Part shown: one piece after another, positions 1 through 64,000 of the stretch
How positions within the stretch are numbered: the stretch's first letter is position 1
Layout of the letters: every line of letters begins with the position of its first letter
Assembly (NCBI GenBank): GCA_902584805.1
Contig: CACIBE010000009.1
Coordinates: forward strand, 1 to 64,000
DNA length: 64,000 nucleotides
DNA from: an uncultured Alphaproteobacteria bacterium
GTDB taxonomy: Bacteria; Pseudomonadota; Alphaproteobacteria; HIMB59; GCA-002718135
Direction of reading: 5' to 3'
Translations under genes and position numbers: made by a program
The notes under the pieces: generated by a model
The model's input: the letters and a program-made list of their open reading frames with translations, nothing else
What the model was told of the DNA's origin: nothing
Databases searched by the model: none

Positions 1-1
1 A

Positions 2-418
2 ATGATTCATTATTTCGTATTAGAATTTTTATTTTTAGTATGTGCTTATTTAATTGCCGGTATGAATGGTTTAATTTTTATTATCTTTCATTCTTTTGTA
101 TCCATAATCTTATTGGAGTTAGTAAATTATATTCAACATTATGGTTTAGAAAGAAAAAAAGAAAATGGAAGGTACGAAAGATTTACGGATTTACATTCTT
201 GGAATAGTCGTCACATCTCTGCTAATTGGTCGACATTTAATTTAGGTCTTCATGCTGAACATCATCAGAGCGCATCAAAGCCCTATCCTCTTTTATCTCA
301 AGAAGAAAAAGCAATAGAGATGCCTGCTAATTACTCCATCATGTTAATTATGGCTTTAATTCCTCCTTTGTGGTTTTTTGTGATGGATAGGAAAATAGAT
401 AATTTAAAAACTATTTAA
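2..418 (+). CDS. Alkane 1-monooxygenase (AlkB family), C-terminal fragment
   Basis: C-terminal part of a membrane di-iron hydroxylase of the AlkB / fatty-acid-desaturase superfamily; the gene runs off the left edge, so the first ATG here is probably internal. Visible signatures: NYIQHYGLE at residues 42-50 (the HYG motif typical of AlkB hydroxylases), HSWNSRH at 65-71, and NLGLHAEHHQ at 80-89 (HxxHH-type iron ligands), then a final hydrophobic segment and the MDRKI tail. AlkB enzymes hydroxylate medium-chain alkanes at the inner membrane using rubredoxin as electron donor. Substrate cannot be judged from this piece; a related lipid hydroxylase is possible. The sodium channel gene follows after 6 bp. 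Confidence 0.85.
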   Translation: MIHYFVLEFLFLVCAYLIAGMNGLIFIIFHSFVSIILLELVNYIQHYGLERKKENGRYERFTDLHSWNSRHISANWSTFNLGLHAEHHQSASKPYPLLSQEEKAIEMPANYSIMLIMALIPPLWFFVMDRKIDNLKTI

Positions 419-424
419 TAAAAT

Positions 425-1108
425 ATGATAGATTTTTTTTCTAAGCTGAAAGATAATCGTATTTTTCAATTTTCAGTTGTTGTTATAATTATACTAAATG
501 CTATTCTTATTGGTGCCACAACATATCAATTAGATCCTATATTTTTAAATACTATTCATTTACTTGATTACGCAATTACTGTTTTCTTTGTTATTGAAAT
601 TTTAATTCGTTTTATTGGAGAAAAAGAAAAGAAAAATTTCCTTAAAGATGGTTGGAATGTATTTGATACAATTATTGTAGCAATATCACTCATTCCTATT
701 CCAAATAATTCTAGTTTCTTAGTTTTACGTCTTCTTCGTATTTTTAGAGTACTAAGATTAATTTCTGTAATTCCTGAACTAAAAAAAATTATAGAAGCTA
801 TTCTTGCTTCTATAAAAAGAGTATTTTTTGTCAGCCTGCTGCTGTTTATAATACTCTATATTTATGCAACAATGGGCTCTATTTTATTTGGTGAAGATGA
901 TCCAGTAAGGTGGGCTGATTTGGGAATCTCTCTCATCACCCTTTTTCAAGTTTTAACGTTATCTAGTTGGGAGAATGTCATGCTGCCAATGCAGGCAATT
1001 TACTGGTGGGCATGGATATATTTTTTTAGCTTTATTTCAATTTGCTCAATTACAATATTGAATTTGGTGATTGCTATCCTTGTTGATGTTGTAAATCATC
1101 AAAAATAA
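425..1108 (+). CDS. NavRh-like voltage-gated sodium channel subunit
   Basis: Single-domain voltage-gated cation channel of the bacterial NaChBac superfamily, 227 residues, acting as a homotetramer in the inner membrane. Six hydrophobic segments are visible. S4 carries arginines at every third position around residues 103-115 (LRLLRIFRVLRL). The pore filter reads TLSSWE at residues 178-183 instead of the usual TLESWS. TLSSWE is, as I recall, the filter of NavRh, the crystallised channel from the SAR11-clade isolate HIMB114, which makes this a likely orthologue. The C-terminal cytoplasmic tail after S6 is very short. Start is the ATG 6 bp after the upstream stop. Confidence 0.9.
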   Translation: MIDFFSKLKDNRIFQFSVVVIIILNAILIGATTYQLDPIFLNTIHLLDYAITVFFVIEILIRFIGEKEKKNFLKDGWNVFDTIIVAISLIPIPNNSSFLVLRLLRIFRVLRLISVIPELKKIIEAILASIKRVFFVSLLLFIILYIYATMGSILFGEDDPVRWADLGISLITLFQVLTLSSWENVMLPMQAIYWWAWIYFFSFISICSITILNLVIAILVDVVNHQK

Positions 1109-1159
1109 CCTGTAAAAATTATATAAATCTTCAAATATTAATGCTTATATGGTAATTAT

Positions 1160-1186
1160 TTGACATAATTATAGCAGTTGTAGATT
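1160..1186 (+). promoter_or_regulatory. Possible sigma70-type promoter of the bactofilin gene
   Basis: A perfect -35 hexamer TTGACA lies at 1160-1165, with TAGATT at 1181-1186 as the best -10, in the 109-bp gap between the channel and the bactofilin. The spacer is only 15 bp and the -10 is imperfect, so this is a weak assignment. Confidence 0.3.
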
Positions 1187-1217
1187 ACCTGCATTAACAA
1201 AACTATAGGGAGGTATA

Positions 1218-1667
1218 ATGTTTGATAAAAAAGACGATAATTCAAATTCAACAACTGATGTATTTAGACCTGCTAAGGGATCCGCAAAAGTTGTAATTGG
1301 TCACGGCGTAACAATTAACGGTGAAATTAAAAAAGCTGATGAAGTTCAGATTGATGGTGAAGCAGATGTTACTATGAAAACTGATAATGTAGTTATTGGT
1401 GCTACTGGAGATTGCAAAGGGAATATAGAAACACATAATGCTGACATCTGGGGAAAATTTGACGGTGAAATAAAAGCTTCTGGTACCTTAACAATCCAAG
1501 AACAGGGAGTTGCTTCTGGTGACATTGAGTATCAAAATTTACAAATTAAGCTTGGTGGTCAAATCAGTGGTGATATTAAAAAATCTGATAAGATACAGCC
1601 TATTAAAAAAGACTCAAAACCATCAGAAGAAAATACTTCATTACAAGAAGCAATTAAAAAAGATTAG
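1218..1667 (+). CDS. Bactofilin (polymer-forming cytoskeletal protein)
   Basis: Bactofilin domain protein of 149 residues. After a polar N-terminal tail comes a right-handed beta-helix with the typical run of short GxI/V repeats (VIGHGVTINGEI, VQIDGEADV, NVVIGATGDCKGNI, ADIWGKFDGEI, LTIQEQGVASGDI, LQIKLGGQISGDI), then a lysine/serine-rich tail. Bactofilins self-assemble into nucleotide-independent filaments at the membrane and help localise cell-wall enzymes. A strong Shine-Dalgarno (GGGAGG at about 1208-1213) fixes the start. Family length is usually 110-200 residues, so it appears complete. Its particular cellular role here is unknown. Confidence 0.92.
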   Translation: MFDKKDDNSNSTTDVFRPAKGSAKVVIGHGVTINGEIKKADEVQIDGEADVTMKTDNVVIGATGDCKGNIETHNADIWGKFDGEIKASGTLTIQEQGVASGDIEYQNLQIKLGGQISGDIKKSDKIQPIKKDSKPSEENTSLQEAIKKD

Positions 1668-1684
1668 TAATTATATTTATTAGT

Positions 1685-2089
1685 ATGAAAGAAAGATTAT
1701 TTAAACCTCTACATTGGATTATGTTAATCCTTATCTCTCTTGATTTTATTGATACGTCTTACCGAATTACGTATGGATATTTTTCCGGTCAAGGTGTGCA
1801 ACCACCTGTTGGAGATTTTAATGTTCAAGTTTCAACTTTAGATTTTATTGTGAGTGTAGTTTTTCAATTAGCAATCGCTTACACAATTTATATGTTGTAC
1901 AGTATGAAAAGAAGTGGCGGTTATTATTTAGTAGGTTTAAATATTCTTTTTGTGATTTATGGATTTGTTTTAGGTCCATTTAGTACAGTACCAGCTGGAG
2001 AAGTATTACCACTTATTGCTGGCTTTATGGTTTTCTATGTTATTTTAGTTATTGGGATACCTTACTTGTATTCTGATAAATATGAGTAA
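1685..2089 (+). CDS. Integral membrane protein of unknown function
   Basis: A 134-residue protein with about four hydrophobic segments (roughly residues 10-28, 48-68, 76-98 and 106-126), separated by a hydrophilic loop with a conserved-looking YRITYGYFSGQG stretch and several prolines and glycines. No signal peptide or known motif was recognised. It starts 17 bp after the bactofilin stop and is probably cotranscribed with it. I do not recognise the family. Confidence 0.7.
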   Translation: MKERLFKPLHWIMLILISLDFIDTSYRITYGYFSGQGVQPPVGDFNVQVSTLDFIVSVVFQLAIAYTIYMLYSMKRSGGYYLVGLNILFVIYGFVLGPFSTVPAGEVLPLIAGFMVFYVILVIGIPYLYSDKYE

Positions 2090-2090
2090 T

Positions 2091-2369
2091 TTATAAAAGT
2101 ATATCTTTATATTTTTTTTTAAATTGATCTAATTTTTCTCTAACATTAAAATCTAATCTGTATGAAGTATAAAAGTCTTGTTTAGTTCCCATGTTAATTT
2201 TAGTCATTTTAACAAATTGTAGGTCTATATGCTCTACTGTATGAACATTTCTTACTAGTAAAGCTAATTTCCATTCTAATTCCCTACTACGTAAATTATC
2301 AGGAATGGTATGATCTTCACTTTTATATTTATTATTTAAATTAAATAATTTTGAAACGTTTTTTAGCAT
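2091..2369 (-). CDS. Small protein of unknown function
   Basis: A 92-residue reading frame, if started at the ATG at 2369 (MLKNVSKLF); an upstream in-frame ATG at 2438 would add 23 mostly hydrophobic residues. It is charged, with a central ELEWKLALLVRNVHTVEHIDL stretch suggesting an alpha helix followed by a strand, and a lysine-rich C-terminus. No family is recognised and no clear Shine-Dalgarno is visible. It converges tail to tail with the preceding plus-strand gene with a 1-bp gap. Coding status is likely but not certain. Confidence 0.5.
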   Translation of the reverse strand: MLKNVSKLFNLNNKYKSEDHTIPDNLRSRELEWKLALLVRNVHTVEHIDLQFVKMTKINMGTKQDFYTSYRLDFNVREKLDQFKKKYKDILL

Positions 2370-2480
2370 TATTGTTATTGAAATTAGATTTATTTTTTTA
2401 TTATTCAATAGGATGAATTTACTAAGATGAACTAACAAATATTAACAGTATTAATATTTTTAATTGAAATGTAATAATTA

Positions 2481-2486
2481 TATAAT
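2481..2486 (+). promoter_or_regulatory. -10 element of the SAM-aptamer transcript
   Basis: A perfect TATAAT lies 11 bp upstream of the first base pair of the SAM aptamer, which fits a transcription start near 2493. No good -35 exists at 16-18 bp spacing. Confidence 0.5.
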
Positions 2487-2496
2487 ATTTAAATTA

Positions 2497-2541
2497 TGAA
2501 CGATTTGTCTCTATTGCGGTTCAAAAGCAGCTAAAATGAGA
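2497..2541 (+). promoter_or_regulatory. SAM-II/SAM-V class S-adenosylmethionine riboswitch aptamer
   Basis: An H-type pseudoknot matching the SAM-II fold can be drawn by hand. P1 is TGAAC (2497-2501) with GTTCA (2519-2523). Loop 1 is GATTTG (2502-2507). P2 is TCTC (2508-2511) with GAGA (2538-2541). The internal loop TATTGC (2512-2517) and the 3' loop GCAGCTAAAA (2527-2536) resemble the corresponding SAM-II segments GUAUUGCA and GUAGCUAAAA. SAM-II and SAM-V share this binding core, and SAM-V is known from marine alphaproteobacteria. A terminator-like hairpin follows at 2554-2584, so the likely output is transcription termination when SAM is bound. Confidence 0.8.
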
Positions 2542-2553
2542 TACTTATAAATT

Positions 2554-2592
2554 TATCCTCCCATTAAGAAAAATGGTGAGGATATTTTCTTT
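2554..2592 (+). terminator. Terminator-like hairpin of the SAM riboswitch expression platform
   Basis: Arms TATCCTCCCATT (2554-2565) and AATGGTGAGGATA (2572-2584) pair over 12 bp with one bulged base and a 6-base loop, followed by ATTTTCTTT. The hairpin sits between the SAM aptamer and the Shine-Dalgarno of the 85-residue gene. GAGATA (2538-2543), which contains the 3' strand of aptamer P2, can instead pair with TATCCTC (2554-2560) with one bulged C. That gives an antiterminator that SAM binding would prevent. Confidence 0.65.
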
Positions 2593-2603
2593 AGGAGATA
2601 AAT

Positions 2604-2861
2604 ATGAATTTATGTGTTGTATCCAAAGGATCTTTTACTAATGAAGATTACATGGAATTATATAATTTTTTTAAAGATGATATTGCCAAATATACAGATG
2701 CATTTGATATGGCCTTCGTGAAAGATGGTCATGTAATGATTATGTGTAATGTGACGGATGAAGAAAAATTTTATGCTTTATTTGATGATCCAAAATCAAA
2801 AGAATTTGATTCGAAATTTAATAGTACAGATACGGTATATTCTTTACAAAAAGTAGAATAG
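2604..2861 (+). CDS. SAM-riboswitch-controlled small alpha/beta protein, unknown function
   Basis: An 85-residue protein with a clear Shine-Dalgarno (TTAGGAG at 2591-2597). Predicted order is strand (LCVVSKG), helix (NEDYMELYNFFKDDIAKY), strand (DMAFVKDG), strand (HVMIMCNVTD), helix (EEKFYALFDDPKSKEF), strand (TVYSLQKVE). This is the beta-alpha-beta-beta-alpha-beta pattern of dimeric ferredoxin-like barrels (ABM / DUF3764-like). No catalytic motif stands out. The leader carries a SAM-II/V aptamer and a terminator, so expression probably falls when SAM is high. This suggests a link to methionine, SAM or one-carbon metabolism. It stands alone: the next gene, ureG, is convergent with it. Confidence 0.85.
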   Translation: MNLCVVSKGSFTNEDYMELYNFFKDDIAKYTDAFDMAFVKDGHVMIMCNVTDEEKFYALFDDPKSKEFDSKFNSTDTVYSLQKVE

Positions 2862-3473
2862 TTATAATCCACCTTGAGAAATTAAGAAGTCAGAGATTTT
2901 TTCAATTCCATTATTATTTTTCATTTCACCAAATATATAGGGTAAACCATTTCTGGCTTCATTCACATCCTGTTTCATCTGCTCCAGATCAACATTAACA
3001 TATGGGGCAAGATCAACTTTATTAATTACGAGTAAATCTGACTTTCTAATAGCTGGTGCTTTTTTTCTAGGTATGTCGGCACCTTGAGCCACATCTATCA
3101 TATAAATTGTTAAATCAACTAACTCTGGACTAAAAGTTGCTGCTAAATTGTCACCACCTGATTCAATTAAAATTAATTCTAAATCAGGAAATTTTTTTTT
3201 CATTTCATCCACTGCAAGTAAATTAATACTACAATCTTCTCTTATAGCAGTATGTGGACATCCACCAGTTTCAACACCTTTAATTCTTTCCATTGGAAGA
3301 ACTTGTGCTTTCATTAAATATTCAGCATCTTCAGTTGTATAAATATCATTTGAAATAACTGCCATAGAAACTTTTTTAGATAGATAACGACATAATGCTT
3401 CTGTTAAACTCGTTTTACCAGTGCCTATTCCACCACCAATACCTACCTTTAACGGTCCATTTATATTATTCAT
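2862..3473 (-). CDS. ureG: Urease accessory GTPase UreG
   Basis: SIMIBI-class GTPase of 203 residues that drives nickel delivery to urease in the UreD-F-G complex. Visible: P-loop GGGIGTGKT (13-21), the nickel-binding CPH motif at Cys72-Pro73-His74 in [11 protein letters not shown], the [15 protein letters not shown] segment, and the guanine-specificity motif NKVD. Length is normal for the family. Its start overlaps the ureF stop by 4 bp (translational coupling) and it is the last gene of the urease operon. It meets the 85-residue plus-strand gene with no gap. Confidence 0.97.
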
Positions 3474-4105
3474 GTTAAATATATCCTTGAATCTAAATTT
3501 TCATGCTTAATGGCAAAAATATCACCAATAAAAAAAGTTGAACCTATATCATTGAGAGTCAGTTTATCTGAATGAGTTAAAAATTCTTGAATTTGATTAA
3601 TAAAAATAACATTAAGACTCTGCCCATCTTTTTGTGACATTGGTATATGTTTTACACATACATTTATTAAATTAGATATAAATGAGTGTAAGTAAAACTT
3701 AATTAAATCATCAAACTTAATATCAAAATGTAATCCGGCTTTTGCCAAACAATATATAAATGATGTATTTTCAGGTAGAAATAATTCCCAGCTATCTTTC
3801 ATGATTTTACGAAAAGAATTTCCCATATCTATCATTTCTATTTGTCTTTCTTTGGATGGAGCACTTGCTAAGATTAATTCATTAACTTCCTCACCTTTGT
3901 AAATAGATTTCATAAAAATATAATCATTTCTTAATGTTCCATAAAATAAAAGGGCATCTAAAAATTCTTTAACATCATCTTTATTTTTAATTTTTTTATC
4001 ATCTATCAACGCTTCTAAACCATGAGAGTATGCGTAAGAACCAATAGGAAAAGAAGATGAAAACCATATTTGTAATATTTGATGAGGATCTTTAAATTTT
4101 TTCAT
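3470..4105 (-). CDS. ureF: Urease accessory protein UreF
   Basis: All-helical UreF, which binds UreD and acts on UreG GTPase activity during metallocentre assembly. The family hallmark near the N-terminus is present: [25 protein letters not shown] place the start at the ATG at 4105 (MKKFKDPHQ), 1 bp after the ureE stop, which gives 211 residues. The longer frame starting at 4171 would overlap the histidine-rich end of ureE by over 60 bp and adds an atypical extension. The C-terminal half is more divergent than the N-terminal half. Confidence 0.94.
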
Positions 4106-4106
4106 T

Positions 4107-4553
4107 TTAATGCTTGTGGCTATGCGTTCTGCCCAAACCATAAGCACCACCCTCTGGTTTAAATTTTTCAAAAACTTTTTTTACATTTCCTTGTAATTTT
4201 AGAACCATATCAAGAATTACAGCATCATCTTGAATAAGAATTCTGCTTTCTTCAATTTGACATGGCAGATGTCTATTGCCTATATGCCATATGATTTGCT
4301 TTAAATTATCACCCGTTATTTCAATTAAATTTTCTTCTTTAGATAATACTTTAATGATTTTACCATTTTCTAATTCAAAAAAATGATTTTCATCAACACT
4401 GACGGTTTCTTCAAGATTAACTAAAAATTCAGTACCATTATTTGCGGTAAGTTTTTTTCTACGAATAAATCTTTCTTCATAAGATAATGAGATTTCATCT
4501 AATAAATCCTTATTATTATGATTGTGATGAATTATTTTTAAAGAAGTTTGCAT
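4107..4553 (-). CDS. ureE: Urease nickel metallochaperone UreE
   Basis: A 148-residue UreE that supplies nickel to the UreDFG complex. The N-terminal domain contains LSYEERFIRRKKL, and the C-terminal metal-binding domain contains WHIGNRHLPC with the interface histidines at about 90 and 95. The protein ends in a short histidine tail HSHKH, a compact version of the His-rich tail found in other UreE proteins. The gene lies 1 bp from ureC and 1 bp from ureF within the operon. Confidence 0.96.
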   Translation of the reverse strand: MQTSLKIIHHNHNNKDLLDEISLSYEERFIRRKKLTANNGTEFLVNLEETVSVDENHFFELENGKIIKVLSKEENLIEITGDNLKQIIWHIGNRHLPCQIEESRILIQDDAVILDMVLKLQGNVKKVFEKFKPEGGAYGLGRTHSHKH

Positions 4554-4554
4554 T

Positions 4555-6261
4555 TTAATACATAAAATAACGTTGAGCTAAAGGTAGTGTTTTAGCTGGT
4601 TCACAAGTAATTAACTCACCATCTGCTAAAACTTCATAAGTTTCTGGGTTAACTTCTATTTTTGGACAATAATCATTTAATATCATATCTTTTTTAGAAA
4701 TTTTTCTAATATTTTTAACGGGTAATAGAGATTTACTTACATCAGAGTTTTTAAATGAATCTTTATCCAAAGAAACTTTACTTACAAAAGTTACAGTAGA
4801 TTTTTCTAATGATTTGCCAAAAGAAGAAAACATTGGTCTTGAGTACACTGGTTGTGGTGTTGGTATAGATGCATTAGGATCACCCATTTGTGCACATGAA
4901 ATACTTCCACCTTGTAATACCATTTCAGGTTTAACACCAAAAAAAGCAGTATCCCAAATAACAATATCAGCACGTTTATTTTTTTCGATACTTCCAATAT
5001 GATCAGAAATACCATGAGCTATTGCAGGATTAATTGTATATTTAGCAATGTATCTTTTAACTCTTACATTGTCGTTATCACCCTGCTCTTCTTTTAATTG
5101 TCCTCGTTGAACTTTCATTTTATGTGCTGTTTGCCATGTTCTAATAATAACCTCACCAACACGACCCATGGCCTGACTATCAGAAGCAATAATTGAAAAA
5201 GCACCCATGTCATGCAGTATATCTTCAGCTGCAATTGTTTCCTTTCGAATTCGACTTTCAGCAAAAGCAACGTCTTCAGGTATTGATTTATCTAAGTGAT
5301 GGCAAACCATTAACATATCTAAATGTTCTTCAACTGTATTAATTGTGTATGGTCTTGTTGGATTTGTAGATGACGGAATAACATACTGTTCTCCACATAT
5401 TTTAATTATATCCGGTGCATGACCCCCACCAGCTCCTTCAGTATGAAAGGCGTGAATTGTTCGTCCATTAATTGCTTTAATTGTACTTTCGACAAATCCA
5501 CTTTCATTTAATGTATCTGTATGAATCATTACTTGAATGTCATGATCATCAGCTACATTTAAACAATTATCTATTGCTGCTGGGGTTGTACCCCAATCTT
5601 CATGTAATTTTAGTGAGCTTGCACCAGCAATTACTTGTTCTTCAAGTGCTTGAGACAGTGAACTATTTCCTTTACCAGCAAAAGCCAAGTTCATAGAAAA
5701 AGCATCTGCTGACTGTATCATTCTTTCTATATGCCATGGTCCAGGTGTAACTGTTGTCGCCAAAGTACCATGTGCAGGACCAGTTCCTCCTCCCAGCATA
5801 GTTGTAATACCTGAATGAAGTGCATCATCTATTTGTTGAGGGCAAATAAAATGAATATGGCTATCAAAACCACCAGCTGTTATAATTTTTCCTTCACCAG
5901 CAATTATTTCTGTTCCTGGTCCAATAATAATATTTACATTTGGTTGAGTATCTGGATTACCTGCTTTTCCAATTTCGTTAATTAATCCATCTTTAAGACC
6001 AATATCAGCTTTGTAAATTCCATTTACATCTACTATTAAGGCGTTTGTTATAACTGTATCAACAGCACCATCTTTACGAGATACTTGAGATTGCCCCATT
6101 CCATCTCGAATAACTTTTCCTCCACCAAATTTTACTTCTTCTCCATATGTTGTTAAATCTTTTTCCACTTCAACAAAAAGTTCAGTGTCAGCAAGTCTGA
6201 CTTTATCACCAGTTGTTGGTCCATACATATCAGCATAAGCTTCTCTTTTTATTTTCTTCAT
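4555..6261 (-). CDS. ureC: Urease subunit alpha (catalytic)
   Basis: Catalytic subunit of urease, 568 residues, hydrolysing urea to ammonia and carbamate in the cytoplasm. All active-site residues are in place, offset by one from Klebsiella numbering: His135 and His137 (HIH), carbamylated Lys218 (SLKLHEDWG), His247 and His273 (nickel ligands), Cys320 of the mobile flap and the catalytic His321 (MVCHH), Asp361. The C-terminus RYFMY is close to the usual end. It overlaps the ureB stop by one base. With UreA and UreB as separate subunits this is the usual bacterial three-chain urease. Confidence 0.99.
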
Positions 6262-6569
6262 TACAATTGACCCATTACTTTCTTATTAAAACCAAATATC
6301 TTCCTATTTCCAGTTATTGGAATTAATTCTACATCTTTTGATTGACCAGGTTCAAACCGAACAGCTGTACCAGATGGTATATCTAAACGCATACCATTTG
6401 ATTTTTCTCTATCAAATTTTAAATATTCATTTGTTTCAGCAAAATGATAATGACTACCAACTTGAATTGGCCGATCTCCACTATTTGAAACTTTTAAAGT
6501 GATTGATTGTCTTTCATCATTTAAATTAATGTCACTATTTTTTTTTGTTATTATTTCACCAGGTTTCAT
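6261..6569 (-). CDS. ureB: Urease subunit beta
   Basis: Small structural urease subunit, 102 residues. It has the typical MKPGEIITK start, the [17 protein letters not shown] motif and the [17 protein letters not shown] motif near the C-terminus. It packs on UreC in the (ABC)3 assembly. The gene overlaps the stop of ureA and the start of ureC by one base each, which is tight coupling expected for equal stoichiometry. Confidence 0.98.
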
Positions 6570-6871
6570 TATCTAATCGGTTTATGTACTGTTACTAATT
6601 TTGTTCCATCTGGAAATGTTGCTTCTACCTGTACTTCAGAAATCATCTCTGGAATACCATCCATGCAATCTTCTTTTTTTACTACGTGAGCACCTGTTTC
6701 CATTAATTCTGATACCATTTTTCCATCTCTTGCACCTTCTATGACAAAATCTGTTATCAACGCTATAGCTTCTGGATAATTAAGTTTAACACCTCTTTCT
6801 AAACGCTTTCTGGCAACATTAGCTGCCATACTCACCATCAACTTATCTTTTTCTCTTGGTGTTAATTTCAT
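6569..6871 (-). CDS. ureA: Urease subunit gamma
   Basis: Smallest structural urease subunit, 100 residues. Typical features: [20 protein letters not shown] at the start, [19 protein letters not shown], the GKMVSELME motif, and [18 protein letters not shown] at the end. It starts directly after ureD with no intergenic bases and is followed by ureB with a one-base overlap. Confidence 0.98.
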
Positions 6872-7666
6872 TTATAGATCCCAACTTTTTGGTAGTTTAT
6901 CATTTATTACATTTTTCATAATAAAATTTAGTGTTTTTTTTAAATCATAATTATCATCGGCTAAGCACCTAATTACAATCTTATCATCAAATTTTGTCAT
7001 TTCACAATAATGATTTTCTAAGCTTTTTATAACTTTACTTAATTCAGACTCAAGTTGATGAATAATATCACCAAAAATTAAAATTGTTGATAAAGATGAT
7101 TGATTATTAAATGTATAATTGTTTTTAAAATTATCAATCATTGATCCTTTTATATTAATTGCTTCAAAATGCTTTATTGTAGAATTCTTAAAAATTTTCC
7201 ATTGATCAGAAAAAGAAATATTTTTAATTTTTTCAGACATTGCTTTTCTTCCAAAAATTGTAGTTTCACAAAAAATCAAATTAGAATTATTTGATAGATT
7301 AATATTTATACTTCTTCTTAATTTTGAATTATCAAATAAAATTAACTCTTTGGGTAACCAATACAAAGTTGAATTATTTAAATTGATATTTATATCTACT
7401 TTAGCAGGATCACCTATTCCTGAATAAATCTTTTCAGCGGCTTGCGTACAAATACTTAATTCAGAATTATGAATTGTAGCATTAATTTCAATATTATCAT
7501 TACAAGTAATTCCTCCTGCAGTGTTAATAAAAACTAATTCTTTACTTTTATTATAATTATTTGGATTTAAAATTTTACAACAACCACTTTGAAAAAATTT
7601 TTTAAAATTATTATCAAATAGTTCAATATTAATTTCCCCATTTGACCTTTGAAGTAATTTGTCCAT
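6872..7666 (-). CDS. ureD: Urease accessory protein UreD
   Basis: UreD (UreH) scaffold protein, 264 residues from the ATG at 7666 (MDKLLQRSNGE). The open frame extends upstream to 7741, but that part overlaps the tRNA-Arg gene and has no family-like sequence, so I reject the longer start. Family features: VFINTAGGITCNDNIEINATI (the usual NPPGGLVGGD-type region), CTQAAEKIYSG, and LYWLPKELILFDNSKLRRSI. UreD binds apo-urease and channels nickel from UreG/UreF. It is the first gene of the urease operon, immediately downstream of the tRNA. Confidence 0.93.
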   Translation of the reverse strand: MDKLLQRSNGEINIELFDNNFKKFFQSGCCKILNPNNYNKSKELVFINTAGGITCNDNIEINATIHNSELSICTQAAEKIYSGIGDPAKVDININLNNSTLYWLPKELILFDNSKLRRSININLSNNSNLIFCETTIFGRKAMSEKIKNISFSDQWKIFKNSTIKHFEAINIKGSMIDNFKNNYTFNNQSSLSTILIFGDIIHQLESELSKVIKSLENHYCEMTKFDDKIVIRCLADDNYDLKKTLNFIMKNVINDKLPKSWDL

Positions 7667-7715
7667 GATTATTAAATTAAGTATAATCGAAACAAAATAT
7701 ATGAAAATGAATATT

Positions 7716-7792
7716 TGGCGTGCCCGGCATGATTCGAACATGCGACCCCCAGATTAGGAATCTGGTGCTCTATCCTACTGAGCTACGGGCAC
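7716..7792 (-). tRNA. tRNA-Arg (anticodon CCT)
   Basis: Complete cloverleaf on the minus strand. The acceptor stem GTGCCCG pairs with CGGGCAC, the D-arm contains AGCTCAGTAGGATAGAGC, the anticodon stem is CCAGA/TCTGG with loop TTCCTAA (anticodon CCT), and the T-arm is GCATGTTCGAATCATGC. Discriminator is G and CCA is encoded (7716-7718). It decodes AGG. It lies between the 94-residue gene and ureD. Confidence 0.97.
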
Positions 7793-7799
7793 TCCTAAT

Positions 7800-8084
7800 T
7801 TAATTTTTATGATTTAATGTTACTTCACCAGTCTTTGTGTCAACAACATCAAAAGTTTTTTCATTGTTACTCATTCTTTTAGCTCTAGCTGCTGAAGCAC
7901 GCTCCATTGCATCATTATCAGCATATAAAGATACAGCCATTACAGTTGTATCACTTGCGCGAATTTGTAGTAATTGTTGTGCTTCAGGAAATTCACTTGG
8001 TGCTTTAGCTGAATAATCTTTAATTGACTCATCAGCATCTTCTTTAGATTTAAAGTTAATAGTTGTTACTCTTGCTACTGTCAT
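7800..8084 (-). CDS. Small antibiotic-biosynthesis-monooxygenase-like protein
   Basis: A 94-residue protein with a strong Shine-Dalgarno (AAAGGAGT before the ATG). Predicted order is strand (VARVTTINF), helix (KEDADESIKDYSAKAP), strand (LLQIRAS), strand (TTVMAVSLYA), helix (NDAMERASAARAKRM), strand (EKTFDVVD). This resembles the dimeric alpha/beta barrel (ABM) superfamily. No catalytic residues can be assigned. It sits 23 bp downstream of the sugar permease pair and 7 bp upstream of the tRNA; whether it belongs to the ABC operon is unclear. Confidence 0.7.
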   Translation of the reverse strand: MTVARVTTINFKSKEDADESIKDYSAKAPSEFPEAQQLLQIRASDTTVMAVSLYADNDAMERASAARAKRMSNNEKTFDVVDTKTGEVTLNHKN

Positions 8085-8107
8085 TTTTACTCCTTTAATT
8101 TATTAAA

Positions 8108-8938
8108 TTATTTAACTGCTCCTTCAGTTAAACCAGATACAAAATATTTTCCAATAAATACAAATAATAATATCACTGGTAAACTTGCAAGAACAGCACC
8201 AGATAATAAAAAACCCCAATCAATTTGGTATTGACCAACTATTCCAGCTAAACCAACAGGTAAAGTTTTTAAATCATCGCCACTAATTAATATAGAGGCA
8301 AAAAGATATTCAGTCCAAGATATAATAAAACAAAAAATTGCTACACTTGCTATACCTGGAGCAGCTAAAGGAACAATAATTCTAGAAATTACAACATATC
8401 TTGAAGCACCATCAATATATGCTGCCTCTTCTATTTCATTAGGAATTAACTTAAAAAATGCTTTTAACATCCAAACTGCAAATGGAGTGGCAAATAAAAC
8501 ATTAACAATAATCAATGCAAAGTAGCTGTTAAGTAAATTTACTTTTGCAAACAATAAATAAATAGGAACTAATAAAATGACTCCTGGAAAAGCATAGGTT
8601 ACTAAAAGAGAATATTCTACAAATTTATTTCCATAAAATTTAAGTTTATGTAAGCCGTAAGCTGCCGATACAGATAGAATGATGGAAATTATCATAGAGG
8701 AAAATGAAACTATCAAACTATTTTTTAAATATATAAAAAAATCTGAGTTAAATAATATTTTATTATAATGTTCAACAGTAAATGATCTTGGAATAATAGT
8801 TGTAGATGTAGCAATAATTTCTTCAGGAATTTTAAAAGATGATGTTATTATCCAAAAAAAAGGAAAGAAAAAAATAACTATAATTAATAATAAAGATAAG
8901 CTTAAAAATATAAGTTTGATATTATTTTCTTTAATCAT
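8108..8938 (-). CDS. Carbohydrate ABC transporter permease (MalG/UgpE type)
   Basis: Inner-membrane permease of a CUT1-family sugar ABC transporter, 276 residues, six predicted helices. The cytoplasmic EAA loop that docks to the ATPase reads EAAYIDGASRYVVISRIIVP. An N-terminal helix precedes the family-typical IITSSFKIPEE. It overlaps the partner permease by 8 bp. With the binding protein upstream it forms a sugar importer, but no ATP-binding subunit is encoded here, so a shared MsmK/UgpC-type ATPase elsewhere is inferred. Confidence 0.95.
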   Translation of the reverse strand: MIKENNIKLIFLSLSLLLIIVIFFFPFFWIITSSFKIPEEIIATSTTIIPRSFTVEHYNKILFNSDFFIYLKNSLIVSFSSMIISIILSVSAAYGLHKLKFYGNKFVEYSLLVTYAFPGVILLVPIYLLFAKVNLLNSYFALIIVNVLFATPFAVWMLKAFFKLIPNEIEEAAYIDGASRYVVISRIIVPLAAPGIASVAIFCFIISWTEYLFASILISGDDLKTLPVGLAGIVGQYQIDWGFLLSGAVLASLPVILLFVFIGKYFVSGLTEGAVK

Positions 8939-9803
8939 CTTCTTTTGGTGCCATGGATTTGATAAATATTATTGAGAATAGTAATAACAAAAAGCTAGTA
9001 ACTATTGATAAGGTTGCAGCTTGACTGATTCTAAATTTAGTAAAAGCTGTTTCATAAATTAATAATGGTAAGGTAGTTGTAGCACTCGAGGGCCCGCCCT
9101 TTGTAATTAACCATATAATGTCAAATATATTAAATGATAATAATGTACCAACTAGACCTAAAACAAAAAGAACACTTTTAAGGTTTGGAAATGTAATGAA
9201 AAGAAATTGTTGAACAAAATTCGCTCCATCAACTTTAGATGCATCATACATTTCTCTATTAATAGAATTAAGTCCAGAAAGAATAATTAATGCTAAAAAA
9301 GGACTCCAACGCCATGAGTTTATTAGAACTAAACTTATAAAAGCTTTATTAGGAGAACTAAAGAAACCCGTTGCTTCATCTAATAATCCAATATCGATTA
9401 GAACAGAATTTATTACACCACTACTACTACTCAACATTAATTTCCAAATTACAACAACAACTACTGTTGGAATAATAAATGATAAGATAATCCAGTTAGC
9501 CATAATTTTTTTACCAGGAAATTTATAATTAATAGTTAAGGCAATAGTGAACGCAAAAAATGTCTGACAGATTGCATTACCAATTATCCAATAGAAGCTA
9601 TTTAATGAAGCATTTAAAAATTTAGATCTACCAAATAGTTTTATGTAGTTATCAATACCTACAAACTTTCCTGATGTGCCAATTATCTTGACATTAAATA
9701 AACTTAATTCAAATGCTATATAAATTGGAACTAAAATAATAAGGGAAATCCAAATGACTAATGGAGATACAAACAGCCAACCTTCAATATTATTTTTTTT
9801 CAC
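8931..9803 (-). CDS. Carbohydrate ABC transporter permease (MalF/UgpA type)
   Basis: Second CUT1 permease subunit, 290 residues, with about six membrane helices. The EAA loop reads DASKVDGANFVQQFLFITFP, and the family segment ITKGGPSSATTTLPLLIYE is present. The start codon is GTG at 9803. The nearest purine-rich ribosome site (AGAGG) lies inside the 3' arm of the hairpin at 9813-9833, about 14 nt upstream, so translation may depend on opening that hairpin. It pairs with the following permease (8-bp overlap). Confidence 0.94.
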   Translation of the reverse strand: MKKNNIEGWLFVSPLVIWISLIILVPIYIAFELSLFNVKIIGTSGKFVGIDNYIKLFGRSKFLNASLNSFYWIIGNAICQTFFAFTIALTINYKFPGKKIMANWIILSFIIPTVVVVVIWKLMLSSSSGVINSVLIDIGLLDEATGFFSSPNKAFISLVLINSWRWSPFLALIILSGLNSINREMYDASKVDGANFVQQFLFITFPNLKSVLFVLGLVGTLLSFNIFDIIWLITKGGPSSATTTLPLLIYETAFTKFRISQAATLSIVTSFLLLLFSIIFIKSMAPKEDD

Positions 9804-9812
9804 AGAAATGAC

Positions 9813-9833
9813 AGCACCTCTAGTAGAGGTGCT
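9813..9833 (-). promoter_or_regulatory. Intercistronic hairpin between binding protein and permease
   Basis: A perfect 9-bp stem AGCACCTCT / AGAGGTGCT with a 3-base loop lies in the 44-bp gap after the binding-protein stop. No long T-run follows, so a full terminator is unlikely. Such hairpins commonly protect the upstream message and give more binding protein than permease. It also covers the only AGAGG-like ribosome site before the GTG at 9803. Confidence 0.75.
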
Positions 9834-9847
9834 GAAAATGTTATAAA

Positions 9848-11119
9848 TTATTCAATAGCTTCAGTCATTATTTCCATACCTTCACTAACTGCATCTTTTG
9901 CACTTTTGCCATCAATTAAAGTTAGTTGAAGAGTTTGAGCTAATAAATTCTGAGCTGATATAGATGATATGCTTGTAAAAGTATTACCATTAGTAAAACC
10001 AAATAGACTTCCTCTAGTTGAATTGTCTAACATTGTTTCTACTTGTGATTTATATTTTACAACAACTGGATCATCCCAATAAGTTGAATCTTTACTTCCA
10101 GCTTCAGTTATTGGTAAAAATAATCCAGGCTCCATGTTAATAAATCTTCCATAGTTTCCAGGCTCCATTAAGAAACTTAAAAACTTTTTGGAAGCTTCCA
10201 TTTTTGCTTCATCATCTGTCATAATCATTGCAGAATTTACATATGAAACAGTTCCAGCTCTATGAGCTTTACCATTTGCATAAGGGATTTGAATTACACC
10301 TAAGTCACTAGCATCTCCACCAGCTTGTGAGTCATATGTAGAGATAACAGTGAACTGTAATATCATTGCACAGCCTTTACTTGCAAAACATGCTTCGGCT
10401 TCACCCCAAGTCCAGTTTGCTGCATCAGGTGCTGAATATTGATATAATTCTTTATAAACATCATATGCTGCTACAGTTTGAGGATTATCAAATCTCAAAG
10501 TACCATCAGAATTATAAATTTCTTCCGCACCTGAATTTACCATGAAACTATAGATTGTTTGATCGGTATAAAGTTGCTTATTGCCAGGAAGACCTATTCC
10601 ATAAACACCATCTTTGGTTAAAGCTTTTGCAGCTTTCTTTAAATCAGACCAAGTTTTTGGTGGCTCAATTCCAGCGGCTTCAAAATCACTTTTTCTATAC
10701 CATAGTGATAAACCCATGTTCCATAAAGGAACAGCCCAAGTATGACCATTATAAGTATATTGATCTAGTGCTTTTTGATAAAAACCATATTTTGAATCTA
10801 ACTCTGCAACAAAATCCTCAACAGGTTGTGCTGCACCCATATCAGCGAGTATAGGTGTAAAATCTGGAATACCAACTAATATTTCTGGTGCAGTTCCAGC
10901 AGCAACTGATGCAGGAGCTTTAGCGTAAATTTCACCCCAGTTTTGAACTTCTTGCGTTACATTAATATCTGGATTAGCAGAATTAAATTCATCTATTAAT
11001 GTTTGAATTCTATCTACTCTATGTGGAACACCTTCCATATGCCAAAAAGTAACATTTGTTACAGCATAAGCATTCAAAGAAAATAGAATTGTAATAAAAA
11101 ATAATAAAATTTTATTCAT
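9848..11119 (-). CDS. Extracellular sugar-binding protein of a CUT1 ABC transporter
   Basis: Periplasmic solute-binding protein (COG1653 type), 423 residues. A signal peptide covers about residues 1-19 (cut after LNAYA), followed by VTNVTFWHMEG and the family pattern of an extended N-lobe (LIDEFNSANPDINVTQEV). The mature protein contains AAGTAPEILVGIPDF and a C-terminal MEPGNYGRFINMEPGLFLP segment typical of the family. Shine-Dalgarno GAGG precedes the ATG. The substrate cannot be deduced; the adjacent FGGY kinase suggests a pentose, ketose or polyol. Confidence 0.93.
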   Translation of the reverse strand: MNKILLFFITILFSLNAYAVTNVTFWHMEGVPHRVDRIQTLIDEFNSANPDINVTQEVQNWGEIYAKAPASVAAGTAPEILVGIPDFTPILADMGAAQPVEDFVAELDSKYGFYQKALDQYTYNGHTWAVPLWNMGLSLWYRKSDFEAAGIEPPKTWSDLKKAAKALTKDGVYGIGLPGNKQLYTDQTIYSFMVNSGAEEIYNSDGTLRFDNPQTVAAYDVYKELYQYSAPDAANWTWGEAEACFASKGCAMILQFTVISTYDSQAGGDASDLGVIQIPYANGKAHRAGTVSYVNSAMIMTDDEAKMEASKKFLSFLMEPGNYGRFINMEPGLFLPITEAGSKDSTYWDDPVVVKYKSQVETMLDNSTRGSLFGFTNGNTFTSISSISAQNLLAQTLQLTLIDGKSAKDAVSEGMEIMTEAIE

Positions 11120-11139
11120 TTTTCCTCACTTAATTTATG

Positions 11140-11167
11140 ATTAGTATTTTAATATCAATATACTAAT
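11140..11167 (-). promoter_or_regulatory. Inverted repeat upstream of the sugar-binding protein gene
   Basis: ATTAGTAT (11140-11147) and ATACTAAT (11160-11167) form a perfect 8-bp inverted repeat 20-48 bp upstream of the binding-protein ATG, in the only gap between kinase and binding protein. Position and symmetry fit a repressor operator, but no regulator gene is nearby and AT-rich repeats arise easily by chance. Confidence 0.3.
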
Positions 11168-11190
11168 ATTATCAACTAAATTTAAGAGTT

Positions 11191-12678
11191 TCACCAAATA
11201 TTATTCAACGACTCTCTTAATTTTTTATATTTTTGATATTTATTGTTAAGATAGTTGGAATGTTTTCTTTGGGGTGTGTAAATATGACCAATATTTTGGT
11301 GATTGTTAATTAATTTTTTTAAATCTTTTTTATTTAAATAACTATCAATTAAGAATGAAATACCTAGCGCACCTAGTTCGGAATTAGTTAAAATTTTAAC
11401 TTTAATATTTAAAACATTTGAAATTAATTGAGGTAAAATTTTACTTTTTGATGCACCTCCTGCAAGATAAAGACTGTCTTTGGTTTTAATTTTATTCGCA
11501 TAACAATCTTTAATAGATAATGCTAAGCCTTCATAACAAGCAGTCATAATATCAAAATTATTATGATGTGGTAATATTCCAAAAATTTCCGCTTTAGAAT
11601 TTAAATTTACAAATGGCGATATAGAGCCTCCATAGTTTATGTAAGGAAGAAATACTAATGAATTTTCTGGATATTTAAAAGTTAAATATTTTTTTTCAAA
11701 ATTTTTAATTATTTTAATTTTATCTAAATACTTTTTAGAATTTTTGTAAAAATTATCAATAACCCAATCAATATTAGTTGTTCCTGCTACATTTATTTTA
11801 GTTTCTAACCATGTATTATTTAAAGAAGCGAAAAATAACCCTGAACCATCTTTAGAGATTTTTGAATTATTTTTAACTATAATATTATGACATGTAGTGC
11901 CAATTATGCTTATTTTTTTATTATGGTTAATTCCTCCAGCTCCTAAAATAGAAGCTATTACGTCACCACATCCTATAATAACAGGTGTACCAACTTTTAA
12001 ACTTGTTAATCTTGATGCACTTTTAGTAACGCATCCACCTAATTCATTTGATTTTTTTATTTCTGGGAATAGCTTAAAATATTTAGTACTTAAATTAAAA
12101 ATTTTGAAAATTTTTTTTGATAATTTTTTATTTTTTATATCTCCTGGATATACTGAAACTTCTGTTTCATCATTATTTATATTCCCTGTTAATTTAAATC
12201 TTAACCAATCTTTACAGGTTAATATATATTTAATTTTTTTTAAATTTTCTTTTTCAAATTTAGTCATCCACTTAAGAATAGGTATAGTGCACCCGTATTG
12301 CGCGATAGAGCCTGTAATTTTATAAATTTGATCAAATATTTTTTTATTAGTGAAAACTTTTTGGCTTCTTGTGTCATTCCACAAAATTGCATTTCTTACT
12401 GGTTTATTTGTATTATTGATAGACCAAAATCCGACCATATTTCCAGTTATGCCTAAACCAACAATTGATTGTGACTGAATTTTAGATTTTTTTATTAAAA
12501 GTTTAATACACTTTGCTGTAAGCAGCCAAAATTTTTCCATTTCAATTTCAGATTTACCAAATTTATCAGTTACGGCTGGATTTTTTACACTATGAGAATT
12601 TATTTGTTTGAAATTTGTATTGAAAATTACAGTCTTTATTACTGAAGTCCCAGCATCAATTGCAAGATAATATTTCAA
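11191..12678 (-). CDS. FGGY-family carbohydrate kinase (XylB-like)
   Basis: Sugar kinase of 495 residues with the actin-like two-domain fold. The N-terminal phosphate-1 motif is YYLAIDAGTSVIKTVIFN, followed by GLGITGNMVGFW and AILWNDTRS. The C-terminal domain has VIIGCGDVIASILGAGG and the adenosine-binding LAGGASKSKILPQLIS. FGGY kinases phosphorylate xylulose, ribulose, glycerol, erythritol and related compounds; the substrate here cannot be set. It precedes the sugar ABC genes in the same direction (71 bp gap), so uptake followed by phosphorylation is the likely pathway. Confidence 0.92.
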   Translation of the reverse strand: MKYYLAIDAGTSVIKTVIFNTNFKQINSHSVKNPAVTDKFGKSEIEMEKFWLLTAKCIKLLIKKSKIQSQSIVGLGITGNMVGFWSINNTNKPVRNAILWNDTRSQKVFTNKKIFDQIYKITGSIAQYGCTIPILKWMTKFEKENLKKIKYILTCKDWLRFKLTGNINNDETEVSVYPGDIKNKKLSKKIFKIFNLSTKYFKLFPEIKKSNELGGCVTKSASRLTSLKVGTPVIIGCGDVIASILGAGGINHNKKISIIGTTCHNIIVKNNSKISKDGSGLFFASLNNTWLETKINVAGTTNIDWVIDNFYKNSKKYLDKIKIIKNFEKKYLTFKYPENSLVFLPYINYGGSISPFVNLNSKAEIFGILPHHNNFDIMTACYEGLALSIKDCYANKIKTKDSLYLAGGASKSKILPQLISNVLNIKVKILTNSELGALGISFLIDSYLNKKDLKKLINNHQNIGHIYTPQRKHSNYLNNKYQKYKKLRESLNNIW

Positions 12679-12694
12679 ATTTTATCTCTTAAGT

Positions 12695-12874
12695 TTACAG
12701 CCACGAATAACCAACACAAACCAAAGCTATAATTAAAAAAAAATTCATAACTCTTTTTCTATTTTTAACTTGTTGATCATCTAAATTTTTATTTCTAGAG
12801 AGATAATATACGTAACATCCGATTGCGAATGCTACAAATCCTCCAAGATAGGCATACCATTGTAAGTCAGTCAT
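12695..12874 (-). CDS. Small membrane protein upstream of the sugar kinase
   Basis: A 59-residue open frame beginning MTDLQWYAYLGGFVAFAIG and ending VCVGYSWL. It has two predicted membrane helices (about residues 6-25 and 43-58) separated by a charged loop (SRNKNLDDQQVKNRKR). It ends 16 bp before the kinase start and is codirectional with it, which supports it as the first gene of the sugar operon. No family is recognised. Confidence 0.65.
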   Translation of the reverse strand: MTDLQWYAYLGGFVAFAIGCYVYYLSRNKNLDDQQVKNRKRVMNFFLIIALVCVGYSWL

Positions 12875-13047
12875 TTATTAATATTATATATTATTATATA
12901 AAAATATTATCAAATACAGAAAGCAACATTTACTTTAAAATATTACAAACATTGCTAATTATTGATTAATGTGAACTATGTATAAATTTTAAAAGACTTA
13001 TTTAATCAATTTTTATAAGGATAATTTTTTAATTTTAAAAATATGAT

Positions 13048-14823
13048 ATGAAAAAAGATTCTACTTTCTTTAGTACATCAAAATTATTACTCCCTTATTT
13101 ATGGCCCAAAAGCAGAAAAGATCTTAGAATAAGAGTGGTTTTAGCTGGGTTGAGTATGATATTAGCAAAAGTAGCTAGCGTTTATACACCTTTAATCCTT
13201 GGAAATGCTGTTGATTCACTTAATGATTTAAGTAGTGGTATAAATTTATTATTATATGTTCCGATTGCTATTATTATATCTTATGGAATTGTAAGAATAG
13301 CTTCATTTGCTTTTAATGAAATAAGAGATGCTCTTTTTTCTAAAGTATCTCAAAATGCTATTAGAAGGGTAAGTCTAAAAGTTTTCAAACATTTACATTT
13401 TTTGTCTTTAGATTTTCATCTTTCAAGACAGACTGGAGGTCTTAATAGATTTATTGATAGGGGGACAAAAGGAATAGATTTTTTATTACGCTATGTTCTA
13501 TTTAATGTAGTTCCAACATTTATTGAGCTAGTTCTTGTTATATTTATTTTACTTACCTTATACGGATTTGAATACGCAATCATAACTTTTATTACTATTT
13601 CTATCTATGTTATTTTAACATTTACAATTACTCAATGGAGATTGCAATTTAGAAAAGATATGAATTTAGCAGATAATGCTGCAAGTACTAAAATGATTGA
13701 TAGTCTTCTTAATTTTGAAACAGTTAAATATTTTAATAACGAAAATCATGAGTTTAAAAGATTAGATGAGTCACTAGAAAAATATGAAAACGCAGCAAAC
13801 AAGAACAGAACATCCTTATCTCTTTTAAATATTAGCCAAACATTTGTAATAATGAGTGGAATAACTCTTATGCTTGTTTTAACAGTATTTGGAATTCAGA
13901 ATAAAACTATAACTGTTGGCGGTTTTGTTGTTATCAATGCTTATATGCTTCAACTCTATCAGCCATTAAATTTTCTAGGAACTATTTATCGCGAAATAAG
14001 ACAATCGTTAGTTGATATGGAAAATATGTTTAATCTTTTAAAAGAAAAAAATAATATTGATGATAGTGGAAGTGAACATTTAAATAACAATAATGCTGAA
14101 ATAATTTTTAAAAATATTTTTTTTGGATATGAAAATAAAAGAACAATTATCAAAAATATATCCTTTAGTATACCAGAAGGTAAATCTTTAGCGATAGTTG
14201 GACCAACTGGTGCAGGGAAATCAACAATAAGTAAATTATTGTTTCGTTTTTATGATCCAGATAGTGGAGAAATATTAATTAATAAGAAAAATATAAAAAA
14301 ATACACACAAAACTCATTAAGACAAATGATAGGTGTCGTCCCCCAGGATACAGTTTTATTCAATGACACAATTTTTTATAATATTTCTTATGGTTTAATA
14401 AACTCAAGTGAAGAAGAAGTAATAAATGCAGCAAAAATTGCTGGTATCCATGATTTTATTGAAAGTATTCCTGATAAATACAATACTATTGTGGGTGAGA
14501 GAGGTCTTAAATTATCTGGAGGAGAAAAACAAAGAGTTGCTATAGCAAGAGCTGTTTTAAAAAATCCATCAATCCTCTTTTTTGATGAAGCAACATCAGC
14601 ATTAGACACTAATACAGAAAAAGAAATAAATAAAAATTTAAACAAAATATCTCAGGGTAAAACCACATTAATTATAGCACATAGACTCTCAACTGTGTCA
14701 AATGCAGATAAAATAATTGTTATAGATAAAGGAAATATCGTTGAAGAAGGAGATCATTCAAGCCTACTAAATAAAGATGGATTATATGCATTAATGTGGA
14801 ATAAACAAAAACATCAAAATTAA
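13048..14823 (+). CDS. Atm1-type ABC exporter (fused permease and ATPase)
   Basis: Half-transporter of 591 residues: six membrane helices (about 25-310) followed by one nucleotide-binding domain. Visible motifs: Walker A GPTGAGKST (385-393), Q-loop VVPQDTVLF, signature LSGGEKQRVAIARA (about 489), Walker B SILFFDEATSALD, H-loop IIAHRLST. The membrane-domain motifs LSRQTGGLNRFIDRGTKGI and FNNENHEFKR are characteristic of the Atm1/HMT1 subfamily, which exports glutathione-linked sulfur or metal conjugates and serves iron-sulfur and metal homeostasis in alphaproteobacteria. It is monocistronic, with a 173-bp upstream gap. Confidence 0.93.
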   Translation: MKKDSTFFSTSKLLLPYLWPKSRKDLRIRVVLAGLSMILAKVASVYTPLILGNAVDSLNDLSSGINLLLYVPIAIIISYGIVRIASFAFNEIRDALFSKVSQNAIRRVSLKVFKHLHFLSLDFHLSRQTGGLNRFIDRGTKGIDFLLRYVLFNVVPTFIELVLVIFILLTLYGFEYAIITFITISIYVILTFTITQWRLQFRKDMNLADNAASTKMIDSLLNFETVKYFNNENHEFKRLDESLEKYENAANKNRTSLSLLNISQTFVIMSGITLMLVLTVFGIQNKTITVGGFVVINAYMLQLYQPLNFLGTIYREIRQSLVDMENMFNLLKEKNNIDDSGSEHLNNNNAEIIFKNIFFGYENKRTIIKNISFSIPEGKSLAIVGPTGAGKSTISKLLFRFYDPDSGEILINKKNIKKYTQNSLRQMIGVVPQDTVLFNDTIFYNISYGLINSSEEEVINAAKIAGIHDFIESIPDKYNTIVGERGLKLSGGEKQRVAIARAVLKNPSILFFDEATSALDTNTEKEINKNLNKISQGKTTLIIAHRLSTVSNADKIIVIDKGNIVEEGDHSSLLNKDGLYALMWNKQKHQN

Positions 14824-14895
14824 TTAATAGTTTTTATATTATTTAAGTTTAAATAATTACTTGATGTAAAAGCTAAATATACTTAAAAAGTATTA

Positions 14896-15924
14896 ATGGC
14901 CTATAAAGCAAATAATAAAAGATATAAAAAATTAGAATACAGAAGATCTGGCAAAAGCGGTCTTTTGCTACCCCCTATTACCTTAGGTCTTTGGCATAAT
15001 TTTGGCGGGAAAAAATCTATGACAAAAGAAGCAAAGAAGATGCTCTTTAGAGCTTTTGATAGAGGTGTTACACATTTTGATCTCGCAAATAATTACGGCC
15101 CGCCTGCTGGATCTGCAGAAGAAAATTTTGGTAAGGTTATGAATTCTGATTTTAAAAAATATAGAGATGAAATGATCATATCAAGTAAAGCTGGTTATCA
15201 TATGTGGGATGGACCTTATGGCGAATGGGGTTCAAAAAAATATTTGACAGCAAGTCTTGATCAAAGCTTAAAAAGAATGAAGATAGAATATGTTGACATT
15301 TTCTATTCTCATCGCTTTGATCCCTTAACTCCATTAGAAGAAACTGCCGATGCATTGGCACAAGCTGTTAATCAAGGAAAAGCACTGTACGTGGGAATTT
15401 CTTCATATAGTTCTAAACAAACAATAATAATTAATAAACTTTTAAAACAAAGAGGAATTAATTGTTTAATACATCAGCCATCTTACTCAATGCTTAATAG
15501 ATGGATTGAAAAAGATCTTTTAGATACACTCAAAAAATTAGGTATTGGTTGTATTGCTTTTTCTCCATTAGCACAGGGTATGCTATCTGGAAAATATTTG
15601 AAAACTATTCCTAAAGTATCTAGAATTTCAGATAATTCATCTCTTGATAAAAAAATGATTACTAAAAGCTACTTAGTGAAAATTAAAGAATTGACAAAAA
15701 TAGCAAAAAAAAGAGGTCAATCTTTACCACAAATGGCTTTATCATGGGTGTTACGTCACGAAACTATGACATCTGCTTTAATTGGAGCAAGAACTGTGAA
15801 GCAATTAGATGAATGTCTGGATAGTCAAAATAATTTATATTTTAGTAAATCGGAATTAAAAGAGATAGATAAATATGCAAGAGAAGAAAAAATTAATCTT
15901 TGGGCTACTTCAAGTAAAGATTAA
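14896..15924 (+). CDS. Aldo/keto reductase (YghZ / L-glyceraldehyde-3-phosphate reductase type)
   Basis: NADPH-dependent aldo/keto reductase of the AKR14 (YghZ/GpR) type, 342 residues. The tetrad is visible as Asp and Tyr in FDLANNYG, Lys in SSKAGYHMW and His in YSHRFDPLTP. The family-specific GLWHNFGGKKSM and NYGPPAGSAEENFG segments identify the subgroup, and the C-terminal coenzyme site reads ALIGARTVKQLDE. These enzymes reduce short aldehydes and triose phosphates. It starts a plus-strand carbohydrate gene run and is followed by a 2-hydroxyacid dehydrogenase after 12 bp. Confidence 0.9.
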   Translation: MAYKANNKRYKKLEYRRSGKSGLLLPPITLGLWHNFGGKKSMTKEAKKMLFRAFDRGVTHFDLANNYGPPAGSAEENFGKVMNSDFKKYRDEMIISSKAGYHMWDGPYGEWGSKKYLTASLDQSLKRMKIEYVDIFYSHRFDPLTPLEETADALAQAVNQGKALYVGISSYSSKQTIIINKLLKQRGINCLIHQPSYSMLNRWIEKDLLDTLKKLGIGCIAFSPLAQGMLSGKYLKTIPKVSRISDNSSLDKKMITKSYLVKIKELTKIAKKRGQSLPQMALSWVLRHETMTSALIGARTVKQLDECLDSQNNLYFSKSELKEIDKYAREEKINLWATSSKD

Positions 15925-15936
15925 TTTATTTCTTAT

Positions 15937-16860
15937 ATGAAATTAAATATTTTAATTACTGATATTCTTATCAAAGATTTTATACCTGTTTATAAAAAAA
16001 ATTTTATTGTTGATTGCTTATGGCAATTAAAGAGCAAAATTGATTTTAGCAAATATCAAGGAATTGTTGTCACTGGTGGTTTTAAAACTGATAAAAAATT
16101 TCTTAAAAAATTTAAAAATCTCAAAATAGTTTCAGTATTTGGTGTTGGGTATGATGGTGTAGATCTGAATTATTGTAAAAATAATAAAATAGTTATAACA
16201 AATACACCTAAAGTTCTTACTAATGATGTTGCTGATTTAGCACTTGGCCTCATGATAGCTTTATCAAGAAAAATAAATCAAGCTCATGATTTTATTTTGA
16301 AAAAAAAATGGAATAACAAACCTTTTGATTTGACAACTAGTCTTACTAACAAAACAGTAGGAATAGTAGGTATGGGTGAAATAGGTAAGGCATTTTCTAA
16401 AAGAGTAAAGTCACTTTCTATGAAAATTGTTTATTATGGTCCAAATAATAAAAATTTGAATTTTAAATATTTTAAAAATTTAAAAGATATGGCTAGTTTA
16501 ATTGATGTAATGGTTATTACTTGTATTGGTGGAAGTGAGACAAGACACTTAATAAACAATAGTATATTAAAACTAATGAAACCCTCCTCCATAATAGTAA
16601 ATGTTTCAAGAGGATCTGTAATTAATGAAGTTCATTTATTAGATGCTTTGAATAAAAATTTAATAAGTGGTGCTGCATTGGATGTGTTTGGAATGGAGCC
16701 AAAAATTAATAGTAAATTTTTAAAGTTAAATAATGTTTTGTTATCACCTCATAATGGAAGTGCTACTTTTGAAACAAGATTGAGAATGGCTAAGATTAGC
16801 TCACAAAATATATCAAATTATCTTTATTCAAAAAAATTAAAAAACAAAGTTAAATACTAA
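15937..16860 (+). CDS. D-isomer-specific 2-hydroxyacid dehydrogenase
   Basis: NAD(P)-dependent 2-hydroxyacid dehydrogenase / 2-ketoacid reductase, 307 residues. The Rossmann motif is GIVGMGEIGKAFSKR; catalytic Arg lies in VNVSRGSVINE, Glu in FGMEPK, and His in LSPHNGS. It resembles glyoxylate/hydroxypyruvate reductases of the GRHPR/GhrB group, and the N-terminal half contains the usual VFGVGYDGVDL. Likely role: reduction of glyoxylate, hydroxypyruvate or a sugar-derived 2-keto acid in the adjacent carbohydrate pathway. Confidence 0.9.
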   Translation: MKLNILITDILIKDFIPVYKKNFIVDCLWQLKSKIDFSKYQGIVVTGGFKTDKKFLKKFKNLKIVSVFGVGYDGVDLNYCKNNKIVITNTPKVLTNDVADLALGLMIALSRKINQAHDFILKKKWNNKPFDLTTSLTNKTVGIVGMGEIGKAFSKRVKSLSMKIVYYGPNNKNLNFKYFKNLKDMASLIDVMVITCIGGSETRHLINNSILKLMKPSSIIVNVSRGSVINEVHLLDALNKNLISGAALDVFGMEPKINSKFLKLNNVLLSPHNGSATFETRLRMAKISSQNISNYLYSKKLKNKVKY

Positions 16861-16902
16861 AACATATTGTAATTAGTTTTCTTTTTTGATAATTTTTTTT
16901 TA

Positions 16903-18450
16903 ATGAAAATTTTTAGAAATTTTATTGTAGTTTTGATATTTGCTTTTCTTTCATTCAATTTTTTATTTGATTTCACATATATAAATAAGCAAATTAACAA
17001 TAATTTAAATGAATTTGTACATAAGTATATTTTATTTCATAAAAATACGACAAACTTAAAAACTCAAATAAAAGATCTCAAAAAAGAACGAAATCAATTT
17101 AGAGCACAAAAAAAATTATTTGAAGAGGCATACAAAGATTTATATGATGATAGTTTTGAAACTGAATATAATTCTCAAATATTAACAAAAATACTTGAAC
17201 AATTTGATCCTTATGAATTTGATTTAGAAATCAAAAAAAATAATAAGAATTTAGAGTATGCAATTAACCCTGAACACAGTTTTTCAAATAATAAAATCAA
17301 GTCAAGAATTTATACCCCACATAAAAATATTTTATTATATGGTATAGCTAATCAATTTCCAGCAAGTGGATATTTAGAAACATATAATAATAATTTAATT
17401 TTAATTTCAGCAAGTGGCGTATTAACGTATTCTAATCAAATTAATAACAATACTAATGATTTATATTTTAAACAAATTAAAACAAATATTAGTAAATTCA
17501 TAAGGGAAGAACAGTTTAGAAAATCAAGAATACATGATTTTGATTGGTTAGAAGGTGGTTGGTTCTCAATAAAAGATGTAAATATTTACAAAGATCAAAT
17601 TTACGTATCTTATACAAGAGAAGTGAAAGAAAATTGTTGGAATACAAGCTTATTACATGGGAAAATGAATTTAAAGCTTATTATATTTGAAAATCTTTTC
17701 ACGTCAGATGAATGTGTTCATTTTTATGATAACATTGACGGTGAGTTTAATGCACATCAATCTGGAGGACGAATAATTAACGTAGATGATCAAAATCTAT
17801 TTTTTTCTACTGGTGATTTTAGAAGTAGATTTAGAGCGCAAAAAGAAGATAGTATATTTAGTAAAATAATTGAAATTAATAAAAACACAAAAGATTACAA
17901 AGTTGTAAGTATGGGGCATAGAAACCCTCAAGGATTATATTACAATAAAAAAAATAATTTCCTATTAGAGGCGGAACATGGTCCTGAAGGTGGTGATGAA
18001 ATTAATTTAATAGAATTGAATAATAATAAAATACCTAATTATGGATGGGCTATATCTTCATATGGAGAGCATTATGGTGGAAAAAATGCACCCTATAACA
18101 AAAAAAAGTATCTAAAATACCCACTACATAAATCTCACTCTGAATATAATTTTATCGAACCTCTAATTTACTTTAATCCATCTATTGGGATCTCTCAAAT
18201 AGTTGGTTTAGATAAAAATAATAGTTATGTAGTAGCATCGATGAAGGATGAATCTCTCTATTTTTTTGAATATGACTACAATGATGAAAAAATCTCAACC
18301 CCAAATAAAGTGAGTAACGGTAATAGTGATAATATAAAAATTGAAAGAGTTCATATTGGTGAAAGAATAAGAGATATGATTTATTTTAATGAAAAATTAT
18401 ACTTATATTTGGAAGATACAGCATCTATCGCAGAAGTATCTATTAATTAG
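16903..18450 (+). CDS. Membrane-anchored sorbosone/glucose dehydrogenase-like protein, copy 1
   Basis: A 515-residue protein with an uncleaved N-terminal membrane segment (about 5-25) and a lysine/glutamate-rich coiled coil (about 50-85). A large periplasmic beta-propeller-like domain follows. Signature residues of the glucose/sorbosone dehydrogenase family occur as GHRNPQGL (from 338) and EAEHGPEGGDEIN (from 356), with FSTGDFRSRFRAQ upstream. Family members use PQQ to oxidise sugars or aldoses, but cofactor binding is not proven here. It is followed 1 bp later by a paralogue. Confidence 0.75.
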   Translation: MKIFRNFIVVLIFAFLSFNFLFDFTYINKQINNNLNEFVHKYILFHKNTTNLKTQIKDLKKERNQFRAQKKLFEEAYKDLYDDSFETEYNSQILTKILEQFDPYEFDLEIKKNNKNLEYAINPEHSFSNNKIKSRIYTPHKNILLYGIANQFPASGYLETYNNNLILISASGVLTYSNQINNNTNDLYFKQIKTNISKFIREEQFRKSRIHDFDWLEGGWFSIKDVNIYKDQIYVSYTREVKENCWNTSLLHGKMNLKLIIFENLFTSDECVHFYDNIDGEFNAHQSGGRIINVDDQNLFFSTGDFRSRFRAQKEDSIFSKIIEINKNTKDYKVVSMGHRNPQGLYYNKKNNFLLEAEHGPEGGDEINLIELNNNKIPNYGWAISSYGEHYGGKNAPYNKKKYLKYPLHKSHSEYNFIEPLIYFNPSIGISQIVGLDKNNSYVVASMKDESLYFFEYDYNDEKISTPNKVSNGNSDNIKIERVHIGERIRDMIYFNEKLYLYLEDTASIAEVSIN

Positions 18451-18451
18451 G

Positions 18452-20077
18452 ATGTTTAATTTTAAAAATACATCTATTATTATTTTAATATTCGTTCTTT
18501 CACTAAATTTATTATTAGATTTTTCTTTTATTACAAATAATTTTGGAAAAAATCTTAGAGAATTTACCTTTAAATATGTAGTACCTTTTAAAAATATTGG
18601 AAATTTAGAAAAGAAAATTGAAGAATTAGAAAATATAAATAGACAAAAATTAGCTGCAACAATTCAAGTGGATGAAAAAAATATAAATGATCTAGAGGAG
18701 AATATACAAAAAATTAATAAAGAAAAAATATTTATAAGTGGAGACAGACAAATATTTGTTAATGCATTTAATAATTTAAATAATAATCTTAATAATAATT
18801 TAAAAAAATTAGAACAAAATCAAACAACTTTTAACCAAATTTTTAAAAAAATAGATCCTTCTGAGTTTGATATGATGTTTAAAGAACAAAGAAAAGATTT
18901 AAATTATGGTTACGATGGACGTTTTAATATCTATGATGATAATTTAAGTGTAAAATTTTATACTCCCATTGGAGATACTTTACTATATGGAATAACGAAT
19001 ACAACTCCTGGAAGTGGTTATTTAGATATTCATAAAGATAATCTAATTCTAGTTTCATCTAGTGGTATTATTGGGTACTCAAAAAAACCATTAAATAAAC
19101 CAAAATTTGGAATATCTCTTAAACAGATTCAAAATAATCTTAATAATTTTATTGATATTACTCAATTTAAAAAATCAAGACATTTCGATGATCCAAAATA
19201 CTCATGGTTAAAAGGAGGTTGGTACTCAATAAAAGATGTGGAAATATTTGATGGTGATATTTACGTCTCCTATACAAAAGAAGTTAAAGAAGATTGTTGG
19301 AATACCAGTTTGCTTTCAGGAAAAATGAATTATGTTTATATTCATTTTACAACTTTGTTTACATCTGAAGAATGTGTAAATGAATATGATAATATAGATG
19401 ATGAATACAATGCTCATCAATCTGGTGGGAGAATTATAAATTTAAATAATGAAATAGTATTATTTTCCATAGGTGATTTTAGAAGTCGCTATCGAGCACA
19501 GAGTGAAAGTAGTATTTTTGGTAAGGTTCTAAAAATTAATAAGAAAAATAATGATTATGAAGTTGTCAGTATGGGTCATAGAAATCCTCAAGGTCTTTTT
19601 TATAATGAGGATAAAAATTTTCTTTTAGAGGCAGAACATGGACCTCAAGGTGGAGATGAAATTAATGTAATAAAACTTGATTACAATTCCATGCAAAATT
19701 TTGGTTGGGCCATTTCATCTTATGGAGAACATTATGGAGGTAAAAATGCTCCTGAAAATAAAAATAAATATGAAAAATATCCATTACATAAATCACATTC
19801 CGAACATGGATTTATAGAACCATTAAAATATTTCAATCCATCAATAGGAATTTCACAAATTATTGGATTAGATAATGAGAAGCAATATGTTGTAGCGTCT
19901 TTAAAAGCCCATTCTCTATATTTTTTTGAATACAATTATAATAACAAGGAGAATAATTTTAATATTGTAAAAAAATTAGATATTGGTGAAAGAATAAGAG
20001 ATATGATTTATTATAATAATAAATTATATTTATACTTGGAAGATACTGCTTCTTTAGCAGAAATATCTTTTAATTAA
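18452..20077 (+). CDS. Membrane-anchored sorbosone/glucose dehydrogenase-like protein, copy 2
   Basis: Tandem paralogue of the preceding gene, 541 residues from the ATG at 18452. The frame is open from 18389, but that part lies inside copy 1. It shows the same layout: membrane anchor (about 7-25), a longer coiled coil (about 50-125), and the propeller domain with GHRNPQGL (from 375) and EAEHGPQGGDEIN (from 393). The blocks NAHQSGGRIIN, FSIGDFRSRYRAQ, YGWAISSYGEHYGGKNAP-like and GERIRDMIYxN-KLYLYLEDTAS are nearly identical between copies. The N-terminal anchor and coiled coil have diverged. A heteromeric pair is plausible. Confidence 0.75.
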   Translation: MFNFKNTSIIILIFVLSLNLLLDFSFITNNFGKNLREFTFKYVVPFKNIGNLEKKIEELENINRQKLAATIQVDEKNINDLEENIQKINKEKIFISGDRQIFVNAFNNLNNNLNNNLKKLEQNQTTFNQIFKKIDPSEFDMMFKEQRKDLNYGYDGRFNIYDDNLSVKFYTPIGDTLLYGITNTTPGSGYLDIHKDNLILVSSSGIIGYSKKPLNKPKFGISLKQIQNNLNNFIDITQFKKSRHFDDPKYSWLKGGWYSIKDVEIFDGDIYVSYTKEVKEDCWNTSLLSGKMNYVYIHFTTLFTSEECVNEYDNIDDEYNAHQSGGRIINLNNEIVLFSIGDFRSRYRAQSESSIFGKVLKINKKNNDYEVVSMGHRNPQGLFYNEDKNFLLEAEHGPQGGDEINVIKLDYNSMQNFGWAISSYGEHYGGKNAPENKNKYEKYPLHKSHSEHGFIEPLKYFNPSIGISQIIGLDNEKQYVVASLKAHSLYFFEYNYNNKENNFNIVKKLDIGERIRDMIYYNNKLYLYLEDTASLAEISFN

Positions 20078-20078
20078 A

Positions 20079-21041
20079 TTGATAAAACTTAAAGAAAAAT
20101 GGCTTTGGGATTTTTGGATAAGTAATGATAATGAGATTTGGTATTGTTATTTTCTTCAAGCTGATAAATCTCTAAAAGATCCTGATCTAAGGCATAATAA
20201 TGTTACTCATGGATTAGCTACCTCAAAAGATTTAATTAATTGGGAATATCATGGTACAGTTTTTACTCCTTCTAAAAATGAAAATTTTGATGATTATACA
20301 ACTTGGACAGGATCAATAATTAAAAATAAAAATAAATGGCACTACTTTTATACAGGTAGAAATAAAAAGGAAAATGGCAGCAAACAAAGAATTGGTCATG
20401 CAATAGGTGACACACCATATTCTTTTAATAGATATGGAAATGGATTAGCTCTCGATTTAGATAAAAATATTTACCAAGAGTTAGAGAGTGATAATTATTG
20501 GCAAGATCGTGCTATGCGTGATCCATGGGTAATGAAGCATCCTTATGAAAATAAATTTATAATGGCATACACAGCTAGAGCATCAATTCACAATGATCCT
20601 TATCAGTGTGGTGTAATTGGAATGGCTGAATCAAATGACCTTTATGAATGGAAATCTATTCAACCTTTATTTGGAGGATTATTTAGTCAGTTTGAAGTTC
20701 CTCAAATATTTAAAGTTAAAAATAAATGGTATTGTTTATTTTGCAATCATCCCGAAGATTGGTCGAATGAATTCAAAAAAATTTATAATGGGCCGAATAA
20801 GCGAGGAACGCATTATTTAATTGCAGATAAATTTGAAGGTCCATGGAATTTGGCACCTGGCCCCTACTTTACAACAAGTTCTGAAATAGAACTTTATGCA
20901 GGTAGAGTTATTGAAAAAGATAGTAAATTTTTCTTTATGGCTTTTTTGCATGATGATCAAAATGGTAATTTTATTGGAGAAATATCAAATCCAATTCCAA
21001 TTAGTTTTGATAAAAATGGTTTAATGAGTTTGGAACTTTAA
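20079..21041 (+). CDS. GH32-like glycoside hydrolase (five-bladed propeller)
   Basis: A 320-residue protein resembling glycoside hydrolases of the GH32/GH43/GH68 fold. The three acidic positions expected for clan GH-J are present: Asp11 in WLWDFW, Asp148 in RDPW, Glu206 in FEVPQ. The segment DDYTTWTGSIIKN matches the usual WTGS-containing region. No signal peptide is seen, so it probably acts in the cytoplasm on an imported oligosaccharide or sucrose-like sugar. The start is TTG at 20079, 1 bp after the upstream stop; no ATG exists near the conserved N-terminus. Confidence 0.75.
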   Translation: MIKLKEKWLWDFWISNDNEIWYCYFLQADKSLKDPDLRHNNVTHGLATSKDLINWEYHGTVFTPSKNENFDDYTTWTGSIIKNKNKWHYFYTGRNKKENGSKQRIGHAIGDTPYSFNRYGNGLALDLDKNIYQELESDNYWQDRAMRDPWVMKHPYENKFIMAYTARASIHNDPYQCGVIGMAESNDLYEWKSIQPLFGGLFSQFEVPQIFKVKNKWYCLFCNHPEDWSNEFKKIYNGPNKRGTHYLIADKFEGPWNLAPGPYFTTSSEIELYAGRVIEKDSKFFFMAFLHDDQNGNFIGEISNPIPISFDKNGLMSLEL

Positions 21042-21892
21042 TTAATATTTTTCCAAGAATATTCTGGTTTAAATCCTAAAATTTTTTTAGCTTTATCATT
21101 ACTTAGCAATGTTTTATTTTTTCCAATTTCACCTTTAATTTGAATATTTGGAAATACTTTATCAAGAAGAGATTTATTATCTTCTTCCATAACAGTGTCA
21201 TCAGCAGCTATAATAAAATTCTCAGCACCTTTTAATTTACTTTCCATTGCTAATAAACAAGCTTGAGCTACATCTCTAGCGTCAATATATCCCCAAAAAT
21301 TCCATTTTCTTAAAAACGGATCTTTTTGGAATGATTGAAATTGTTTGTAATCTTTCTCTTCCATTATATTTGAGTAACGAAGTCCAAATATTTTCATTTC
21401 AGGATTTCTCCTGCAATATTGTCTAGCCATTTCTTCACCCATTACTTTTGATAAGGAATAGCTAGATTCAGGACGAGGATAATATTCTTCATCAACTGGG
21501 ACATATGGCGGATATGTGTCAAAAGGTAAACCAAGAACAGTTTCACTTGAAGCCCATACAATATTATTTATTTTTAAAACTTTAGCTGCCTGAAAAATAT
21601 TGTAAGTACTCAGAGTATTCATTCTAAAAGTTTTATGATTGGTTTCTAAACCTGGAGCAGGAATAGCTGCTTGATGAATAATTGCATCAATTCCATTAAT
21701 ACGGTCATCTATTTCAGATACAGACTCCATTGCATCACCAAAATTTTCTAAATTAACTTTAGAAAAAGGGACATCCAATTCTGAATGGTGAGCTAAATCT
21801 ACATTAAACACATTATAGTTTTTTTTTAATAGTAAATTTATTGTTGCTCTTCCCGCTTTACCCGAACCACCTGTAACTAATATATTTTTCAT
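21038..21892 (-). CDS. NAD-dependent epimerase/dehydratase (extended SDR)
   Basis: Extended short-chain dehydrogenase of 284 residues. The dinucleotide motif is TGGSGKAGRAT near the N-terminus, catalytic Ser lies in WASSETVLG, and the YxxxK pair is in YSLSKVMGEEMA. The C-terminal region (AENFIIAADDT, LGFKPEYSWKN) is typical of sugar-nucleotide epimerases and uronate dehydrogenases. The substrate is not defined. It converges with the GH32-like gene, overlapping by 4 bp at the 3' ends. Confidence 0.88.
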   Translation of the reverse strand: MKNILVTGGSGKAGRATINLLLKKNYNVFNVDLAHHSELDVPFSKVNLENFGDAMESVSEIDDRINGIDAIIHQAAIPAPGLETNHKTFRMNTLSTYNIFQAAKVLKINNIVWASSETVLGLPFDTYPPYVPVDEEYYPRPESSYSLSKVMGEEMARQYCRRNPEMKIFGLRYSNIMEEKDYKQFQSFQKDPFLRKWNFWGYIDARDVAQACLLAMESKLKGAENFIIAADDTVMEEDNKSLLDKVFPNIQIKGEIGKNKTLLSNDKAKKILGFKPEYSWKNIN

Positions 21893-21966
21893 TTTAAACT
21901 ACTTTAATAATTTTTTTATAAAGAATCATTAATATTTTGATAATTATAATAAAAATAGGAGATTTT

Positions 21967-22398
21967 ATGGCTGAATATATTTTAGAAGCTGGTGGAACAA
22001 TGGCATTTACATTCCATGTTTTATTTATGCTTTTTAATTTGTTTATTATTTATCAATTTTATTTCAATGATAAATTCTTTAATGAATTAGGATTTTCAAA
22101 TGAAGAACCTAAATTAGTTTTTAGAGGTCCTCTAGGTGCGGTTTTTTTAACTATGTTGTTGATGTCTATATTGCTAACTTTTGATGTTACTGGAAATACA
22201 TATGATGAAAATGTTGTACAATATAAATTTTGGTATTCTTTTTTATTTATGCTTATGGCCATAGCTTTAATTAGTTCGGTAGTTAGATACTTTAATCTTG
22301 TAAATAATTATGGAATTACTCCAAATATAAGAGGAGTGATGTTTCCATTAGTTGGACTCGTTTTAATAATTCTTAGAACAATATTTGAAGGTTACTAA
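21967..22398 (+). CDS. Integral membrane protein of unknown function
   Basis: A 143-residue protein from the ATG at 21967 (MAEYILEAGG). I chose this start because of the Shine-Dalgarno TAGGAG just upstream; the frame is open from 21937. About four membrane helices are predicted (roughly 10-28, 50-68, 82-102 and 118-138). No motif recognised. A strong bidirectional terminator follows its stop. Confidence 0.7.
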   Translation: MAEYILEAGGTMAFTFHVLFMLFNLFIIYQFYFNDKFFNELGFSNEEPKLVFRGPLGAVFLTMLLMSILLTFDVTGNTYDENVVQYKFWYSFLFMLMAIALISSVVRYFNLVNNYGITPNIRGVMFPLVGLVLIILRTIFEGY

Positions 22399-22404
22399 TA
22401 AATT

Positions 22405-22431
22405 ACAAGCGGTTTAATAACCGCTTGTTTT
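22405..22431. terminator. Bidirectional intrinsic terminator
   Basis: A perfect 10-bp stem ACAAGCGGTT / AACCGCTTGT with a TAAT loop, followed on the plus strand by TTTT. A complementary A-rich flank gives T's on the minus strand. It lies between two convergent genes and can end both transcripts. Confidence 0.9.
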
Positions 22432-22822
22432 AATTAAAATAACTTCTTATCTTTTTTCTTGATGCAAAATGTAAGATTAATGAAACTATAAATAAGAAAA
22501 AAACAAAATAGTATTCTCTAAATTCAACTTGACTGGTGTAGAAAACAAATAAACAACAAATTGTTAAAGATTTAATATAAATTTCTAAAAACTGAATAGG
22601 ATAAAGTTTTTCTGATTGGAAGAAAAGATATCTAAAACCAAAGTATGCAAAAGTTAGAAAAACAGCTAATCTGACTGAAGTAATCCTATGATATGGTACT
22701 TCTTGTTTTTCAACTATAGTAAATGGAAAATAGATAGTTACACCCATAATCTCTGCAATTATAAATGCTAATGCCCATATGCTTAATAAACCAATTATAA
22801 ATTTAGCTAATGTTCTTACCAT
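22430..22822 (-). CDS. Small integral membrane protein, unknown function
   Basis: A 130-residue protein with four predicted helices (about 5-30, 46-66, 76-95, 101-120) and a positively charged C-terminus (ASRKKIRSYFN). The loop after helix 1 contains YFPFTIVEKQEVPYHRI. No recognised domain. It is separated from the neighbouring membrane-protein gene by about 118 bp. Confidence 0.65.
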   Translation of the reverse strand: MVRTLAKFIIGLLSIWALAFIIAEIMGVTIYFPFTIVEKQEVPYHRITSVRLAVFLTFAYFGFRYLFFQSEKLYPIQFLEIYIKSLTICCLFVFYTSQVEFREYYFVFFLFIVSLILHFASRKKIRSYFN

Positions 22823-22940
22823 AATTAAATTTATGGTCTTTTTTTTACAAGGGTTTTGACCAACCTATGTTTATATTCTAACTAAATTTTGATAAAAAAT
22901 ACATAAATATTGATTTGATTGCAGAAAACTAAGTTATTTT

Positions 22941-23336
22941 TTATCTAAAGTTATCTTTAATTGGTGAAAAATATAAAAGAATTAAAATTGCTCCACTAAT
23001 CAATCCACCAATTTGATCAAGCATACCACTAAAAGCAGTATAAATAACAGAACCACTAAAATAATTTAGAACTATGCCAGCTACTACTAAAAATAAATAC
23101 AATGGTTTGCCGTAAGAGATAAATCTATAAAGTAAATTTAAAGTAAATAGATATAGAAAGAATAAACTAATAGATACTATTCGAGAAAAATTTTCAAAAT
23201 TAGATAATAATCCATCATTTAAATTTTCATAAATATTAGAAATTTCTGATGGTTGATACATAGATGATATAACCATTAAAATTATAACAATAAAGTCTGC
23301 TAAAATTAAATTTTTAAAAATTTTTTCAATTTCCAT
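22941..23336 (-). CDS. Small integral membrane protein, unknown function
   Basis: A 131-residue protein from the ATG at 23336 (MEIEKIFKN); a GTG two codons earlier is also possible. Four helices are predicted (about 10-27, 52-75, 80-100, 105-122), with a hydrophilic stretch SMYQPSEISNIYENLNDG between helices 1 and 2. The C-terminal LISGAILILLYFSPIKDNF is typical of small DUF-type membrane proteins. No function can be suggested. Confidence 0.65.
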   Translation of the reverse strand: MEIEKIFKNLILADFIVIILMVISSMYQPSEISNIYENLNDGLLSNFENFSRIVSISLFFLYLFTLNLLYRFISYGKPLYLFLVVAGIVLNYFSGSVIYTAFSGMLDQIGGLISGAILILLYFSPIKDNFR

Positions 23337-23439
23337 TATCACATAGATAGGCTAGCTAATGTATAAAATAAAGCTAAATAATGATTATAATGAAGAAATG
23401 ATTTTAAAAATCAGATATAGATTTATTTTTTATATTAAT

Positions 23440-23799
23440 TTATATTGATTGAATTACATCTGAAGAATGAATAGTTACTCTTTGTTCACAATTTTTTGCA
23501 AATTCATCTAAATCATCTCTAAAATAGCTTCTATTATTTTGAGCAAGCATAAAATGATTATCTATTCCAGCCTGGTTTTCATAAATTTCTGTTAAAATAA
23601 GAGCTATGTTTCCTGTCTCGGCTCCTTCTTTAAATTCAGGTCCAATTGACCAATTTAATACTATAAGAGCCTTTTCTCCTTCTTTAGTGTGTGTTTCATT
23701 CATCCATTTAACATGATCTTCAGCTACTCGCTTTGCAACATCTGAAAATTCAGGTTTAAAAATCCATATAAATTGAAGTTGTTTTTTATTTTGGTACAT
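23440..23799 (-). CDS. ABM-like small protein downstream of the transglutaminase gene
   Basis: A 119-residue protein with its own Shine-Dalgarno (AAAAGGA). The sequence begins with a strand (QLQFIWIFKP), then a long helix (FSDVAKRVAEDHVKWMNETH), strands (ALIVLNWSIGPE, IALILTEIYEN), a helix, and an end strand (EQRVTIHSSDVIQSI). This is again the dimeric alpha/beta-barrel layout (ABM superfamily). It lies 38 bp downstream of the transglutaminase gene on the same strand and may be the last member of the glutamine-riboswitch operon. Confidence 0.7.
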   Translation of the reverse strand: MYQNKKQLQFIWIFKPEFSDVAKRVAEDHVKWMNETHTKEGEKALIVLNWSIGPEFKEGAETGNIALILTEIYENQAGIDNHFMLAQNNRSYFRDDLDEFAKNCEQRVTIHSSDVIQSI

Positions 23800-23837
23800 A
23801 TTTTTCCTTTTTTATTTTAGAATTTTAACAAATTTTT

Positions 23838-24677
23838 TTATTGTTGAGAATTATTTTCAAGTGTTTGAACGTGTATATCTAAGTTTTCAATCAAATTGTT
23901 TTGACCATTATGTCCGTAGAAAACCCCTTTTATAGGTGCAGCTTCACTTGCATCAAGGCCACAAGATACCCTTATATATCTTTCATCAGGGCTACAACCA
24001 TTTGTAGGATCAAAACCAACCCAACCAAGATCATCTATAAAAAATTCTGCCCATGCATGTGTTGACTGAAATTCTGATGAATGTGAATTATTATGCATAT
24101 AACCGTTAACATATCTAGCAGGTATATTGATTGATCTAGCAGCTGACACCATTATGTGTGCTTGATCCTGACATACACCTTTTTTTTGATTATAAGCTAC
24201 CTGAGCTGTTGTTTCATTATTTGTTGAAAGAGGTTTATATTCAACTTTTTCTCTTACTAAATTCATTAAATTGTGAGAAATAAGTAATCTTTCATCATTG
24301 TTAAAACCATTTTTTGCTTCTAAGGCTAAATTTTTTATGTCTACATCTGGAATAGTTAAATTTGAATTCCTTAAATAAACACATGGATCTAATTTATCAT
24401 CTGGGTTAGAATAAATCCCTTTTGTATCAAAAGTTTCTACTTTACCAAGAACAGTAAACTGAATTTTTTTTACTTTTTTTAAACTAGTAAAACTTTGTAT
24501 ATTATTTGCTTCTCCATCTTTATAGACTGCAGATTTTTCTGCAGAGTCATGATGAACATTCCAATCTAGAATTTTTAAACCATTATATTCAGATGGATAA
24601 AGTTTAGTTGATTGTATAAGTCCAGCTACAGGATTTTTATATTCATATTTAGTTGTATGCTCAATTATTATTTCCAT
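23838..24677 (-). CDS. Transglutaminase-like cysteine peptidase
   Basis: A 279-residue protein with an N-terminal bacterial transglutaminase beta domain (EHTTKYEYKNPVAGLIQS...) and a C-terminal transglutaminase-like core. Catalytic Cys is in KKGVCQDQAHIM, His in STHAWAEFF, and Asp in WVGFDPTNG. No signal peptide, so it is cytoplasmic. It overlaps the alpha-E gene by one base. The trio ATP-grasp / alpha-E / transglutaminase is a widespread conserved cassette proposed to make and process peptide or amide bonds, but its product is unknown. Confidence 0.93.
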   Translation of the reverse strand: MEIIIEHTTKYEYKNPVAGLIQSTKLYPSEYNGLKILDWNVHHDSAEKSAVYKDGEANNIQSFTSLKKVKKIQFTVLGKVETFDTKGIYSNPDDKLDPCVYLRNSNLTIPDVDIKNLALEAKNGFNNDERLLISHNLMNLVREKVEYKPLSTNNETTAQVAYNQKKGVCQDQAHIMVSAARSINIPARYVNGYMHNNSHSSEFQSTHAWAEFFIDDLGWVGFDPTNGCSPDERYIRVSCGLDASEAAPIKGVFYGHNGQNNLIENLDIHVQTLENNSQQ

Positions 24678-25612
24678 TAATTAAAAAACTCCTTTTGAAT
24701 ATCAGAATCTACGCTTGAAATTTTATTAATAAATTGTGTAACAAATTCATGAAGGCCAAAATCAACAATTGACTCTATTTTCTCTTCTTGAATTTTAATA
24801 TTAAGATTTTTTAAGGTATTATAAATTTTATTAACTTTCTCAGGACTGCAAGTCAAATTTGTTAAGTGTTTTACAATGTTTTGTATACAAAAACTAAGTG
24901 ATCTTGGACAATCACTGTTTAGTACTAAAAAATCAGCTATTTTTGTAGAAGTAACATCACCATCGTATGCCCAACGAAAAGCTCTAAAAGATGATAAAGA
25001 TCTAAGGAGTATACTCCATTGCATATTATCAATATTACCTCCAATATATTGAGGTTTAGGTAGTAAAACAAAATATTTAACATCTAATAATCTTGCAGAA
25101 TTATCTGCCCTTTCAACAAATAATCCTAAATAAAGAAAGTTATAACCATCGTTTCTTAATAAAGAACTTAATGAACCTCTAAATAAATTTACTTGTTCGA
25201 TAGTCCATTCAGTTAAATTAGGAAGGTCTGATGCATTAAAATTATTATTTTTTAATTTTAAAATTTCTTGATAAGTTTTGTTAATAGCTAGCCAAGATTC
25301 AGGTGTGAATGAAGTTCTTACAACTAAAGCATTACTTCTAGCATTAAGAATACAATTAAAAACAGATGATGGATTATCTTCATCAAAAAATAAATAATCT
25401 TCAACCTTTTTTTGTTCAATAATATTATATTTATTCTTGTATCCTTGTATTGCGCCTGCAGCAGCTAAAACAGATTCCCACTCATTATTGTATCCATTTG
25501 GATTAGGAAATAATGACATTCTATAACCTACATCTAAGAGTCTAGCATTAGTCTCAGCTCTCTCCATATATCTACTAATCCAGTAAAGATACTCAGCTGT
25601 TCTACTTAACAT
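24677..25612 (-). CDS. Alpha-E domain protein
   Basis: All-helical alpha-E (DUF403) protein, 311 residues. The start MLSRTAEYLYWISRYMERAETNAR is diagnostic, and a second family block reads GLFVERADNSARLLDVKYF. Function is unproven; it always travels with circularly permuted ATP-grasp and transglutaminase genes. It starts 6 bp after the ATP-grasp gene and overlaps the transglutaminase start by one base, so the three are translationally linked. Confidence 0.93.
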   Translation of the reverse strand: MLSRTAEYLYWISRYMERAETNARLLDVGYRMSLFPNPNGYNNEWESVLAAAGAIQGYKNKYNIIEQKKVEDYLFFDEDNPSSVFNCILNARSNALVVRTSFTPESWLAINKTYQEILKLKNNNFNASDLPNLTEWTIEQVNLFRGSLSSLLRNDGYNFLYLGLFVERADNSARLLDVKYFVLLPKPQYIGGNIDNMQWSILLRSLSSFRAFRWAYDGDVTSTKIADFLVLNSDCPRSLSFCIQNIVKHLTNLTCSPEKVNKIYNTLKNLNIKIQEEKIESIVDFGLHEFVTQFINKISSVDSDIQKEFFN

Positions 25613-25618
25613 TGTATC

Positions 25619-27025
25619 TCATTCCGCTAAAACCCATGTATCTTTGACTCCACCACCTTGACTTGAATTAACAACGAAAGATCCCTCGTTCATTGCAACT
25701 CTTGTTAATCCTCCAGAACTTAATTGTGCATTTTCTCCCATTAAACAAAAAGGTCTCAAATCAACTCTTCTTCCTTCAACTTGATTTTTTATCAAAGTTG
25801 GAGAGAATGATAGATCTAAGAGAGGTTGCGCAATATACCCCCGAGGATTTGCTGAAAGTTTTCTTCTAAATTCTTCAATTGAGGATTTAGAGGATTTTGG
25901 ACCTATTAGCATCCCGTATCCTCCAGAGCCATCAACTTCTTTTACAACAAGATCAGATAAGTTATCTAATACATAATTAAGATCATCATCTTTGTCACAA
26001 CTCCATGTTTGAACATTTTCTAATATTGGTTGTTCTCCTAAATAAAATTTTATCATTTCTGGAACATAAATATAAATTGCTTTGTCATCTGCGATACCAG
26101 CACCCGGAGCTGAACAAATATTTACTCCTCCAGTTCTATACACATCCATAATTCCAGGAATTCCAATTACTGAATTTGGGTTAAAACAAAGAGGATCTAA
26201 AAAATCATCATCTATCCTTCTATATACAACATCTACTTTTTTGGGACCATCCACGGTTTTCATGTATAGAAATTCACCCTCAACAAACAAATCAGTAGAC
26301 TCTACCATTTCAATACCCATTTGATCGGATAGAAAACTATGTTCATAATAAGCACTATTCAATGGACCAGGTGTAAGAAGAACACATACTGGCTCAGATG
26401 TGTTGCATTTTATTGGAGCTAAACTCATTAAAGTCTGAAGTAATCTAGTTGGATAATCATCAATAGGTGTAACTCGATTTGTATGAAATAAATCAGGAAA
26501 CATTCTCATCATTATTTCTCTATTTTCTAACATGTATGATACACCGCTAGGTGTTCTACAATTATCTTCTAATACAAAATACTCATTATGATTTGTTCTT
26601 ACTAAATCTATACCTACTATTGGACTATAAATTGATCTAGGTGGTGTAAAACCAAACATTGAAACTTCGTAAGATTTTTTTTTAAAAATTAATTCTTTAG
26701 GTATAATATTAGCTTTTATTATTTCTCCTTGATTATAAATGTCTGCTAAAAAAGCATTTAAAGCTTTCGCTCTTTGAATTACTCCTTTTTCTAATTTAGA
26801 CCATTCACTAAAAGTAAAAATTCTTGGAATTAAATCAAATGGTATTATTCTCTCTCTTGCTGTTTCACTATTAGTTGAGAATGTTATTCCTATATTTCTA
26901 AAATGAGTCTCAGCCTCAGCATTTTTTTCATTAATCACTTTAGCAGTCATTTTTTCTAACCATTCATTTATATTGTTATAATGATTTCTGATTAGACTCT
27001 CAGATTGATACATTTCATTAAACAT
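25619..27025 (-). CDS. Circularly permuted ATP-grasp protein
   Basis: A 468-residue protein of the circularly permuted ATP-grasp family (DUF404/DUF407). Diagnostic stretches: RIFTFSEWSKLEKGVIQRAKALNAFLADIY, YFVLEDNCRTPSGVSYMLENR, VDVVYRRIDDDFLDP, VVKEVDGSGGYGMLIGP (ATP-binding loop) and GGLTRVAMNEGS near the C-terminus. ATP-grasp ligases form amide or thioester bonds through acyl phosphates; this family is predicted to ligate amino groups but has no firmly assigned product. It is the first gene behind the tandem glutamine riboswitch. An alternative ATG lies at 27013. Confidence 0.94.
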   Translation of the reverse strand: MFNEMYQSESLIRNHYNNINEWLEKMTAKVINEKNAEAETHFRNIGITFSTNSETARERIIPFDLIPRIFTFSEWSKLEKGVIQRAKALNAFLADIYNQGEIIKANIIPKELIFKKKSYEVSMFGFTPPRSIYSPIVGIDLVRTNHNEYFVLEDNCRTPSGVSYMLENREIMMRMFPDLFHTNRVTPIDDYPTRLLQTLMSLAPIKCNTSEPVCVLLTPGPLNSAYYEHSFLSDQMGIEMVESTDLFVEGEFLYMKTVDGPKKVDVVYRRIDDDFLDPLCFNPNSVIGIPGIMDVYRTGGVNICSAPGAGIADDKAIYIYVPEMIKFYLGEQPILENVQTWSCDKDDDLNYVLDNLSDLVVKEVDGSGGYGMLIGPKSSKSSIEEFRRKLSANPRGYIAQPLLDLSFSPTLIKNQVEGRRVDLRPFCLMGENAQLSSGGLTRVAMNEGSFVVNSSQGGGVKDTWVLAE

Positions 27026-27027
27026 AT

Positions 27028-27117
27028 TTAGTACGATGAAATGAATGAAGTATTTATAAATCCAAACTTAATACCTATCATATTTAATAACAGTCCTTTC
27101 AATCTGTTATAGTTCAT
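27028..27117 (-). CDS. Possible 29-codon leader ORF between riboswitch and ATP-grasp gene
   Basis: An ATG at 27117 opens 29 codons (begins MNYNRLKGLLLNMIG, ends SFISSY) and stops 2 nt before the ATP-grasp ATG, in another frame. The ORF spans the segment that can pair with aptamer 2. No clear Shine-Dalgarno is seen, so it may be fortuitous in AT-rich sequence. Confidence 0.25.
   Translation of the reverse strand: MNYNRLKGLLLNMIGIKFGFINTSFISSY
27087..27110 (-). promoter_or_regulatory. Expression-platform hairpin downstream of the glutamine riboswitch
   Basis: ATAACAG / CTGTTAT forms a 7-bp stem. On the minus strand its loop region carries ATTGAAAGGA. The overlapping 11-mer AACAGATTGAA (plus-strand 27098-27108) is a perfect complement of TTCAATCTGTT (27183-27193) in the conserved 5' part of aptamer 2. 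The two pairings exclude each other, as expected for a switching element. Confidence 0.5.
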
Positions 27118-27140
27118 GCTTAGCTATGGATTTTTATAAG

Positions 27141-27197
27141 ATCCGCGTTCCTTCAGCTTTAGCTTACTTCCGATCTGTTAAAAACAGATTGAACGAT
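27141..27197 (-). promoter_or_regulatory. Glutamine riboswitch (glnA motif), aptamer 2
   Basis: Second of two tandem glnA-motif aptamers. Read on the minus strand: CGTTCA, a 7-bp hairpin ATCTGTT/AACAGAT (27173-27189), the conserved CGGAAGTAAG (27163-27172), a small AGCT/AGCT hairpin, then GAAGGAACGC (27145-27154). CGTTC and GAACG close P1. The core CGGAAGTA and GAAGGAACGC strings are the hallmarks of the glnA RNA. It lies about 116 nt upstream of the ATP-grasp start. Confidence 0.88.
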
Positions 27198-27208
27198 TTA
27201 ATAACTTG

Positions 27209-27265
27209 CATGCGTTCCTTCAACTTTCTTCTACTTCCGTTTTGAATTATTCAAAATGAACGATG
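27209..27265 (-). promoter_or_regulatory. Glutamine riboswitch (glnA motif), aptamer 1
   Basis: First aptamer of the tandem. P1 is CATCGTTC with GAACG-C-ATG (one bulged C). The internal hairpin is TTTTGAA/TTCAAAA (27240-27256), followed by the conserved CGGAAGTAG (27231-27239) and GAAGGAACGC (27212-27221). Eleven bases separate it from aptamer 2. The hairpin sequences differ completely between the two copies while the core strings are the same, which is covariation-like support for two functional aptamers. Confidence 0.88.
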
Positions 27266-27362
27266 TAAAAATTAATAATAAAAATTATTTATATTTAAAT
27301 TGATTATGATCATATTTAGATATGCAAAAAATGCATATATAAAAAAATAGCTAAATTGCTTA

Positions 27363-28082
27363 CTAAGAGAAGTCTTTTAATGACTTATTTAAACAAATAT
27401 ATGAAAAATAACCTGTGCAGATTAACCAGATAATTAACACTATAGTATCATTTATAATTAAATTTATTTCAGATTTAGTAACTAATCTCAATGTTGTTGC
27501 TGACCATATTACGGTAAAAAAAATAGTTAAGTTTCGATAAGATTTTACTCTTAATGGATGAACAAATTTAAAAGGAATAAAAGTTAATATTGATAAAATA
27601 ATAATTACAATAAGATTTATCCAAACATTTGAATTTAATATGAAAAAATAAAGTACTACAATATTCCAAATTGCAGGAAATCCTCTGAAATAATAATCAT
27701 CAGTTTTCATATTAACATTAATAAAAGTGTACAATGAAACTCCAAATATTATTGCTGGCATTATAATTTCAAAACCATTTGGGACTAATTGAAACCAGTA
27801 AATCATTAAAGCAGGGTTAATAACATAGTTAAGATAATCGACTATACTATCTAAAATTATTCCATCTAAATTTGGTGCTTTTTCCTCTACCCCTATTCTT
27901 CTTGCTAATGTACCATCAATCCCGTCAACTAATAATGCTAAACCTAACCATAAAAAAGCACCAGTTTGATCATTATTCAATATTGATATTAAGGCAAGGA
28001 ATCCAAGTATAGCTCCTGATCCTGTAAAAGCATGGACACCCCATGCTGATATTTGGTCCTTATTAACTTTCATAAATTCCAT
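27363..28082 (-). CDS. pcs: Phosphatidylcholine synthase (CDP-alcohol phosphatidyltransferase)
   Basis: A 239-residue membrane enzyme that joins choline directly to CDP-diacylglycerol to give phosphatidylcholine, the one-step route of alphaproteobacteria. The CDP-alcohol phosphotransferase motif is DGIDGTLARRIGVEEKAPNLDG..LDSIVD (DGx2ARx..Gx3Dx3D type, slightly spread as in Pcs). The N-terminus AWGVHAFTGSGAILGFLAL matches the Pcs-specific GWxVHxxTASGAxxxFLAL pattern. About eight membrane helices. An alternative ATG three codons in is possible. Monocistronic. Confidence 0.88.
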   Translation of the reverse strand: MEFMKVNKDQISAWGVHAFTGSGAILGFLALISILNNDQTGAFLWLGLALLVDGIDGTLARRIGVEEKAPNLDGIILDSIVDYLNYVINPALMIYWFQLVPNGFEIIMPAIIFGVSLYTFINVNMKTDDYYFRGFPAIWNIVVLYFFILNSNVWINLIVIIILSILTFIPFKFVHPLRVKSYRNLTIFFTVIWSATTLRLVTKSEINLIINDTIVLIIWLICTGYFSYICLNKSLKDFS

Positions 28083-28169
28083 TGGTCTTTATCACTAAAA
28101 TAAAAGAAAATAAAATTTTTGAAAAAAAAAGTAGAAAAATTAAGGATTTAAACGAATTTAAAATTAGAC

Positions 28170-28547
28170 TTATAATAAGTTTATAATATCACTATCTCCT
28201 TCTGCAAAATTATAATTTTTAAATTCATTTTTGGTAACCCAAGCTGAGTCTTCGTGTTCACTCAAAATAATTTCACCATTAGCATGAGAGCATATAAAAT
28301 AATGTAATTTCACATTTATTTTGTCATCTTGGTAATTTTCTTCACCTAATTTATTTTTAATATTTATTTCTATATTAAGTTCTTCTTTAATTTCTCTTTT
28401 AAGCGCAATTTCAAAAGTCTCACCTTTTTCCACTTTTCCACCTGGAAATTCCCAACTTAATCCCATATGTTTATTTCTATTTCTTTGAGCAATAAAATAT
28501 TTATCACCTTTTATTATTATTGCCGCAACAACATTGAATTTATCCAC
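28170..28547 (-). CDS. Nudix hydrolase (MutT-like)
   Basis: A 125-residue Nudix protein related to MutT, which removes oxidised nucleoside triphosphates such as 8-oxo-dGTP. The Nudix box is GGKVEKGETFEIALKREIKEEL, and the N-terminal VVAAIIIKGDKYFIAQRN and WEFPGGK are MutT-like. The start is GTG and overlaps the photolyase stop (TAGTG), so the two are coupled. Pairing with a photolyase fits a DNA-damage role. Confidence 0.9.
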   Translation of the reverse strand: MDKFNVVAAIIIKGDKYFIAQRNRNKHMGLSWEFPGGKVEKGETFEIALKREIKEELNIEINIKNKLGEENYQDDKINVKLHYFICSHANGEIILSEHEDSAWVTKNEFKNYNFAEGDSDIINLL

Positions 28548-30025
28548 TAATTGGTATTATCACGAATAAACTGATTTGCTTTCTTTATTATATGATTTTT
28601 CCTCTCAGTATTCATTTTATCGTAGATATTAACCATCATATTTAAACGAGGATTAGATTGAAAAAATTTTCTATTTTTATTAATGAAACGCCAATACAAC
28701 CCGTCCATAATATCATTCCAATTACCTTTTTTAAAATTCATCATTTTCATAAAATAACTTGAACCACAAATATAAGGTTTGGTACTAAATATACCTCCAT
28801 CACTAAACAATCCCATACCATAAACATTAGGTGACATTACCCAATCTGAGCTATCTACAAACATTTCCATAAACCAATTATAAACTTCATTAGGTTTAAT
28901 TTCACATAAGTTCATAATGTTACATAAAACCATTAATCTCTCAATATGATGAGTATACCCATATTTTAGAGCATTTTTAATTGAGTGATCTAAAGGATCT
29001 AACCCGGTTGTACCGTCATACCATTTTTTAGTAAGAGAATTTTTATGTTGAAAGAAATTATTTTCTTCTAATTGTTGATCATAATTTTGGTAAATTCCCC
29101 TAATGAATTCTCTCCATCCAATAATTTGTCTGATATAACCTTCATAAGAATTAATTTTAATTTTATTTTCAACTTTTCTAACTCTCTCAACTATTAGCTC
29201 TGGTGTTAATAAACCTAAATTAATCATGGGGCTAAGAACACTATGAAATAAAAAGTTATTATTAGTATCCACTGCATCTTCGTAATCGCCAAATAAATTA
29301 AATTTTTTAATAATAAAATAATCTAACCATTTAACAGCATCATCATAAGTTGTAGGTAGCCAAAAATTATCAACTTGACCTGGGTGATTTTTAAAAATTT
29401 TATTTATTTCTTGTTTTAAAACTTTTGTATGCTTTGTTTCTTTTGCTGTAATCATTTCTGGTATTTTAATATCTTTAGGGAGTTTTTTTCTGTTATCTTC
29501 ATCAAAGCTCCATTTTCCACCTTTGGGCTTATTATTTTCCATCAAAATATCTATTTTTGCACGGGCAATTTTATAAAAATTTGCCATAAAAGGTTTTTTT
29601 GTCTTACTTAAATAATTTTTAAATTCATCTCTTGAATTTAAAAACATGGGTGATTGTATAAAAGTTAATTTAATCTTATTTTTTTTACATAAGGTGCTTA
29701 TTTTTTTTTCAAAAAATTTATCTTCAATTTCAAAAGAAATTAATTCTTCGAATTTGTTTTTTTTTATAAAATTTTCTAATTTTTTTTCGTAGGATAATTT
29801 AAAATCTTTTTTTAAATCAATATAATTTACTTTAAATTTATTTTTTTTTAATTCATCAGCATAAGATCTCATTGATGACAGAAAAAGAATGAGTTTTAAT
29901 TTATGATGTTTTTGAAAAGTACAAAGATCAAAGCTTTCACACATAAAAATTGTTGAGTCTTTATATTTTCTAAGGTGTTTATGTGGGAATAATTGATTTC
30001 CAAGAATTAAAAATAAACTTTTCAT
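28547..30025 (-). CDS. Cryptochrome/photolyase of the FeS-BCP (prokaryotic 6-4) group, cysteine cluster absent
   Basis: A 492-residue FAD photolyase of the deoxyribodipyrimidine-photolyase-related (PhrB/FeS-BCP) group; ATG at 30025, one codon after a TTG. The N-terminal alpha/beta domain begins KSLFLILGNQLFPHK. The FAD domain includes YGYTHHIERLM (about residue 358) and the highly typical VDSSDWVMSPNVYGMGLFSDGG and TKPYICGSSYF. In characterised members the following segment holds a CxxC...C set binding a 4Fe-4S cluster; here it reads NFKKGNWNDIMDGLYW, with no cysteine. Probable function is light-driven repair of 6-4 photoproducts. Confidence 0.88.
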   Translation of the reverse strand: MKSLFLILGNQLFPHKHLRKYKDSTIFMCESFDLCTFQKHHKLKLILFLSSMRSYADELKKNKFKVNYIDLKKDFKLSYEKKLENFIKKNKFEELISFEIEDKFFEKKISTLCKKNKIKLTFIQSPMFLNSRDEFKNYLSKTKKPFMANFYKIARAKIDILMENNKPKGGKWSFDEDNRKKLPKDIKIPEMITAKETKHTKVLKQEINKIFKNHPGQVDNFWLPTTYDDAVKWLDYFIIKKFNLFGDYEDAVDTNNNFLFHSVLSPMINLGLLTPELIVERVRKVENKIKINSYEGYIRQIIGWREFIRGIYQNYDQQLEENNFFQHKNSLTKKWYDGTTGLDPLDHSIKNALKYGYTHHIERLMVLCNIMNLCEIKPNEVYNWFMEMFVDSSDWVMSPNVYGMGLFSDGGIFSTKPYICGSSYFMKMMNFKKGNWNDIMDGLYWRFINKNRKFFQSNPRLNMMVNIYDKMNTERKNHIIKKANQFIRDNTN

Positions 30026-30121
30026 CAATAATTAAATAGTAAGTTATTAGAAAAATTATATGATTTATTAAAATTAATTGCTTATTTTAGACAATTTTTA
30101 ACTATAATAAGTTGTAAAATA

Positions 30122-30631
30122 ATGACCAAATTAGTAAAATTATTGGTAATTCCCCTTATAATTAGTTTTGCACTAATCTCTTGTAATACCACATCTCCAA
30201 ACAAGGTAAAAAAATCTGATGCACAAAAAGTAACTAATATTGAATATGGAACCATCAAAACCTCTCTTCCAGTAAAGATTGAAGGTGAAAGTGATTGGAT
30301 AGGAGCAACTGCTGGAGCAATGATAGGAGGACTTTTAGCATCTCAAATATGTGGGGAAGAAGAAATATTAGGAACAAAGTGTCAAGATATAGCGATAGTA
30401 TATGGAACTATTGGAGGAGCTGCTATGGGCTCAGTAATACAAGCTAAAATTGGTAATCATGATGGCTTTCAATATATAGTGAACATTGATGAATGTGGTA
30501 ATGACATTTCTAACTGCCAAAATGATCAAGAAAAAGCTTTTGTGCAAGGAGATGATAATGCCCTTCCAAATGGTCAAAGAGTTGTAATTATCTACGGAAA
30601 TGTAATAAGAGTTATGCCCTATGAAGAATAA
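30122..30631 (+). CDS. Lipoprotein with glycine-zipper segment
   Basis: A 169-residue outer-surface or periplasmic lipoprotein: signal peptide with lipobox ALISC and lipidated Cys21. A central glycine-rich part (GATAGAMIGGLLASQICG and YGTIGGAAMGSVI) is typical of glycine-zipper proteins of the SlyB/Rick_17kDa type, and a C-terminal strand domain follows (RVVIIYGNVIRVMPYEE). It may help outer-membrane integrity. It overlaps the next gene by 11 bp and is cotranscribed with it. Confidence 0.8.
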   Translation: MTKLVKLLVIPLIISFALISCNTTSPNKVKKSDAQKVTNIEYGTIKTSLPVKIEGESDWIGATAGAMIGGLLASQICGEEEILGTKCQDIAIVYGTIGGAAMGSVIQAKIGNHDGFQYIVNIDECGNDISNCQNDQEKAFVQGDDNALPNGQRVVIIYGNVIRVMPYEE

Positions 30632-31478
30632 TTTAGTAAAATTCATTTTTAGTATTTTTTTATTATTTCCATTTCACCTCAATGCAGAATTAATATTTGA
30701 AGATAATTTTCCAAAAGATATGCAAGGTATTTGGAGTGATGATTGTGATGCAGAATATCAAGTATTCATAATATCAAATAACACAAGTATGTGGATTGAT
30801 GAAACATATGTTGGATTTAATGTATCAAAAACATCAAAGGTGCAAGATTGGTCAGCTTATAAATGGGGTGAATTAGATGGAAGTTATTATTATTTTTTAA
30901 AAAAAGATGGTGATAATTTACTTGAAGTGACTGCTCCTGATGGTTGGGATGGTATAGATTATTCTTTTTTAAATTCATCAGAGTATTCTGTTTATGAAAA
31001 ATGTGAATCAATTCCTAGTGTCTTTCAAATTATTTATGGAGAAATTATTAACTTAATGAATTCTCAATTAATTGAAACATGTAATAATGATAGCAATCCC
31101 GCAAATTGTATTAATGAAACTTTTTCATTTTTAGATGTATCACAAGATGATGAATTATCTGTAGCAGAATTAACACGTGCAGCAAGAATAGCTATTTATT
31201 TTACCTTTATTGACAAAAGACAAGACGAAGACAGAGAAATAGGATTTGCAACTTATACAACTACATCACTAATATTTCCTGCATTATCAAAAATATTAAT
31301 TGGGAATTATGATTATGATAATTCAAATACAATTTCTTTAAAAGAAATTTATACGGATCGTATTGATACGTTAGACTATCAAAATTTATTTAAAGAAAAT
31401 TTAAAAGGACTAGATCCAGAAGAATTAAGACGATTAATTGAAAACTTAGATTTCTTAAAATCATTAATGTTAAATTAA
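30621..31478 (+). CDS. Secreted protein with two EF-hand-like calcium motifs
   Basis: A 285-residue exported protein with a signal peptide (about 1-22, MKNNLVKFIFSIFLLFPFHLNA). The N-terminal half is a beta-rich domain with CDAEYQVFIISNNTSMWIDE. The C-terminal half has two canonical 12-residue EF-hand loops, DVSQDDELSVAE and DYDNSNTISLKE, both with acidic residues at positions 1, 3 or 5, and 12. This points to calcium-dependent folding or signalling in the periplasm. The family is not recognised. The start overlaps the lipoprotein gene. Confidence 0.75.
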   Translation: MKNNLVKFIFSIFLLFPFHLNAELIFEDNFPKDMQGIWSDDCDAEYQVFIISNNTSMWIDETYVGFNVSKTSKVQDWSAYKWGELDGSYYYFLKKDGDNLLEVTAPDGWDGIDYSFLNSSEYSVYEKCESIPSVFQIIYGEIINLMNSQLIETCNNDSNPANCINETFSFLDVSQDDELSVAELTRAARIAIYFTFIDKRQDEDREIGFATYTTTSLIFPALSKILIGNYDYDNSNTISLKEIYTDRIDTLDYQNLFKENLKGLDPEELRRLIENLDFLKSLMLN

Positions 31479-31522
31479 ATTAGTATCTTGACTTTTAAGT
31501 ATAATTTTAATTATAAATAGAT

Positions 31523-31606
31523 ATGAACAAAAGAAATTTATACGCAACTATTGCGATAGTATTTATCTTTGCAGCTTTAAATTTAACTATATATTTTTTT
31601 TATTAA
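31523..31606 (+). CDS. Possible very small membrane peptide
   Basis: A 27-codon frame, MNKRNLYATIAIVFIFAALN then LTIYFFY, forming one membrane helix with a positive N-terminus. It is followed after 3 bp by another small ORF and then an FAD oxidoreductase, all codirectional. No Shine-Dalgarno is evident, so it is only tentative. Confidence 0.35.
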   Translation: MNKRNLYATIAIVFIFAALNLTIYFFY

Positions 31607-31609
31607 ATT

Positions 31610-31813
31610 ATGGTTATCAGAAGAAAATCTAGTATTTATAAAAAATTATATGAAATTAATGGTCAGAAAATGATGTTCGGTCATGATAATATACATTTTA
31701 AAACAATTAACTTACCAGCAAAACAGAGATACAAAAATCTATGCAGTAAATTTGGTTTAAAAAAAATTAAATCTTCAGGCAAAAAAAATTTTCAAATAGT
31801 TTATATTAATTAA
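31610..31813 (+). CDS. Small basic protein of unknown function
   Basis: A 67-residue lysine-rich frame (MVIRRKSSIYKKLYEINGQK... ends FQIVYIN), ending 1 bp before the GTG of the FAD oxidoreductase. Possible partner of that gene through coupling. No domain is recognised; the tight spacing on both sides is the main support for it being a gene. Confidence 0.5.
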   Translation: MVIRRKSSIYKKLYEINGQKMMFGHDNIHFKTINLPAKQRYKNLCSKFGLKKIKSSGKKNFQIVYIN

Positions 31814-31814
31814 T

Positions 31815-32792
31815 GTGAAAAATATTGCAATAATTGGAGCTGGGATGACTGGTTTGTCTCTTGCTTATAATCTTCAAGAACATAATATTACAATTTTTGA
31901 TAAATCATGGAGACCAGGAGGAAGAGTCTCTACTAGAAAGCATGATAATTATCTTTTTGATCATGGTGCACATTATCTATCAGCAAATCATTCTGTAGTT
32001 CAATTAAATGAAGTAATAAGTAAATATAATTTGGGGCAAGTAATAGAAATAGATTTCGCAACAGATTATTTAAAAAATAAAAAGATCAGAAAAAAAATTA
32101 TTATTGGTCAAAATGGAATGAATTCTATTCCAAAGTCTATTTTTCATAATATTAAAGTAAAAAGTTATTTAAATTCAAAAATAATTAAAATTTCAAAAAA
32201 TAGTAATCATCTCTTCTCGTTATTTTCTGAAAAGAAAGAATTTAAAGATTTTGATTATATTTTAATTTGTATACCTTATTTACAATCAAAAGAACTTTCA
32301 AAAGATTTGATTGATTTTACTCAGATTGTTAGCGAACCATCTTATGACCCAATACATACTGTAATGTTAAGCTATAAAGATAATAATAACATTAATGTTA
32401 AAGCAGGATTAAACCTTCATAAAGATATTAGTTTCTTTATGAATCAAAATATAAAATTTAATGAATTATCCCATGATTGTTGGGTATTAAATATGAGTTC
32501 TGAATATACAAAAAATAATATTGATATAAACAAGACTGAACTAGAAAAATATGCTCAATCAATATTTGAAGAAACATTTGATATAAAGAATAATGTAAGT
32601 TTTATTAAATCACACAGGTGGTTATATGCACAAACAAAATTGAGTTATAATACTATATCAAAAAAAAATTGGATTAATTCTGAGGATAATAAAATATTTT
32701 TAAGTGGAGACTGGGCTCTAGGAAAAAGTCTAAGCGATGCCTGGGATGCAGGTGAAAAATTATCACATTATATTAAGATTTTATCAGTTTAA
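31815..32792 (+). CDS. FAD-dependent oxidoreductase (renalase/amine-oxidase-like)
   Basis: A 325-residue flavoprotein. N-terminal FAD-binding motif IIGAGMTGLSLAYNLQ, followed by the signature FDKSWRPGGRVSTRKHDNYLFDHGAHYLS, which matches bacterial renalase-like / NAD(P)-binding amine oxidase proteins. The C-terminal FAD contact is KIFLSGDWALGKSLSDAWDAGEKL. Members oxidise nicotinamide nucleotide isomers or amines; the substrate is unknown here. The start codon is GTG at 31815, directly after the upstream stop. Confidence 0.88.
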   Translation: MKNIAIIGAGMTGLSLAYNLQEHNITIFDKSWRPGGRVSTRKHDNYLFDHGAHYLSANHSVVQLNEVISKYNLGQVIEIDFATDYLKNKKIRKKIIIGQNGMNSIPKSIFHNIKVKSYLNSKIIKISKNSNHLFSLFSEKKEFKDFDYILICIPYLQSKELSKDLIDFTQIVSEPSYDPIHTVMLSYKDNNNINVKAGLNLHKDISFFMNQNIKFNELSHDCWVLNMSSEYTKNNIDINKTELEKYAQSIFEETFDIKNNVSFIKSHRWLYAQTKLSYNTISKKNWINSEDNKIFLSGDWALGKSLSDAWDAGEKLSHYIKILSV

Positions 32793-32794
32793 TA

Positions 32795-33985
32795 TTAAGT
32801 ATTAAAATATCTTTTAATATTTTTAGCTGCCTGTCTTATTCTTTGAGTATTTTCTACTAGACCAATACGAACAAATCCCTCACCTCCTTTTCCAAAAGCT
32901 AAACCAGGAGCTACTGCAACGTCGGCATTAATCATTAAATTCTTGGCAAACTTCATAGAACCCATTTTTTTATATTTTTTTGGTAAAGGAGCCCATACAA
33001 ACATTGATGCTTCAGGCTCTGGAATTTTATCCCAACCAGCCCTTTCAAAAGATTCTATTAAAACATCTCTTCTTTTTTTATAAGTCTCTCTTATTTCTTC
33101 TACACATCTTTGAGATCCATTTAAAGCAGCAGTAGCTGCTACTTGCACAGGAGTAAAAGCACCATAGTCTACATAAGATTTAATTTTTGTTAATGCTTCA
33201 ATTAATGTTTTGTTTCCAACAGCAAAACCTATTCTCCATCCTGCCATTGCATAAGTTTTAGATAAAGTCGTAAATTCAACTGCTATGTTCTTTGCTCCAT
33301 TAACTTCTAATATTGATGGAGGTGGATTATTACCAAAATAAATTTCAGAATAAGCTAAATCGGATAGAATATAAACTTGATATTTTTTTGCAATTTTCAC
33401 TAATTCTTTATAAAAATCTAAATCAACTATCTGAGCTGTTGGATTTGAAGGAAAAGAAACGATAATAACTTTTATTGAAGAATATTTTTTTAAATTATTA
33501 ACAATATTTGATAAAAATTTGTTTCTATCGAATTGTCCATTATAAAATGTTCTTAAAGGTGTTAATTTTGCTCCGGCAATCATAAAACCATATGGATGAA
33601 CAGGGTATGATGGATCAGGGCATAATATCCTGTCTCCTCTTGAAGTTATAGCTTGTGCTAAATTTGCTAAACCTTCCTTTGAGCCAATTGTTACTATAAT
33701 TTCACTTGATGGATTTAAATCAACATTAAATCGTTTTTTATAATATTTAGCTTGAGCTTTTCTTAATCCATTAATGCCTTTTGAAACTGAATAACGCCCA
33801 ACACCTGGTTTATCTATAACTTCTTTCAATTTCTGTCTTATGTGAAGAGGTGTTGGCATATCAGGATTGCCCATGCCAAAATCAATAATATCCCTACCTT
33901 CTGATCTCAGTTTCATTTTTAATGAATTTATCTCCCCAAATATATATGGGGGAAGTCTATTAATTCTTTCAAATTTAGATTTCAC
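32795..33985 (-). CDS. PLP-dependent class I aminotransferase (AlaC-like)
   Basis: Fold-type I aminotransferase, 396 residues. N-terminal FERINRLPPYIFGEINSLK and FGMGNPDMPTP are typical of the AlaC/AatC and alphaproteobacterial DapL-like group. The PLP lysine lies in TLSKTYAMAGWRIGF, and the cofactor-binding Asp and Tyr lie in ILSDLAYSEIYF. Likely alanine-glutamate transamination, with LL-diaminopimelate aminotransferase as an alternative. It ends 2 bp from the convergent FAD oxidoreductase. Confidence 0.9.
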   Translation of the reverse strand: MKSKFERINRLPPYIFGEINSLKMKLRSEGRDIIDFGMGNPDMPTPLHIRQKLKEVIDKPGVGRYSVSKGINGLRKAQAKYYKKRFNVDLNPSSEIIVTIGSKEGLANLAQAITSRGDRILCPDPSYPVHPYGFMIAGAKLTPLRTFYNGQFDRNKFLSNIVNNLKKYSSIKVIIVSFPSNPTAQIVDLDFYKELVKIAKKYQVYILSDLAYSEIYFGNNPPPSILEVNGAKNIAVEFTTLSKTYAMAGWRIGFAVGNKTLIEALTKIKSYVDYGAFTPVQVAATAALNGSQRCVEEIRETYKKRRDVLIESFERAGWDKIPEPEASMFVWAPLPKKYKKMGSMKFAKNLMINADVAVAPGLAFGKGGEGFVRIGLVENTQRIRQAAKNIKRYFNT

Positions 33986-34068
33986 TTTTTAAGCAATAAT
34001 TAATTATTGATGATAATACTAGTTTAAATAAAATTGATTTTTAATAATATTATTCCTATTTTTATATT

Positions 34069-34773
34069 GTGATTAAATTATTTTACTATTTTTTGCCATT
34101 TATTGTAATGTTTCTACCAAGTTTATGGGTAAATTATATTTTAAAAAAATATAATAAAATTTTACCTGATATGCCTTTCACTGGTAGAGAACTTGGAAAA
34201 AAAATCCTTGAAGAAGAAAAAATTACCAATGTATCAATTAATCCTATTCAGCAATTAGATCATTACAATCCTAAAGAAAAAAAAATACATATTGCTACAG
34301 ATAAACTTGATAAAAAAAGTATTACAAGCATTGCGGTTGTTGCACACGAAATTGGTCATGCAATTCAAGATAAAGAAAAATACAAACCACTTATTCTTAG
34401 ACAATCATTAATTGAAAAAACAATGATCTTTCAAAGAATTGGCTCATTTTTATTAATTATAGGACTACCATCAATATTTGCCTTCACTAAAAGTCCATTT
34501 ATCACCCTCATTGCTGCGATAATAATAATGGGATGTTTATCTACAAATGTACTAATCCATTTGATTACTCTTCCTGTAGAATTTGATGCAAGTTTTAAGA
34601 GAGCCTTACCAATACTCAAAAGATTTGTTCCTAGAGAGAATATGCACCAATGCAAATCCGTTTTAAGAGCTGCTGCATTGACATATTTAGCTCAATCCAT
34701 TGTAAGTATATTTAGATTAAAAATAATACTGTTATCTTTTATCAATATTTTTAAGTCAATTATAAGAAGATAA
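34069..34773 (+). CDS. Membrane zinc metallopeptidase (YugP family)
   Basis: A 234-residue membrane protein of the YugP/COG2738 family. An N-terminal helix is followed by the zinc-binding motif AHEIGHAIQD (about residues 93-102), then two or three C-terminal helices. The segment LPVEFDASFKRALPIL is a second hallmark of the family, supplying the third metal ligand. Predicted membrane-associated protease; target unknown. The start is GTG at 34069. Confidence 0.88.
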   Translation: MIKLFYYFLPFIVMFLPSLWVNYILKKYNKILPDMPFTGRELGKKILEEEKITNVSINPIQQLDHYNPKEKKIHIATDKLDKKSITSIAVVAHEIGHAIQDKEKYKPLILRQSLIEKTMIFQRIGSFLLIIGLPSIFAFTKSPFITLIAAIIIMGCLSTNVLIHLITLPVEFDASFKRALPILKRFVPRENMHQCKSVLRAAALTYLAQSIVSIFRLKIILLSFINIFKSIIRR

Positions 34774-34821
34774 TATTTTTCTCTTTAAATAAAATGGGAA
34801 ATTTATTAAGTTAGATAATTA

Positions 34822-37434
34822 ATGAATTTAAGTGAAAAAATATCTTTAATACTTGTAGATAAAGGTTTTTCTTTGTCTCCAAAAAAAAATACTGAAGATT
34901 TAATAAATTCTGGTGCAGAATTTCATAAAAGTAATGAAGACATCAAAATTGCAGAACAGCATGGTATTGCAGATCAAATTTTTATTCTTTTAAAAGGTGA
35001 AGCGGAATATGTAAAATATCATAATAATGTTTTTTATAAGTTAGCAACATTACAAAATGAAGGATCACCTCTTGGAATTTCTGGCTTAAATGCACCAGGC
35101 AGATATATGTCGGATATATTTATTAAAGGTAATTCAGAATATATTTCTATCAAAATAGAAAAATTAAAAGAATTAGAAGAAGTAGATCCTGATTATGCAA
35201 GTTTTTTTTATTCTTTTTTATTATTTGAATCAATTAATTTAATAGAGTCATCTCGCAATTTAAAAAAACCTATTGAACAAAAAAACATTAATATAGCAGA
35301 AGGTGTTAAAACTAGTGGAGATATTGTAAATACAAAAAGAATTAAAAATTCTGCATTTTTAGCTTTTCTTGATGATAATGATCTCGATGAATTAATAAAC
35401 TATGCAAACGTTAGGCTATTTTCAGCAGGTGAATATATAGCGCTAGAAGGAACTAAATCAGATGGAATAAATATTTTGTTAAAAGGTAAGGTTGAGGCAT
35501 CTTTTACAAATTTAAAAGATGATCAATTAGAAAACAATTCAAGATCAATAGCTAGACCAGGAGTAGCATTATCATTATCTTCAGGATTTCATGAAATTGT
35601 ATCACCCTACTCATTAAAAGCAACAAGAGATACAACTATATTAAAATTTTCAAATGAGTTTATTGATAATTTAATTAAAACCAATGCAGAATTGGCAATC
35701 AAATTCTTTAAAAGACAATTATGGCAGTTAGGTCGTTATATTCAAAGTTCAACAGGCTTAACGACATATCCAGCTAAAAATGAAAAAGAGTTTTTTCAAT
35801 ATTTATTAAATGATAATTCTGCAACAATACCAAGTAATTCAAAACTTTATACAATACCTCATTTATTAGAAAATCATTTAACTCATTCTTTAGCATTCGA
35901 TACAATTTATGATTTAATTATAACAGGTAATGATGATGAAAAATCTATAGCTAGTTTAATGATTGATGCTTTGAGTGGTATAGAAAGAAAAAATAGATTT
36001 TTCAAACAACTTAACAAAATATATAACAGAGTAGCAACCTCATATGACTCAATAAATAAAAAAGCATTACAAAAATTAACAAATTCAGATTTTATAAAAG
36101 CTTTTGATCAAGTGCCTTATGTTATTAAAGGTATGGAGAATTTACCTGACGAACCTACAAACATATTTTTTTATAATCATTTGGCAAGCATTGAAGAAAA
36201 TGGTTTAGCTAATGGACATCAATTTAGTATAGATAGTCACTTTATTAGTGCAAAAATTTTATTCCCAAAATATGGTGATGGTGGTCAAAGAATTGCTCGA
36301 TATTCTAGAAATACAGAATTCTGGAGATATAATTATTATGAGAATTTAGATTATATTTTCGTCCATACACCAGAATCAGATTATTTAAACGAAACTCAAG
36401 AACAAAAAAAGAAGAGAAAAAGCAAATTATTTATTGAAACTCAAAATATTTTTGATCAAAACAGACCTTTAGTTATAGCTCCAGAAGGTACATCTGAAAC
36501 TGAAGATAATTTAACTCCAAATTCTCCAGGCCCATTAAAACCAGGTGCATTTTTATTAGCAGACCAATTAAAACCAGAGCCTCTTCTTGTTCCTATTGCA
36601 TTAGCCAATTTTGATTATTCAATTTCTGATACAATTTATTCAGCAGTTATTAAAAAACCAATAAAAATAAAAGATTTTATAAATGATATGAAAAATAAAA
36701 AAGAGTTAGAAAATTTTTTATCTAAATATAGAAAAACTTTTAGAACATATGTTGAAGAAGCAATTGAATTAGCAAAATCTGCTTCAAAAAATAAAATTAA
36801 TAATGAAGATGTAGTTAGTAACTTAAATTTAGTTAGCCCTATTGAAGAAGAATTTGAAGCAGACGTAAGAGAATTAGAAATTAAATTACATTCAGATCAA
36901 TATAAAAATAACAAAATAGTCTTATTTGGAAGTTCAACATTTAGAGATTGGGAAAATGCAAAAACTGATTTGTCATTTGATAGTTTATTAAACTTAGGAT
37001 TTGGTGGTTCCACATTAGTTTCATGTCGCACCTATTTTAACAGAATAGTAGTCCCAAATAATCCTGACAAGATGATTTTTTATGCTGGTGATAATGATAT
37101 AGGTAGCGGAATGAGTGCTGAAAATTTAGAAAATGAATTTTTATTATTTGCTTCTGAAGTTAATGAAAAATTACCTCATACGTTATGTTTTTTTGTATCC
37201 ATAAAACCAAGTGTATTCAGAAATAATTATTTAAATACAATTTTAGAAGCAAATGAACGAATAAAAAATAAAATTGAGAATTTTAGTCAATGGCGCTATA
37301 TTGATCTTTGTTCTCCAATGCTTGATGCTGGATTTGAAAAATTTTATTCAGAAGATCCATTACACATGAATGTACTTGGTTACAGTCTCTTAAGTAAATT
37401 AATTAGAGATGAAATATCTAAATTTACAATTTAA
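34822..37434 (+). CDS. Fusion: two cNMP-binding-like domains, PlsC-like acyltransferase, SGNH hydrolase
   Basis: An 870-residue cytoplasmic multidomain protein. Two cyclic-nucleotide-binding-like beta-rolls lie at about 20-130 (IADQIFILLKGEAEYVKY) and 180-300 (FSAGEYIALEGTKSDGINILLKGKVEASF). A PlsC-like acyltransferase is at about 430-640, with NHLASIEEN (from 452) in the NHx4D position and APEGTSE (about 553). A GDSL/SGNH hydrolase is at about 695-870 with FGSST (702), GFGGST (726), AGDNDIG (755) and DPLHMN (845). The combination suggests a ligand-regulated acyl transfer and hydrolysis enzyme in lipid remodelling. The second position of the acyltransferase motif is degenerate (E instead of D). 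Confidence 0.8.
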   Translation: MNLSEKISLILVDKGFSLSPKKNTEDLINSGAEFHKSNEDIKIAEQHGIADQIFILLKGEAEYVKYHNNVFYKLATLQNEGSPLGISGLNAPGRYMSDIFIKGNSEYISIKIEKLKELEEVDPDYASFFYSFLLFESINLIESSRNLKKPIEQKNINIAEGVKTSGDIVNTKRIKNSAFLAFLDDNDLDELINYANVRLFSAGEYIALEGTKSDGINILLKGKVEASFTNLKDDQLENNSRSIARPGVALSLSSGFHEIVSPYSLKATRDTTILKFSNEFIDNLIKTNAELAIKFFKRQLWQLGRYIQSSTGLTTYPAKNEKEFFQYLLNDNSATIPSNSKLYTIPHLLENHLTHSLAFDTIYDLIITGNDDEKSIASLMIDALSGIERKNRFFKQLNKIYNRVATSYDSINKKALQKLTNSDFIKAFDQVPYVIKGMENLPDEPTNIFFYNHLASIEENGLANGHQFSIDSHFISAKILFPKYGDGGQRIARYSRNTEFWRYNYYENLDYIFVHTPESDYLNETQEQKKKRKSKLFIETQNIFDQNRPLVIAPEGTSETEDNLTPNSPGPLKPGAFLLADQLKPEPLLVPIALANFDYSISDTIYSAVIKKPIKIKDFINDMKNKKELENFLSKYRKTFRTYVEEAIELAKSASKNKINNEDVVSNLNLVSPIEEEFEADVRELEIKLHSDQYKNNKIVLFGSSTFRDWENAKTDLSFDSLLNLGFGGSTLVSCRTYFNRIVVPNNPDKMIFYAGDNDIGSGMSAENLENEFLLFASEVNEKLPHTLCFFVSIKPSVFRNNYLNTILEANERIKNKIENFSQWRYIDLCSPMLDAGFEKFYSEDPLHMNVLGYSLLSKLIRDEISKFTI

Positions 37435-37448
37435 AATTAAATAAATAA

Positions 37449-38471
37449 TTAAATTTTAACTTCTTTCCTTAGCTTATCAGATTTATATGAATTGAAGACT
37501 AATGATAAACTCTTTATGTTATCTTCACCGCTGGTGTCGTGTTCAATATTATTTATTAATGAATCAATGAAATGTTTGTGCGTATTAATTACACTTTCCT
37601 GAATTTGATCCCAAGGCTTTGAAATCCATTTATATTTCTTTGGTTTTCCATCATAAATCTTCTTCTTATTATTTTTGTGAAGAGTAATTTTATAATTGTA
37701 ATCCAAATCAATTGAGCCGTTAGAGAATTCTAAATTAACTAGTGTTTGAGCAAATCTATCAGGTTTTTTTATTGAAGAAATAGATGCATCAACAATGGTA
37801 ATACTTTTATTTTTATTTCTTATTAGGCATATAAAATCTGTTTCACCTTTAAATTTATTATTTGTATTTTGATTAACTGTATAAATACTTTTTGCTTCTC
37901 CCATAAAAAATCTGCTTAAATCAAATAAATGGATTCCCACGTCTAAGGTTAAATACTCTTTTAAATCATATAAATATGTTTGATTGGTATATCCAACAGG
38001 ATTGGCATGTCTAAAAGATATTTTGGCATAATGAGGTTTAGTTAACTTCTCCTTATTTATAATTTCTTTTAATTTTAATAGAGGGCTTTGCCATCTAAAA
38101 TTCTCATGCACCATAAGTGGTGTTTTGTTTTTTTTATATAAAGAAACAATTTTTTTTGCATTTGATAAATTTTCAGCAAATGGTTTTTGTATAGAAGTTG
38201 GAATTTTATACTTAGATAAAATTTTACCAATATTTAAATGTGTCTCCATTGTTGTTACAACATCAACAAAATCTATTTTATGTTTTTTTAACATTAACTC
38301 TATCGATGAATAAGAATGTAAAATGTTAAATTTAGATTTAAATTTATTAGCTTTTTTAATATCTAAATCACAAACACATATTATCTCAATATTTTTTAAT
38401 TCATTCCAAGCTAAAATATGATTTTCAGCAAAGAAACCACAACCAATTAATGCTCCTTTTAATTTTTTCAT
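37449..38471 (-). CDS. Gfo/Idh/MocA family oxidoreductase (possible D-apiose dehydrogenase)
   Basis: NAD(P)-dependent sugar oxidoreductase of 340 residues. Rossmann motif ALIGCGFFAENHILAW, the IQKPFAENLSNAKKIV segment with the catalytic lysine, and LTLDVGIHLFDLSRFFMG with the catalytic His. It overlaps the next upstream gene (38468-40309) by 4 bp. That gene resembles D-apionate lactonase, and known D-apiose dehydrogenases are Gfo/Idh/MocA enzymes. The pair could therefore oxidise D-apiose to its lactone and then to apionate; substrate assignment is inference. Confidence 0.85.
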   Translation of the reverse strand: MKKLKGALIGCGFFAENHILAWNELKNIEIICVCDLDIKKANKFKSKFNILHSYSSIELMLKKHKIDFVDVVTTMETHLNIGKILSKYKIPTSIQKPFAENLSNAKKIVSLYKKNKTPLMVHENFRWQSPLLKLKEIINKEKLTKPHYAKISFRHANPVGYTNQTYLYDLKEYLTLDVGIHLFDLSRFFMGEAKSIYTVNQNTNNKFKGETDFICLIRNKNKSITIVDASISSIKKPDRFAQTLVNLEFSNGSIDLDYNYKITLHKNNKKKIYDGKPKKYKWISKPWDQIQESVINTHKHFIDSLINNIEHDTSGEDNIKSLSLVFNSYKSDKLRKEVKI

Positions 38472-40309
38472 TTATCTTCTATAAATTTAATTTCTAAGGG
38501 CTCAAACGTATATGGACTTGTATCATTTTTAAAGTTAAAAAAAGAAAAATCATTATTAAAAATATCAGTATAATTGTTTAAATTAAGCTTATATTGATTA
38601 CTAAAATTTATTTCAGGAATAATAATTTCCTTTTTTTGTTTTGAGGAATTAACAAATAAATAATACTTTTTATCATTTAGTACGATTTTTAATCCATACA
38701 CTTCGTTAACTGGATTAAATTTAAAAATTTCTGAATTTGTTAATGAAATAAGAAAATTATTTAAATGATACAATGGTCTTTTGGTATTATCTTTATTTAA
38801 TATTCCATGATGCCCATAAATAGAATTAAAAGTAAAAAATTTTGATTCTTTATTTATTGATTGAATAAAAATTGCCAGTGTCCAAGTTAGTGAAAATAAT
38901 TGATCATGCCTTGGATCGCTATCAGCCATTTCTAATCTTATTTTGTTTTTATTACTTACAAGACCTTCACCATAAGGATTGAAATGCATACCAATAGAAA
39001 TTGGACCAATATGAACATTGGTACTATTAGAAAAATTTTTTAGAGTTTTAAGGATATAAGGTATAGTTTCAGGTGTATTTAATACACCAAAATCACTAGA
39101 ATCATGAACAATTGGAGTGAAGGAAAAACTAACCAAATCATAAAACATTTTTGGTCTTTTTCTATTTAATTCTGTAAAATTAGTGACCATTCCAGAAACA
39201 ATTTCACTATTAGAAAATATCTTTTTCGCAATTTTATAGTATTCATTTAATTCCGGAGCTTTAGGCCATTCACCAGCTGGTTGAAAACTATTCAAATATA
39301 TTTTTGGACAAATTAAAATTTTATCTAAATTAATAGTATTTTCAGTTACAAAATTGTAAATTTTTTTTAACTCATCATCAGGATCATTAGTATGATCAAC
39401 CAAAGCTACAAGGAATACTTTGTTTTGAGATCTTGAAGTTACATTCGTAAAATCTTCAGTAAAATCAATAAGATAGTAATAATAATCAAAGTTATTTATT
39501 AAATTATCATCAGGAACAATTAAAGAATCAATTTTTATACCAATTTTAGGAAATTTATAAGGAGTAGTATGATCAATTTTTACAATATTCTTAGACGGGA
39601 AAGATCTTTGTTTTTTATTTACTAAATCTATTTTAACAGTTTGAGAGAAATTAGTCCCCCCTTTTTCTACATATGGGAAAGGTTCTAATAAGGAGCCGCT
39701 ATATATTTTATAAGAGGCATCACCCCAGTTTCTTTGATCCTCCATTTCAAATAAAATACCCTCAAAATTAATATTAACCAACAAACTATCGTCTAAAGTA
39801 TAAGCAAGGTTTTTAAATTTAAAAAATGGTTGGTCGGGTTTTATGTTTTCTGGAAATTTTTTTTCCTCTTTTAAATCGTTCCCTTTTGTTACAATGATGT
39901 TTGAACCAACATGATTTTGTAATGGAATTAATAAATTAAAACCTATTCTATTAGTCCAAAAATCAGTTAAAAATTCTCCTTCAGAGGATAGAGTGATAGA
40001 ATTATCAGAAAATAATATAACATTTCTTGTTTTAAGAATTTCATCTATACCATATTCTAAATCGAATATATATTCTAAGGATGTATCAAAGTTCTCTTCA
40101 TAATTTAGAATTTTAGGATCATAGTTATTCCAATTTTTGTCTCTTACCAAAAATGATATCATCTTTAAAATTTGAAAATTTTGAAAAGTTATATTTCGAA
40201 AAAAAAGATTATCTTTTAATAAGGTAAAATTATTATTTGAATTTTTTATAAATTTTTCTTCTAATAATTTAGAATTATACATATAATTTTGATACTGATT
40301 TATAATCAT
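38468..40309 (-). CDS. D-apionate-lactonase-like protein (tentative)
   Basis: A large 613-residue soluble protein without signal peptide. The stretch FEMEDQRNWGDASYKIYS matches the hallmark I associate with the ApnL (D-apionate lactonase) family, whose members are also about 600 residues. The fold is likely a TIM-barrel glycosidase-type domain (IGPISIGMHFNPYGEG) plus C-terminal beta domain. It overlaps the start of the Gfo/Idh/MocA gene by 4 bp and the end of the TTC38-like gene by 35 bp. An alternative ATG at 40282 would shorten the overlap. Without a search the family call is moderate. Confidence 0.5.
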   Translation of the reverse strand: MIINQYQNYMYNSKLLEEKFIKNSNNNFTLLKDNLFFRNITFQNFQILKMISFLVRDKNWNNYDPKILNYEENFDTSLEYIFDLEYGIDEILKTRNVILFSDNSITLSSEGEFLTDFWTNRIGFNLLIPLQNHVGSNIIVTKGNDLKEEKKFPENIKPDQPFFKFKNLAYTLDDSLLVNINFEGILFEMEDQRNWGDASYKIYSGSLLEPFPYVEKGGTNFSQTVKIDLVNKKQRSFPSKNIVKIDHTTPYKFPKIGIKIDSLIVPDDNLINNFDYYYYLIDFTEDFTNVTSRSQNKVFLVALVDHTNDPDDELKKIYNFVTENTINLDKILICPKIYLNSFQPAGEWPKAPELNEYYKIAKKIFSNSEIVSGMVTNFTELNRKRPKMFYDLVSFSFTPIVHDSSDFGVLNTPETIPYILKTLKNFSNSTNVHIGPISIGMHFNPYGEGLVSNKNKIRLEMADSDPRHDQLFSLTWTLAIFIQSINKESKFFTFNSIYGHHGILNKDNTKRPLYHLNNFLISLTNSEIFKFNPVNEVYGLKIVLNDKKYYLFVNSSKQKKEIIIPEINFSNQYKLNLNNYTDIFNNDFSFFNFKNDTSPYTFEPLEIKFIEDK

Positions 40310-41522
40310 TATATTCTGATATTAAATCTGATTTATTCTTTTCATATTTTGTATTTTGGATTAAACTTAAAAAAATAAGTTCTCGTTGAGCAAAACTACC
40401 TCCAAGGTATTTAAATTGTGATTTAATTATATTTTCGTTTAATAATTCATTTGTTTTCATACTGTGAATGATTGGCTTTAAGTAATTAATATAATTTTCT
40501 TTAAAAGAATTTTCTAAATAATTTTCTTCCATTTTCTCTTCAAGTTGCTGAAAATAATCTTGGTCATTATAGTATAAGTAATAAAAAATAAGATGATAAT
40601 CAATGAATGGAAGTATGTGTTGATTTTTAAAATATTCAGCATAATCTTTTAATTTATCCATTCTTTCTTTAACATCCACTCCTTTGTAATGAAGTCTTAA
40701 TAAAAAAGAACAAGCATTACAAAAATCTAAATAAAAAATTTCTGAAGAAGAGAAATAATTATCAAATAGTTTTAAACTTTTCTCATATTCTTGATTGTAG
40801 AATAATATTAATGATTGATGCCACCATATATGTCTTTTTATTGGACCGTAAATTGACCAATTAATTTTATTAAAATTATCATTGTTGTTAATAGAGTTGT
40901 TATTCTCATTATCGTGTACATGCAAAAGGGCATGCCAACTCCATAAGTCATTTGATGATTGTTTTAGTGAATTTAAAGCTAAAAGCTTAGCTTTATCAAT
41001 TATATTATTTTCTTCAAAAGCATAGCTAGTCATCCCTAATAGTAAATTGTAATGCTGATCATTTTCAGACCACTTACTTAGTATTTCCTCATGTTTATTT
41101 AAAAATTTACTATCAATACCCAAGAAAATATTATTAAAATGAAATAATCTGATTGCAAAAATATCTTTGGGATTATCTTTTATAATTAATTCCAATTTAT
41201 TTAATAAATTTTTTAAATCATTTTTAATCCAGAGATTTACTATCTCTAAATATTGATGAAAATAATCATTTACTTCATCAGTGGAAATTAATTTGAATGT
41301 TTCTCTAGCTAATGAAATTTTTTGTACATCTCTAGAAAAAAGCAATAAAACTATTTTTAATAATTTTGGAGCATTAAATTCTGGTTTTTTTTTAATTAAT
41401 TTGTTAGTTTTATAAAAAGCATCTTTCTTAAAATAAATATATGAATCGATACATTCTTTGAAACTATTTATTTCATCATCTTTATTACTATCTATCCATT
41501 TATAAAAATAATTATTTTGCAT
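40275..41522 (-). CDS. Tetratricopeptide TTC38-like protein
   Basis: A 415-residue all-helical protein. The order LLLGMTSYAFEENNIIDKAKLLALNSLKQ, DLWSWHALLHVHD, RHIWWHQSLILFYNQEYEKSLKLFD and FCNACSFLLRLHYKG follows the TTC38 family of TPR-like repeat proteins (motifs GMxAFxLEE, AxHAxAHV, HxxWHxAL, DAxSLLWRL). Its molecular role is unknown. It is the promoter-proximal member of a three-gene overlapping minus-strand unit with the lactonase-like and Gfo/Idh/MocA genes. Confidence 0.75.
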   Translation of the reverse strand: MQNNYFYKWIDSNKDDEINSFKECIDSYIYFKKDAFYKTNKLIKKKPEFNAPKLLKIVLLLFSRDVQKISLARETFKLISTDEVNDYFHQYLEIVNLWIKNDLKNLLNKLELIIKDNPKDIFAIRLFHFNNIFLGIDSKFLNKHEEILSKWSENDQHYNLLLGMTSYAFEENNIIDKAKLLALNSLKQSSNDLWSWHALLHVHDNENNNSINNNDNFNKINWSIYGPIKRHIWWHQSLILFYNQEYEKSLKLFDNYFSSSEIFYLDFCNACSFLLRLHYKGVDVKERMDKLKDYAEYFKNQHILPFIDYHLIFYYLYYNDQDYFQQLEEKMEENYLENSFKENYINYLKPIIHSMKTNELLNENIIKSQFKYLGGSFAQRELIFLSLIQNTKYEKNKSDLISEYNDYKSVSKLYV

Positions 41523-41564
41523 TTATTAATAATACACATAATCTAACGATGTTAAATATTAATA

Positions 41565-42455
41565 TTATGAATTAATATTTAATCTCTTTCTTGTAATTTC
41601 TTTATTTAATTGAAGTTCTCTGTAAGAAATTAGAAGCACACCACAAAAAATTACAGAAGCACCTAACCAGGTATAAAAATCAGGTTTATCACTAAAGACA
41701 AAATATCCAATTATTGATGAAACTACTAATCCTAAAAATGAATAAGGTTGAGTCATAGTTACATCAACTAATTTATATGCATGATTTAATGCAATATGTA
41801 ATATAGTTCCTGACATTGCAGCACATAATATAAAAATAATTGTTTTTAAGCTTGGCTGATCCCAAAAATATATAACTAATGGAAATGAAAAAAGACTCAT
41901 ATAAACATACTGGTGTGATAATATTGTTATAGCACTATCATCCTTAGATACTTTTTTAGTTAAAATTATAACTATTGACCAAATTAGCGATGAAATAAGC
42001 GCCATATATATTCCAATAGAAATATCTATAATACCGGGTCGCAATATTATTAACATTCCTAGAAAACCAATCACTAATGCAATTGACCTATACAAATAGA
42101 TTTTTTCTTTTAAAAATATCACAGCTAAGATTGTAACAATGATAGGAACTATAAAATGAATGGCTGTCATTTTCTCTAATGGAAGCATAGCTAAAGCTGC
42201 AAAACCAAGTAACATTGCAGGTAAGTTTAGTGCTGACCGTAAAATATGAATTTTTAAATTTTTTGTACTAAATACTTCAAATTTTGTTTTTAGAATGTAA
42301 GGGGTGATGATTAAAAATCCAAAGAAAAAACGTAAAAAACCAGTTGTAAATACATTTAATTCTTCTTGAGCTAATTTTATAAATGTACCCATAAGAGTGC
42401 CAAAAATAATTGATATAATAATTAAAAAAATTGCAAATTGATTATTGTTTAACAA
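41565..42455 (-). CDS. EamA/DMT superfamily permease
   Basis: A 296-residue membrane transporter with ten predicted helices in two EamA repeats. The repeat marker near the end of each half is visible (FIVPIIVTILAVIFLKEKI and SFLGLVVSSIIGYFVFSDKPDFYTWLGASVIFCGVLLI). Substrate unknown; DMT permeases export amino acids, metabolites or nucleotide sugars. It is one of five EamA genes in this region and is closest in type to the copies at 44313 and 48527 (shared RPGxI and GxLLI motifs). Confidence 0.92.
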   Translation of the reverse strand: MLNNNQFAIFLIIISIIFGTLMGTFIKLAQEELNVFTTGFLRFFFGFLIITPYILKTKFEVFSTKNLKIHILRSALNLPAMLLGFAALAMLPLEKMTAIHFIVPIIVTILAVIFLKEKIYLYRSIALVIGFLGMLIILRPGIIDISIGIYMALISSLIWSIVIILTKKVSKDDSAITILSHQYVYMSLFSFPLVIYFWDQPSLKTIIFILCAAMSGTILHIALNHAYKLVDVTMTQPYSFLGLVVSSIIGYFVFSDKPDFYTWLGASVIFCGVLLISYRELQLNKEITRKRLNINS

Positions 42456-42552
42456 ATAATATTCCTAGCTAAAAAGAATTAGGATAATCATAACACAATT
42501 TTTCCTTATTTATATCTCTATTAAAACAAAATTTGATTATATTTTATAAATT

Positions 42553-42639
42553 GTGGCACTTATCAAAAGAATAGTTCTTTTTTTCATAACATTAATTTTC
42601 ATTATAATTCTCCTTGTAGGTGCCACGACTTCATTTTAA
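42553..42639 (+). CDS. Possible small hydrophobic peptide
   Basis: A GTG-initiated frame of 28 codons (MALIKRIVLFFITLIFIIIL, then LVGATTSF) ending 9 bp before the YjbQ gene. It has one membrane helix and a basic N-terminus. No Shine-Dalgarno is clear. The same bases form an inverted GTGGCAC/GTGCCAC repeat, which offers another explanation. Confidence 0.3.
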   Translation: MALIKRIVLFFITLIFIIILLVGATTSF

Positions 42640-42648
42640 GATTAGAAA

Positions 42649-43068
42649 ATGTTAAATCTACAAGATGAATTGATAATTTCTAATAATGGACAGGGAATGT
42701 ATGAAATTACAAATAATGTTCATGATTGGATTCTAAAAAATAATATAATTAAAGGTCAGCTAAATTTATTTATAGAACACACTTCTGCTTCATTAACAAT
42801 AATGGAAAATGCTAGCCCTGATGTATTAGATGATATTAATTCTTTTTTTCAAAGAATTGTTCCTGAAGATTCTTCATTATATAAACACGGTTATGAAGGA
42901 GATGATGATATGCCTGCTCACATAAAATCTATGCTTACTCAAACCTCATTAACAATTCCTATAAACAATAAAGAAATGAAATTAGGGATGTGGCAGGGAA
43001 TATATCTAATTGAACACAGGTACAGTAAATACAAAAGAAAAATAATTCTTAGTTATATAGGTGAGTAA
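42649..43068 (+). CDS. YjbQ family protein (UPF0047, secondary thiamine-phosphate synthase)
   Basis: A 139-residue UPF0047 protein. Diagnostic sequence: LFIEHTSASLTIMENASPDVLDDI, YKHGYEGDDDMPAHIKSML and WQGIYLIEHR. The conserved histidines and acidic residues form a metal-like site. Family members show thiamine phosphate synthase activity and can rescue thiamine-synthesis mutants, but the physiological role is unclear. Length is typical. It converges with the MFS gene with a 1-bp gap. Confidence 0.93.
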   Translation: MLNLQDELIISNNGQGMYEITNNVHDWILKNNIIKGQLNLFIEHTSASLTIMENASPDVLDDINSFFQRIVPEDSSLYKHGYEGDDDMPAHIKSMLTQTSLTIPINNKEMKLGMWQGIYLIEHRYSKYKRKIILSYIGE

Positions 43069-43069
43069 A

Positions 43070-44257
43070 TTATACTCTTACTTTTTTTAAATTACTTTCA
43101 TCTAAAATAATCTTTGATAAATTATTAGGTAAAAAAAATGAAGCGATTAAAGATAGTAGAGCAAACAAAGATCCAATTAAAAAAACTATTGAATGAGAAT
43201 TAATCCAAACAAATCCTAAAAGTACTGGGATAAATACTGCGGCTATATGATTGATAGTAAATGAAACACCTGCAGTGCTTGCAATATCTTTTGGATCAGC
43301 AATTTTTTGAAAATATGTATTAATTGCAATAGCTAATGCAAAAAACATATGATCAATAATATATAAACCTGCTGCAACATAAGCATTAGTCACGAATGCA
43401 TAAGATGTAAAAACTATAACGAGTCCAATATATTCAAATATAAGACATTTTTTCTCACCAAATATATTTATTAACTTTCCAATACGTTCTGCAAAAAACC
43501 AATTAAAAATATAATTAACTAAAAATAGTAAAGTAACTTGCGATGCTGAATATCCAAATTTTTCTACCATTAAAAAAGCTGCAAAAACTACAAAAATTTG
43601 TCTTCTAGCACCTGATAAAAAAATTAAGATATAGTAAAGAGAATATTCTTTTTTTAGAATTATTTTTTTATGTTGTTTATTTTTGATTTCAAAAAAAGGA
43701 AAGGATATAAAAAGGTGTATGGAAATAAAAATACAAATTAATCCTGCAATTAAAAATATATACTTATAATCTAAATTAAAGATTTCTAATAAACTCCAAA
43801 TTATACAATACAAAAATAAAGACGTAATTGAGCTAACAGCTATTAATTTTCCTAGAACTGGTGGAGCTTCTTCTTTTGAAAGCCATTGTAAACTCAAAGA
43901 ATTTTTGGCCGTTTCACAATAATGAAAGCCAGTACTCATAATAATTGTTGTAAAATACAAACCATAAACAGTTGGTAAGAAACCTGTAATTGCAACACCA
44001 AAACCAGTTAAGGCTAAAGAAAAAATAGCAAAATATTGCTCTTTAAAATAGAACAATAAAAAAATAATAGTAAATGCTAGGAAGCCAGGTATCTCTCTGA
44101 TACTTTGAAGTATTCCAATTTCAACTCCAGTGAAACTTGCTCTTTCAACTGAGAAATTATTTAATAAAACCATCCAAGTACTAAAAGCGATAGGCATGGC
44201 TATTGATGATAAAATTAGTAAAGTTATTGGATTTTTATTATTTAATAAATTTTTCAT
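43070..44257 (-). CDS. MFS transporter
   Basis: A 395-residue major facilitator with about 12 membrane helices. Segments include RASFTGVEIGILQSIREIPGFLAFT near the N-terminus, FGEKKCLIFEYIGLVI after helix 8, and ADPKDIASTAGVSFTINHIAAVFIPVLLGFVW typical of set-like MFS exporters. The substrate is not predictable. A 55-bp gap separates it from the EamA gene behind it, so they may share a transcript. Confidence 0.88.
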   Translation of the reverse strand: MKNLLNNKNPITLLILSSIAMPIAFSTWMVLLNNFSVERASFTGVEIGILQSIREIPGFLAFTIIFLLFYFKEQYFAIFSLALTGFGVAITGFLPTVYGLYFTTIIMSTGFHYCETAKNSLSLQWLSKEEAPPVLGKLIAVSSITSLFLYCIIWSLLEIFNLDYKYIFLIAGLICIFISIHLFISFPFFEIKNKQHKKIILKKEYSLYYILIFLSGARRQIFVVFAAFLMVEKFGYSASQVTLLFLVNYIFNWFFAERIGKLINIFGEKKCLIFEYIGLVIVFTSYAFVTNAYVAAGLYIIDHMFFALAIAINTYFQKIADPKDIASTAGVSFTINHIAAVFIPVLLGFVWINSHSIVFLIGSLFALLSLIASFFLPNNLSKIILDESNLKKVRV

Positions 44258-44312
44258 AATAATTTTATGCTATTAAAATATTATCACAAAGTTTTGATTT
44301 ATAATTATTAAT

Positions 44313-45224
44313 TTAGTGACCTCTATTAAATTGGTCACGAAATCGTGAATCTTCTTTAATATATGGCCTAACCCCTATTTTTGTTTCTCTAATTATTATA
44401 TAAATTCCACTACCAACAATAATTAATGATCCTATAATTTCATAAATATCTGGAATATCAGTAAAAAATAAATAACCTAAAATTGCTCCAGAAATTAATT
44501 GTGTATATTGAATAGGAGCAAAAACACTAGACTCTAAAAATTTTGAGGCGATTGTTAAACAATTACCCCCTATTCCACAAATAATACCACAAAAAACAAG
44601 TATCATTAGATCATTAAAAGATAATGCGATGTGGCTATTAAAACTAAGTAATCCATTTAAAATAGTTGCAGATAAAAAAGCATAAAAAGTAAATGCTATT
44701 GATGATTGATTATTTGAATACTTTCTTACTAAAGTAATATTAATCGCCATTAGTAATGCGGAAAAAAATAAACCAAATAGACTTAATGAAAAATGAATAG
44801 TGCCAGGTCTACTAACTATTAATACACCAATAAATCCAACTGTTACCGCTGACCATCTTCTAATACCAACTTTTTCTTCTAAAAAAAAATGGGATAACAT
44901 TGTTATCATTAATGGAGCACTAAATAATATTGGGTAAATTTCACTAAATGCATGTTCTCTAAATGAATAAACTACTAAAGCCCCTGAAATTAATCCAAAT
45001 AATCCTCTAAGAAGCTGTATATGAATAATATCATTTTTTAGTGAGCTCCATTTGTTTAGAAAATAAAGAGTTAATAGTGTTGGTATAAAACTAAAAAGAC
45101 AAATATAAAAATTTATTTGAAAAACAGAATATTCATTAACTAGGTATTTTTTAATTATTGTATCTAAAATGACAAATATCGTGTAACCAATAAATCCGAT
45201 ACTAATTCCAGATAAAACATTCAT
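44313..45224 (-). CDS. EamA/DMT superfamily permease
   Basis: A 303-residue permease with ten helices in two EamA repeats (LFSAPLMITMLSHFFLEEKVGIRRW and APIQYTQLISGAILGYLFFTDIPDIYEIIGSLIIVGSGIYI). The cytoplasmic tail is charged (REDTKIG-like, ending DQFNRGH). The IGVLIVSRPGTI motif in the first repeat is shared with the copies at 41565 and 48527. Substrate unknown. It lies upstream of the MFS gene on the same strand. Confidence 0.92.
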   Translation of the reverse strand: MNVLSGISIGFIGYTIFVILDTIIKKYLVNEYSVFQINFYICLFSFIPTLLTLYFLNKWSSLKNDIIHIQLLRGLFGLISGALVVYSFREHAFSEIYPILFSAPLMITMLSHFFLEEKVGIRRWSAVTVGFIGVLIVSRPGTIHFSLSLFGLFFSALLMAINITLVRKYSNNQSSIAFTFYAFLSATILNGLLSFNSHIALSFNDLMILVFCGIICGIGGNCLTIASKFLESSVFAPIQYTQLISGAILGYLFFTDIPDIYEIIGSLIIVGSGIYIIIRETKIGVRPYIKEDSRFRDQFNRGH

Positions 45225-45286
45225 ATGATTTGATTAAATAGAAGTTAATTTTTAGATCTCTTATTTCAGATTCTAATAAATAAATA

Positions 45287-46066
45287 TTAATTTTTTCTTA
45301 TTGTTTCATTATAATGATTATTTAATACTAAAAGATGTTGATAAGCCTCATGATCAAAGTCATCTTTAGCTACTTGATCTGTCTTAAAATTTTTATACTT
45401 ATCTTCTCCTCTTACACAAATAGCGCTATCATTTTTGCTTTTTAGTTGTTTCATATCAGTAGAAATAAATTGAAAATTTAATCCTATTCTTCTGTCATTG
45501 CTAGAATTAGGTTGAGATGCGTGTAATGTTAGACCATGATGAAAGGAAACTTCACCGGGTTCTAACGGACATGATACTGCTTTATTTATATCAATATCTT
45601 TTACAGTTTGACCTCTAGATAAAACATTATTTTTATCTTCAGTTGAATGATGTTCAAAAAATCCATTTTTATGAGAACCTGGAATCATTTTCATACAACC
45701 ACTTTGATCATTAGCTTTGGATAAAGCTAACCATGCACTTACTTGTTTTTCATTATTATCAAAGCCCCAATAGGTAAGATCTTGATGCCAACTTACGTGT
45801 GTTTTAGTGTTTGGTTCTTTTATTATAAAAGTTGCATTATATAATAATATATTTTTACCAATTATTTCTTCAACAAAATCAAGCAATATTTTATTAGTTG
45901 CTATTTCATACACCCATTTCATTATTGTATAAGTTTTCACAATATAATGAAGTTTACCTAATTTTTTTTCTGAGTCTTCTAATTTATTTCTAAAAAAATT
46001 TGCTTCTTTTGCATTATAAATTTTTAATGGTGAAAAATAGCCATTTAGATCATAAAAATCTTTCAT
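45287..46066 (-). CDS. Phytanoyl-CoA dioxygenase family (PhyH) 2OG/Fe(II) oxygenase
   Basis: A 259-residue oxygenase. The ATG at 46066 (MKDFYDLNGYFSP) is chosen because this is the usual family start; the frame upstream to 46126 adds a hydrophobic, unrelated stretch. Iron ligands: His94 and Asp96 in SWHQDLTYW, distal His182 in LTLHASQPN, and an Arg at about 192-193 for 2-oxoglutarate. CMKMIPGSHKNG is a PhyH signature. Family enzymes hydroxylate lipids, ectoine-like solutes, phosphonates or other small molecules; the substrate is not evident. Confidence 0.9.
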   Translation of the reverse strand: MKDFYDLNGYFSPLKIYNAKEANFFRNKLEDSEKKLGKLHYIVKTYTIMKWVYEIATNKILLDFVEEIIGKNILLYNATFIIKEPNTKTHVSWHQDLTYWGFDNNEKQVSAWLALSKANDQSGCMKMIPGSHKNGFFEHHSTEDKNNVLSRGQTVKDIDINKAVSCPLEPGEVSFHHGLTLHASQPNSSNDRRIGLNFQFISTDMKQLKSKNDSAICVRGEDKYKNFKTDQVAKDDFDHEAYQHLLVLNNHYNETIRKN

Positions 46067-46176
46067 TCTTAAAATATTATTTAAATTGATTATTAATTCA
46101 ATAAAAATTGACAATAAAAAAACCAATTAAACAAATAATTAATAAATCAAATATTAAAACAAATTCCATATTGGTT

Positions 46177-46243
46177 GTGACACTAATTCTTTATGGATAG
46201 AATACATTTACTCACTAAATATATATTGGTAGATTAGTGCCAC
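46177..46243. repeat. Spaced inverted repeat in divergent promoter region
   Basis: GTGACACTAAT (46177-46187) and ATTAGTGCCAC (46233-46243) are inverted copies with one mismatch, 45 bp apart, between the divergent PhyH and HDAC-like genes. They could be paired operator half sites; no regulator is encoded nearby. Confidence 0.4.
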
Positions 46244-46298
46244 ATAAACTATGTACAAATTAATTTAGGCATAAATTGAGTTAAAAAGAGGCAAATTT

Positions 46299-47207
46299 AT
46301 GAAAAAAATCAGTTGGGTAACACACGAAGATTATGACATTCCTCTGCCTGAAAATCATAAATTTACTGCCAGTAAGTTTTCAGATTTATATAATGAATTA
46401 AAAACTTCAGATTTTTATCATCGTGCAAAAATTCTAAGTCCTCAAAAATCAAGTGTTGATGAAGTTTCTATATGTCATGATTTAGATTACGTATTAAAAA
46501 TTAAAAATGGTACTTTGTCCGATAAAGAAATAAGAAGATTGGGTTTTAAATGGTCAGAAACACTTTCTAATCGCTCCTTTTTAGCAGTTAATGGAACTCT
46601 ATTAACATGCAAAGAAGCAATTAAGAATGGTATAGCAAATCATTTAGCAGGTGGAACACACCACAGTCATAGAGATTTTGGTTCAGGATACTGTGTTTTT
46701 AACGATTTGGCTTATGCTTCATTACATTTAATAAGAACCCATCAAGTAAAAAAAATATTAATTTTTGACACTGATGTGCATCAAGGAGATGGTACAGCCT
46801 CAATCCTTAAAGATAATGATAAAATTTTTACATGTTCTATTCATTGTAAAAATAATTTTCCATTTAGAAAATCAATAAGTGACATGGATGTTGAATTAGA
46901 AGATAATTTAGAAGATAATGAATATTTAGAAATATTATATCAAACTCTTAATAGTTGTATAAAAAATTTTAATCCTGATTTAGTAATTTTTGATACTGGA
47001 GTTGATATTCATGAGAATGATAAATTAGGAAATTTAAAAATAACAACTGAAGGATTATTAAAAAGAGATATTACAGTGTTAGAATTTTTTAAAAATAAAT
47101 CAATTCCTGTTGCGACAGTAATAGGTGGTGGATATTCAAATGATAAATTAGAATTAGCTAAAAGACATAGTTTAATTTTTAAAGCTACATCAATGGTTTT
47201 TAATTAA
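46299..47207 (+). CDS. Histone-deacetylase-family amidohydrolase
   Basis: Arginase/deacetylase-fold zinc hydrolase of 302 residues (HDAC / acetoin utilisation / acetylpolyamine amidohydrolase group). Catalytic His pair in LAGGTHHSHRDFGSGYCVFND, zinc ligands Asp and His in IFDTDVHQGDGTA, and the second Asp in VIFDTGVDIHENDKLG. Bacterial members remove acetyl groups from polyamines, acetoin or small amides. A Shine-Dalgarno AGAGG precedes the ATG. Single gene with a 172-bp upstream region containing an inverted repeat. Confidence 0.93.
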   Translation: MKKISWVTHEDYDIPLPENHKFTASKFSDLYNELKTSDFYHRAKILSPQKSSVDEVSICHDLDYVLKIKNGTLSDKEIRRLGFKWSETLSNRSFLAVNGTLLTCKEAIKNGIANHLAGGTHHSHRDFGSGYCVFNDLAYASLHLIRTHQVKKILIFDTDVHQGDGTASILKDNDKIFTCSIHCKNNFPFRKSISDMDVELEDNLEDNEYLEILYQTLNSCIKNFNPDLVIFDTGVDIHENDKLGNLKITTEGLLKRDITVLEFFKNKSIPVATVIGGGYSNDKLELAKRHSLIFKATSMVFN

Positions 47208-47611
47208 TTACATTTAGTAATAACTACTTGTACAGACTTGTCATTATAGAGATATTCAAAACAAAAATTTTTAAACGAATTAAAATGATTATTTATAATT
47301 TTTAAATTTTTTTTATTATAATCTAAAAAAATATATTCAAATATAATTTTTTCAACAATATCCTTAGAAAAAATTGGCATTGTAATTATTTCGCCATCAT
47401 TAAATATTGATTTTAAATAAAATACATCTGAGTCATTATCTACTTTAGAAAATGAATTCTTTTTTATGAGAAAAAGAACATTTTCGTTCCAATCATTCTT
47501 TTGAAGATCAAAAAGTATTTTTAAATCATCGTGGTTTATTAATTTATTTGAATCTAAGGCGTGAGTATTTAGTGATAAAAAAATAAAACATAAAAAAAGT
47601 AATTTTTTCAT
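47204..47611 (-). CDS. Secreted protein of unknown function
   Basis: A 135-residue protein with a signal peptide (about 1-18, cut after NTHA). The mature part is mixed polar, with a C-terminal FCFEYLYNDKSVQVVITKC containing two cysteines that could form a disulfide. No domain recognised. The 3' ends of this gene and the HDAC-like gene overlap by 4 bp. Confidence 0.65.
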   Translation of the reverse strand: MKKLLFLCFIFLSLNTHALDSNKLINHDDLKILFDLQKNDWNENVLFLIKKNSFSKVDNDSDVFYLKSIFNDGEIITMPIFSKDIVEKIIFEYIFLDYNKKNLKIINNHFNSFKNFCFEYLYNDKSVQVVITKCN

Positions 47612-47679
47612 AAAAACAAGTGTGAATTAAAGAACGATACTGATAGATATATTAATAATCTATTTATTTTCAAATATTT

Positions 47680-48534
47680 ATGAAAACAAGAAATAAGGGG
47701 CTTATACTATCATTTGTAGGGGTTTTAATACTTAGTCCTGATAGTTTATTTATTAGATTAGTAAATTTAGATGATTTTAGTTTAATATTTTATAGAAGCG
47801 CTCTACCAATTGTTACGATACTAATTTTTCTCATTTATACTTACAAAAGATCTTTTCTAAAATCATTTTATCTAATTGGTGTGCCAGGGATAATCTACGC
47901 TATTCTCTATGCTATAACTCATATTTGTTTTGTATATTCAATTCAAAATACTGCTGTAGCTAATACATTAGTTCTAATTGCATCAGCTCCTATTTTTGCT
48001 GCATTATTTTCAGTTTTTATACTTAAAGAAATACCTAGTCTTTTTACATGGATAGTGATTTTAATTGCTATGCTTGCAATGATAATAATTGGAATAGGAA
48101 GCTTTACAACTACAGGATTATATGGAGATATTATGGCTCTAATTGTAGCAATAGGAATGGGTTTTAGTATGGTTCTTGTTAGATTATTTAAAAATAAAGA
48201 TTTGGTACCTGCATGTTTATTAGGATGTTTAATATCAGCTCTTTACGCTCTACCATTTGGAATTAACTTTGATTTAAATAATGATCAAATTTTATTTCTT
48301 TTCATAATGTGCTTATTAATACTTCCTATTCCATTTATGATTTTAACAATTTCTCCTAAATTTGCTCCAGCACACGAAGTAGCTCTAATATTTTTATTAG
48401 AAAGTGTTTTAGGTACTGCTTGGGTTTGGTTTGTTATAAATGAAATTCCTCCTCTAAATACAATTATAGGAGGAGCCCTACTGCTTGGATCTGTTACAAT
48501 ATTTATTTATCAAACAACTAGAAAAACTAATTAG
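47680..48534 (+). CDS. EamA/DMT superfamily permease
   Basis: A 284-residue ten-helix permease with two EamA repeats (LVLIASAPIFAALFSVFILKEIPSLFTWIVIL and HEVALIFLLESVLGTAWVWFVINEIPPLNTIIGG). This subtype, with PDSLFIRL near the start, differs from the other four EamA proteins of the window, so it is probably not a recent local duplicate. Substrate unknown. It converges with the next EamA gene, overlapping by 8 bp. Confidence 0.92.
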   Translation: MKTRNKGLILSFVGVLILSPDSLFIRLVNLDDFSLIFYRSALPIVTILIFLIYTYKRSFLKSFYLIGVPGIIYAILYAITHICFVYSIQNTAVANTLVLIASAPIFAALFSVFILKEIPSLFTWIVILIAMLAMIIIGIGSFTTTGLYGDIMALIVAIGMGFSMVLVRLFKNKDLVPACLLGCLISALYALPFGINFDLNNDQILFLFIMCLLILPIPFMILTISPKFAPAHEVALIFLLESVLGTAWVWFVINEIPPLNTIIGGALLLGSVTIFIYQTTRKTN

Positions 48535-49381
48535 TTTTTTTAATCTCTCTTCTTTCTCTAATAAAAATATAAATACCGCTAAAAACAATTAAAGATAATC
48601 CTAAATAAATCCAAATATCAGGCAAATCACCGAAGAAGGCATATCCAACAAGTATATTTGTGGAGATCTCAAAATAACCCAAAGGAGCTAGTTTAGAAGC
48701 TTCTCCAAGTCTTAAAGAAAGAATTATTAAAAAATGTCCTAAAGTTCCAATTGAAGCTAATAAGATAAGTAATAATAATTGTCTTAAATCTAAATTTATC
48801 CAGTAAAAAGGAACAATAAGAGATATAAAAATACAACCTACGATACCTGTAAAAAGCAAAGTAACAACAGCACTATCTGTAAAAGATAATTTTCGAGTAT
48901 AAATTATGTAAAAAGCGTATGAAATTCCTGCTGCAATAGCTGAGAAAGATGCGAAATTTATTTCTATAAAACCTGGTCTTATAATGATCATAACACCAAA
49001 AAACCCAATCAAAACTGCAGTCCATCGATGAATTCCAACTTTTTCTTTTAAATAAAAAATTGATAATATTGTCACTATTATTGGAGAGATAAATGCAAGC
49101 GTTAAAGCTTCCGCTAAAGTTATAACTGAAATTGCATAAAAGAAAAAAACGGTAGATAAAAATAAAAAAAAACTTCTAAATAGCTGTACTGAAATTGTTT
49201 TAGGAAAACTAATTTCTTTTCTAAAAAATATAAATGCTAGTGGAAAACTGACTAAAAGCATAAAAAAATATCTACCCCAAACAACTTGTATGAAATGTAT
49301 TTCTGAAGATAGATATTTTGCAATACCATCCATGAAAGGTAATAACAGCCAACCTGATATATTAAGAATATATGCTAACAT
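48527..49381 (-). CDS. EamA/DMT superfamily permease
   Basis: A 284-residue ten-helix permease. EamA repeats: FISPIIVTILSIFYLKEKVGIHRWTAVLIGFFGVMIIIRPGFI and APLGYFEISTNILVGYAFFGDLPDIWIYLGLSLIVFSGIYIFIRE. The ending and the RPG motif closely resemble the copy at 44313, so these two are likely paralogues. It lies 5 bp upstream of... the CxxC protein is behind it in the same direction (start of this gene at 49381, end of that gene at 49387), so the two probably share a transcript. Confidence 0.92.
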   Translation of the reverse strand: MLAYILNISGWLLLPFMDGIAKYLSSEIHFIQVVWGRYFFMLLVSFPLAFIFFRKEISFPKTISVQLFRSFFLFLSTVFFFYAISVITLAEALTLAFISPIIVTILSIFYLKEKVGIHRWTAVLIGFFGVMIIIRPGFIEINFASFSAIAAGISYAFYIIYTRKLSFTDSAVVTLLFTGIVGCIFISLIVPFYWINLDLRQLLLLILLASIGTLGHFLIILSLRLGEASKLAPLGYFEISTNILVGYAFFGDLPDIWIYLGLSLIVFSGIYIFIRERREIKKTN

Positions 49382-49386
49382 TAATT

Positions 49387-49788
49387 TTATTTAAAAGATG
49401 ATGGATCACAAATCTTACAAATTAAATCTCCAATTGATTTTTTAGGATTATAAGTTTGATAGAAAATATCTTTTACAGAAATATTATTTTCAGATAAATA
49501 TTTTTCTATTTCCCAATAATACCTAAAACATTTTGAACATTGTGCAGCATTTTCTTTATGTGATGGTTTGTATATTTCATTCCAAAGTTTGGACATTTCA
49601 TTTTGCTTATCAGGAGAAATATTTTCTGAAATAATTGATGGAATATCCATAAAACACTTAGCGCATTGTATTTCAGATGTTACATTTTTATATGGTTCAT
49701 CTTTATAGTTTTTTCCTATAGTAGTTTTACCAATATATTTATCTGAACTACAATTTGGACAAAAAAAATTGATTTTATTGCTAAGCAT
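49387..49788 (-). CDS. Zinc-ribbon-type protein with four CxxC motifs
   Basis: A 133-residue soluble protein with four CxxC pairs: CPNC (about 10-13), CAKC, CSKC and CKIC. These could bind two zinc ions as two ribbons. Between the pairs lie helices (SPDKQNEMSKLWNEIYK). Nothing else is recognisable; a nucleic-acid or protein-binding role is possible. It is located directly upstream of an EamA permease gene with a 5-bp gap. Confidence 0.65.
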   Translation of the reverse strand: MLSNKINFFCPNCSSDKYIGKTTIGKNYKDEPYKNVTSEIQCAKCFMDIPSIISENISPDKQNEMSKLWNEIYKPSHKENAAQCSKCFRYYWEIEKYLSENNISVKDIFYQTYNPKKSIGDLICKICDPSSFK

Positions 49789-49848
49789 TTTATTCTATGA
49801 ATAAATTTTCATAACATTTATAAATAAAGAATAGAATTATTATTTATA

Positions 49849-50724
49849 ATGAACCTATATCTTTCATATCTATTTATTTTTTTTTGGAGTAGTGCTTTTA
49901 TAAGTGGTCAATTTATTGTTCAATCAGCAAGCCCTTTTGCAGCACTATGTTTTAGGTTTTGTATTGTAAGTGCATTTTTTTTAATTTTTTCTATTATTTT
50001 TAGGGAAAGAATAAGAATAAATCGAAATTTAATCTTTCAAGCTATGATTACGGGAATTCTTTTTCATGGATTTTATTTAGGTGGAGTATTTTTTTCTTAT
50101 TCTATGGGACTTACTGCAACATTATCTGCGTTAATTGTATGCCTTCAACCTATTTTAACAAATATTCTAAGTGGACCTATTTTAAAAGAAAAAGTTACTG
50201 TTACGCAATGGATAGGAATATTTTTTGGTTTTTTAGGCACTATATTAGTTATAGGTTATGATATTGGAACAGAAATCCCAACAATAGGTGTTATTGCTTC
50301 TATTGTTGCACTTTTAGGAGCAACTTCAGCTACTATTTGGCAAAAAAAATTTACTCATGAAATCAGTCTTTCAGTTAATAATTTTTATCAAGCATTAAGT
50401 GCTGGAATATTTTTATTTATAATTTCACTTTTTTTTGAAATATCATTTATTAATTTTGATACACGTTTTATTTTATCAATTTCTTGGCAAATCATTATGG
50501 TATCCTTTGGAGCTTACGCAATTCTAATGTACTTGATAAAAAATGGAACAGCTTCTAAAACATCAAGTCTCTTCTTTCTAGTACCTCCAACTACAGCTGT
50601 AATGGCTTGGTTTGTATTAGGTGAAAAATTATTATTAATAGATATTATAGGGTTGTTAATTTGTACTTTTGGTGTTTATATAGCAACTCGAACCAATGTG
50701 AGTAAAAATGTACATAATTCTTAA
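49849..50724 (+). CDS. EamA/DMT superfamily permease
   Basis: A 291-residue ten-helix permease: FFWSSAFISGQFIVQSASPFAALCFRF at the N-terminus is typical of the RhaT/YdcZ-like EamA branch, with LIVCLQPILTNILSGPILKEKVTVTQWIGIFFGFLG and LFFLVPPTTAVMAWFVLGEKLLLIDIIGLLICTFGVY as repeat ends. Substrate unknown. Its end overlaps the DUF3147 gene by 17 bp, suggesting a two-gene transcript. Confidence 0.92.
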   Translation: MNLYLSYLFIFFWSSAFISGQFIVQSASPFAALCFRFCIVSAFFLIFSIIFRERIRINRNLIFQAMITGILFHGFYLGGVFFSYSMGLTATLSALIVCLQPILTNILSGPILKEKVTVTQWIGIFFGFLGTILVIGYDIGTEIPTIGVIASIVALLGATSATIWQKKFTHEISLSVNNFYQALSAGIFLFIISLFFEISFINFDTRFILSISWQIIMVSFGAYAILMYLIKNGTASKTSSLFFLVPPTTAVMAWFVLGEKLLLIDIIGLLICTFGVYIATRTNVSKNVHNS

Positions 50725-51055
50725 AACACTAATCAGTGCAATTATAATTGTTGCTGTTTCAGAAATAGCTAAAAAATATACTTGGACTGCCGCAATTATT
50801 GTTTCTTTACCATTGACTTCACTATTGGCATTTGTTTGGTTGTATTGGGATACAAAAGACTATCAAAAAGTTATAGATCTCTCTTATAGCACAATTGTTA
50901 TGACTGTACCTTCAATAGTATTTTTTATTGTTTTACCAATACTTTTAAAATTTAAACAAAATTTTGTTTTCTCACTGATAGTTTCAATAATTAGCACTGC
51001 AATAGCTTATGCTATTTTTATGTTTATAATTAAAAAATTGAATTTTAATTTTTAA
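50708..51055 (+). CDS. DUF3147 family membrane protein
   Basis: A 115-residue protein with four helices. Pattern KKYTWTAAIIVSLPLTSLLAFVWLYWDTKDYQKVIDLSYSTIV, then TVPSIVFFIVLPILLK, matches the DUF3147 family as I remember it. Function unknown. Overlaps the EamA gene upstream by 17 bp and the small minus-strand gene by 11 bp at the 3' end. Confidence 0.8.
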   Translation: MYIILKTLISAIIIVAVSEIAKKYTWTAAIIVSLPLTSLLAFVWLYWDTKDYQKVIDLSYSTIVMTVPSIVFFIVLPILLKFKQNFVFSLIVSIISTAIAYAIFMFIIKKLNFNF

Positions 51056-51230
51056 TTATATTATCTTTATTCATTAAAATTGGCCTTCCATCATGTGCAG
51101 TATTTAATGGATAATAATCACCATTATATTTAACACATAATGTTAAACCATTTCTTTTTTTTTTACCTAAATTTACCTCTAAATCTACTATTACTAGTTC
51201 AGTTTTTTCTAAAACTTTAATAATTTTCAT
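51045..51230 (-). CDS. Small protein of unknown function
   Basis: A 61-residue frame with a good Shine-Dalgarno (AAAGGA before the ATG). Predicted beta-rich: MKIIKVLEKTELVIVDLEVN, NGLTLCVKYNGDYYPLN, GRPILMNKDNI. No known domain. It is a plausible real gene because of the ribosome site and regular strand pattern, and it is separated from the tungstate-binding-protein gene by 60 bp. Confidence 0.6.
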   Translation of the reverse strand: MKIIKVLEKTELVIVDLEVNLGKKKRNGLTLCVKYNGDYYPLNTAHDGRPILMNKDNIIKN

Positions 51231-51290
51231 AACTATCCTTTCAAAATATATAAATATATTTAGTAAGTACTATAAGATGTATCAAGTTTT

Positions 51291-52085
51291 ATGATTAGAG
51301 TTTTACTTATATTTATTTTAATATTCTTGATTAAGAATGCTCTAGCTGATGATAAACATATAACCATAGCAAGCACAACTTCTACAAACGATACGGGTTT
51401 ATTAGAATATATTAACAAAGAATTTGAAAAAAAATATAAAATAAAAGTCAGAGCATTATCTCTTGGAACAGGTCAGGCAATTAAAGTTGCAATGGATGGA
51501 AATGTTGAAATTTTATTAGTTCATCATAAAAAATCAGAGCTAGAATTTATGAATAAGGGATATGGCACCCTAAGATATGATTTGATGTATAATGATTTTG
51601 TCTTGATAGGACCAAAAAAAGATAACAAAACATGTTCTTCAATTGAAAATAAAATGATTGAAATAAAAAAATCAAAATTTTTATTTGTATCAAGAGGTGA
51701 TGAGAGTGGAACACACAAAAAGGAGAAAGAGCTTTGGGAATTATCAAATATAAATATACCATTTAAAGAAAATTGGTATCTCAGTGTTGGTCAGGGAATG
51801 GGCTCAACATTATTAATAGCTAATCAAAAGAATGCGTACACTCTAAGTGATCGTAGCACTTGGATAGCTTTTAATAAAAAAGAAAATCTACAAATTGTAT
51901 GTGAAAATTTACCACCATTATTTAATCAATATGGGATAATTTTAGTTAGCAATAAGATAAATAATAATTTAAATATTGAAGAAGCTAAAAAATATATTGA
52001 TTGGATTACATCAGAAGAAGCAAAAAAATTGATTAATAATTATCGAGTAAATGGAAAACAATTATTTTTCTTTAATCATAATTAG
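51291..52085 (+). CDS. Tungstate-binding-protein-like (TupA) ABC substrate-binding protein
   Basis: A 264-residue periplasmic binding protein. Signal peptide about 1-19 (cut after NALA). The mature part starts with ITIASTTSTNDTGLLEY, the TTST oxyanion-binding motif of TupA, followed by IKVRALSLGTGQAIKVAMDG and ILLVHHKKSELEFMNKGYG, all diagnostic of tungstate-binding proteins (or related PstS-like). The expected TupB permease and TupC ATPase are not beside it, so it is an orphan here. Confidence 0.85.
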   Translation: MIRVLLIFILIFLIKNALADDKHITIASTTSTNDTGLLEYINKEFEKKYKIKVRALSLGTGQAIKVAMDGNVEILLVHHKKSELEFMNKGYGTLRYDLMYNDFVLIGPKKDNKTCSSIENKMIEIKKSKFLFVSRGDESGTHKKEKELWELSNINIPFKENWYLSVGQGMGSTLLIANQKNAYTLSDRSTWIAFNKKENLQIVCENLPPLFNQYGIILVSNKINNNLNIEEAKKYIDWITSEEAKKLINNYRVNGKQLFFFNHN

Positions 52086-52864
52086 TTAATTCTACCAAAA
52101 AATGTTAATCTTGCATTTTCTGAAAGCATTGTGCCCTCTTCTTCATTATAATTAAGTGTTACTAATATTCTTGGTTTTTTAGACTCTACTGGTGTTACAC
52201 GATGCAAATAATTTCTACCATAAAATAATATAAGAGTACCGGCATCAACATCTGCTTTTTGTGGTAAAATTTTTCTATCTAAAATATCTTTAATATATGA
52301 TTTATCGATATAGTTTTCAGAAAAATTTCTACCTTTACTAACATATTCAAATTCACCACCTTTATCTGATGATTGTATCATTAAAGTGATAGCAAATGAT
52401 GCATTATCAAAATGCCATCCTAGCTGTTGTGATTTTTGATAATAATTATAATTTATGGAAGATAAGGTATCACTGTATGGATAAATATCTTTTAAATTTA
52501 AGACACCTTTTAAAAAATTTTTAAAAATATTTGATTGATATAAAATATTTAATTTTGATTGCTGATTTAACAGATCATGAGGGACACAACCTTTATCACT
52601 AACGACCTCTCTATTTAAAGGATCATTCAAGTCACTTAATTTATCTTGTTTATTAAGTAAGATGGTATGATTTTGAGAACAATAGAAAGCTTGATTTAAT
52701 AATCCATGTGCTTCAGTAATTAATTCACTTAAGCAGTCATTTGTTAAAAAATCATTTAATATTAGTATAGAATTTTTTTTAATTTCATCATTGCAATATT
52801 GTATATATTCATCGTTATCTATTGGATGTTTTGACTGATTAACTATATCAATTATGGTATTCAT
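52082..52864 (-). CDS. 2-oxoglutarate/Fe(II) dioxygenase
   Basis: A 260-residue enzyme of the 2OG-Fe(II) superfamily. Iron ligands: His and Asp in GWHFDNASF, distal His in NYLHRVTPV, followed by the Arg of KPRILVTLNYN that binds 2-oxoglutarate. DAGTLILFYGRNYLHRV is the typical C-terminal strand. Substrate unknown. The end overlaps the TupA-like gene end by 4 bp. Confidence 0.88.
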   Translation of the reverse strand: MNTIIDIVNQSKHPIDNDEYIQYCNDEIKKNSILILNDFLTNDCLSELITEAHGLLNQAFYCSQNHTILLNKQDKLSDLNDPLNREVVSDKGCVPHDLLNQQSKLNILYQSNIFKNFLKGVLNLKDIYPYSDTLSSINYNYYQKSQQLGWHFDNASFAITLMIQSSDKGGEFEYVSKGRNFSENYIDKSYIKDILDRKILPQKADVDAGTLILFYGRNYLHRVTPVESKKPRILVTLNYNEEEGTMLSENARLTFFGRIN

Positions 52865-52934
52865 TACTGACTTAATACTTATATACTAAAGTTGTAGATG
52901 TTAAATTTAAAAAATTTATATATATTTATTTAAT

Positions 52935-54323
52935 ATGGTTTGGAATTTTCAAGATAGTTATACGAAACTACCTAGTATTTTTTATAGTAAAGTTAATCCT
53001 GAAAATTTTAGTAATAAAAAATTAGTTTTGTTTAATAGTGATCTTGCAAGGGACTTAGATTTAGATTTTAGTAAATATGATGATGATGAAAAGTGTAATA
53101 TTCTTTTGGGAAAAAATAAATTAAATAAAAATTACTTTTCTCAAGCTTATGCTGGACATCAATTTGGAAATTTTACAATTTTAGGCGATGGTAGAGCAGT
53201 AATTATTGGTGAACATATTACTAATAATAAACAAAGGGTAGATATACAATTAAAAGGATCAGGACAGACACCCTACTCTAGAAATGGAGACGGAAAGGCT
53301 GCATTAGGTCCAATGATAAGGGAATACATATTGAGTGAAGCTATGCATAATCTTGGCATATCATCAACCAGAGCACTAGCTGTTATTACTACAGGTGAAA
53401 ATGTATTGCGTGATAGATTAGAGCCTGGTGCAATTTTAATTAGAGTTGCAAAATCGCATATTAGAGTGGGAACTTTTCAATTTGGAAGCCTTTTAAAAAA
53501 TAGAGAGGAATTTCAAAACTTTATATCTTATACAATTTCAAGGCTGTATCCTGATATAGATAATAATAATGATAAATATCTAAAATTTTATGAGACAATC
53601 TGTGATTTACAAATTAAGTTAGTCTTAGATTGGATGAGAGTTGGTTTTATTCATGGCGTTATGAATACCGATAATATGTCTTTATCTGGTGAAACTATAG
53701 ATTATGGTCCAGCAGCATATTTGGATGAATATAATCCAAAAAAAGTTTTTAGCTCAATTGATAAAATGGGAAGATATTCTTTTGAAAATCAATCAAAAAT
53801 AACGTTGTGGAATTTAGCAAGATTTGCTGAAACTTTTCTTCATTTAATTGATTCAAATGAGAAAACAGCAATTGAAAAAATCGAAGATATATTAAATAAA
53901 TATAAAAAATTATTTGATAAATCTTGGTTAACAATGATGTCTATGAAATTAAATTTAGATACGAATAATAATAACGAAGAAATTGTTAAAGAATTTCTAG
54001 ATTTGATGCATATTTATAAACTTGATTATACAAATACATTTTTAGATTTAGAAAATAATACCCTTGATAAAAAAATTTTTAAAAATTGGGAAGAAAAATA
54101 TAAATACAATAAAATAAGAAAATTTAAAAATGTTAATCCTCAAATTATACCTAGAAATCATATTATTGAAGAAATAATTAATGAAGTGTACAGCAATAAT
54201 TACAGTCAGTTATATGAATTCGAAAAATTACTAAAAAATCCTTATGAGAAAATAGAAAATAAAAAATATATTGCACCACCTCTTGAAAGTGAAAAAGTAT
54301 TTGAAACTTTTTGTGGTACTTAA
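52935..54323 (+). CDS. selO: SelO protein adenylyltransferase (YdiU)
   Basis: Pseudokinase-fold AMPylating enzyme, 462 residues, which transfers AMP from ATP to protein hydroxyls. Diagnostic sequence: YAGHQFGNFTILGDGRAVI, DIQLKGSGQTPYSRNGDGKAALGPMIREYILSEAMH, RVAKSHIRVGTFQFG, and the metal-binding FIHGVMNTDNMSLSGETIDYGP. The C-terminus FETFCGT carries a single cysteine, as in many non-selenocysteine bacterial SelO proteins. Length is slightly below the E. coli protein. Its 3' end abuts the M81 gene. Confidence 0.95.
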   Translation: MVWNFQDSYTKLPSIFYSKVNPENFSNKKLVLFNSDLARDLDLDFSKYDDDEKCNILLGKNKLNKNYFSQAYAGHQFGNFTILGDGRAVIIGEHITNNKQRVDIQLKGSGQTPYSRNGDGKAALGPMIREYILSEAMHNLGISSTRALAVITTGENVLRDRLEPGAILIRVAKSHIRVGTFQFGSLLKNREEFQNFISYTISRLYPDIDNNNDKYLKFYETICDLQIKLVLDWMRVGFIHGVMNTDNMSLSGETIDYGPAAYLDEYNPKKVFSSIDKMGRYSFENQSKITLWNLARFAETFLHLIDSNEKTAIEKIEDILNKYKKLFDKSWLTMMSMKLNLDTNNNNEEIVKEFLDLMHIYKLDYTNTFLDLENNTLDKKIFKNWEEKYKYNKIRKFKNVNPQIIPRNHIIEEIINEVYSNNYSQLYEFEKLLKNPYEKIENKKYIAPPLESEKVFETFCGT

Positions 54324-55700
54324 TTAAATAGCTATATTATATCTAAAATTTTTTTGAAAAGGATAAATTGGTTTTTCCCTAAATAAATTTTTAATTCTTT
54401 TAAAATCTTGGGTAACAAATCCATCTGTTAAAATCATAAAATTATCTGCTTTAAGTTTTTTAAGTTCTGGTGAAAGATATCCTGATTTTACAATCAATAT
54501 TTTATATTTTTTTAAATTTATATTTAATTCCCTAAAATCACTTAGATAATGAAAAGGTTTTCTGTATTTAGTAAAAATTACTGTATTATTATTAGAGATT
54601 ACAATAGCATTATCATTTTTTAGATAAAATTTATCAATTGAAATAGAAATTTTCTTTTTTGAGATACTATCTTTTATGACAATTTTGTTTTTTTTATTTT
54701 TTAACTCTCTAAAAATTTCTTCATTATAAATTCCTGCAAATAGTGTGTTCTCTATCTTGTTTTTAAATACGTGCTCTAATACATCTATTCTACTACCTAC
54801 TCCTCCAGCTGTTGGATTGTCTCCGCTATCGGCTAAAATTGTAAATCTTTTTTTATTAACTACATGAAAAATCTTATTTAACTTATAAGATTTCATATCA
54901 TAAACTAAATTAAACCTATTATTCCAATAACTTAGTGCTATTTTCTTACAAATTCTTTTACCGATATTAATATCTGTACAATTTACAATTGCAGAAGCTG
55001 TTGCCCTCTTAGTATCAGCCCAAACATATCCTATAAGTAAATTACAATCATTAATCCCATTCAATTTATTAAAAATATTAAGATTTTTATAAATTTTTTT
55101 ACATGGCTCAACCATTGTAGATGACATTTCGCCTGAAACTAAAACTGGTATTTTTTCCCAAATAATATGATTTTTTTTATTTTTTAATATTCCATCAATT
55201 AACATTTTCAATGCCCTTGAATAAGTTTGCTTAACGTCAATATGTGGGGCTGTTTTATATGCTGCAAAATAATCAATATTTTTTATAATTGAATCAGTCA
55301 TCTGCCCGTGAAGATCATAAGATAATGATATTTTACAGTTTTTAGATACTTTAGAGCGAATTTTTTTAATAAAAAAACCTTCGGGATCACTAATACCTTT
55401 GACATACATAGCACCATGCATGATTAGCAAAATACCATCAGCAGGTTTTGATTTTATTAAATCATTTATGATATTGTTAATTGTTTTTAAAAAAAATTTT
55501 TTATCTACAGGCCCACCAGGTAAACTTCTATAAAATTTATTTGGTACAAATGTTATATTATTATGTTTGGAATATGAAAAATTTATATATTTTAAAAGTT
55601 TTTTTCCACTTAAAACCTCAAAATCTTTTTTATTTTGTATTAATGTTGAATAAGAGCAGCATTCAGTACTAATACCGCAAATAAAAATTTTTTTTTTCAT
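54324..55700 (-). CDS. M81 family metallopeptidase (MlrC-like)
   Basis: A 458-residue zinc peptidase of the MlrC/M81 family. Key segments: GILLIMHGAMYVKGISDPEGFF, the zinc-ligand SLSYDLHGQMTD, AAYKTAPHIDVKQTYSRA, and ADSGDNPTAGGVGSR. Family enzymes cleave linear microcystin, and other members may open small cyclic amides such as hydantoins; the natural substrate here is unknown. It lies 4 bp downstream of the PCD gene on the same strand and is at the 3' end of the long minus-strand series. Confidence 0.88.
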   Translation of the reverse strand: MKKKIFICGISTECCSYSTLIQNKKDFEVLSGKKLLKYINFSYSKHNNITFVPNKFYRSLPGGPVDKKFFLKTINNIINDLIKSKPADGILLIMHGAMYVKGISDPEGFFIKKIRSKVSKNCKISLSYDLHGQMTDSIIKNIDYFAAYKTAPHIDVKQTYSRALKMLIDGILKNKKNHIIWEKIPVLVSGEMSSTMVEPCKKIYKNLNIFNKLNGINDCNLLIGYVWADTKRATASAIVNCTDINIGKRICKKIALSYWNNRFNLVYDMKSYKLNKIFHVVNKKRFTILADSGDNPTAGGVGSRIDVLEHVFKNKIENTLFAGIYNEEIFRELKNKKNKIVIKDSISKKKISISIDKFYLKNDNAIVISNNNTVIFTKYRKPFHYLSDFRELNINLKKYKILIVKSGYLSPELKKLKADNFMILTDGFVTQDFKRIKNLFREKPIYPFQKNFRYNIAI

Positions 55701-55704
55701 TAAA

Positions 55705-56052
55705 TTAACTTTTAATTAAATCAATTTTGGAAGCTAATATAAAATCATTAACTGATAATCCCTCTATTGCGTGAGTATGGACCATAACTAAACAATAACC
55801 CCATCCTATTGATATATCGGGGTGATGACCTTCTTTTTCTGCTACTTCTCCTACTTCATTTGCAAATGATATCGCTTTTTTAAAATTGCTAAATTTAAAT
55901 TTTTTGAAAATCATTTCTTGATTATCATTGACTGACCATTCATTAAGTTCAGATAAGAATTTACTAATTTCTTGATAATCTAATTTAGGAGTGTTTCCAT
56001 TGCATGGTTCGCACTTTCCTGAAGATAAAGGTTTATTCATAAAATCTGGCAC
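55705..56052 (-). CDS. Pterin-4a-carbinolamine dehydratase
   Basis: A 115-residue PCD/DCoH protein. Core motif EKEGHHPDISIGWGYCLVMVHTHAIEGLSVNDFILASKID contains the catalytic HHP and the downstream His. The N-terminal FLSELNEWSVNDNQEMIFKKFKFSNF is typical. It dehydrates tetrahydrobiopterin carbinolamine after aromatic-ring hydroxylation, or may serve another pterin. The start overlaps the SMP-30 gene by 20 bp. Confidence 0.92.
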   Translation of the reverse strand: MPDFMNKPLSSGKCEPCNGNTPKLDYQEISKFLSELNEWSVNDNQEMIFKKFKFSNFKKAISFANEVGEVAEKEGHHPDISIGWGYCLVMVHTHAIEGLSVNDFILASKIDLIKS

Positions 56053-56986
56053 CTTGTTGATTTAATTCAATTGAATATAAACTAGTTGTAGCTGTTATGA
56101 ACAAGATATTTCCTTCCACTCCTCCAAATTCTAAATTTGATACTAATTCAGGGATTATAAGTTGCCCAATTAATTCGTTTTGAGGATTAAAACATTTAAT
56201 TGCTTTTCCTGCACTTGTCCAAACATTACCATCTTTATCACATCTAAAACCATCGGAGAAAAAGGGTTTAAAATCATAAATTAATTTTCTGTTAATGGGT
56301 AATCCGTCTACCATATCATAAACATACAAATGTTTGATATTTTCTCCAGTATCTGCAACATATAGTTTTTTTTCGTCTGGAGAAATGGCAATTCCATTTG
56401 GTCTATCAAGGTCGTCAATCATAACTTTTAAAGTATTTAGTTTAGGATCAAAAGAAAACACATTACAGCCACCATATTCTTGCTCACCAGGATATCCCTC
56501 ATAATCTGATAGAATACCATAAGGCGGATCTGTAAACCAAATTGTATCATCCGATTTAACAAATAGGTCATTTGGCGAGTTAAGTTTCTTATCATTATAA
56601 TTATCAACTAAGACTTCCACTTCTAAATTATCATTAGTTTTATAGATACATCTTCCTCCATGTGAACAAGAAATTACATTCTCTTCTTTATCAATAGTAT
56701 TTCCATTACAATAGTTGGAGGGATTCTTATATTCAGATACTATATCATTTGATAACTTTAGCATCCTGTTATTTGGTATATCGCTCCAGACTAATGTATC
56801 TAAATGAGGAATATAAGCCGGTCCTTCACCCCATAACATTCCAGAAAAAACTTTTTTAACTTCAGTAGATTTTACATAATTATTGAATTGATCAGTATTT
56901 TCTACATGTTCATTATATTTATTTTTGTAAGCATAACTTGGATTTCTTGGATCTAAATCGGCAGGTAATAATTTTTTATCTGACAT
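56033..56986 (-). CDS. SMP-30/gluconolactonase-family lactonase
   Basis: A six-bladed beta-propeller lactonase, 317 residues. Metal ligands are visible as Glu in LWGEGPAYI, Asn in LNSPNDLFVK, Asn in DRPNGIAISP, and Asp in FSDGFRCDKDGNVWTS. Such enzymes hydrolyse sugar-acid lactones (gluconolactone, galactonolactone, xylonolactone). No signal peptide. It starts 1 bp after a HIBADH-like dehydrogenase and overlaps the pterin dehydratase gene. It probably works in sugar-acid catabolism. Confidence 0.92.
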   Translation of the reverse strand: MSDKKLLPADLDPRNPSYAYKNKYNEHVENTDQFNNYVKSTEVKKVFSGMLWGEGPAYIPHLDTLVWSDIPNNRMLKLSNDIVSEYKNPSNYCNGNTIDKEENVISCSHGGRCIYKTNDNLEVEVLVDNYNDKKLNSPNDLFVKSDDTIWFTDPPYGILSDYEGYPGEQEYGGCNVFSFDPKLNTLKVMIDDLDRPNGIAISPDEKKLYVADTGENIKHLYVYDMVDGLPINRKLIYDFKPFFSDGFRCDKDGNVWTSAGKAIKCFNPQNELIGQLIIPELVSNLEFGGVEGNILFITATTSLYSIELNQQGARFYE

Positions 56987-56987
56987 A

Positions 56988-57923
56988 TTATACTTCTACA
57001 CCTTTTTGCTTTTTTTGTTTATCAATTAATTGTTTTGGGAAATTTTTTGCTCTTAATTTAATTTTTGCATCTTTTTCAATTAATTTAATAATACTAGTAC
57101 TAAATGATCTTTCACCTAAAATTTTGATACCAAGTTTAAATTTTTTACTTAGATAATTTCCCAGTTCTAATTTTATATTTTTTCCAAGTTTATTAAAAAG
57201 ATTTATATCTTTATTGACTAGATCCATTGTAAATCCAACATCATAACTGCCTCCAAGTATGACCTTTGTTTCAGTTTCATTTACAAAACTATTCCCAGAG
57301 CTTATTTTTATCGCTTTATACGTTAAACCTAAGTCAATTTTATTTTTTTTTGCAACACTCAAAGCCTCACCTATACCTATTAAATGTAATGATGCTAAAT
57401 AATTTGTAATCACTTTTAATATTGAGGCATTTCCAATTTTTCCGCAGTATAAAATTTCATGACCAAGCAATGATAAAATTGGGAAACATTTTTTGAAAGT
57501 TGATTTTTTGCCTGCAGCTAAAATAGATATATTCCCTGATTTAGCTCTATGTTCTCCTCCGGTAATAGGACATTCTAATACTTTTCCACCTTTGTTAGTT
57601 ACTTTCTTGGATAAACTTATCATATCGTTTTTATCTGTAGTACTCATCTCAATCCAGATATGTTTTTTAGTTAAATATTTTAATATAGTTTTTAAAACGT
57701 TGCTTACCGCTTTTGGTGAAGGTAAACAAGTTATTATAATATCACTCTTTTCAGTTAATTCTTTTAAGGTTTTACAAGGCTTGTTTTTTAGATTTTTTAA
57801 TCTTGAATAAGATTGATTATTTTTATCATACACAAATACATTATTATTTGATTTTAATAAATTATTTGCAAGGTTTGAACCAACGTTTCCTACACCTATG
57901 AAACCAATAGATTCTGATTTCAT
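56988..57923 (-). CDS. 3-hydroxyisobutyrate-dehydrogenase-like NAD(P) oxidoreductase
   Basis: A 311-residue beta-hydroxyacid dehydrogenase: Rossmann motif GFIGVGNVGSNLANNLL, substrate-binding ECPITGGEHRAKSGNISILAAG (usual DAPVSGG region), and the catalytic lysine in LKVITNYLASLHLIGIGEAL. Could reduce tartronate semialdehyde or act on 3-hydroxyacids. The start overlaps the MBL hydrolase stop by 4 bp, and it is followed by the lactonase gene. Confidence 0.92.
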   Translation of the reverse strand: MKSESIGFIGVGNVGSNLANNLLKSNNNVFVYDKNNQSYSRLKNLKNKPCKTLKELTEKSDIIITCLPSPKAVSNVLKTILKYLTKKHIWIEMSTTDKNDMISLSKKVTNKGGKVLECPITGGEHRAKSGNISILAAGKKSTFKKCFPILSLLGHEILYCGKIGNASILKVITNYLASLHLIGIGEALSVAKKNKIDLGLTYKAIKISSGNSFVNETETKVILGGSYDVGFTMDLVNKDINLFNKLGKNIKLELGNYLSKKFKLGIKILGERSFSTSIIKLIEKDAKIKLRAKNFPKQLIDKQKKQKGVEV

Positions 57924-58672
57924 AAATCAATAATCATTCCATCATATCCAGGTTTAACATTTGTTGGGCACTTAGTTATTAATTCTTTTTCATCTAGTAA
58001 AGCTGTCATATGAGTAAAAATAGTTTGTTTTGGTTTAATATAAGAAATGAAATCCATTATTTGATCAAATCCAGCGTGTGAAGGATGCGAATCCTCTCTT
58101 AACAAACCAACTATCCATAGATCAAGATTTTTTAATTTATCAATATCATTATTATAAAATTTTTTTAAATCTGTAGAATAAGCAAAATTTCCAATCTTGT
58201 ATGTTTGCACATCAATAGAACCATGATTATGTTTAAATGTTTCAATATTTATATTCTGAAAATTTATACTAGAATCTAATTCTTTAATTTCCATAAATGG
58301 TAAATAATCTTTTTCTCCTTTAAAAATATATTTATAATTTGTCTCCATCTCAGGGATCATTTCTTTTGGCATATATGCAGGAATAATTTTTTTATTTATC
58401 AAAGACATTGCTCTCATATCTGGCACACCTGATGTATGATCAGAATGAATATGGGTATAAAGTACCGCATCAATATCTGTACATTTTGCATTATAAAGTT
58501 GCTGTCTAAGGTCTGGACTAGTATCAATTAAAATATTTGTATTTTTATATTCTATAAGTACTGATGATCTTGTTCTGAAATTTCTTTTATTATTAAGATC
58601 AATATTACCATGTCTATTCCATGCTAAAGGTGATCCGAAAGAACCTCCGCAACCTAACATAGTAATTTTCAT
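57920..58672 (-). CDS. MBL-fold metallohydrolase (PhnP-like)
   Basis: A 250-residue metallo-beta-lactamase-fold phosphodiesterase. N-terminal MLGCGGSFGSP, metal-binding HIHSDHTSGVPDMR, a later FKHNHGSI, and NFAYSTDLKK. These match the YcbJ/PhnP-like proteins often found directly after tatD in alphaproteobacteria. Likely substrate is a cyclic nucleotide or phosphodiester. The start overlaps the tatD stop by 1 bp. Confidence 0.92.
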   Translation of the reverse strand: MKITMLGCGGSFGSPLAWNRHGNIDLNNKRNFRTRSSVLIEYKNTNILIDTSPDLRQQLYNAKCTDIDAVLYTHIHSDHTSGVPDMRAMSLINKKIIPAYMPKEMIPEMETNYKYIFKGEKDYLPFMEIKELDSSINFQNINIETFKHNHGSIDVQTYKIGNFAYSTDLKKFYNNDIDKLKNLDLWIVGLLREDSHPSHAGFDQIMDFISYIKPKQTIFTHMTALLDEKELITKCPTNVKPGYDGMIIDL

Positions 58673-59454
58673 TACAGATAATTATCTCTTTTAGCCTTCG
58701 TAAACAAATTAAAAAAATTATTATCAGTAATTTTTTCAAATTCTTCTAAGGATATTTTAAAAAATTTTGCCAGATATTCAGCTGTGTGTTTTACAAAAGA
58801 TGGCTCATTAACTTTACCTCTCATTGGTTCAGGTGCTAAAAATGGACTATCAGTTTCTATAAGTATAGAATCTAAAGGAGCGTCCTTAATTATATCTCTT
58901 AAACTTGATGCATTTTTAAATGTTATTATTCCAGAAATAGAAATGTAGTAGTTATTCTCTAAACAAAAATTTAGTAGTTGTTTTGAACCTGTAAAACAGT
59001 GAAAAATTAGTTTTAAATTATTTGATTTATAATTTTTTAAAATATCTACAATTTCTTTTTCAGAATTTCTCTGATGTATGATTAATGGTAATGAATGTTT
59101 TATTGATGCTTCAATATGGGTTTCAAATACTTGTGTTTGTTCTTTGAGGTGGTTTTGGCTATGATATAAATCAATACCTGTCTCTCCTATTCCTATAACT
59201 TTTTCATTTTTACAAGCAATATCAAAATTTTGTAATTGAATTTGATTAAATGTATCAACCTTATCAGGATGAAGACCATATGAAAGATAAACAGAGTTAT
59301 AGTTTTTTATTAAATTAAGATGGTCTTCAAAGTCTTCAGGATCAGTATTTATTGATAATATTGAAGTTATATTATTTAGTTTTGAATTATTAATAATATT
59401 ATGAAAATTTTCTGCTAATTCATTAAAATTGAGGTGGCAATGTGAGTCAATCAT
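58672..59454 (-). CDS. tatD: TatD-family DNase
   Basis: Metal-dependent DNase of 260 residues, TIM-barrel fold. Metal ligands: DSHCHLNF at the N-terminus, GIGETGIDLYHS, LIIHQRNS, FHCFTGS and IETDSPFLAPEPMRG. TatD degrades DNA and may act in repair or DNA turnover. Located between metG and the MBL hydrolase, an order conserved in many alphaproteobacteria. The start overlaps the metG end by 8 bp. Confidence 0.95.
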   Translation of the reverse strand: MIDSHCHLNFNELAENFHNIINNSKLNNITSILSINTDPEDFEDHLNLIKNYNSVYLSYGLHPDKVDTFNQIQLQNFDIACKNEKVIGIGETGIDLYHSQNHLKEQTQVFETHIEASIKHSLPLIIHQRNSEKEIVDILKNYKSNNLKLIFHCFTGSKQLLNFCLENNYYISISGIITFKNASSLRDIIKDAPLDSILIETDSPFLAPEPMRGKVNEPSFVKHTAEYLAKFFKISLEEFEKITDNNFFNLFTKAKRDNYL

Positions 59455-60967
59455 TCAATATTCTTGGAAATATTGGTTCTGGATTATTTATTTTTATATT
59501 TTGATTGATTAGTTTAGTAAAATTCTCAAATTTATTATTGTTCATATTATAATTAAAAATATTAAGAATTTTTTTTGAACTAGTTGGTATTATTGGATAG
59601 AGCATTATAGCTGATTTAATAATTATATTTGTAACAATATATAAAACTTCTTCCATTCTAATTTTATTTGTTTTTTTCAATGCCCATGGTGCTTGAGTGT
59701 CTACATATGCGTTACCAGCAGATATTAATTCCAAGACAGACTTGATTGCTCTATCAATTTGTTGATTATTCATAAATTTACAATATTCATCAAATTTATT
59801 CTGAAGAATATTAATTAAATCCTGATCTTCATTAGTTAAATTTTCTGCTGGCTTTAGTATAGAATCATTATTTTTCACAGCAAATGATGAAATCCTTTGA
59901 ACTAAGTTACCAAAATTATTTGATAAATCAGCATTAATTCTATTTGCGATAGCTTTTTTTGAAAAATCTCCATCATTTCCAAAGGGTACTTCTCTAAATA
60001 AAAAAAATCTTATTTGATCCAAACCATACTCATCAATTATTTCATAAGGATCAATAACATTGCCAAGTGATTTAGAAATTTTTTGTCCTTCATTTGTCCA
60101 CCATCCGTGCGCAAATATTCTTTTAGGAGGCTCGATGCCTGCAGCCATTAAGAAAGCTGGCCAATACACTGCATGAAATCTTAATATGTCTTTCCCCACA
60201 ATGTGTGTTGCAGGCCAAAATTGTTTATAATTTTTATTATTTATATCTGGATAACCAATTGCAGTTAAGTAGTTACATAATGCATCAATCCAAACATACA
60301 TAACATGCTTCGAATTATTGGGTACGGGAACTCCCCAGTTAAAAGTTGTTCTTGAGATAGAAAGATCTTTTAATCCACCTTTAATAAAACTTAATACTTC
60401 ATTATATCTTGTTTTTGGTAAGATTGATTCTGGATTTTTTTCATAATAATCGATTAACTTATTCTGCCATTCTGAAAGTTTAAAAAAATAACTTTCCTCC
60501 TTGACCCACTCTACAGGTGATCCATTATCCGTAACATATTTACCATCAATCTTTTTTAATTCATTTTCTAAATAAAATGCTTCATCTCTAACTGAGTACC
60601 AACCTTCATAATTTGAAAGATATATTTGATTATTTTTTTCTAATTGTTTCCAAAGTTCTTGTGCAGCTTTAATGTGTCTTTCTTCAGTAGTTCTTATAAA
60701 ATCATCAATTTCACATCCTAAAAAAGGTATTAAATTAATAAAATTAACTGAAAGTTTATCGACGAATTCTTTTGGTTTTAAATTTGAATTAATAGCAGCT
60801 TTTTCTACTTTTTGACCATGTTCATCTGTACCTGTTAAAAAGAATACATTATTTCCTAATAATTTATTATATCGCGCAATAATATCGCAGGCTATACTTG
60901 TATAAGCATGACCTATATGAGGAATATCATTAGTGTAGTAAATTGGAGTAGTTATATAAAAATTCAT
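59447..60967 (-). CDS. metG: Methionyl-tRNA synthetase
   Basis: Class I aminoacyl-tRNA synthetase, 506 residues. The HIGH motif appears as PHIGHAY near residue 16, the KMSKS loop as KISKSLGN, and TGTDEHGQKVEKAA and HVMYVWIDALCNYLTAIGYP are hallmark stretches. The protein lacks a C-terminal tRNA-binding domain, as is usual for the short alphaproteobacterial form. It sits 1 bp from holB in the conserved tmk-holB-metG-tatD order. Confidence 0.98.
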   Translation of the reverse strand: MNFYITTPIYYTNDIPHIGHAYTSIACDIIARYNKLLGNNVFFLTGTDEHGQKVEKAAINSNLKPKEFVDKLSVNFINLIPFLGCEIDDFIRTTEERHIKAAQELWKQLEKNNQIYLSNYEGWYSVRDEAFYLENELKKIDGKYVTDNGSPVEWVKEESYFFKLSEWQNKLIDYYEKNPESILPKTRYNEVLSFIKGGLKDLSISRTTFNWGVPVPNNSKHVMYVWIDALCNYLTAIGYPDINNKNYKQFWPATHIVGKDILRFHAVYWPAFLMAAGIEPPKRIFAHGWWTNEGQKISKSLGNVIDPYEIIDEYGLDQIRFFLFREVPFGNDGDFSKKAIANRINADLSNNFGNLVQRISSFAVKNNDSILKPAENLTNEDQDLINILQNKFDEYCKFMNNQQIDRAIKSVLELISAGNAYVDTQAPWALKKTNKIRMEEVLYIVTNIIIKSAIMLYPIIPTSSKKILNIFNYNMNNNKFENFTKLINQNIKINNPEPIFPRILND

Positions 60968-60968
60968 T

Positions 60969-61952
60969 TTATTGAGTTAAAAAATTTAATATAAATACTT
61001 TTTTATCAAGATTTAAACTAAATAATTCTTTTTGGTTATTAGTTAAATAATCAAATCTATCAATAAGATTTTTTTTGGTAAGATTTGTAGATAAAGACTC
61101 TAGCTCTAAATAATTTGGTATATTAATCAAGCTTTTATCATCTCTGTTTACTTTTAGCTTATTAGCAACAATTAGAATAAATTTAAGCATTGATAAATAA
61201 TTATTGAATTCATCATTAGTAAGTTTTGATAAAATATTAGATAAGTTTATTTTATCATCATCTAGATCATTTGATAAAAGACATTTAATTGATAATTGGA
61301 AAATATCCAAGAAATCATTATTATAATATAGAATAGTGGTTCCTGGTGATCCATACGTTAATTCAAAGTAAAAATTTATTTCTTCATTAGATATTCCATC
61401 AATATTATTTTTAATGATTTTAGTAAAATTTGTTAAATTATGAGTATTAAATTTAATTTTTAAACATCTTGATCTAATTGTTGGCAGAAGTAATGAGATC
61501 TGGTTTGATATTAAAAAAATATAGGTATTTTCTTTTGGTTCTTCTAGAATCTTAAGCATAGTATTTGCAGAACTAATATTCAAATAATCAGCAGAATCAA
61601 TGATAACAATTTTTGAAGAATTTTGAATTATTGATGTTGAATTTAAAAATGTTTTTAATCTTCTAATTTGATCAATAGTTATATTAGTTTTAATTTTTCC
61701 AGTTTTGCTATCAATTTCTTTTTCAATTATTTTTATATTTGGATGTGTATTATTTTTAAATAAATTTAAATGATGATCCAAATTATTATCTTTAAATTCT
61801 ATATTTAAAATATTTTTAACTAATTTGTTAAGAAAAGTTCTTTTACCTATACCATTCAATCCATGAATTAAAATTGAATTTGGAAGATTATTTGATTCGT
61901 ATCTGTTAAGAAGATCATTATACTCTTTTTCAAAACCTATTAATTCAATCAT
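60969..61952 (-). CDS. holB: DNA polymerase III delta-prime subunit
   Basis: Clamp-loader subunit of 327 residues. Motifs: the altered P-loop HGLNGIGKRTFLNKL, sensor region TITIDQIRRLKTFLNST, VIIDSADYLNISSANTMLKILEEP and the LLLPTIRSRCLKIKF SRC motif. The C-terminal helical collar is diverged. Normal partner of DnaX and HolA. Lies between tmk and metG, with 1-3 bp gaps. Confidence 0.93.
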   Translation of the reverse strand: MIELIGFEKEYNDLLNRYESNNLPNSILIHGLNGIGKRTFLNKLVKNILNIEFKDNNLDHHLNLFKNNTHPNIKIIEKEIDSKTGKIKTNITIDQIRRLKTFLNSTSIIQNSSKIVIIDSADYLNISSANTMLKILEEPKENTYIFLISNQISLLLPTIRSRCLKIKFNTHNLTNFTKIIKNNIDGISNEEINFYFELTYGSPGTTILYYNNDFLDIFQLSIKCLLSNDLDDDKINLSNILSKLTNDEFNNYLSMLKFILIVANKLKVNRDDKSLINIPNYLELESLSTNLTKKNLIDRFDYLTNNQKELFSLNLDKKVFILNFLTQ

Positions 61953-61955
61953 AAA

Positions 61956-62567
61956 TTACAACTTTAATTTTTCAATAATATTTTTATGAATTATATCTCT
62001 AGATAAAGAAGCATCTAAAGTTATATATCTTTTTGGATTTGCTATTTTTTTATATCCCTGAATTACTTTTTGATGAAATAGTAAGTTAGATTTATCATAT
62101 TTGTTTTTAACTTTTCTTTGTTTTAATCTTTTGATTATTTCTTTTGGATTGATTTTAAAAATAAAAGTATAGTCAGGAAAGAAATTATTTAGTAGTTCTT
62201 TATGAAGTTTTTGAGCTCTTTTAATACCAAACTTATTTACATATCCTTGATAAACAAATGAAGAATCTGCATATCTATCAGAAATGACAATCTTACCTTT
62301 TTTAAGATTAGGAATAATTACTTCATTTATATGATTTGACCTAGCTGCCATAAGAAGAAGCAATTCTTCTAAATTATTAATTGTGGATTTATTATCTAAA
62401 ATTAATTTTCTTAATTTTTCTGCAAAATCAGTGCCTCCTGGTTCTCTGGATACAATAAAAGGAATTTTAATTTTTTTTAAATATTTTGATAAAAGTAATA
62501 TTTGAGATGACTTTCCACTAGCTTCGGGTCCTTCAAAAGTAATGAACAAACCTTTATTTAATTTCAT
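61956..62567 (-). CDS. tmk: Thymidylate kinase
   Basis: dTMP kinase of 203 residues. P-loop FEGPEASGKSSQI, catalytic region SREPGGTDFAEKLRKLIL, and the DRYADSSFVYQG motif, followed by a lid RLKQRKVKNKYD. It makes dTDP for DNA synthesis. The start overlaps the end of dacA by 14 bp, and a 3-bp gap separates it from holB. Confidence 0.96.
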   Translation of the reverse strand: MKLNKGLFITFEGPEASGKSSQILLLSKYLKKIKIPFIVSREPGGTDFAEKLRKLILDNKSTINNLEELLLLMAARSNHINEVIIPNLKKGKIVISDRYADSSFVYQGYVNKFGIKRAQKLHKELLNNFFPDYTFIFKINPKEIIKRLKQRKVKNKYDKSNLLFHQKVIQGYKKIANPKRYITLDASLSRDIIHKNIIEKLKL

Positions 62568-63687
62568 CTAAACTTCTTCCAAAAATTAAGTATTTTGCTG
62601 CAGCAAAAATTTTAAATAAAGGATTGATTTCAGATACATCTTTTTCAGCAATAAGGGGTATTTCTATTTTTGGCTTTCCATCAATTTCAATTATTAATTT
62701 TCCCAATTCATCACCTTTTTTTATTGGGGCAGAAATAGGTTTTGTATATTCAATAGATGAATTCATTAATTGAATTTGATCAAATGATAATGTTGATACT
62801 ACTTTTTGTTCACTTATTAAATTAATACTACTTTCACTACCCAGCCATACATCTACTTCTTTAATAAATTGATCTTTTTCAACTAATGTTTGTTGCGAAG
62901 TTTGATTAAATGCCCAATTTATTAAGTTAGATGATTCATTTAATCTTGATCTAGAACTATTTGTGCCATTTATAACAACTGTAATTCTTCTATCATTCCT
63001 TAATGCTGTAGCCGCTATCCCCCAACCGGACTCTTTAGTGAAACCTGTTTTTAATCCATCTGCTCCTTGAACTTGATATAAAAGTTTATTTCTATTGGGT
63101 TGACTAATATCATTATAAGTAAATTCTTCCATTTTGAAATATGAATAGAGCTGAGGGAAATCTTTAATTAGAGCGTTTGAAAGAATTCCAAGATCATAAA
63201 CAGTGGAATAGTGATTATCATCTGGCCACCCAGATGAATTAATAAAGTTTGTTTTTGTCATACCTAAGCGCTCTGCATAAACGTTCATAAGTTTAGCAAA
63301 ATCTTCTTCAGTACCACCTAAACATTCTGCTAAAGCTATAGAGGCATCATTTCCAGATTGAACAATTATACCCTTTAATAAATCATCAACCGTTACATTA
63401 TCATCTATCTCTAAAAAAGTTCTTGAACCTCCCATTTTGTAAGCTTTAGGGGTAACTTTACATTCATTAGAAATTGCAAAATTTGTATTCTTTATTCTAT
63501 CAAATGCAACATAAACAGTCATGATCTTAGTCATTGAGGCAGGTATAACTTTTGCATTAGAATTTTTTTCAAAAAGAACTTCATTTGTATCATAATCAAT
63601 AACAACCGCTTGTTCTGCCTTCGTATCAATAGCGTAAAGTTTAAAAGAAATTATAAAAAATAAAAGAAAGCTAAAAATTTTTACCAT
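62554..63687 (-). CDS. dacA: D-alanyl-D-alanine carboxypeptidase (PBP5/DacA type)
   Basis: Secreted serine-type D,D-carboxypeptidase, 377 residues, that trims peptidoglycan stem peptides. Signal peptide about 1-19, then AEQAVVIDYDTNEVLFEKN. Catalytic SxxK motif in IPASMTKIM, SxN in VQSGNDASIAL, KTG in GADGLKTGFTKESGW. The C-terminal domain (PBP5-type) and a short end KIFAAAKYLIFG provide membrane association. It follows the rlpA-like gene on the same strand. Confidence 0.96.
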   Translation of the reverse strand: MVKIFSFLLFFIISFKLYAIDTKAEQAVVIDYDTNEVLFEKNSNAKVIPASMTKIMTVYVAFDRIKNTNFAISNECKVTPKAYKMGGSRTFLEIDDNVTVDDLLKGIIVQSGNDASIALAECLGGTEEDFAKLMNVYAERLGMTKTNFINSSGWPDDNHYSTVYDLGILSNALIKDFPQLYSYFKMEEFTYNDISQPNRNKLLYQVQGADGLKTGFTKESGWGIAATALRNDRRITVVINGTNSSRSRLNESSNLINWAFNQTSQQTLVEKDQFIKEVDVWLGSESSINLISEQKVVSTLSFDQIQLMNSSIEYTKPISAPIKKGDELGKLIIEIDGKPKIEIPLIAEKDVSEINPLFKIFAAAKYLIFGRSLDEIK

Positions 63688-63722
63688 AAATATTAATAAT
63701 TATTAATTATGACCTTTATTTG

Positions 63723-64000
63723 TTATTCAATAAGAATTTCAGTTTCCTTATAACCTTTTGAGATAAAGTATGAAACCAAATTATTTGCTTCTGTATTTTC
63801 TAAAGGACCAATAATTACGTCATATTTGGAATTATTTTTTTCTGAAGTATATTTTAAATTATTGTCATAATTATCTAATACTGATCGAATACTCTCATAA
63901 TTTTCAAATCCTATTATTCTTAAATATAATTTAAAATCAGTTATTTTTTCTGATTTTAATTCAATTGGCTCCTCTATAATTGTATTGGTTTCATCTTTAG
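63723..64000 (-). CDS. SPOR-domain C-terminus, probably RlpA, partial
   Basis: The minus-strand frame open to the window edge gives 91 residues ending TEILIE. It contains a SPOR-like pattern (FKLYLRIIGFENYESIRSVL, YDVIIGPLENTEANNLVSYF, SKGY) preceded by an acidic linker. SPOR domains bind denuded septal peptidoglycan. In alphaproteobacteria rlpA commonly precedes dacA, so this is likely the end of RlpA; the identity is context-based. The gene is cut by the right edge. Confidence 0.7.
   Translation of the reverse strand, partial: KDETNTIIEEPIELKSEKITDFKLYLRIIGFENYESIRSVLDNYDNNLKYTSEKNNSKYDVIIGPLENTEANNLVSYFISKGYKETEILIE

What the first reader, a model, noticed from the sequence alone, without database searches (positions are those of the whole stretch)
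27028..27265. Tandem glutamine riboswitches control an ATP-grasp / alpha-E / transglutaminase operon
Seen: two complete glnA-motif aptamers in series, with identical core strings (CGGAAGTA and GAAGGAACGC) but different stem sequences, directly ahead of the circularly permuted ATP-grasp gene. Known: glnA RNAs bind L-glutamine and are best known upstream of glutamine synthetase and ammonium transport genes. Inference: this widespread but functionally unassigned cassette is under glutamine control here, which ties its unknown product to nitrogen status. Two aptamers in series suggest a steeper or wider response.
Basis: partly seen in the sequence, partly recalled or inferred. Interest (0 to 1): 0.85.

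Follow-up and report, generated by a model that had tools for sequence, protein, structure and literature searches.

The report
Twin glutamine riboswitches before orphan operon
Two RNA sensors for the amino acid glutamine sit in series in front of an unexplained enzyme operon in a marine bacterium and its relatives, which ties that operon to the cell's nitrogen supply.

Summary
Confirmed. Two glutamine (glnA-type, RF01739) aptamers lie in series on the minus strand at 27209-27264 (59.0 bits) and 27142-27197 (65.9 bits; cut-off 35), ahead of an operon of circularly permuted ATP-grasp, Alpha-E and transglutaminase. The genome has three more such pairs, before two ammonium transporters and glnA, so the operon belongs to a nitrogen-assimilation regulon. 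All 33 genomes with this ATP-grasp among 60 of the family carry the RNA there. In a distant family, 23 of 32 genomes have the gene, the same 23 have the RNA, and it ends within about 46 nt of the ATP-grasp start in all 23. 47 other ATP-grasp loci lack it. New details: a conserved linker that can pair with a conserved 3' tail, and a short leader ORF ending at the ATP-grasp start in 43 of 43 distinct leaders, so translation is probably coupled. I expect glutamine to lower expression; P. putida induces the related operon in nitrogen limitation, probably through NtrC. Binding and direction are not shown, and folding gave no switch at this leader. Riboswitch class and tandem layout are known; target, hosts and architecture are, as far as searched, new.

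The parts
27321..27337 (.). palindrome TATGCA-N5-TGCATA upstream of aptamer 1, candidate transcription-factor operator
   Evidence: One of three exact copies in the genome; another is before amt1. TGCA-N5-TGCA lies 91-96 nt upstream of the aptamer 1 core in 28 of 33 distinct cassette leaders and 28 of 44 amt1-type leaders, with varying spacer letters; 0 of 35 glnA, 0 of 14 amt2 and 0 of 23 f10 leaders have it. The short form also occurs at three other places in the window.
27209..27264 (-). glutamine riboswitch aptamer 1
   Evidence: RF01739, 59.0 bits; one non-standard pair marked in P3
27196..27212 (-). inter-aptamer linker (CAUGC-A-AGUUAU-UAAAU), 5' strand of the proposed linker:tail helix
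   Evidence: sequence; conserved in related leaders; duplex with the tail better than almost all shuffled linkers, mean z -3.2 in 37 cassette leaders
27142..27197 (-). glutamine riboswitch aptamer 2
   Evidence: RF01739, 65.9 bits
27115..27145 (-). conserved 3' tail with AUAGCU-AA-GCAUG, 3' strand of the linker:tail helix
   Evidence: RNAalifold draws GCAUG pairing with the linker
27087..27110 (-). small hairpin AUAACAG/CUGUUAU with the Shine-Dalgarno-like GAAAGGA (27100-27094) in its loop
   Evidence: sequence; stem kept with G-C, A-U and G-U variants in the 13 diverse cassette leaders aligned, weaker in L033 (read by eye)
27028..27081 (-). leader ORF, 17 codons, stop 2 nt before the ATP-grasp start
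   Evidence: such an ORF in 43 of 43 distinct cassette leaders of the family, stop end -5 to +8 nt from the ATP-grasp ATG; 7% for shuffled bodies
25619..27025 (-). circularly permuted ATP-grasp (CP_ATPgrasp_2), 468 aa
   Evidence: Pfam 513 bits; only solved chain matched 3n6x
24677..25612 (-). Alpha-E protein, 311 aa
   Evidence: Pfam 277 bits
23838..24677 (-). transglutaminase-like protein, 279 aa; Cys, His and Asp motifs present (GVCQD, THAW, FDPT; role of the motifs recalled)
   Evidence: Pfam Transglut_core and Bact_transglu_N; motifs read from the sequence

Best explanation
A tandem type-1 glutamine riboswitch in the 5' leader controls the ATP-grasp / Alpha-E / transglutaminase operon, most likely at translation. 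Each aptamer folds around glutamine. The linker after aptamer 1 pairs with the tail after aptamer 2, so both aptamers and the tail form one composite device just ahead of the ribosome-binding site of a 17-codon leader ORF. The leader ORF ends at the ATP-grasp start, so ATP-grasp translation is coupled to it. High glutamine lowers translation; when nitrogen is short the cassette is made together with the Amt transporters and glutamine synthetase. Shown here: the aptamers, their conservation and covariation, their constant position before the cassette in two families, the shared regulon, the leader ORF. Inferred: glutamine binding, the OFF sign, translational rather than transcriptional control, coupling.
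For: RF01739 hits far above cut-off. Same tandem device before two amt genes and glnA in the same genome. 33 of 33 ATP-grasp genomes of the family sample carry it at the operon, 32 as a pair and one cut by a contig end. In family f10, 23 of 32 genomes have the RNA and the same 23 have ATP-grasp; RNA 0 to about 46 nt before the ATP-grasp ATG in all 23, and in 21 of 23 it is the genome's only match. 13 of 29 consensus pairs change on both sides in 63 diverse leaders. Leader ORF ends at the ATP-grasp start in 43 of 43. No intrinsic terminator found in the leader. OFF sign: in L300 and L301 the only good Shine-Dalgarno (GAAGGA, 6 nt from ATG) is part of the aptamer (read by eye); in 14 of 18 distinct f10 leaders the ribosome-binding region becomes less open when the aptamer is forced, mean 0.52 to 0.40, against a change of -0.02 for shuffled tails; glnA leaders 0.70 to 0.53, lower in 28 of 33. 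P. putida PP_2686-2688 rise 11-37 fold in nitrogen limitation and are listed under ntrB/ntrC (PMC7801951).
Against: At this operon's own leaders forcing the aptamers does not change Shine-Dalgarno openness (0.83 and 0.83 over 38 leaders; lower in 9), and for amt it rises slightly, 0.35 to 0.38 over 54. In a first f10 test with a cruder choice of six-base window, openness rose in 16 of 22 and fell in 3, so the fold evidence depends on the window. In one search four of 18 rise. The experimentally tested glutamine riboswitches in cyanobacteria activate on glutamine (PMC6316151). The linker:tail helix has almost no covariation.
Confidence: 0.7

Rival explanations
1. Glutamine switches the cassette ON. 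The ATP-grasp/transglutaminase system uses or stores excess nitrogen, as gifB serves nitrogen excess in cyanobacteria.
For: The tested type-1 and type-2 glutamine riboswitches activate on glutamine (PMC6316151). Folding gives no OFF signal at this leader.
Against: The same device precedes amt and glnA, where ON would be the wrong sign for feedback. The related operon is induced by nitrogen limitation in P. putida. The Shine-Dalgarno lies inside the aptamer in L300 and L301.
Confidence: 0.2
2. The RNA acts through transcription (premature termination, possibly Rho-dependent, or RNA stability) rather than translation.
For: Predicted Shine-Dalgarno openness at the cassette leaders does not change with aptamer folding. 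The glnA leader has a GGGUA...UACCC-UUUU element seen by eye.
Against: No terminator-like site in the window's leader, 0 found. The leader ORF start keeps a distance of 60-70 nt from aptamer 2 in 43 cassette leaders.
Confidence: 0.2
3. The RNA and cassette reached two lineages by one transfer as a hitch-hiking unit, so the association is inheritance rather than repeated selection.
For: f1, f10 and a set of metagenome proteins form one group apart from the other ATP-grasp proteins (98/97), while the sister family f2 has a different type (47-51% identity for full-length matches; tree).
Against: It does not remove the functional link: the RNA is kept before ATP-grasp in all 33 and 23 genomes while, in the eight neighbourhoods fetched, the neighbours change. 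The single (f10) and tandem (f1) forms differ.
Confidence: 0.35
4. Chance or artefact: the motif is not a working riboswitch.
For: No experiment exists here.
Against: Scores of 59 and 66 bits, two-sided covariation, conservation in tens of species.
Confidence: 0.02

Closest known systems
glnA / type-1 glutamine riboswitch (RF01739)
   Same: Full-length match to the model, same core, P1-P3, nitrogen genes downstream; tandem copies were reported in 2010 (PMC2864571, passages).
   Different: Target is an ATP-grasp / Alpha-E / transglutaminase operon; [quoted passage not shown] Conserved linker:tail complementarity and a leader ORF.
Glutamine-II (Downstream-peptide, RF01704) riboswitch
   Same: Related aptamer; short ORF downstream.
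   Different: Window scores 17.2 bits against a cut-off of 33; the leader ORF peptides here are not conserved between clades.
Anbu operon (ATP-grasp, Alpha-E, transglutaminase, Anbu)
   Same: Same three genes in the same order; nitrogen-linked expression of the Anbu operon (PMC5666114, PMC6376114, PMC7801951, passages).
   Different: No Anbu found here; control by a riboswitch, where P. putida is thought to use NtrC.
Tandem riboswitches (e.g. the tandem glycine riboswitch, recalled)
   Same: Two aptamers for the same ligand, linker between them.
   Different: No test of cooperativity here; the linker can pair with a tail beyond aptamer 2.

Membership tests
Glutamine riboswitch RF01739 | covariance-model score above the gathering cut-off (35 bits) | tested here: met
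   65.9 and 59.0 bits
Glutamine riboswitch RF01739 | conserved core and three stems kept by covariation | tested here: met
   P2 and P3 change on both sides in both aptamers over 63 leaders. P1 never varies, and the cores were part of the search pattern that chose the leaders, so their invariance is built in. RNAalifold drew an extended P2 instead of P1 for aptamer 2.
Glutamine riboswitch RF01739 | 5' leader position before nitrogen-related genes | tested here: met
   amt1, amt2, glnA in the same genome
Glutamine riboswitch RF01739 | selective L-glutamine binding | not testable with these tools
   needs in-line probing or ITC
Glutamine riboswitch RF01739 | glutamine-dependent change in expression | tested here: inconclusive
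   folding suggests OFF in most f10 and glnA leaders, no change at cassette leaders, opposite with a cruder window
Glutamine-II riboswitch RF01704 | score above cut-off (33 bits) | tested here: not met
   17.2 bits
Anbu operon | ATP-grasp, Alpha-E and transglutaminase genes together | tested here: met
Anbu operon | Anbu proteasome-like gene in the operon | tested here: not met
   The only PF00227 match in this 85% complete assembly is a 182-aa frame on another contig that overlaps the start of an HslU-like ATPase frame, so HslV by context. Pfam scans of three window ORFs downstream of the cassette and of eight ORFs near the cassette in six loci gave no Proteasome match; other ORFs of the eight neighbourhoods were looked at by eye only.

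The most novel reading that the evidence does not exclude
The ATP-grasp / Alpha-E / transglutaminase cassette is a core nitrogen-shortage function, for example making or remodelling a nitrogen-bearing peptide or scavenging nitrogen from proteins, and marine streamlined Alphaproteobacteria replaced the protein regulator NtrC at this operon by a dedicated glutamine-sensing RNA. In f10 this is usually the genome's only such RNA. In the window's lineage it became a composite two-aptamer device that gates a coupling leader ORF, with a second, transcriptional layer (palindrome) shared with amt1.
Probability: 0.45. Interest if true: 0.8.

Novelty: new variant of a known kind. Interest (0 to 1): 0.64.

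Why it matters
Relatives of this ATP-grasp gene are widespread (152 of 385 sampled class genomes), and one of the papers consulted says that the hypotheses on the operon's role have not been experimentally confirmed (PMC6376114, passages). A ligand-specific sensor in front of the operon says what the cell measures before making it, independently of the Pseudomonas data. That makes its function testable: grow with little or much glutamine or ammonium and look for the product. It also places glutamine riboswitches, described as cyanobacterial, in uncultured marine heterotrophs with a defined regulon. The searches 'glutamine riboswitch' + 'ATP-grasp' and + 'transglutaminase' found no paper; only openly licensed PubMed Central papers are covered, and the 2011 paper on glutamine-binding aptamers could not be opened.

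Tried and rejected
1. AAUCUGUU before aptamer 2 as an anti-aptamer strand: it is the 5' strand of P2. Its pairing with AACAGAUU near the ribosome-binding site exists in the window's clade but not in L072 (read by eye), so I dropped it.

2. Tail UUUCCAU as a general anti-Shine-Dalgarno: good for amt (AUGGAGG), only 3 pairs at the cassette leaders (read by eye).

3. Fold-based switch test at f1 cassette leaders: no change (only leaders whose Shine-Dalgarno the script recognised, 38 cassette, 33 glnA, 54 amt). First f10 test used a poor Shine-Dalgarno picker and gave the opposite sign (22 of 23, L297 skipped for N). The second used the 13 nt before the start: 18 distinct leaders of 23; L297 (N), L300 and L301 (tail under 20 nt) left out, two identical sequences merged.

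4. Gln-rich leader-peptide attenuation: Q appears in only 2 of the 43 leader peptides (read), so rejected.

5. 'Operon includes the 119-aa and 133-aa genes downstream': they follow the cassette in some relatives only.

6. NtrC/sigma-54 sites before 24 ATP-grasp genes without the RNA: sigma-54-like within 2 mismatches in 9 (3.5 expected from shuffles), NtrC-like in 7 (3.6 expected). Suggestive only.

7. Tree: P0018 is an f10/f1 chimera (first part matches one almost fully, second part the other), so the first tree (65 rows) was rebuilt without it on 31 chosen rows. Holding f1 and f10 together as one clade is rejected (p-AU 1.4e-6), because the metagenome proteins group with f1.

8. Linker:tail helix: RNAalifold finds its outer five pairs, but four of five never vary and the fifth varies on one side in 2 of 63. 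The leaders aligned had to have GCAUG after aptamer 2: 200 of 221 two-aptamer rows passed; the 21 left out are 18 rows without GCAUG in the 60 nt after aptamer 2, two cut by an end there (L141, L196) and one cut before aptamer 1 (L144) (tails of those read by eye: a different tail, except in the cut ones L144 and L196). So the helix is proposed, not proven.

Full report
What is there. The minus strand of the window holds, in order, a palindrome (27321-27337), two RF01739 aptamers (27264-27209 and 27197-27142), a conserved tail (27145-27115), a small hairpin with the Shine-Dalgarno-like GAAAGGA in its loop, a 17-codon leader ORF (27081-27028) and then the operon ATP-grasp (27025-25619), Alpha-E (25612-24677), transglutaminase (24677-23838). 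The aptamer hits are far beyond chance.

The regulon. The genome (G000, 1.37 Mb, 85% complete) holds eight RF01739 matches, all above cut-off, in four pairs. The other three pairs precede two ammonium transporter genes about 2 kb apart and glnA, the last in the glnB-glnA gap. Of 60 genomes of the same family 57 have the RNA. In one search, 117 of 121 groups (many are the same locus fetched twice) are pairs with cores 62-74 nt apart. Of the four singles L063 and L111 are cut by contig ends, L092 holds a second, slightly changed core, and L079 is truly single; L112 is another true single; both precede a more divergent transporter.

The link to the cassette. ATP-grasp is found in 33 of 60 family genomes, all in the window's genus. 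All 33 have the RNA just upstream (30 loci plus three fetched; 32 pairs, one cut by a contig end). In the class sample of 385 genomes 152 have ATP-grasp and 6 have RF01739, all six also with ATP-grasp: two of the window's family (one of them the window's own genome) and four of family f10 (this search used stricter filters that lose weak matches). Of the 32 f10 genomes searched, 23 have the RNA and the same 23 have ATP-grasp (58-63% identity to the window's); the RNA, a single aptamer, ends 0 to about 46 nt before the ATP-grasp start in all 23. In 21 of these 23 it is the only RF01739 match of the genome; G535 has four and G538 two. The sister family f2 has ATP-grasp in 36 of 52 genomes, 47-51% identity for the full-length matches, and none of the genomes with RF01739 in the order search is of f2 (95 of 150 genomes, all f1). 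A scan for the aptamer core (up to 2 substitutions) in the 400 nt upstream of 47 other ATP-grasp loci, 24 of the class, 20 of f2 and 3 others, found none; cmscan of 12 of them found none either. In the 20 f2 loci Alpha-E and transglutaminase were not found beside ATP-grasp with the window's proteins as queries. Of 24 other genomes with tandem glutamine RNAs three have a distant ATP-grasp (46-49%), without the RNA before it.

Neighbourhood. In eight fetched loci (four f10, four f1) ATP-grasp, Alpha-E and transglutaminase always follow each other, while the flanking genes differ between clades. In L312 (f10) P-II and glutamine synthetase genes lie about 2 kb downstream. No Anbu gene was found: the only proteasome-family match in the window's assembly lies next to an HslU-like gene, and Pfam scans of ORFs near the cassette gave none (a part of the ORFs).

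Evolution. ATP-grasp proteins of f1, f10 and a set of metagenome proteins of unknown hosts form one group apart from the other ATP-grasp proteins (98/97; 31 rows chosen from the 65, P0018 dropped as a chimera). f2 proteins lie elsewhere. So the cassette probably moved between lineages. Whether the RNA moved with it is open, because the metagenome group could not be read upstream.

Architecture. In 63 diverse leaders (from 121 distinct ones; targets cassette, amt, glnA) the RNA consensus has 29 pairs, 13 with changes on both sides, in P2 and P3 of both aptamers. RNAalifold, unprompted, also pairs CAUGC of the linker with GCAUG of the tail, but four of these five pairs never vary, and the presence of GCAUG was a condition of the selection (200 of 221 rows passed). 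A second stretch, AGUUAU with AUAGCU or AUAACU, extends it (read by eye). Linker-tail duplex energies beat shuffled linkers (mean z -3.2, -3.8, -3.8 for 37 cassette, 32 glnA, 54 amt leaders), and the helix is in the minimum-energy fold of 37, 20 and 53 of these when the aptamers are forced, 32, 4 and 49 when free. So at glnA its formation goes with aptamer folding; at the other two it is mostly there anyway. I treat the helix as likely, not proven.

Leader ORF. In 43 of 43 distinct cassette leaders (84 locus rows) of the window's family an ORF of 16-25 codons starts 60-70 nt after aptamer 2 and its stop ends -5 to +8 nt from the ATP-grasp ATG, often as TGATG, TAATG or TAAATATG. Shuffled bodies do so in 7%. 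The leaders are related, so 43 is not 43 independent cases, but the peptides and lengths differ between clades. In f10 the aptamer ends at most about 46 nt before the ATP-grasp start; I did not look for leader ORFs there.

Second control layer. TGCA-N5-TGCA at 91-96 nt upstream of the aptamer 1 core is found in 28 of 33 cassette and 28 of 44 amt1-type leaders but in none of 35 glnA, 14 amt2 and 23 f10 leaders; it also occurs at three other places in the window. The 17-base form TATGCA-N5-TGCATA occurs exactly three times in the genome: amt1, this operon, and C8:49582; with up to one mismatch nine places, against one for the reversed pattern. I do not name the regulator.

Mechanism. No terminator-like element was found in the window's leader. 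In two f10 loci (L300, L301) GAAGGAACGCAT-ATG puts the Shine-Dalgarno inside the aptamer, which argues for OFF. In 18 distinct f10 leaders forcing the aptamer lowers the openness of the 13 nt before the start from 0.52 to 0.40 on average; 14 fall (one by 0.01), four rise; shuffled tails change by -0.02. An earlier version with a poor six-base window rose in 16 of 22 and fell in 3, while its wider window fell from 0.51 to 0.45 on average. At f1 the effect is 0.70 to 0.53 for glnA (lower in 28 of 33), none at the cassette (0.83 to 0.83, lower in 9 of 38) and 0.35 to 0.38 at amt (lower in 20 of 54). The OFF sign thus rests on regulon logic, two f10 loci, moderate folding evidence and the P. putida data.

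Literature, all read as passages found by term. Weinberg 2010 (PMC2864571): glnA RNAs, some in tandem, with PII, GS, glutamate synthase and amt. A review of cyanobacterial GS (PMC6316151): activation by glutamine, restriction to cyanobacteria. Anbu papers PMC5666114 and PMC6376114: the operon, its unconfirmed role, nitrogen-linked expression. PMC7801951: PP_2686-2688 up 11-37 fold under nitrogen limitation (PP_2685, the proteasome-like gene, 1.1-4.8 fold), 'likely to be controlled by NtrB/NtrC', beside urtABCD; that PP_2687-2688 are Alpha-E and ATP-grasp is my inference from the operon, since the paper calls them hypothetical. PMC3597751: urea-metabolism domains associated with DUF403/404/407 and Bact_transglu_N in marine metagenomes. 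PMC9004378: glutamine riboswitches in marine phages. PMC10308909: no occurrence of riboswitch, ammonium or glutamine. [quoted passage not shown]

Verdict. The riboswitch class and the tandem layout are known; the target, the hosts and the composite leader are new as far as the searches reached. Function of the cassette product and the sign of control remain to be measured.

Noticed in passing
window 5829-6108 +: Rfam 5_ureB_sRNA hit (93 bits) lies antisense inside a urease large-subunit-like gene (4555-6261 -). It probably reflects conserved urease coding sequence, not an RNA gene. Urease-type genes (named by eye) span about 2862-7741, some 20 kb from the cassette.
   Followed up: no
window 27212-27238 -: Aptamer 1 of this genome has a mismatch in P3 (GAA-GAAA-GUU; marks it) where the other leaders keep the pair (by eye), so it may bind less well than aptamer 2.
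   Followed up: partly
L304 (G000 C8:49582-49598): Third exact copy of TATGCA-N5-TGCATA in the genome, in a gap before a glycosyltransferase-like ORF (by eye).
   Followed up: partly
L312 (G388, family f10): About 2 kb downstream of the cassette lie P-II and glutamine synthetase genes; no aptamer there, since the genome's only RF01739 match is before the cassette.
   Followed up: yes
L149, L158, L205: Three glutamine aptamer cores in a row in records labelled SAR86 or Pseudomonadota; L149 and L205 have a different linker (CGCCGUUA...AACG) and a GUUAAAC/GUUUGAC hairpin after the last (by eye).
   Followed up: no
L163, L167, L211: In records labelled Gammaproteobacteria or SAR86 the glutamine RNAs precede what looks like a eukaryote-type glutamine synthetase (by eye from its N terminus).
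   Followed up: no
P0018: Metagenome protein matching an f10 ATP-grasp in its first half and the window's in its second half: an assembly chimera or a recombinant.
   Followed up: partly
window 27363-28082 -: The gene upstream resembles phosphatidylcholine synthase (best 230 bits, below the NCBIfam cut-off of 300).
   Followed up: no
L329, L330 upstream of ATP-grasp: Exact sigma-54 type promoter sequences (TGGCAC-N5-TTGC) 86-90 nt before the gene in two Alphaproteobacteria without the RNA.
   Followed up: partly
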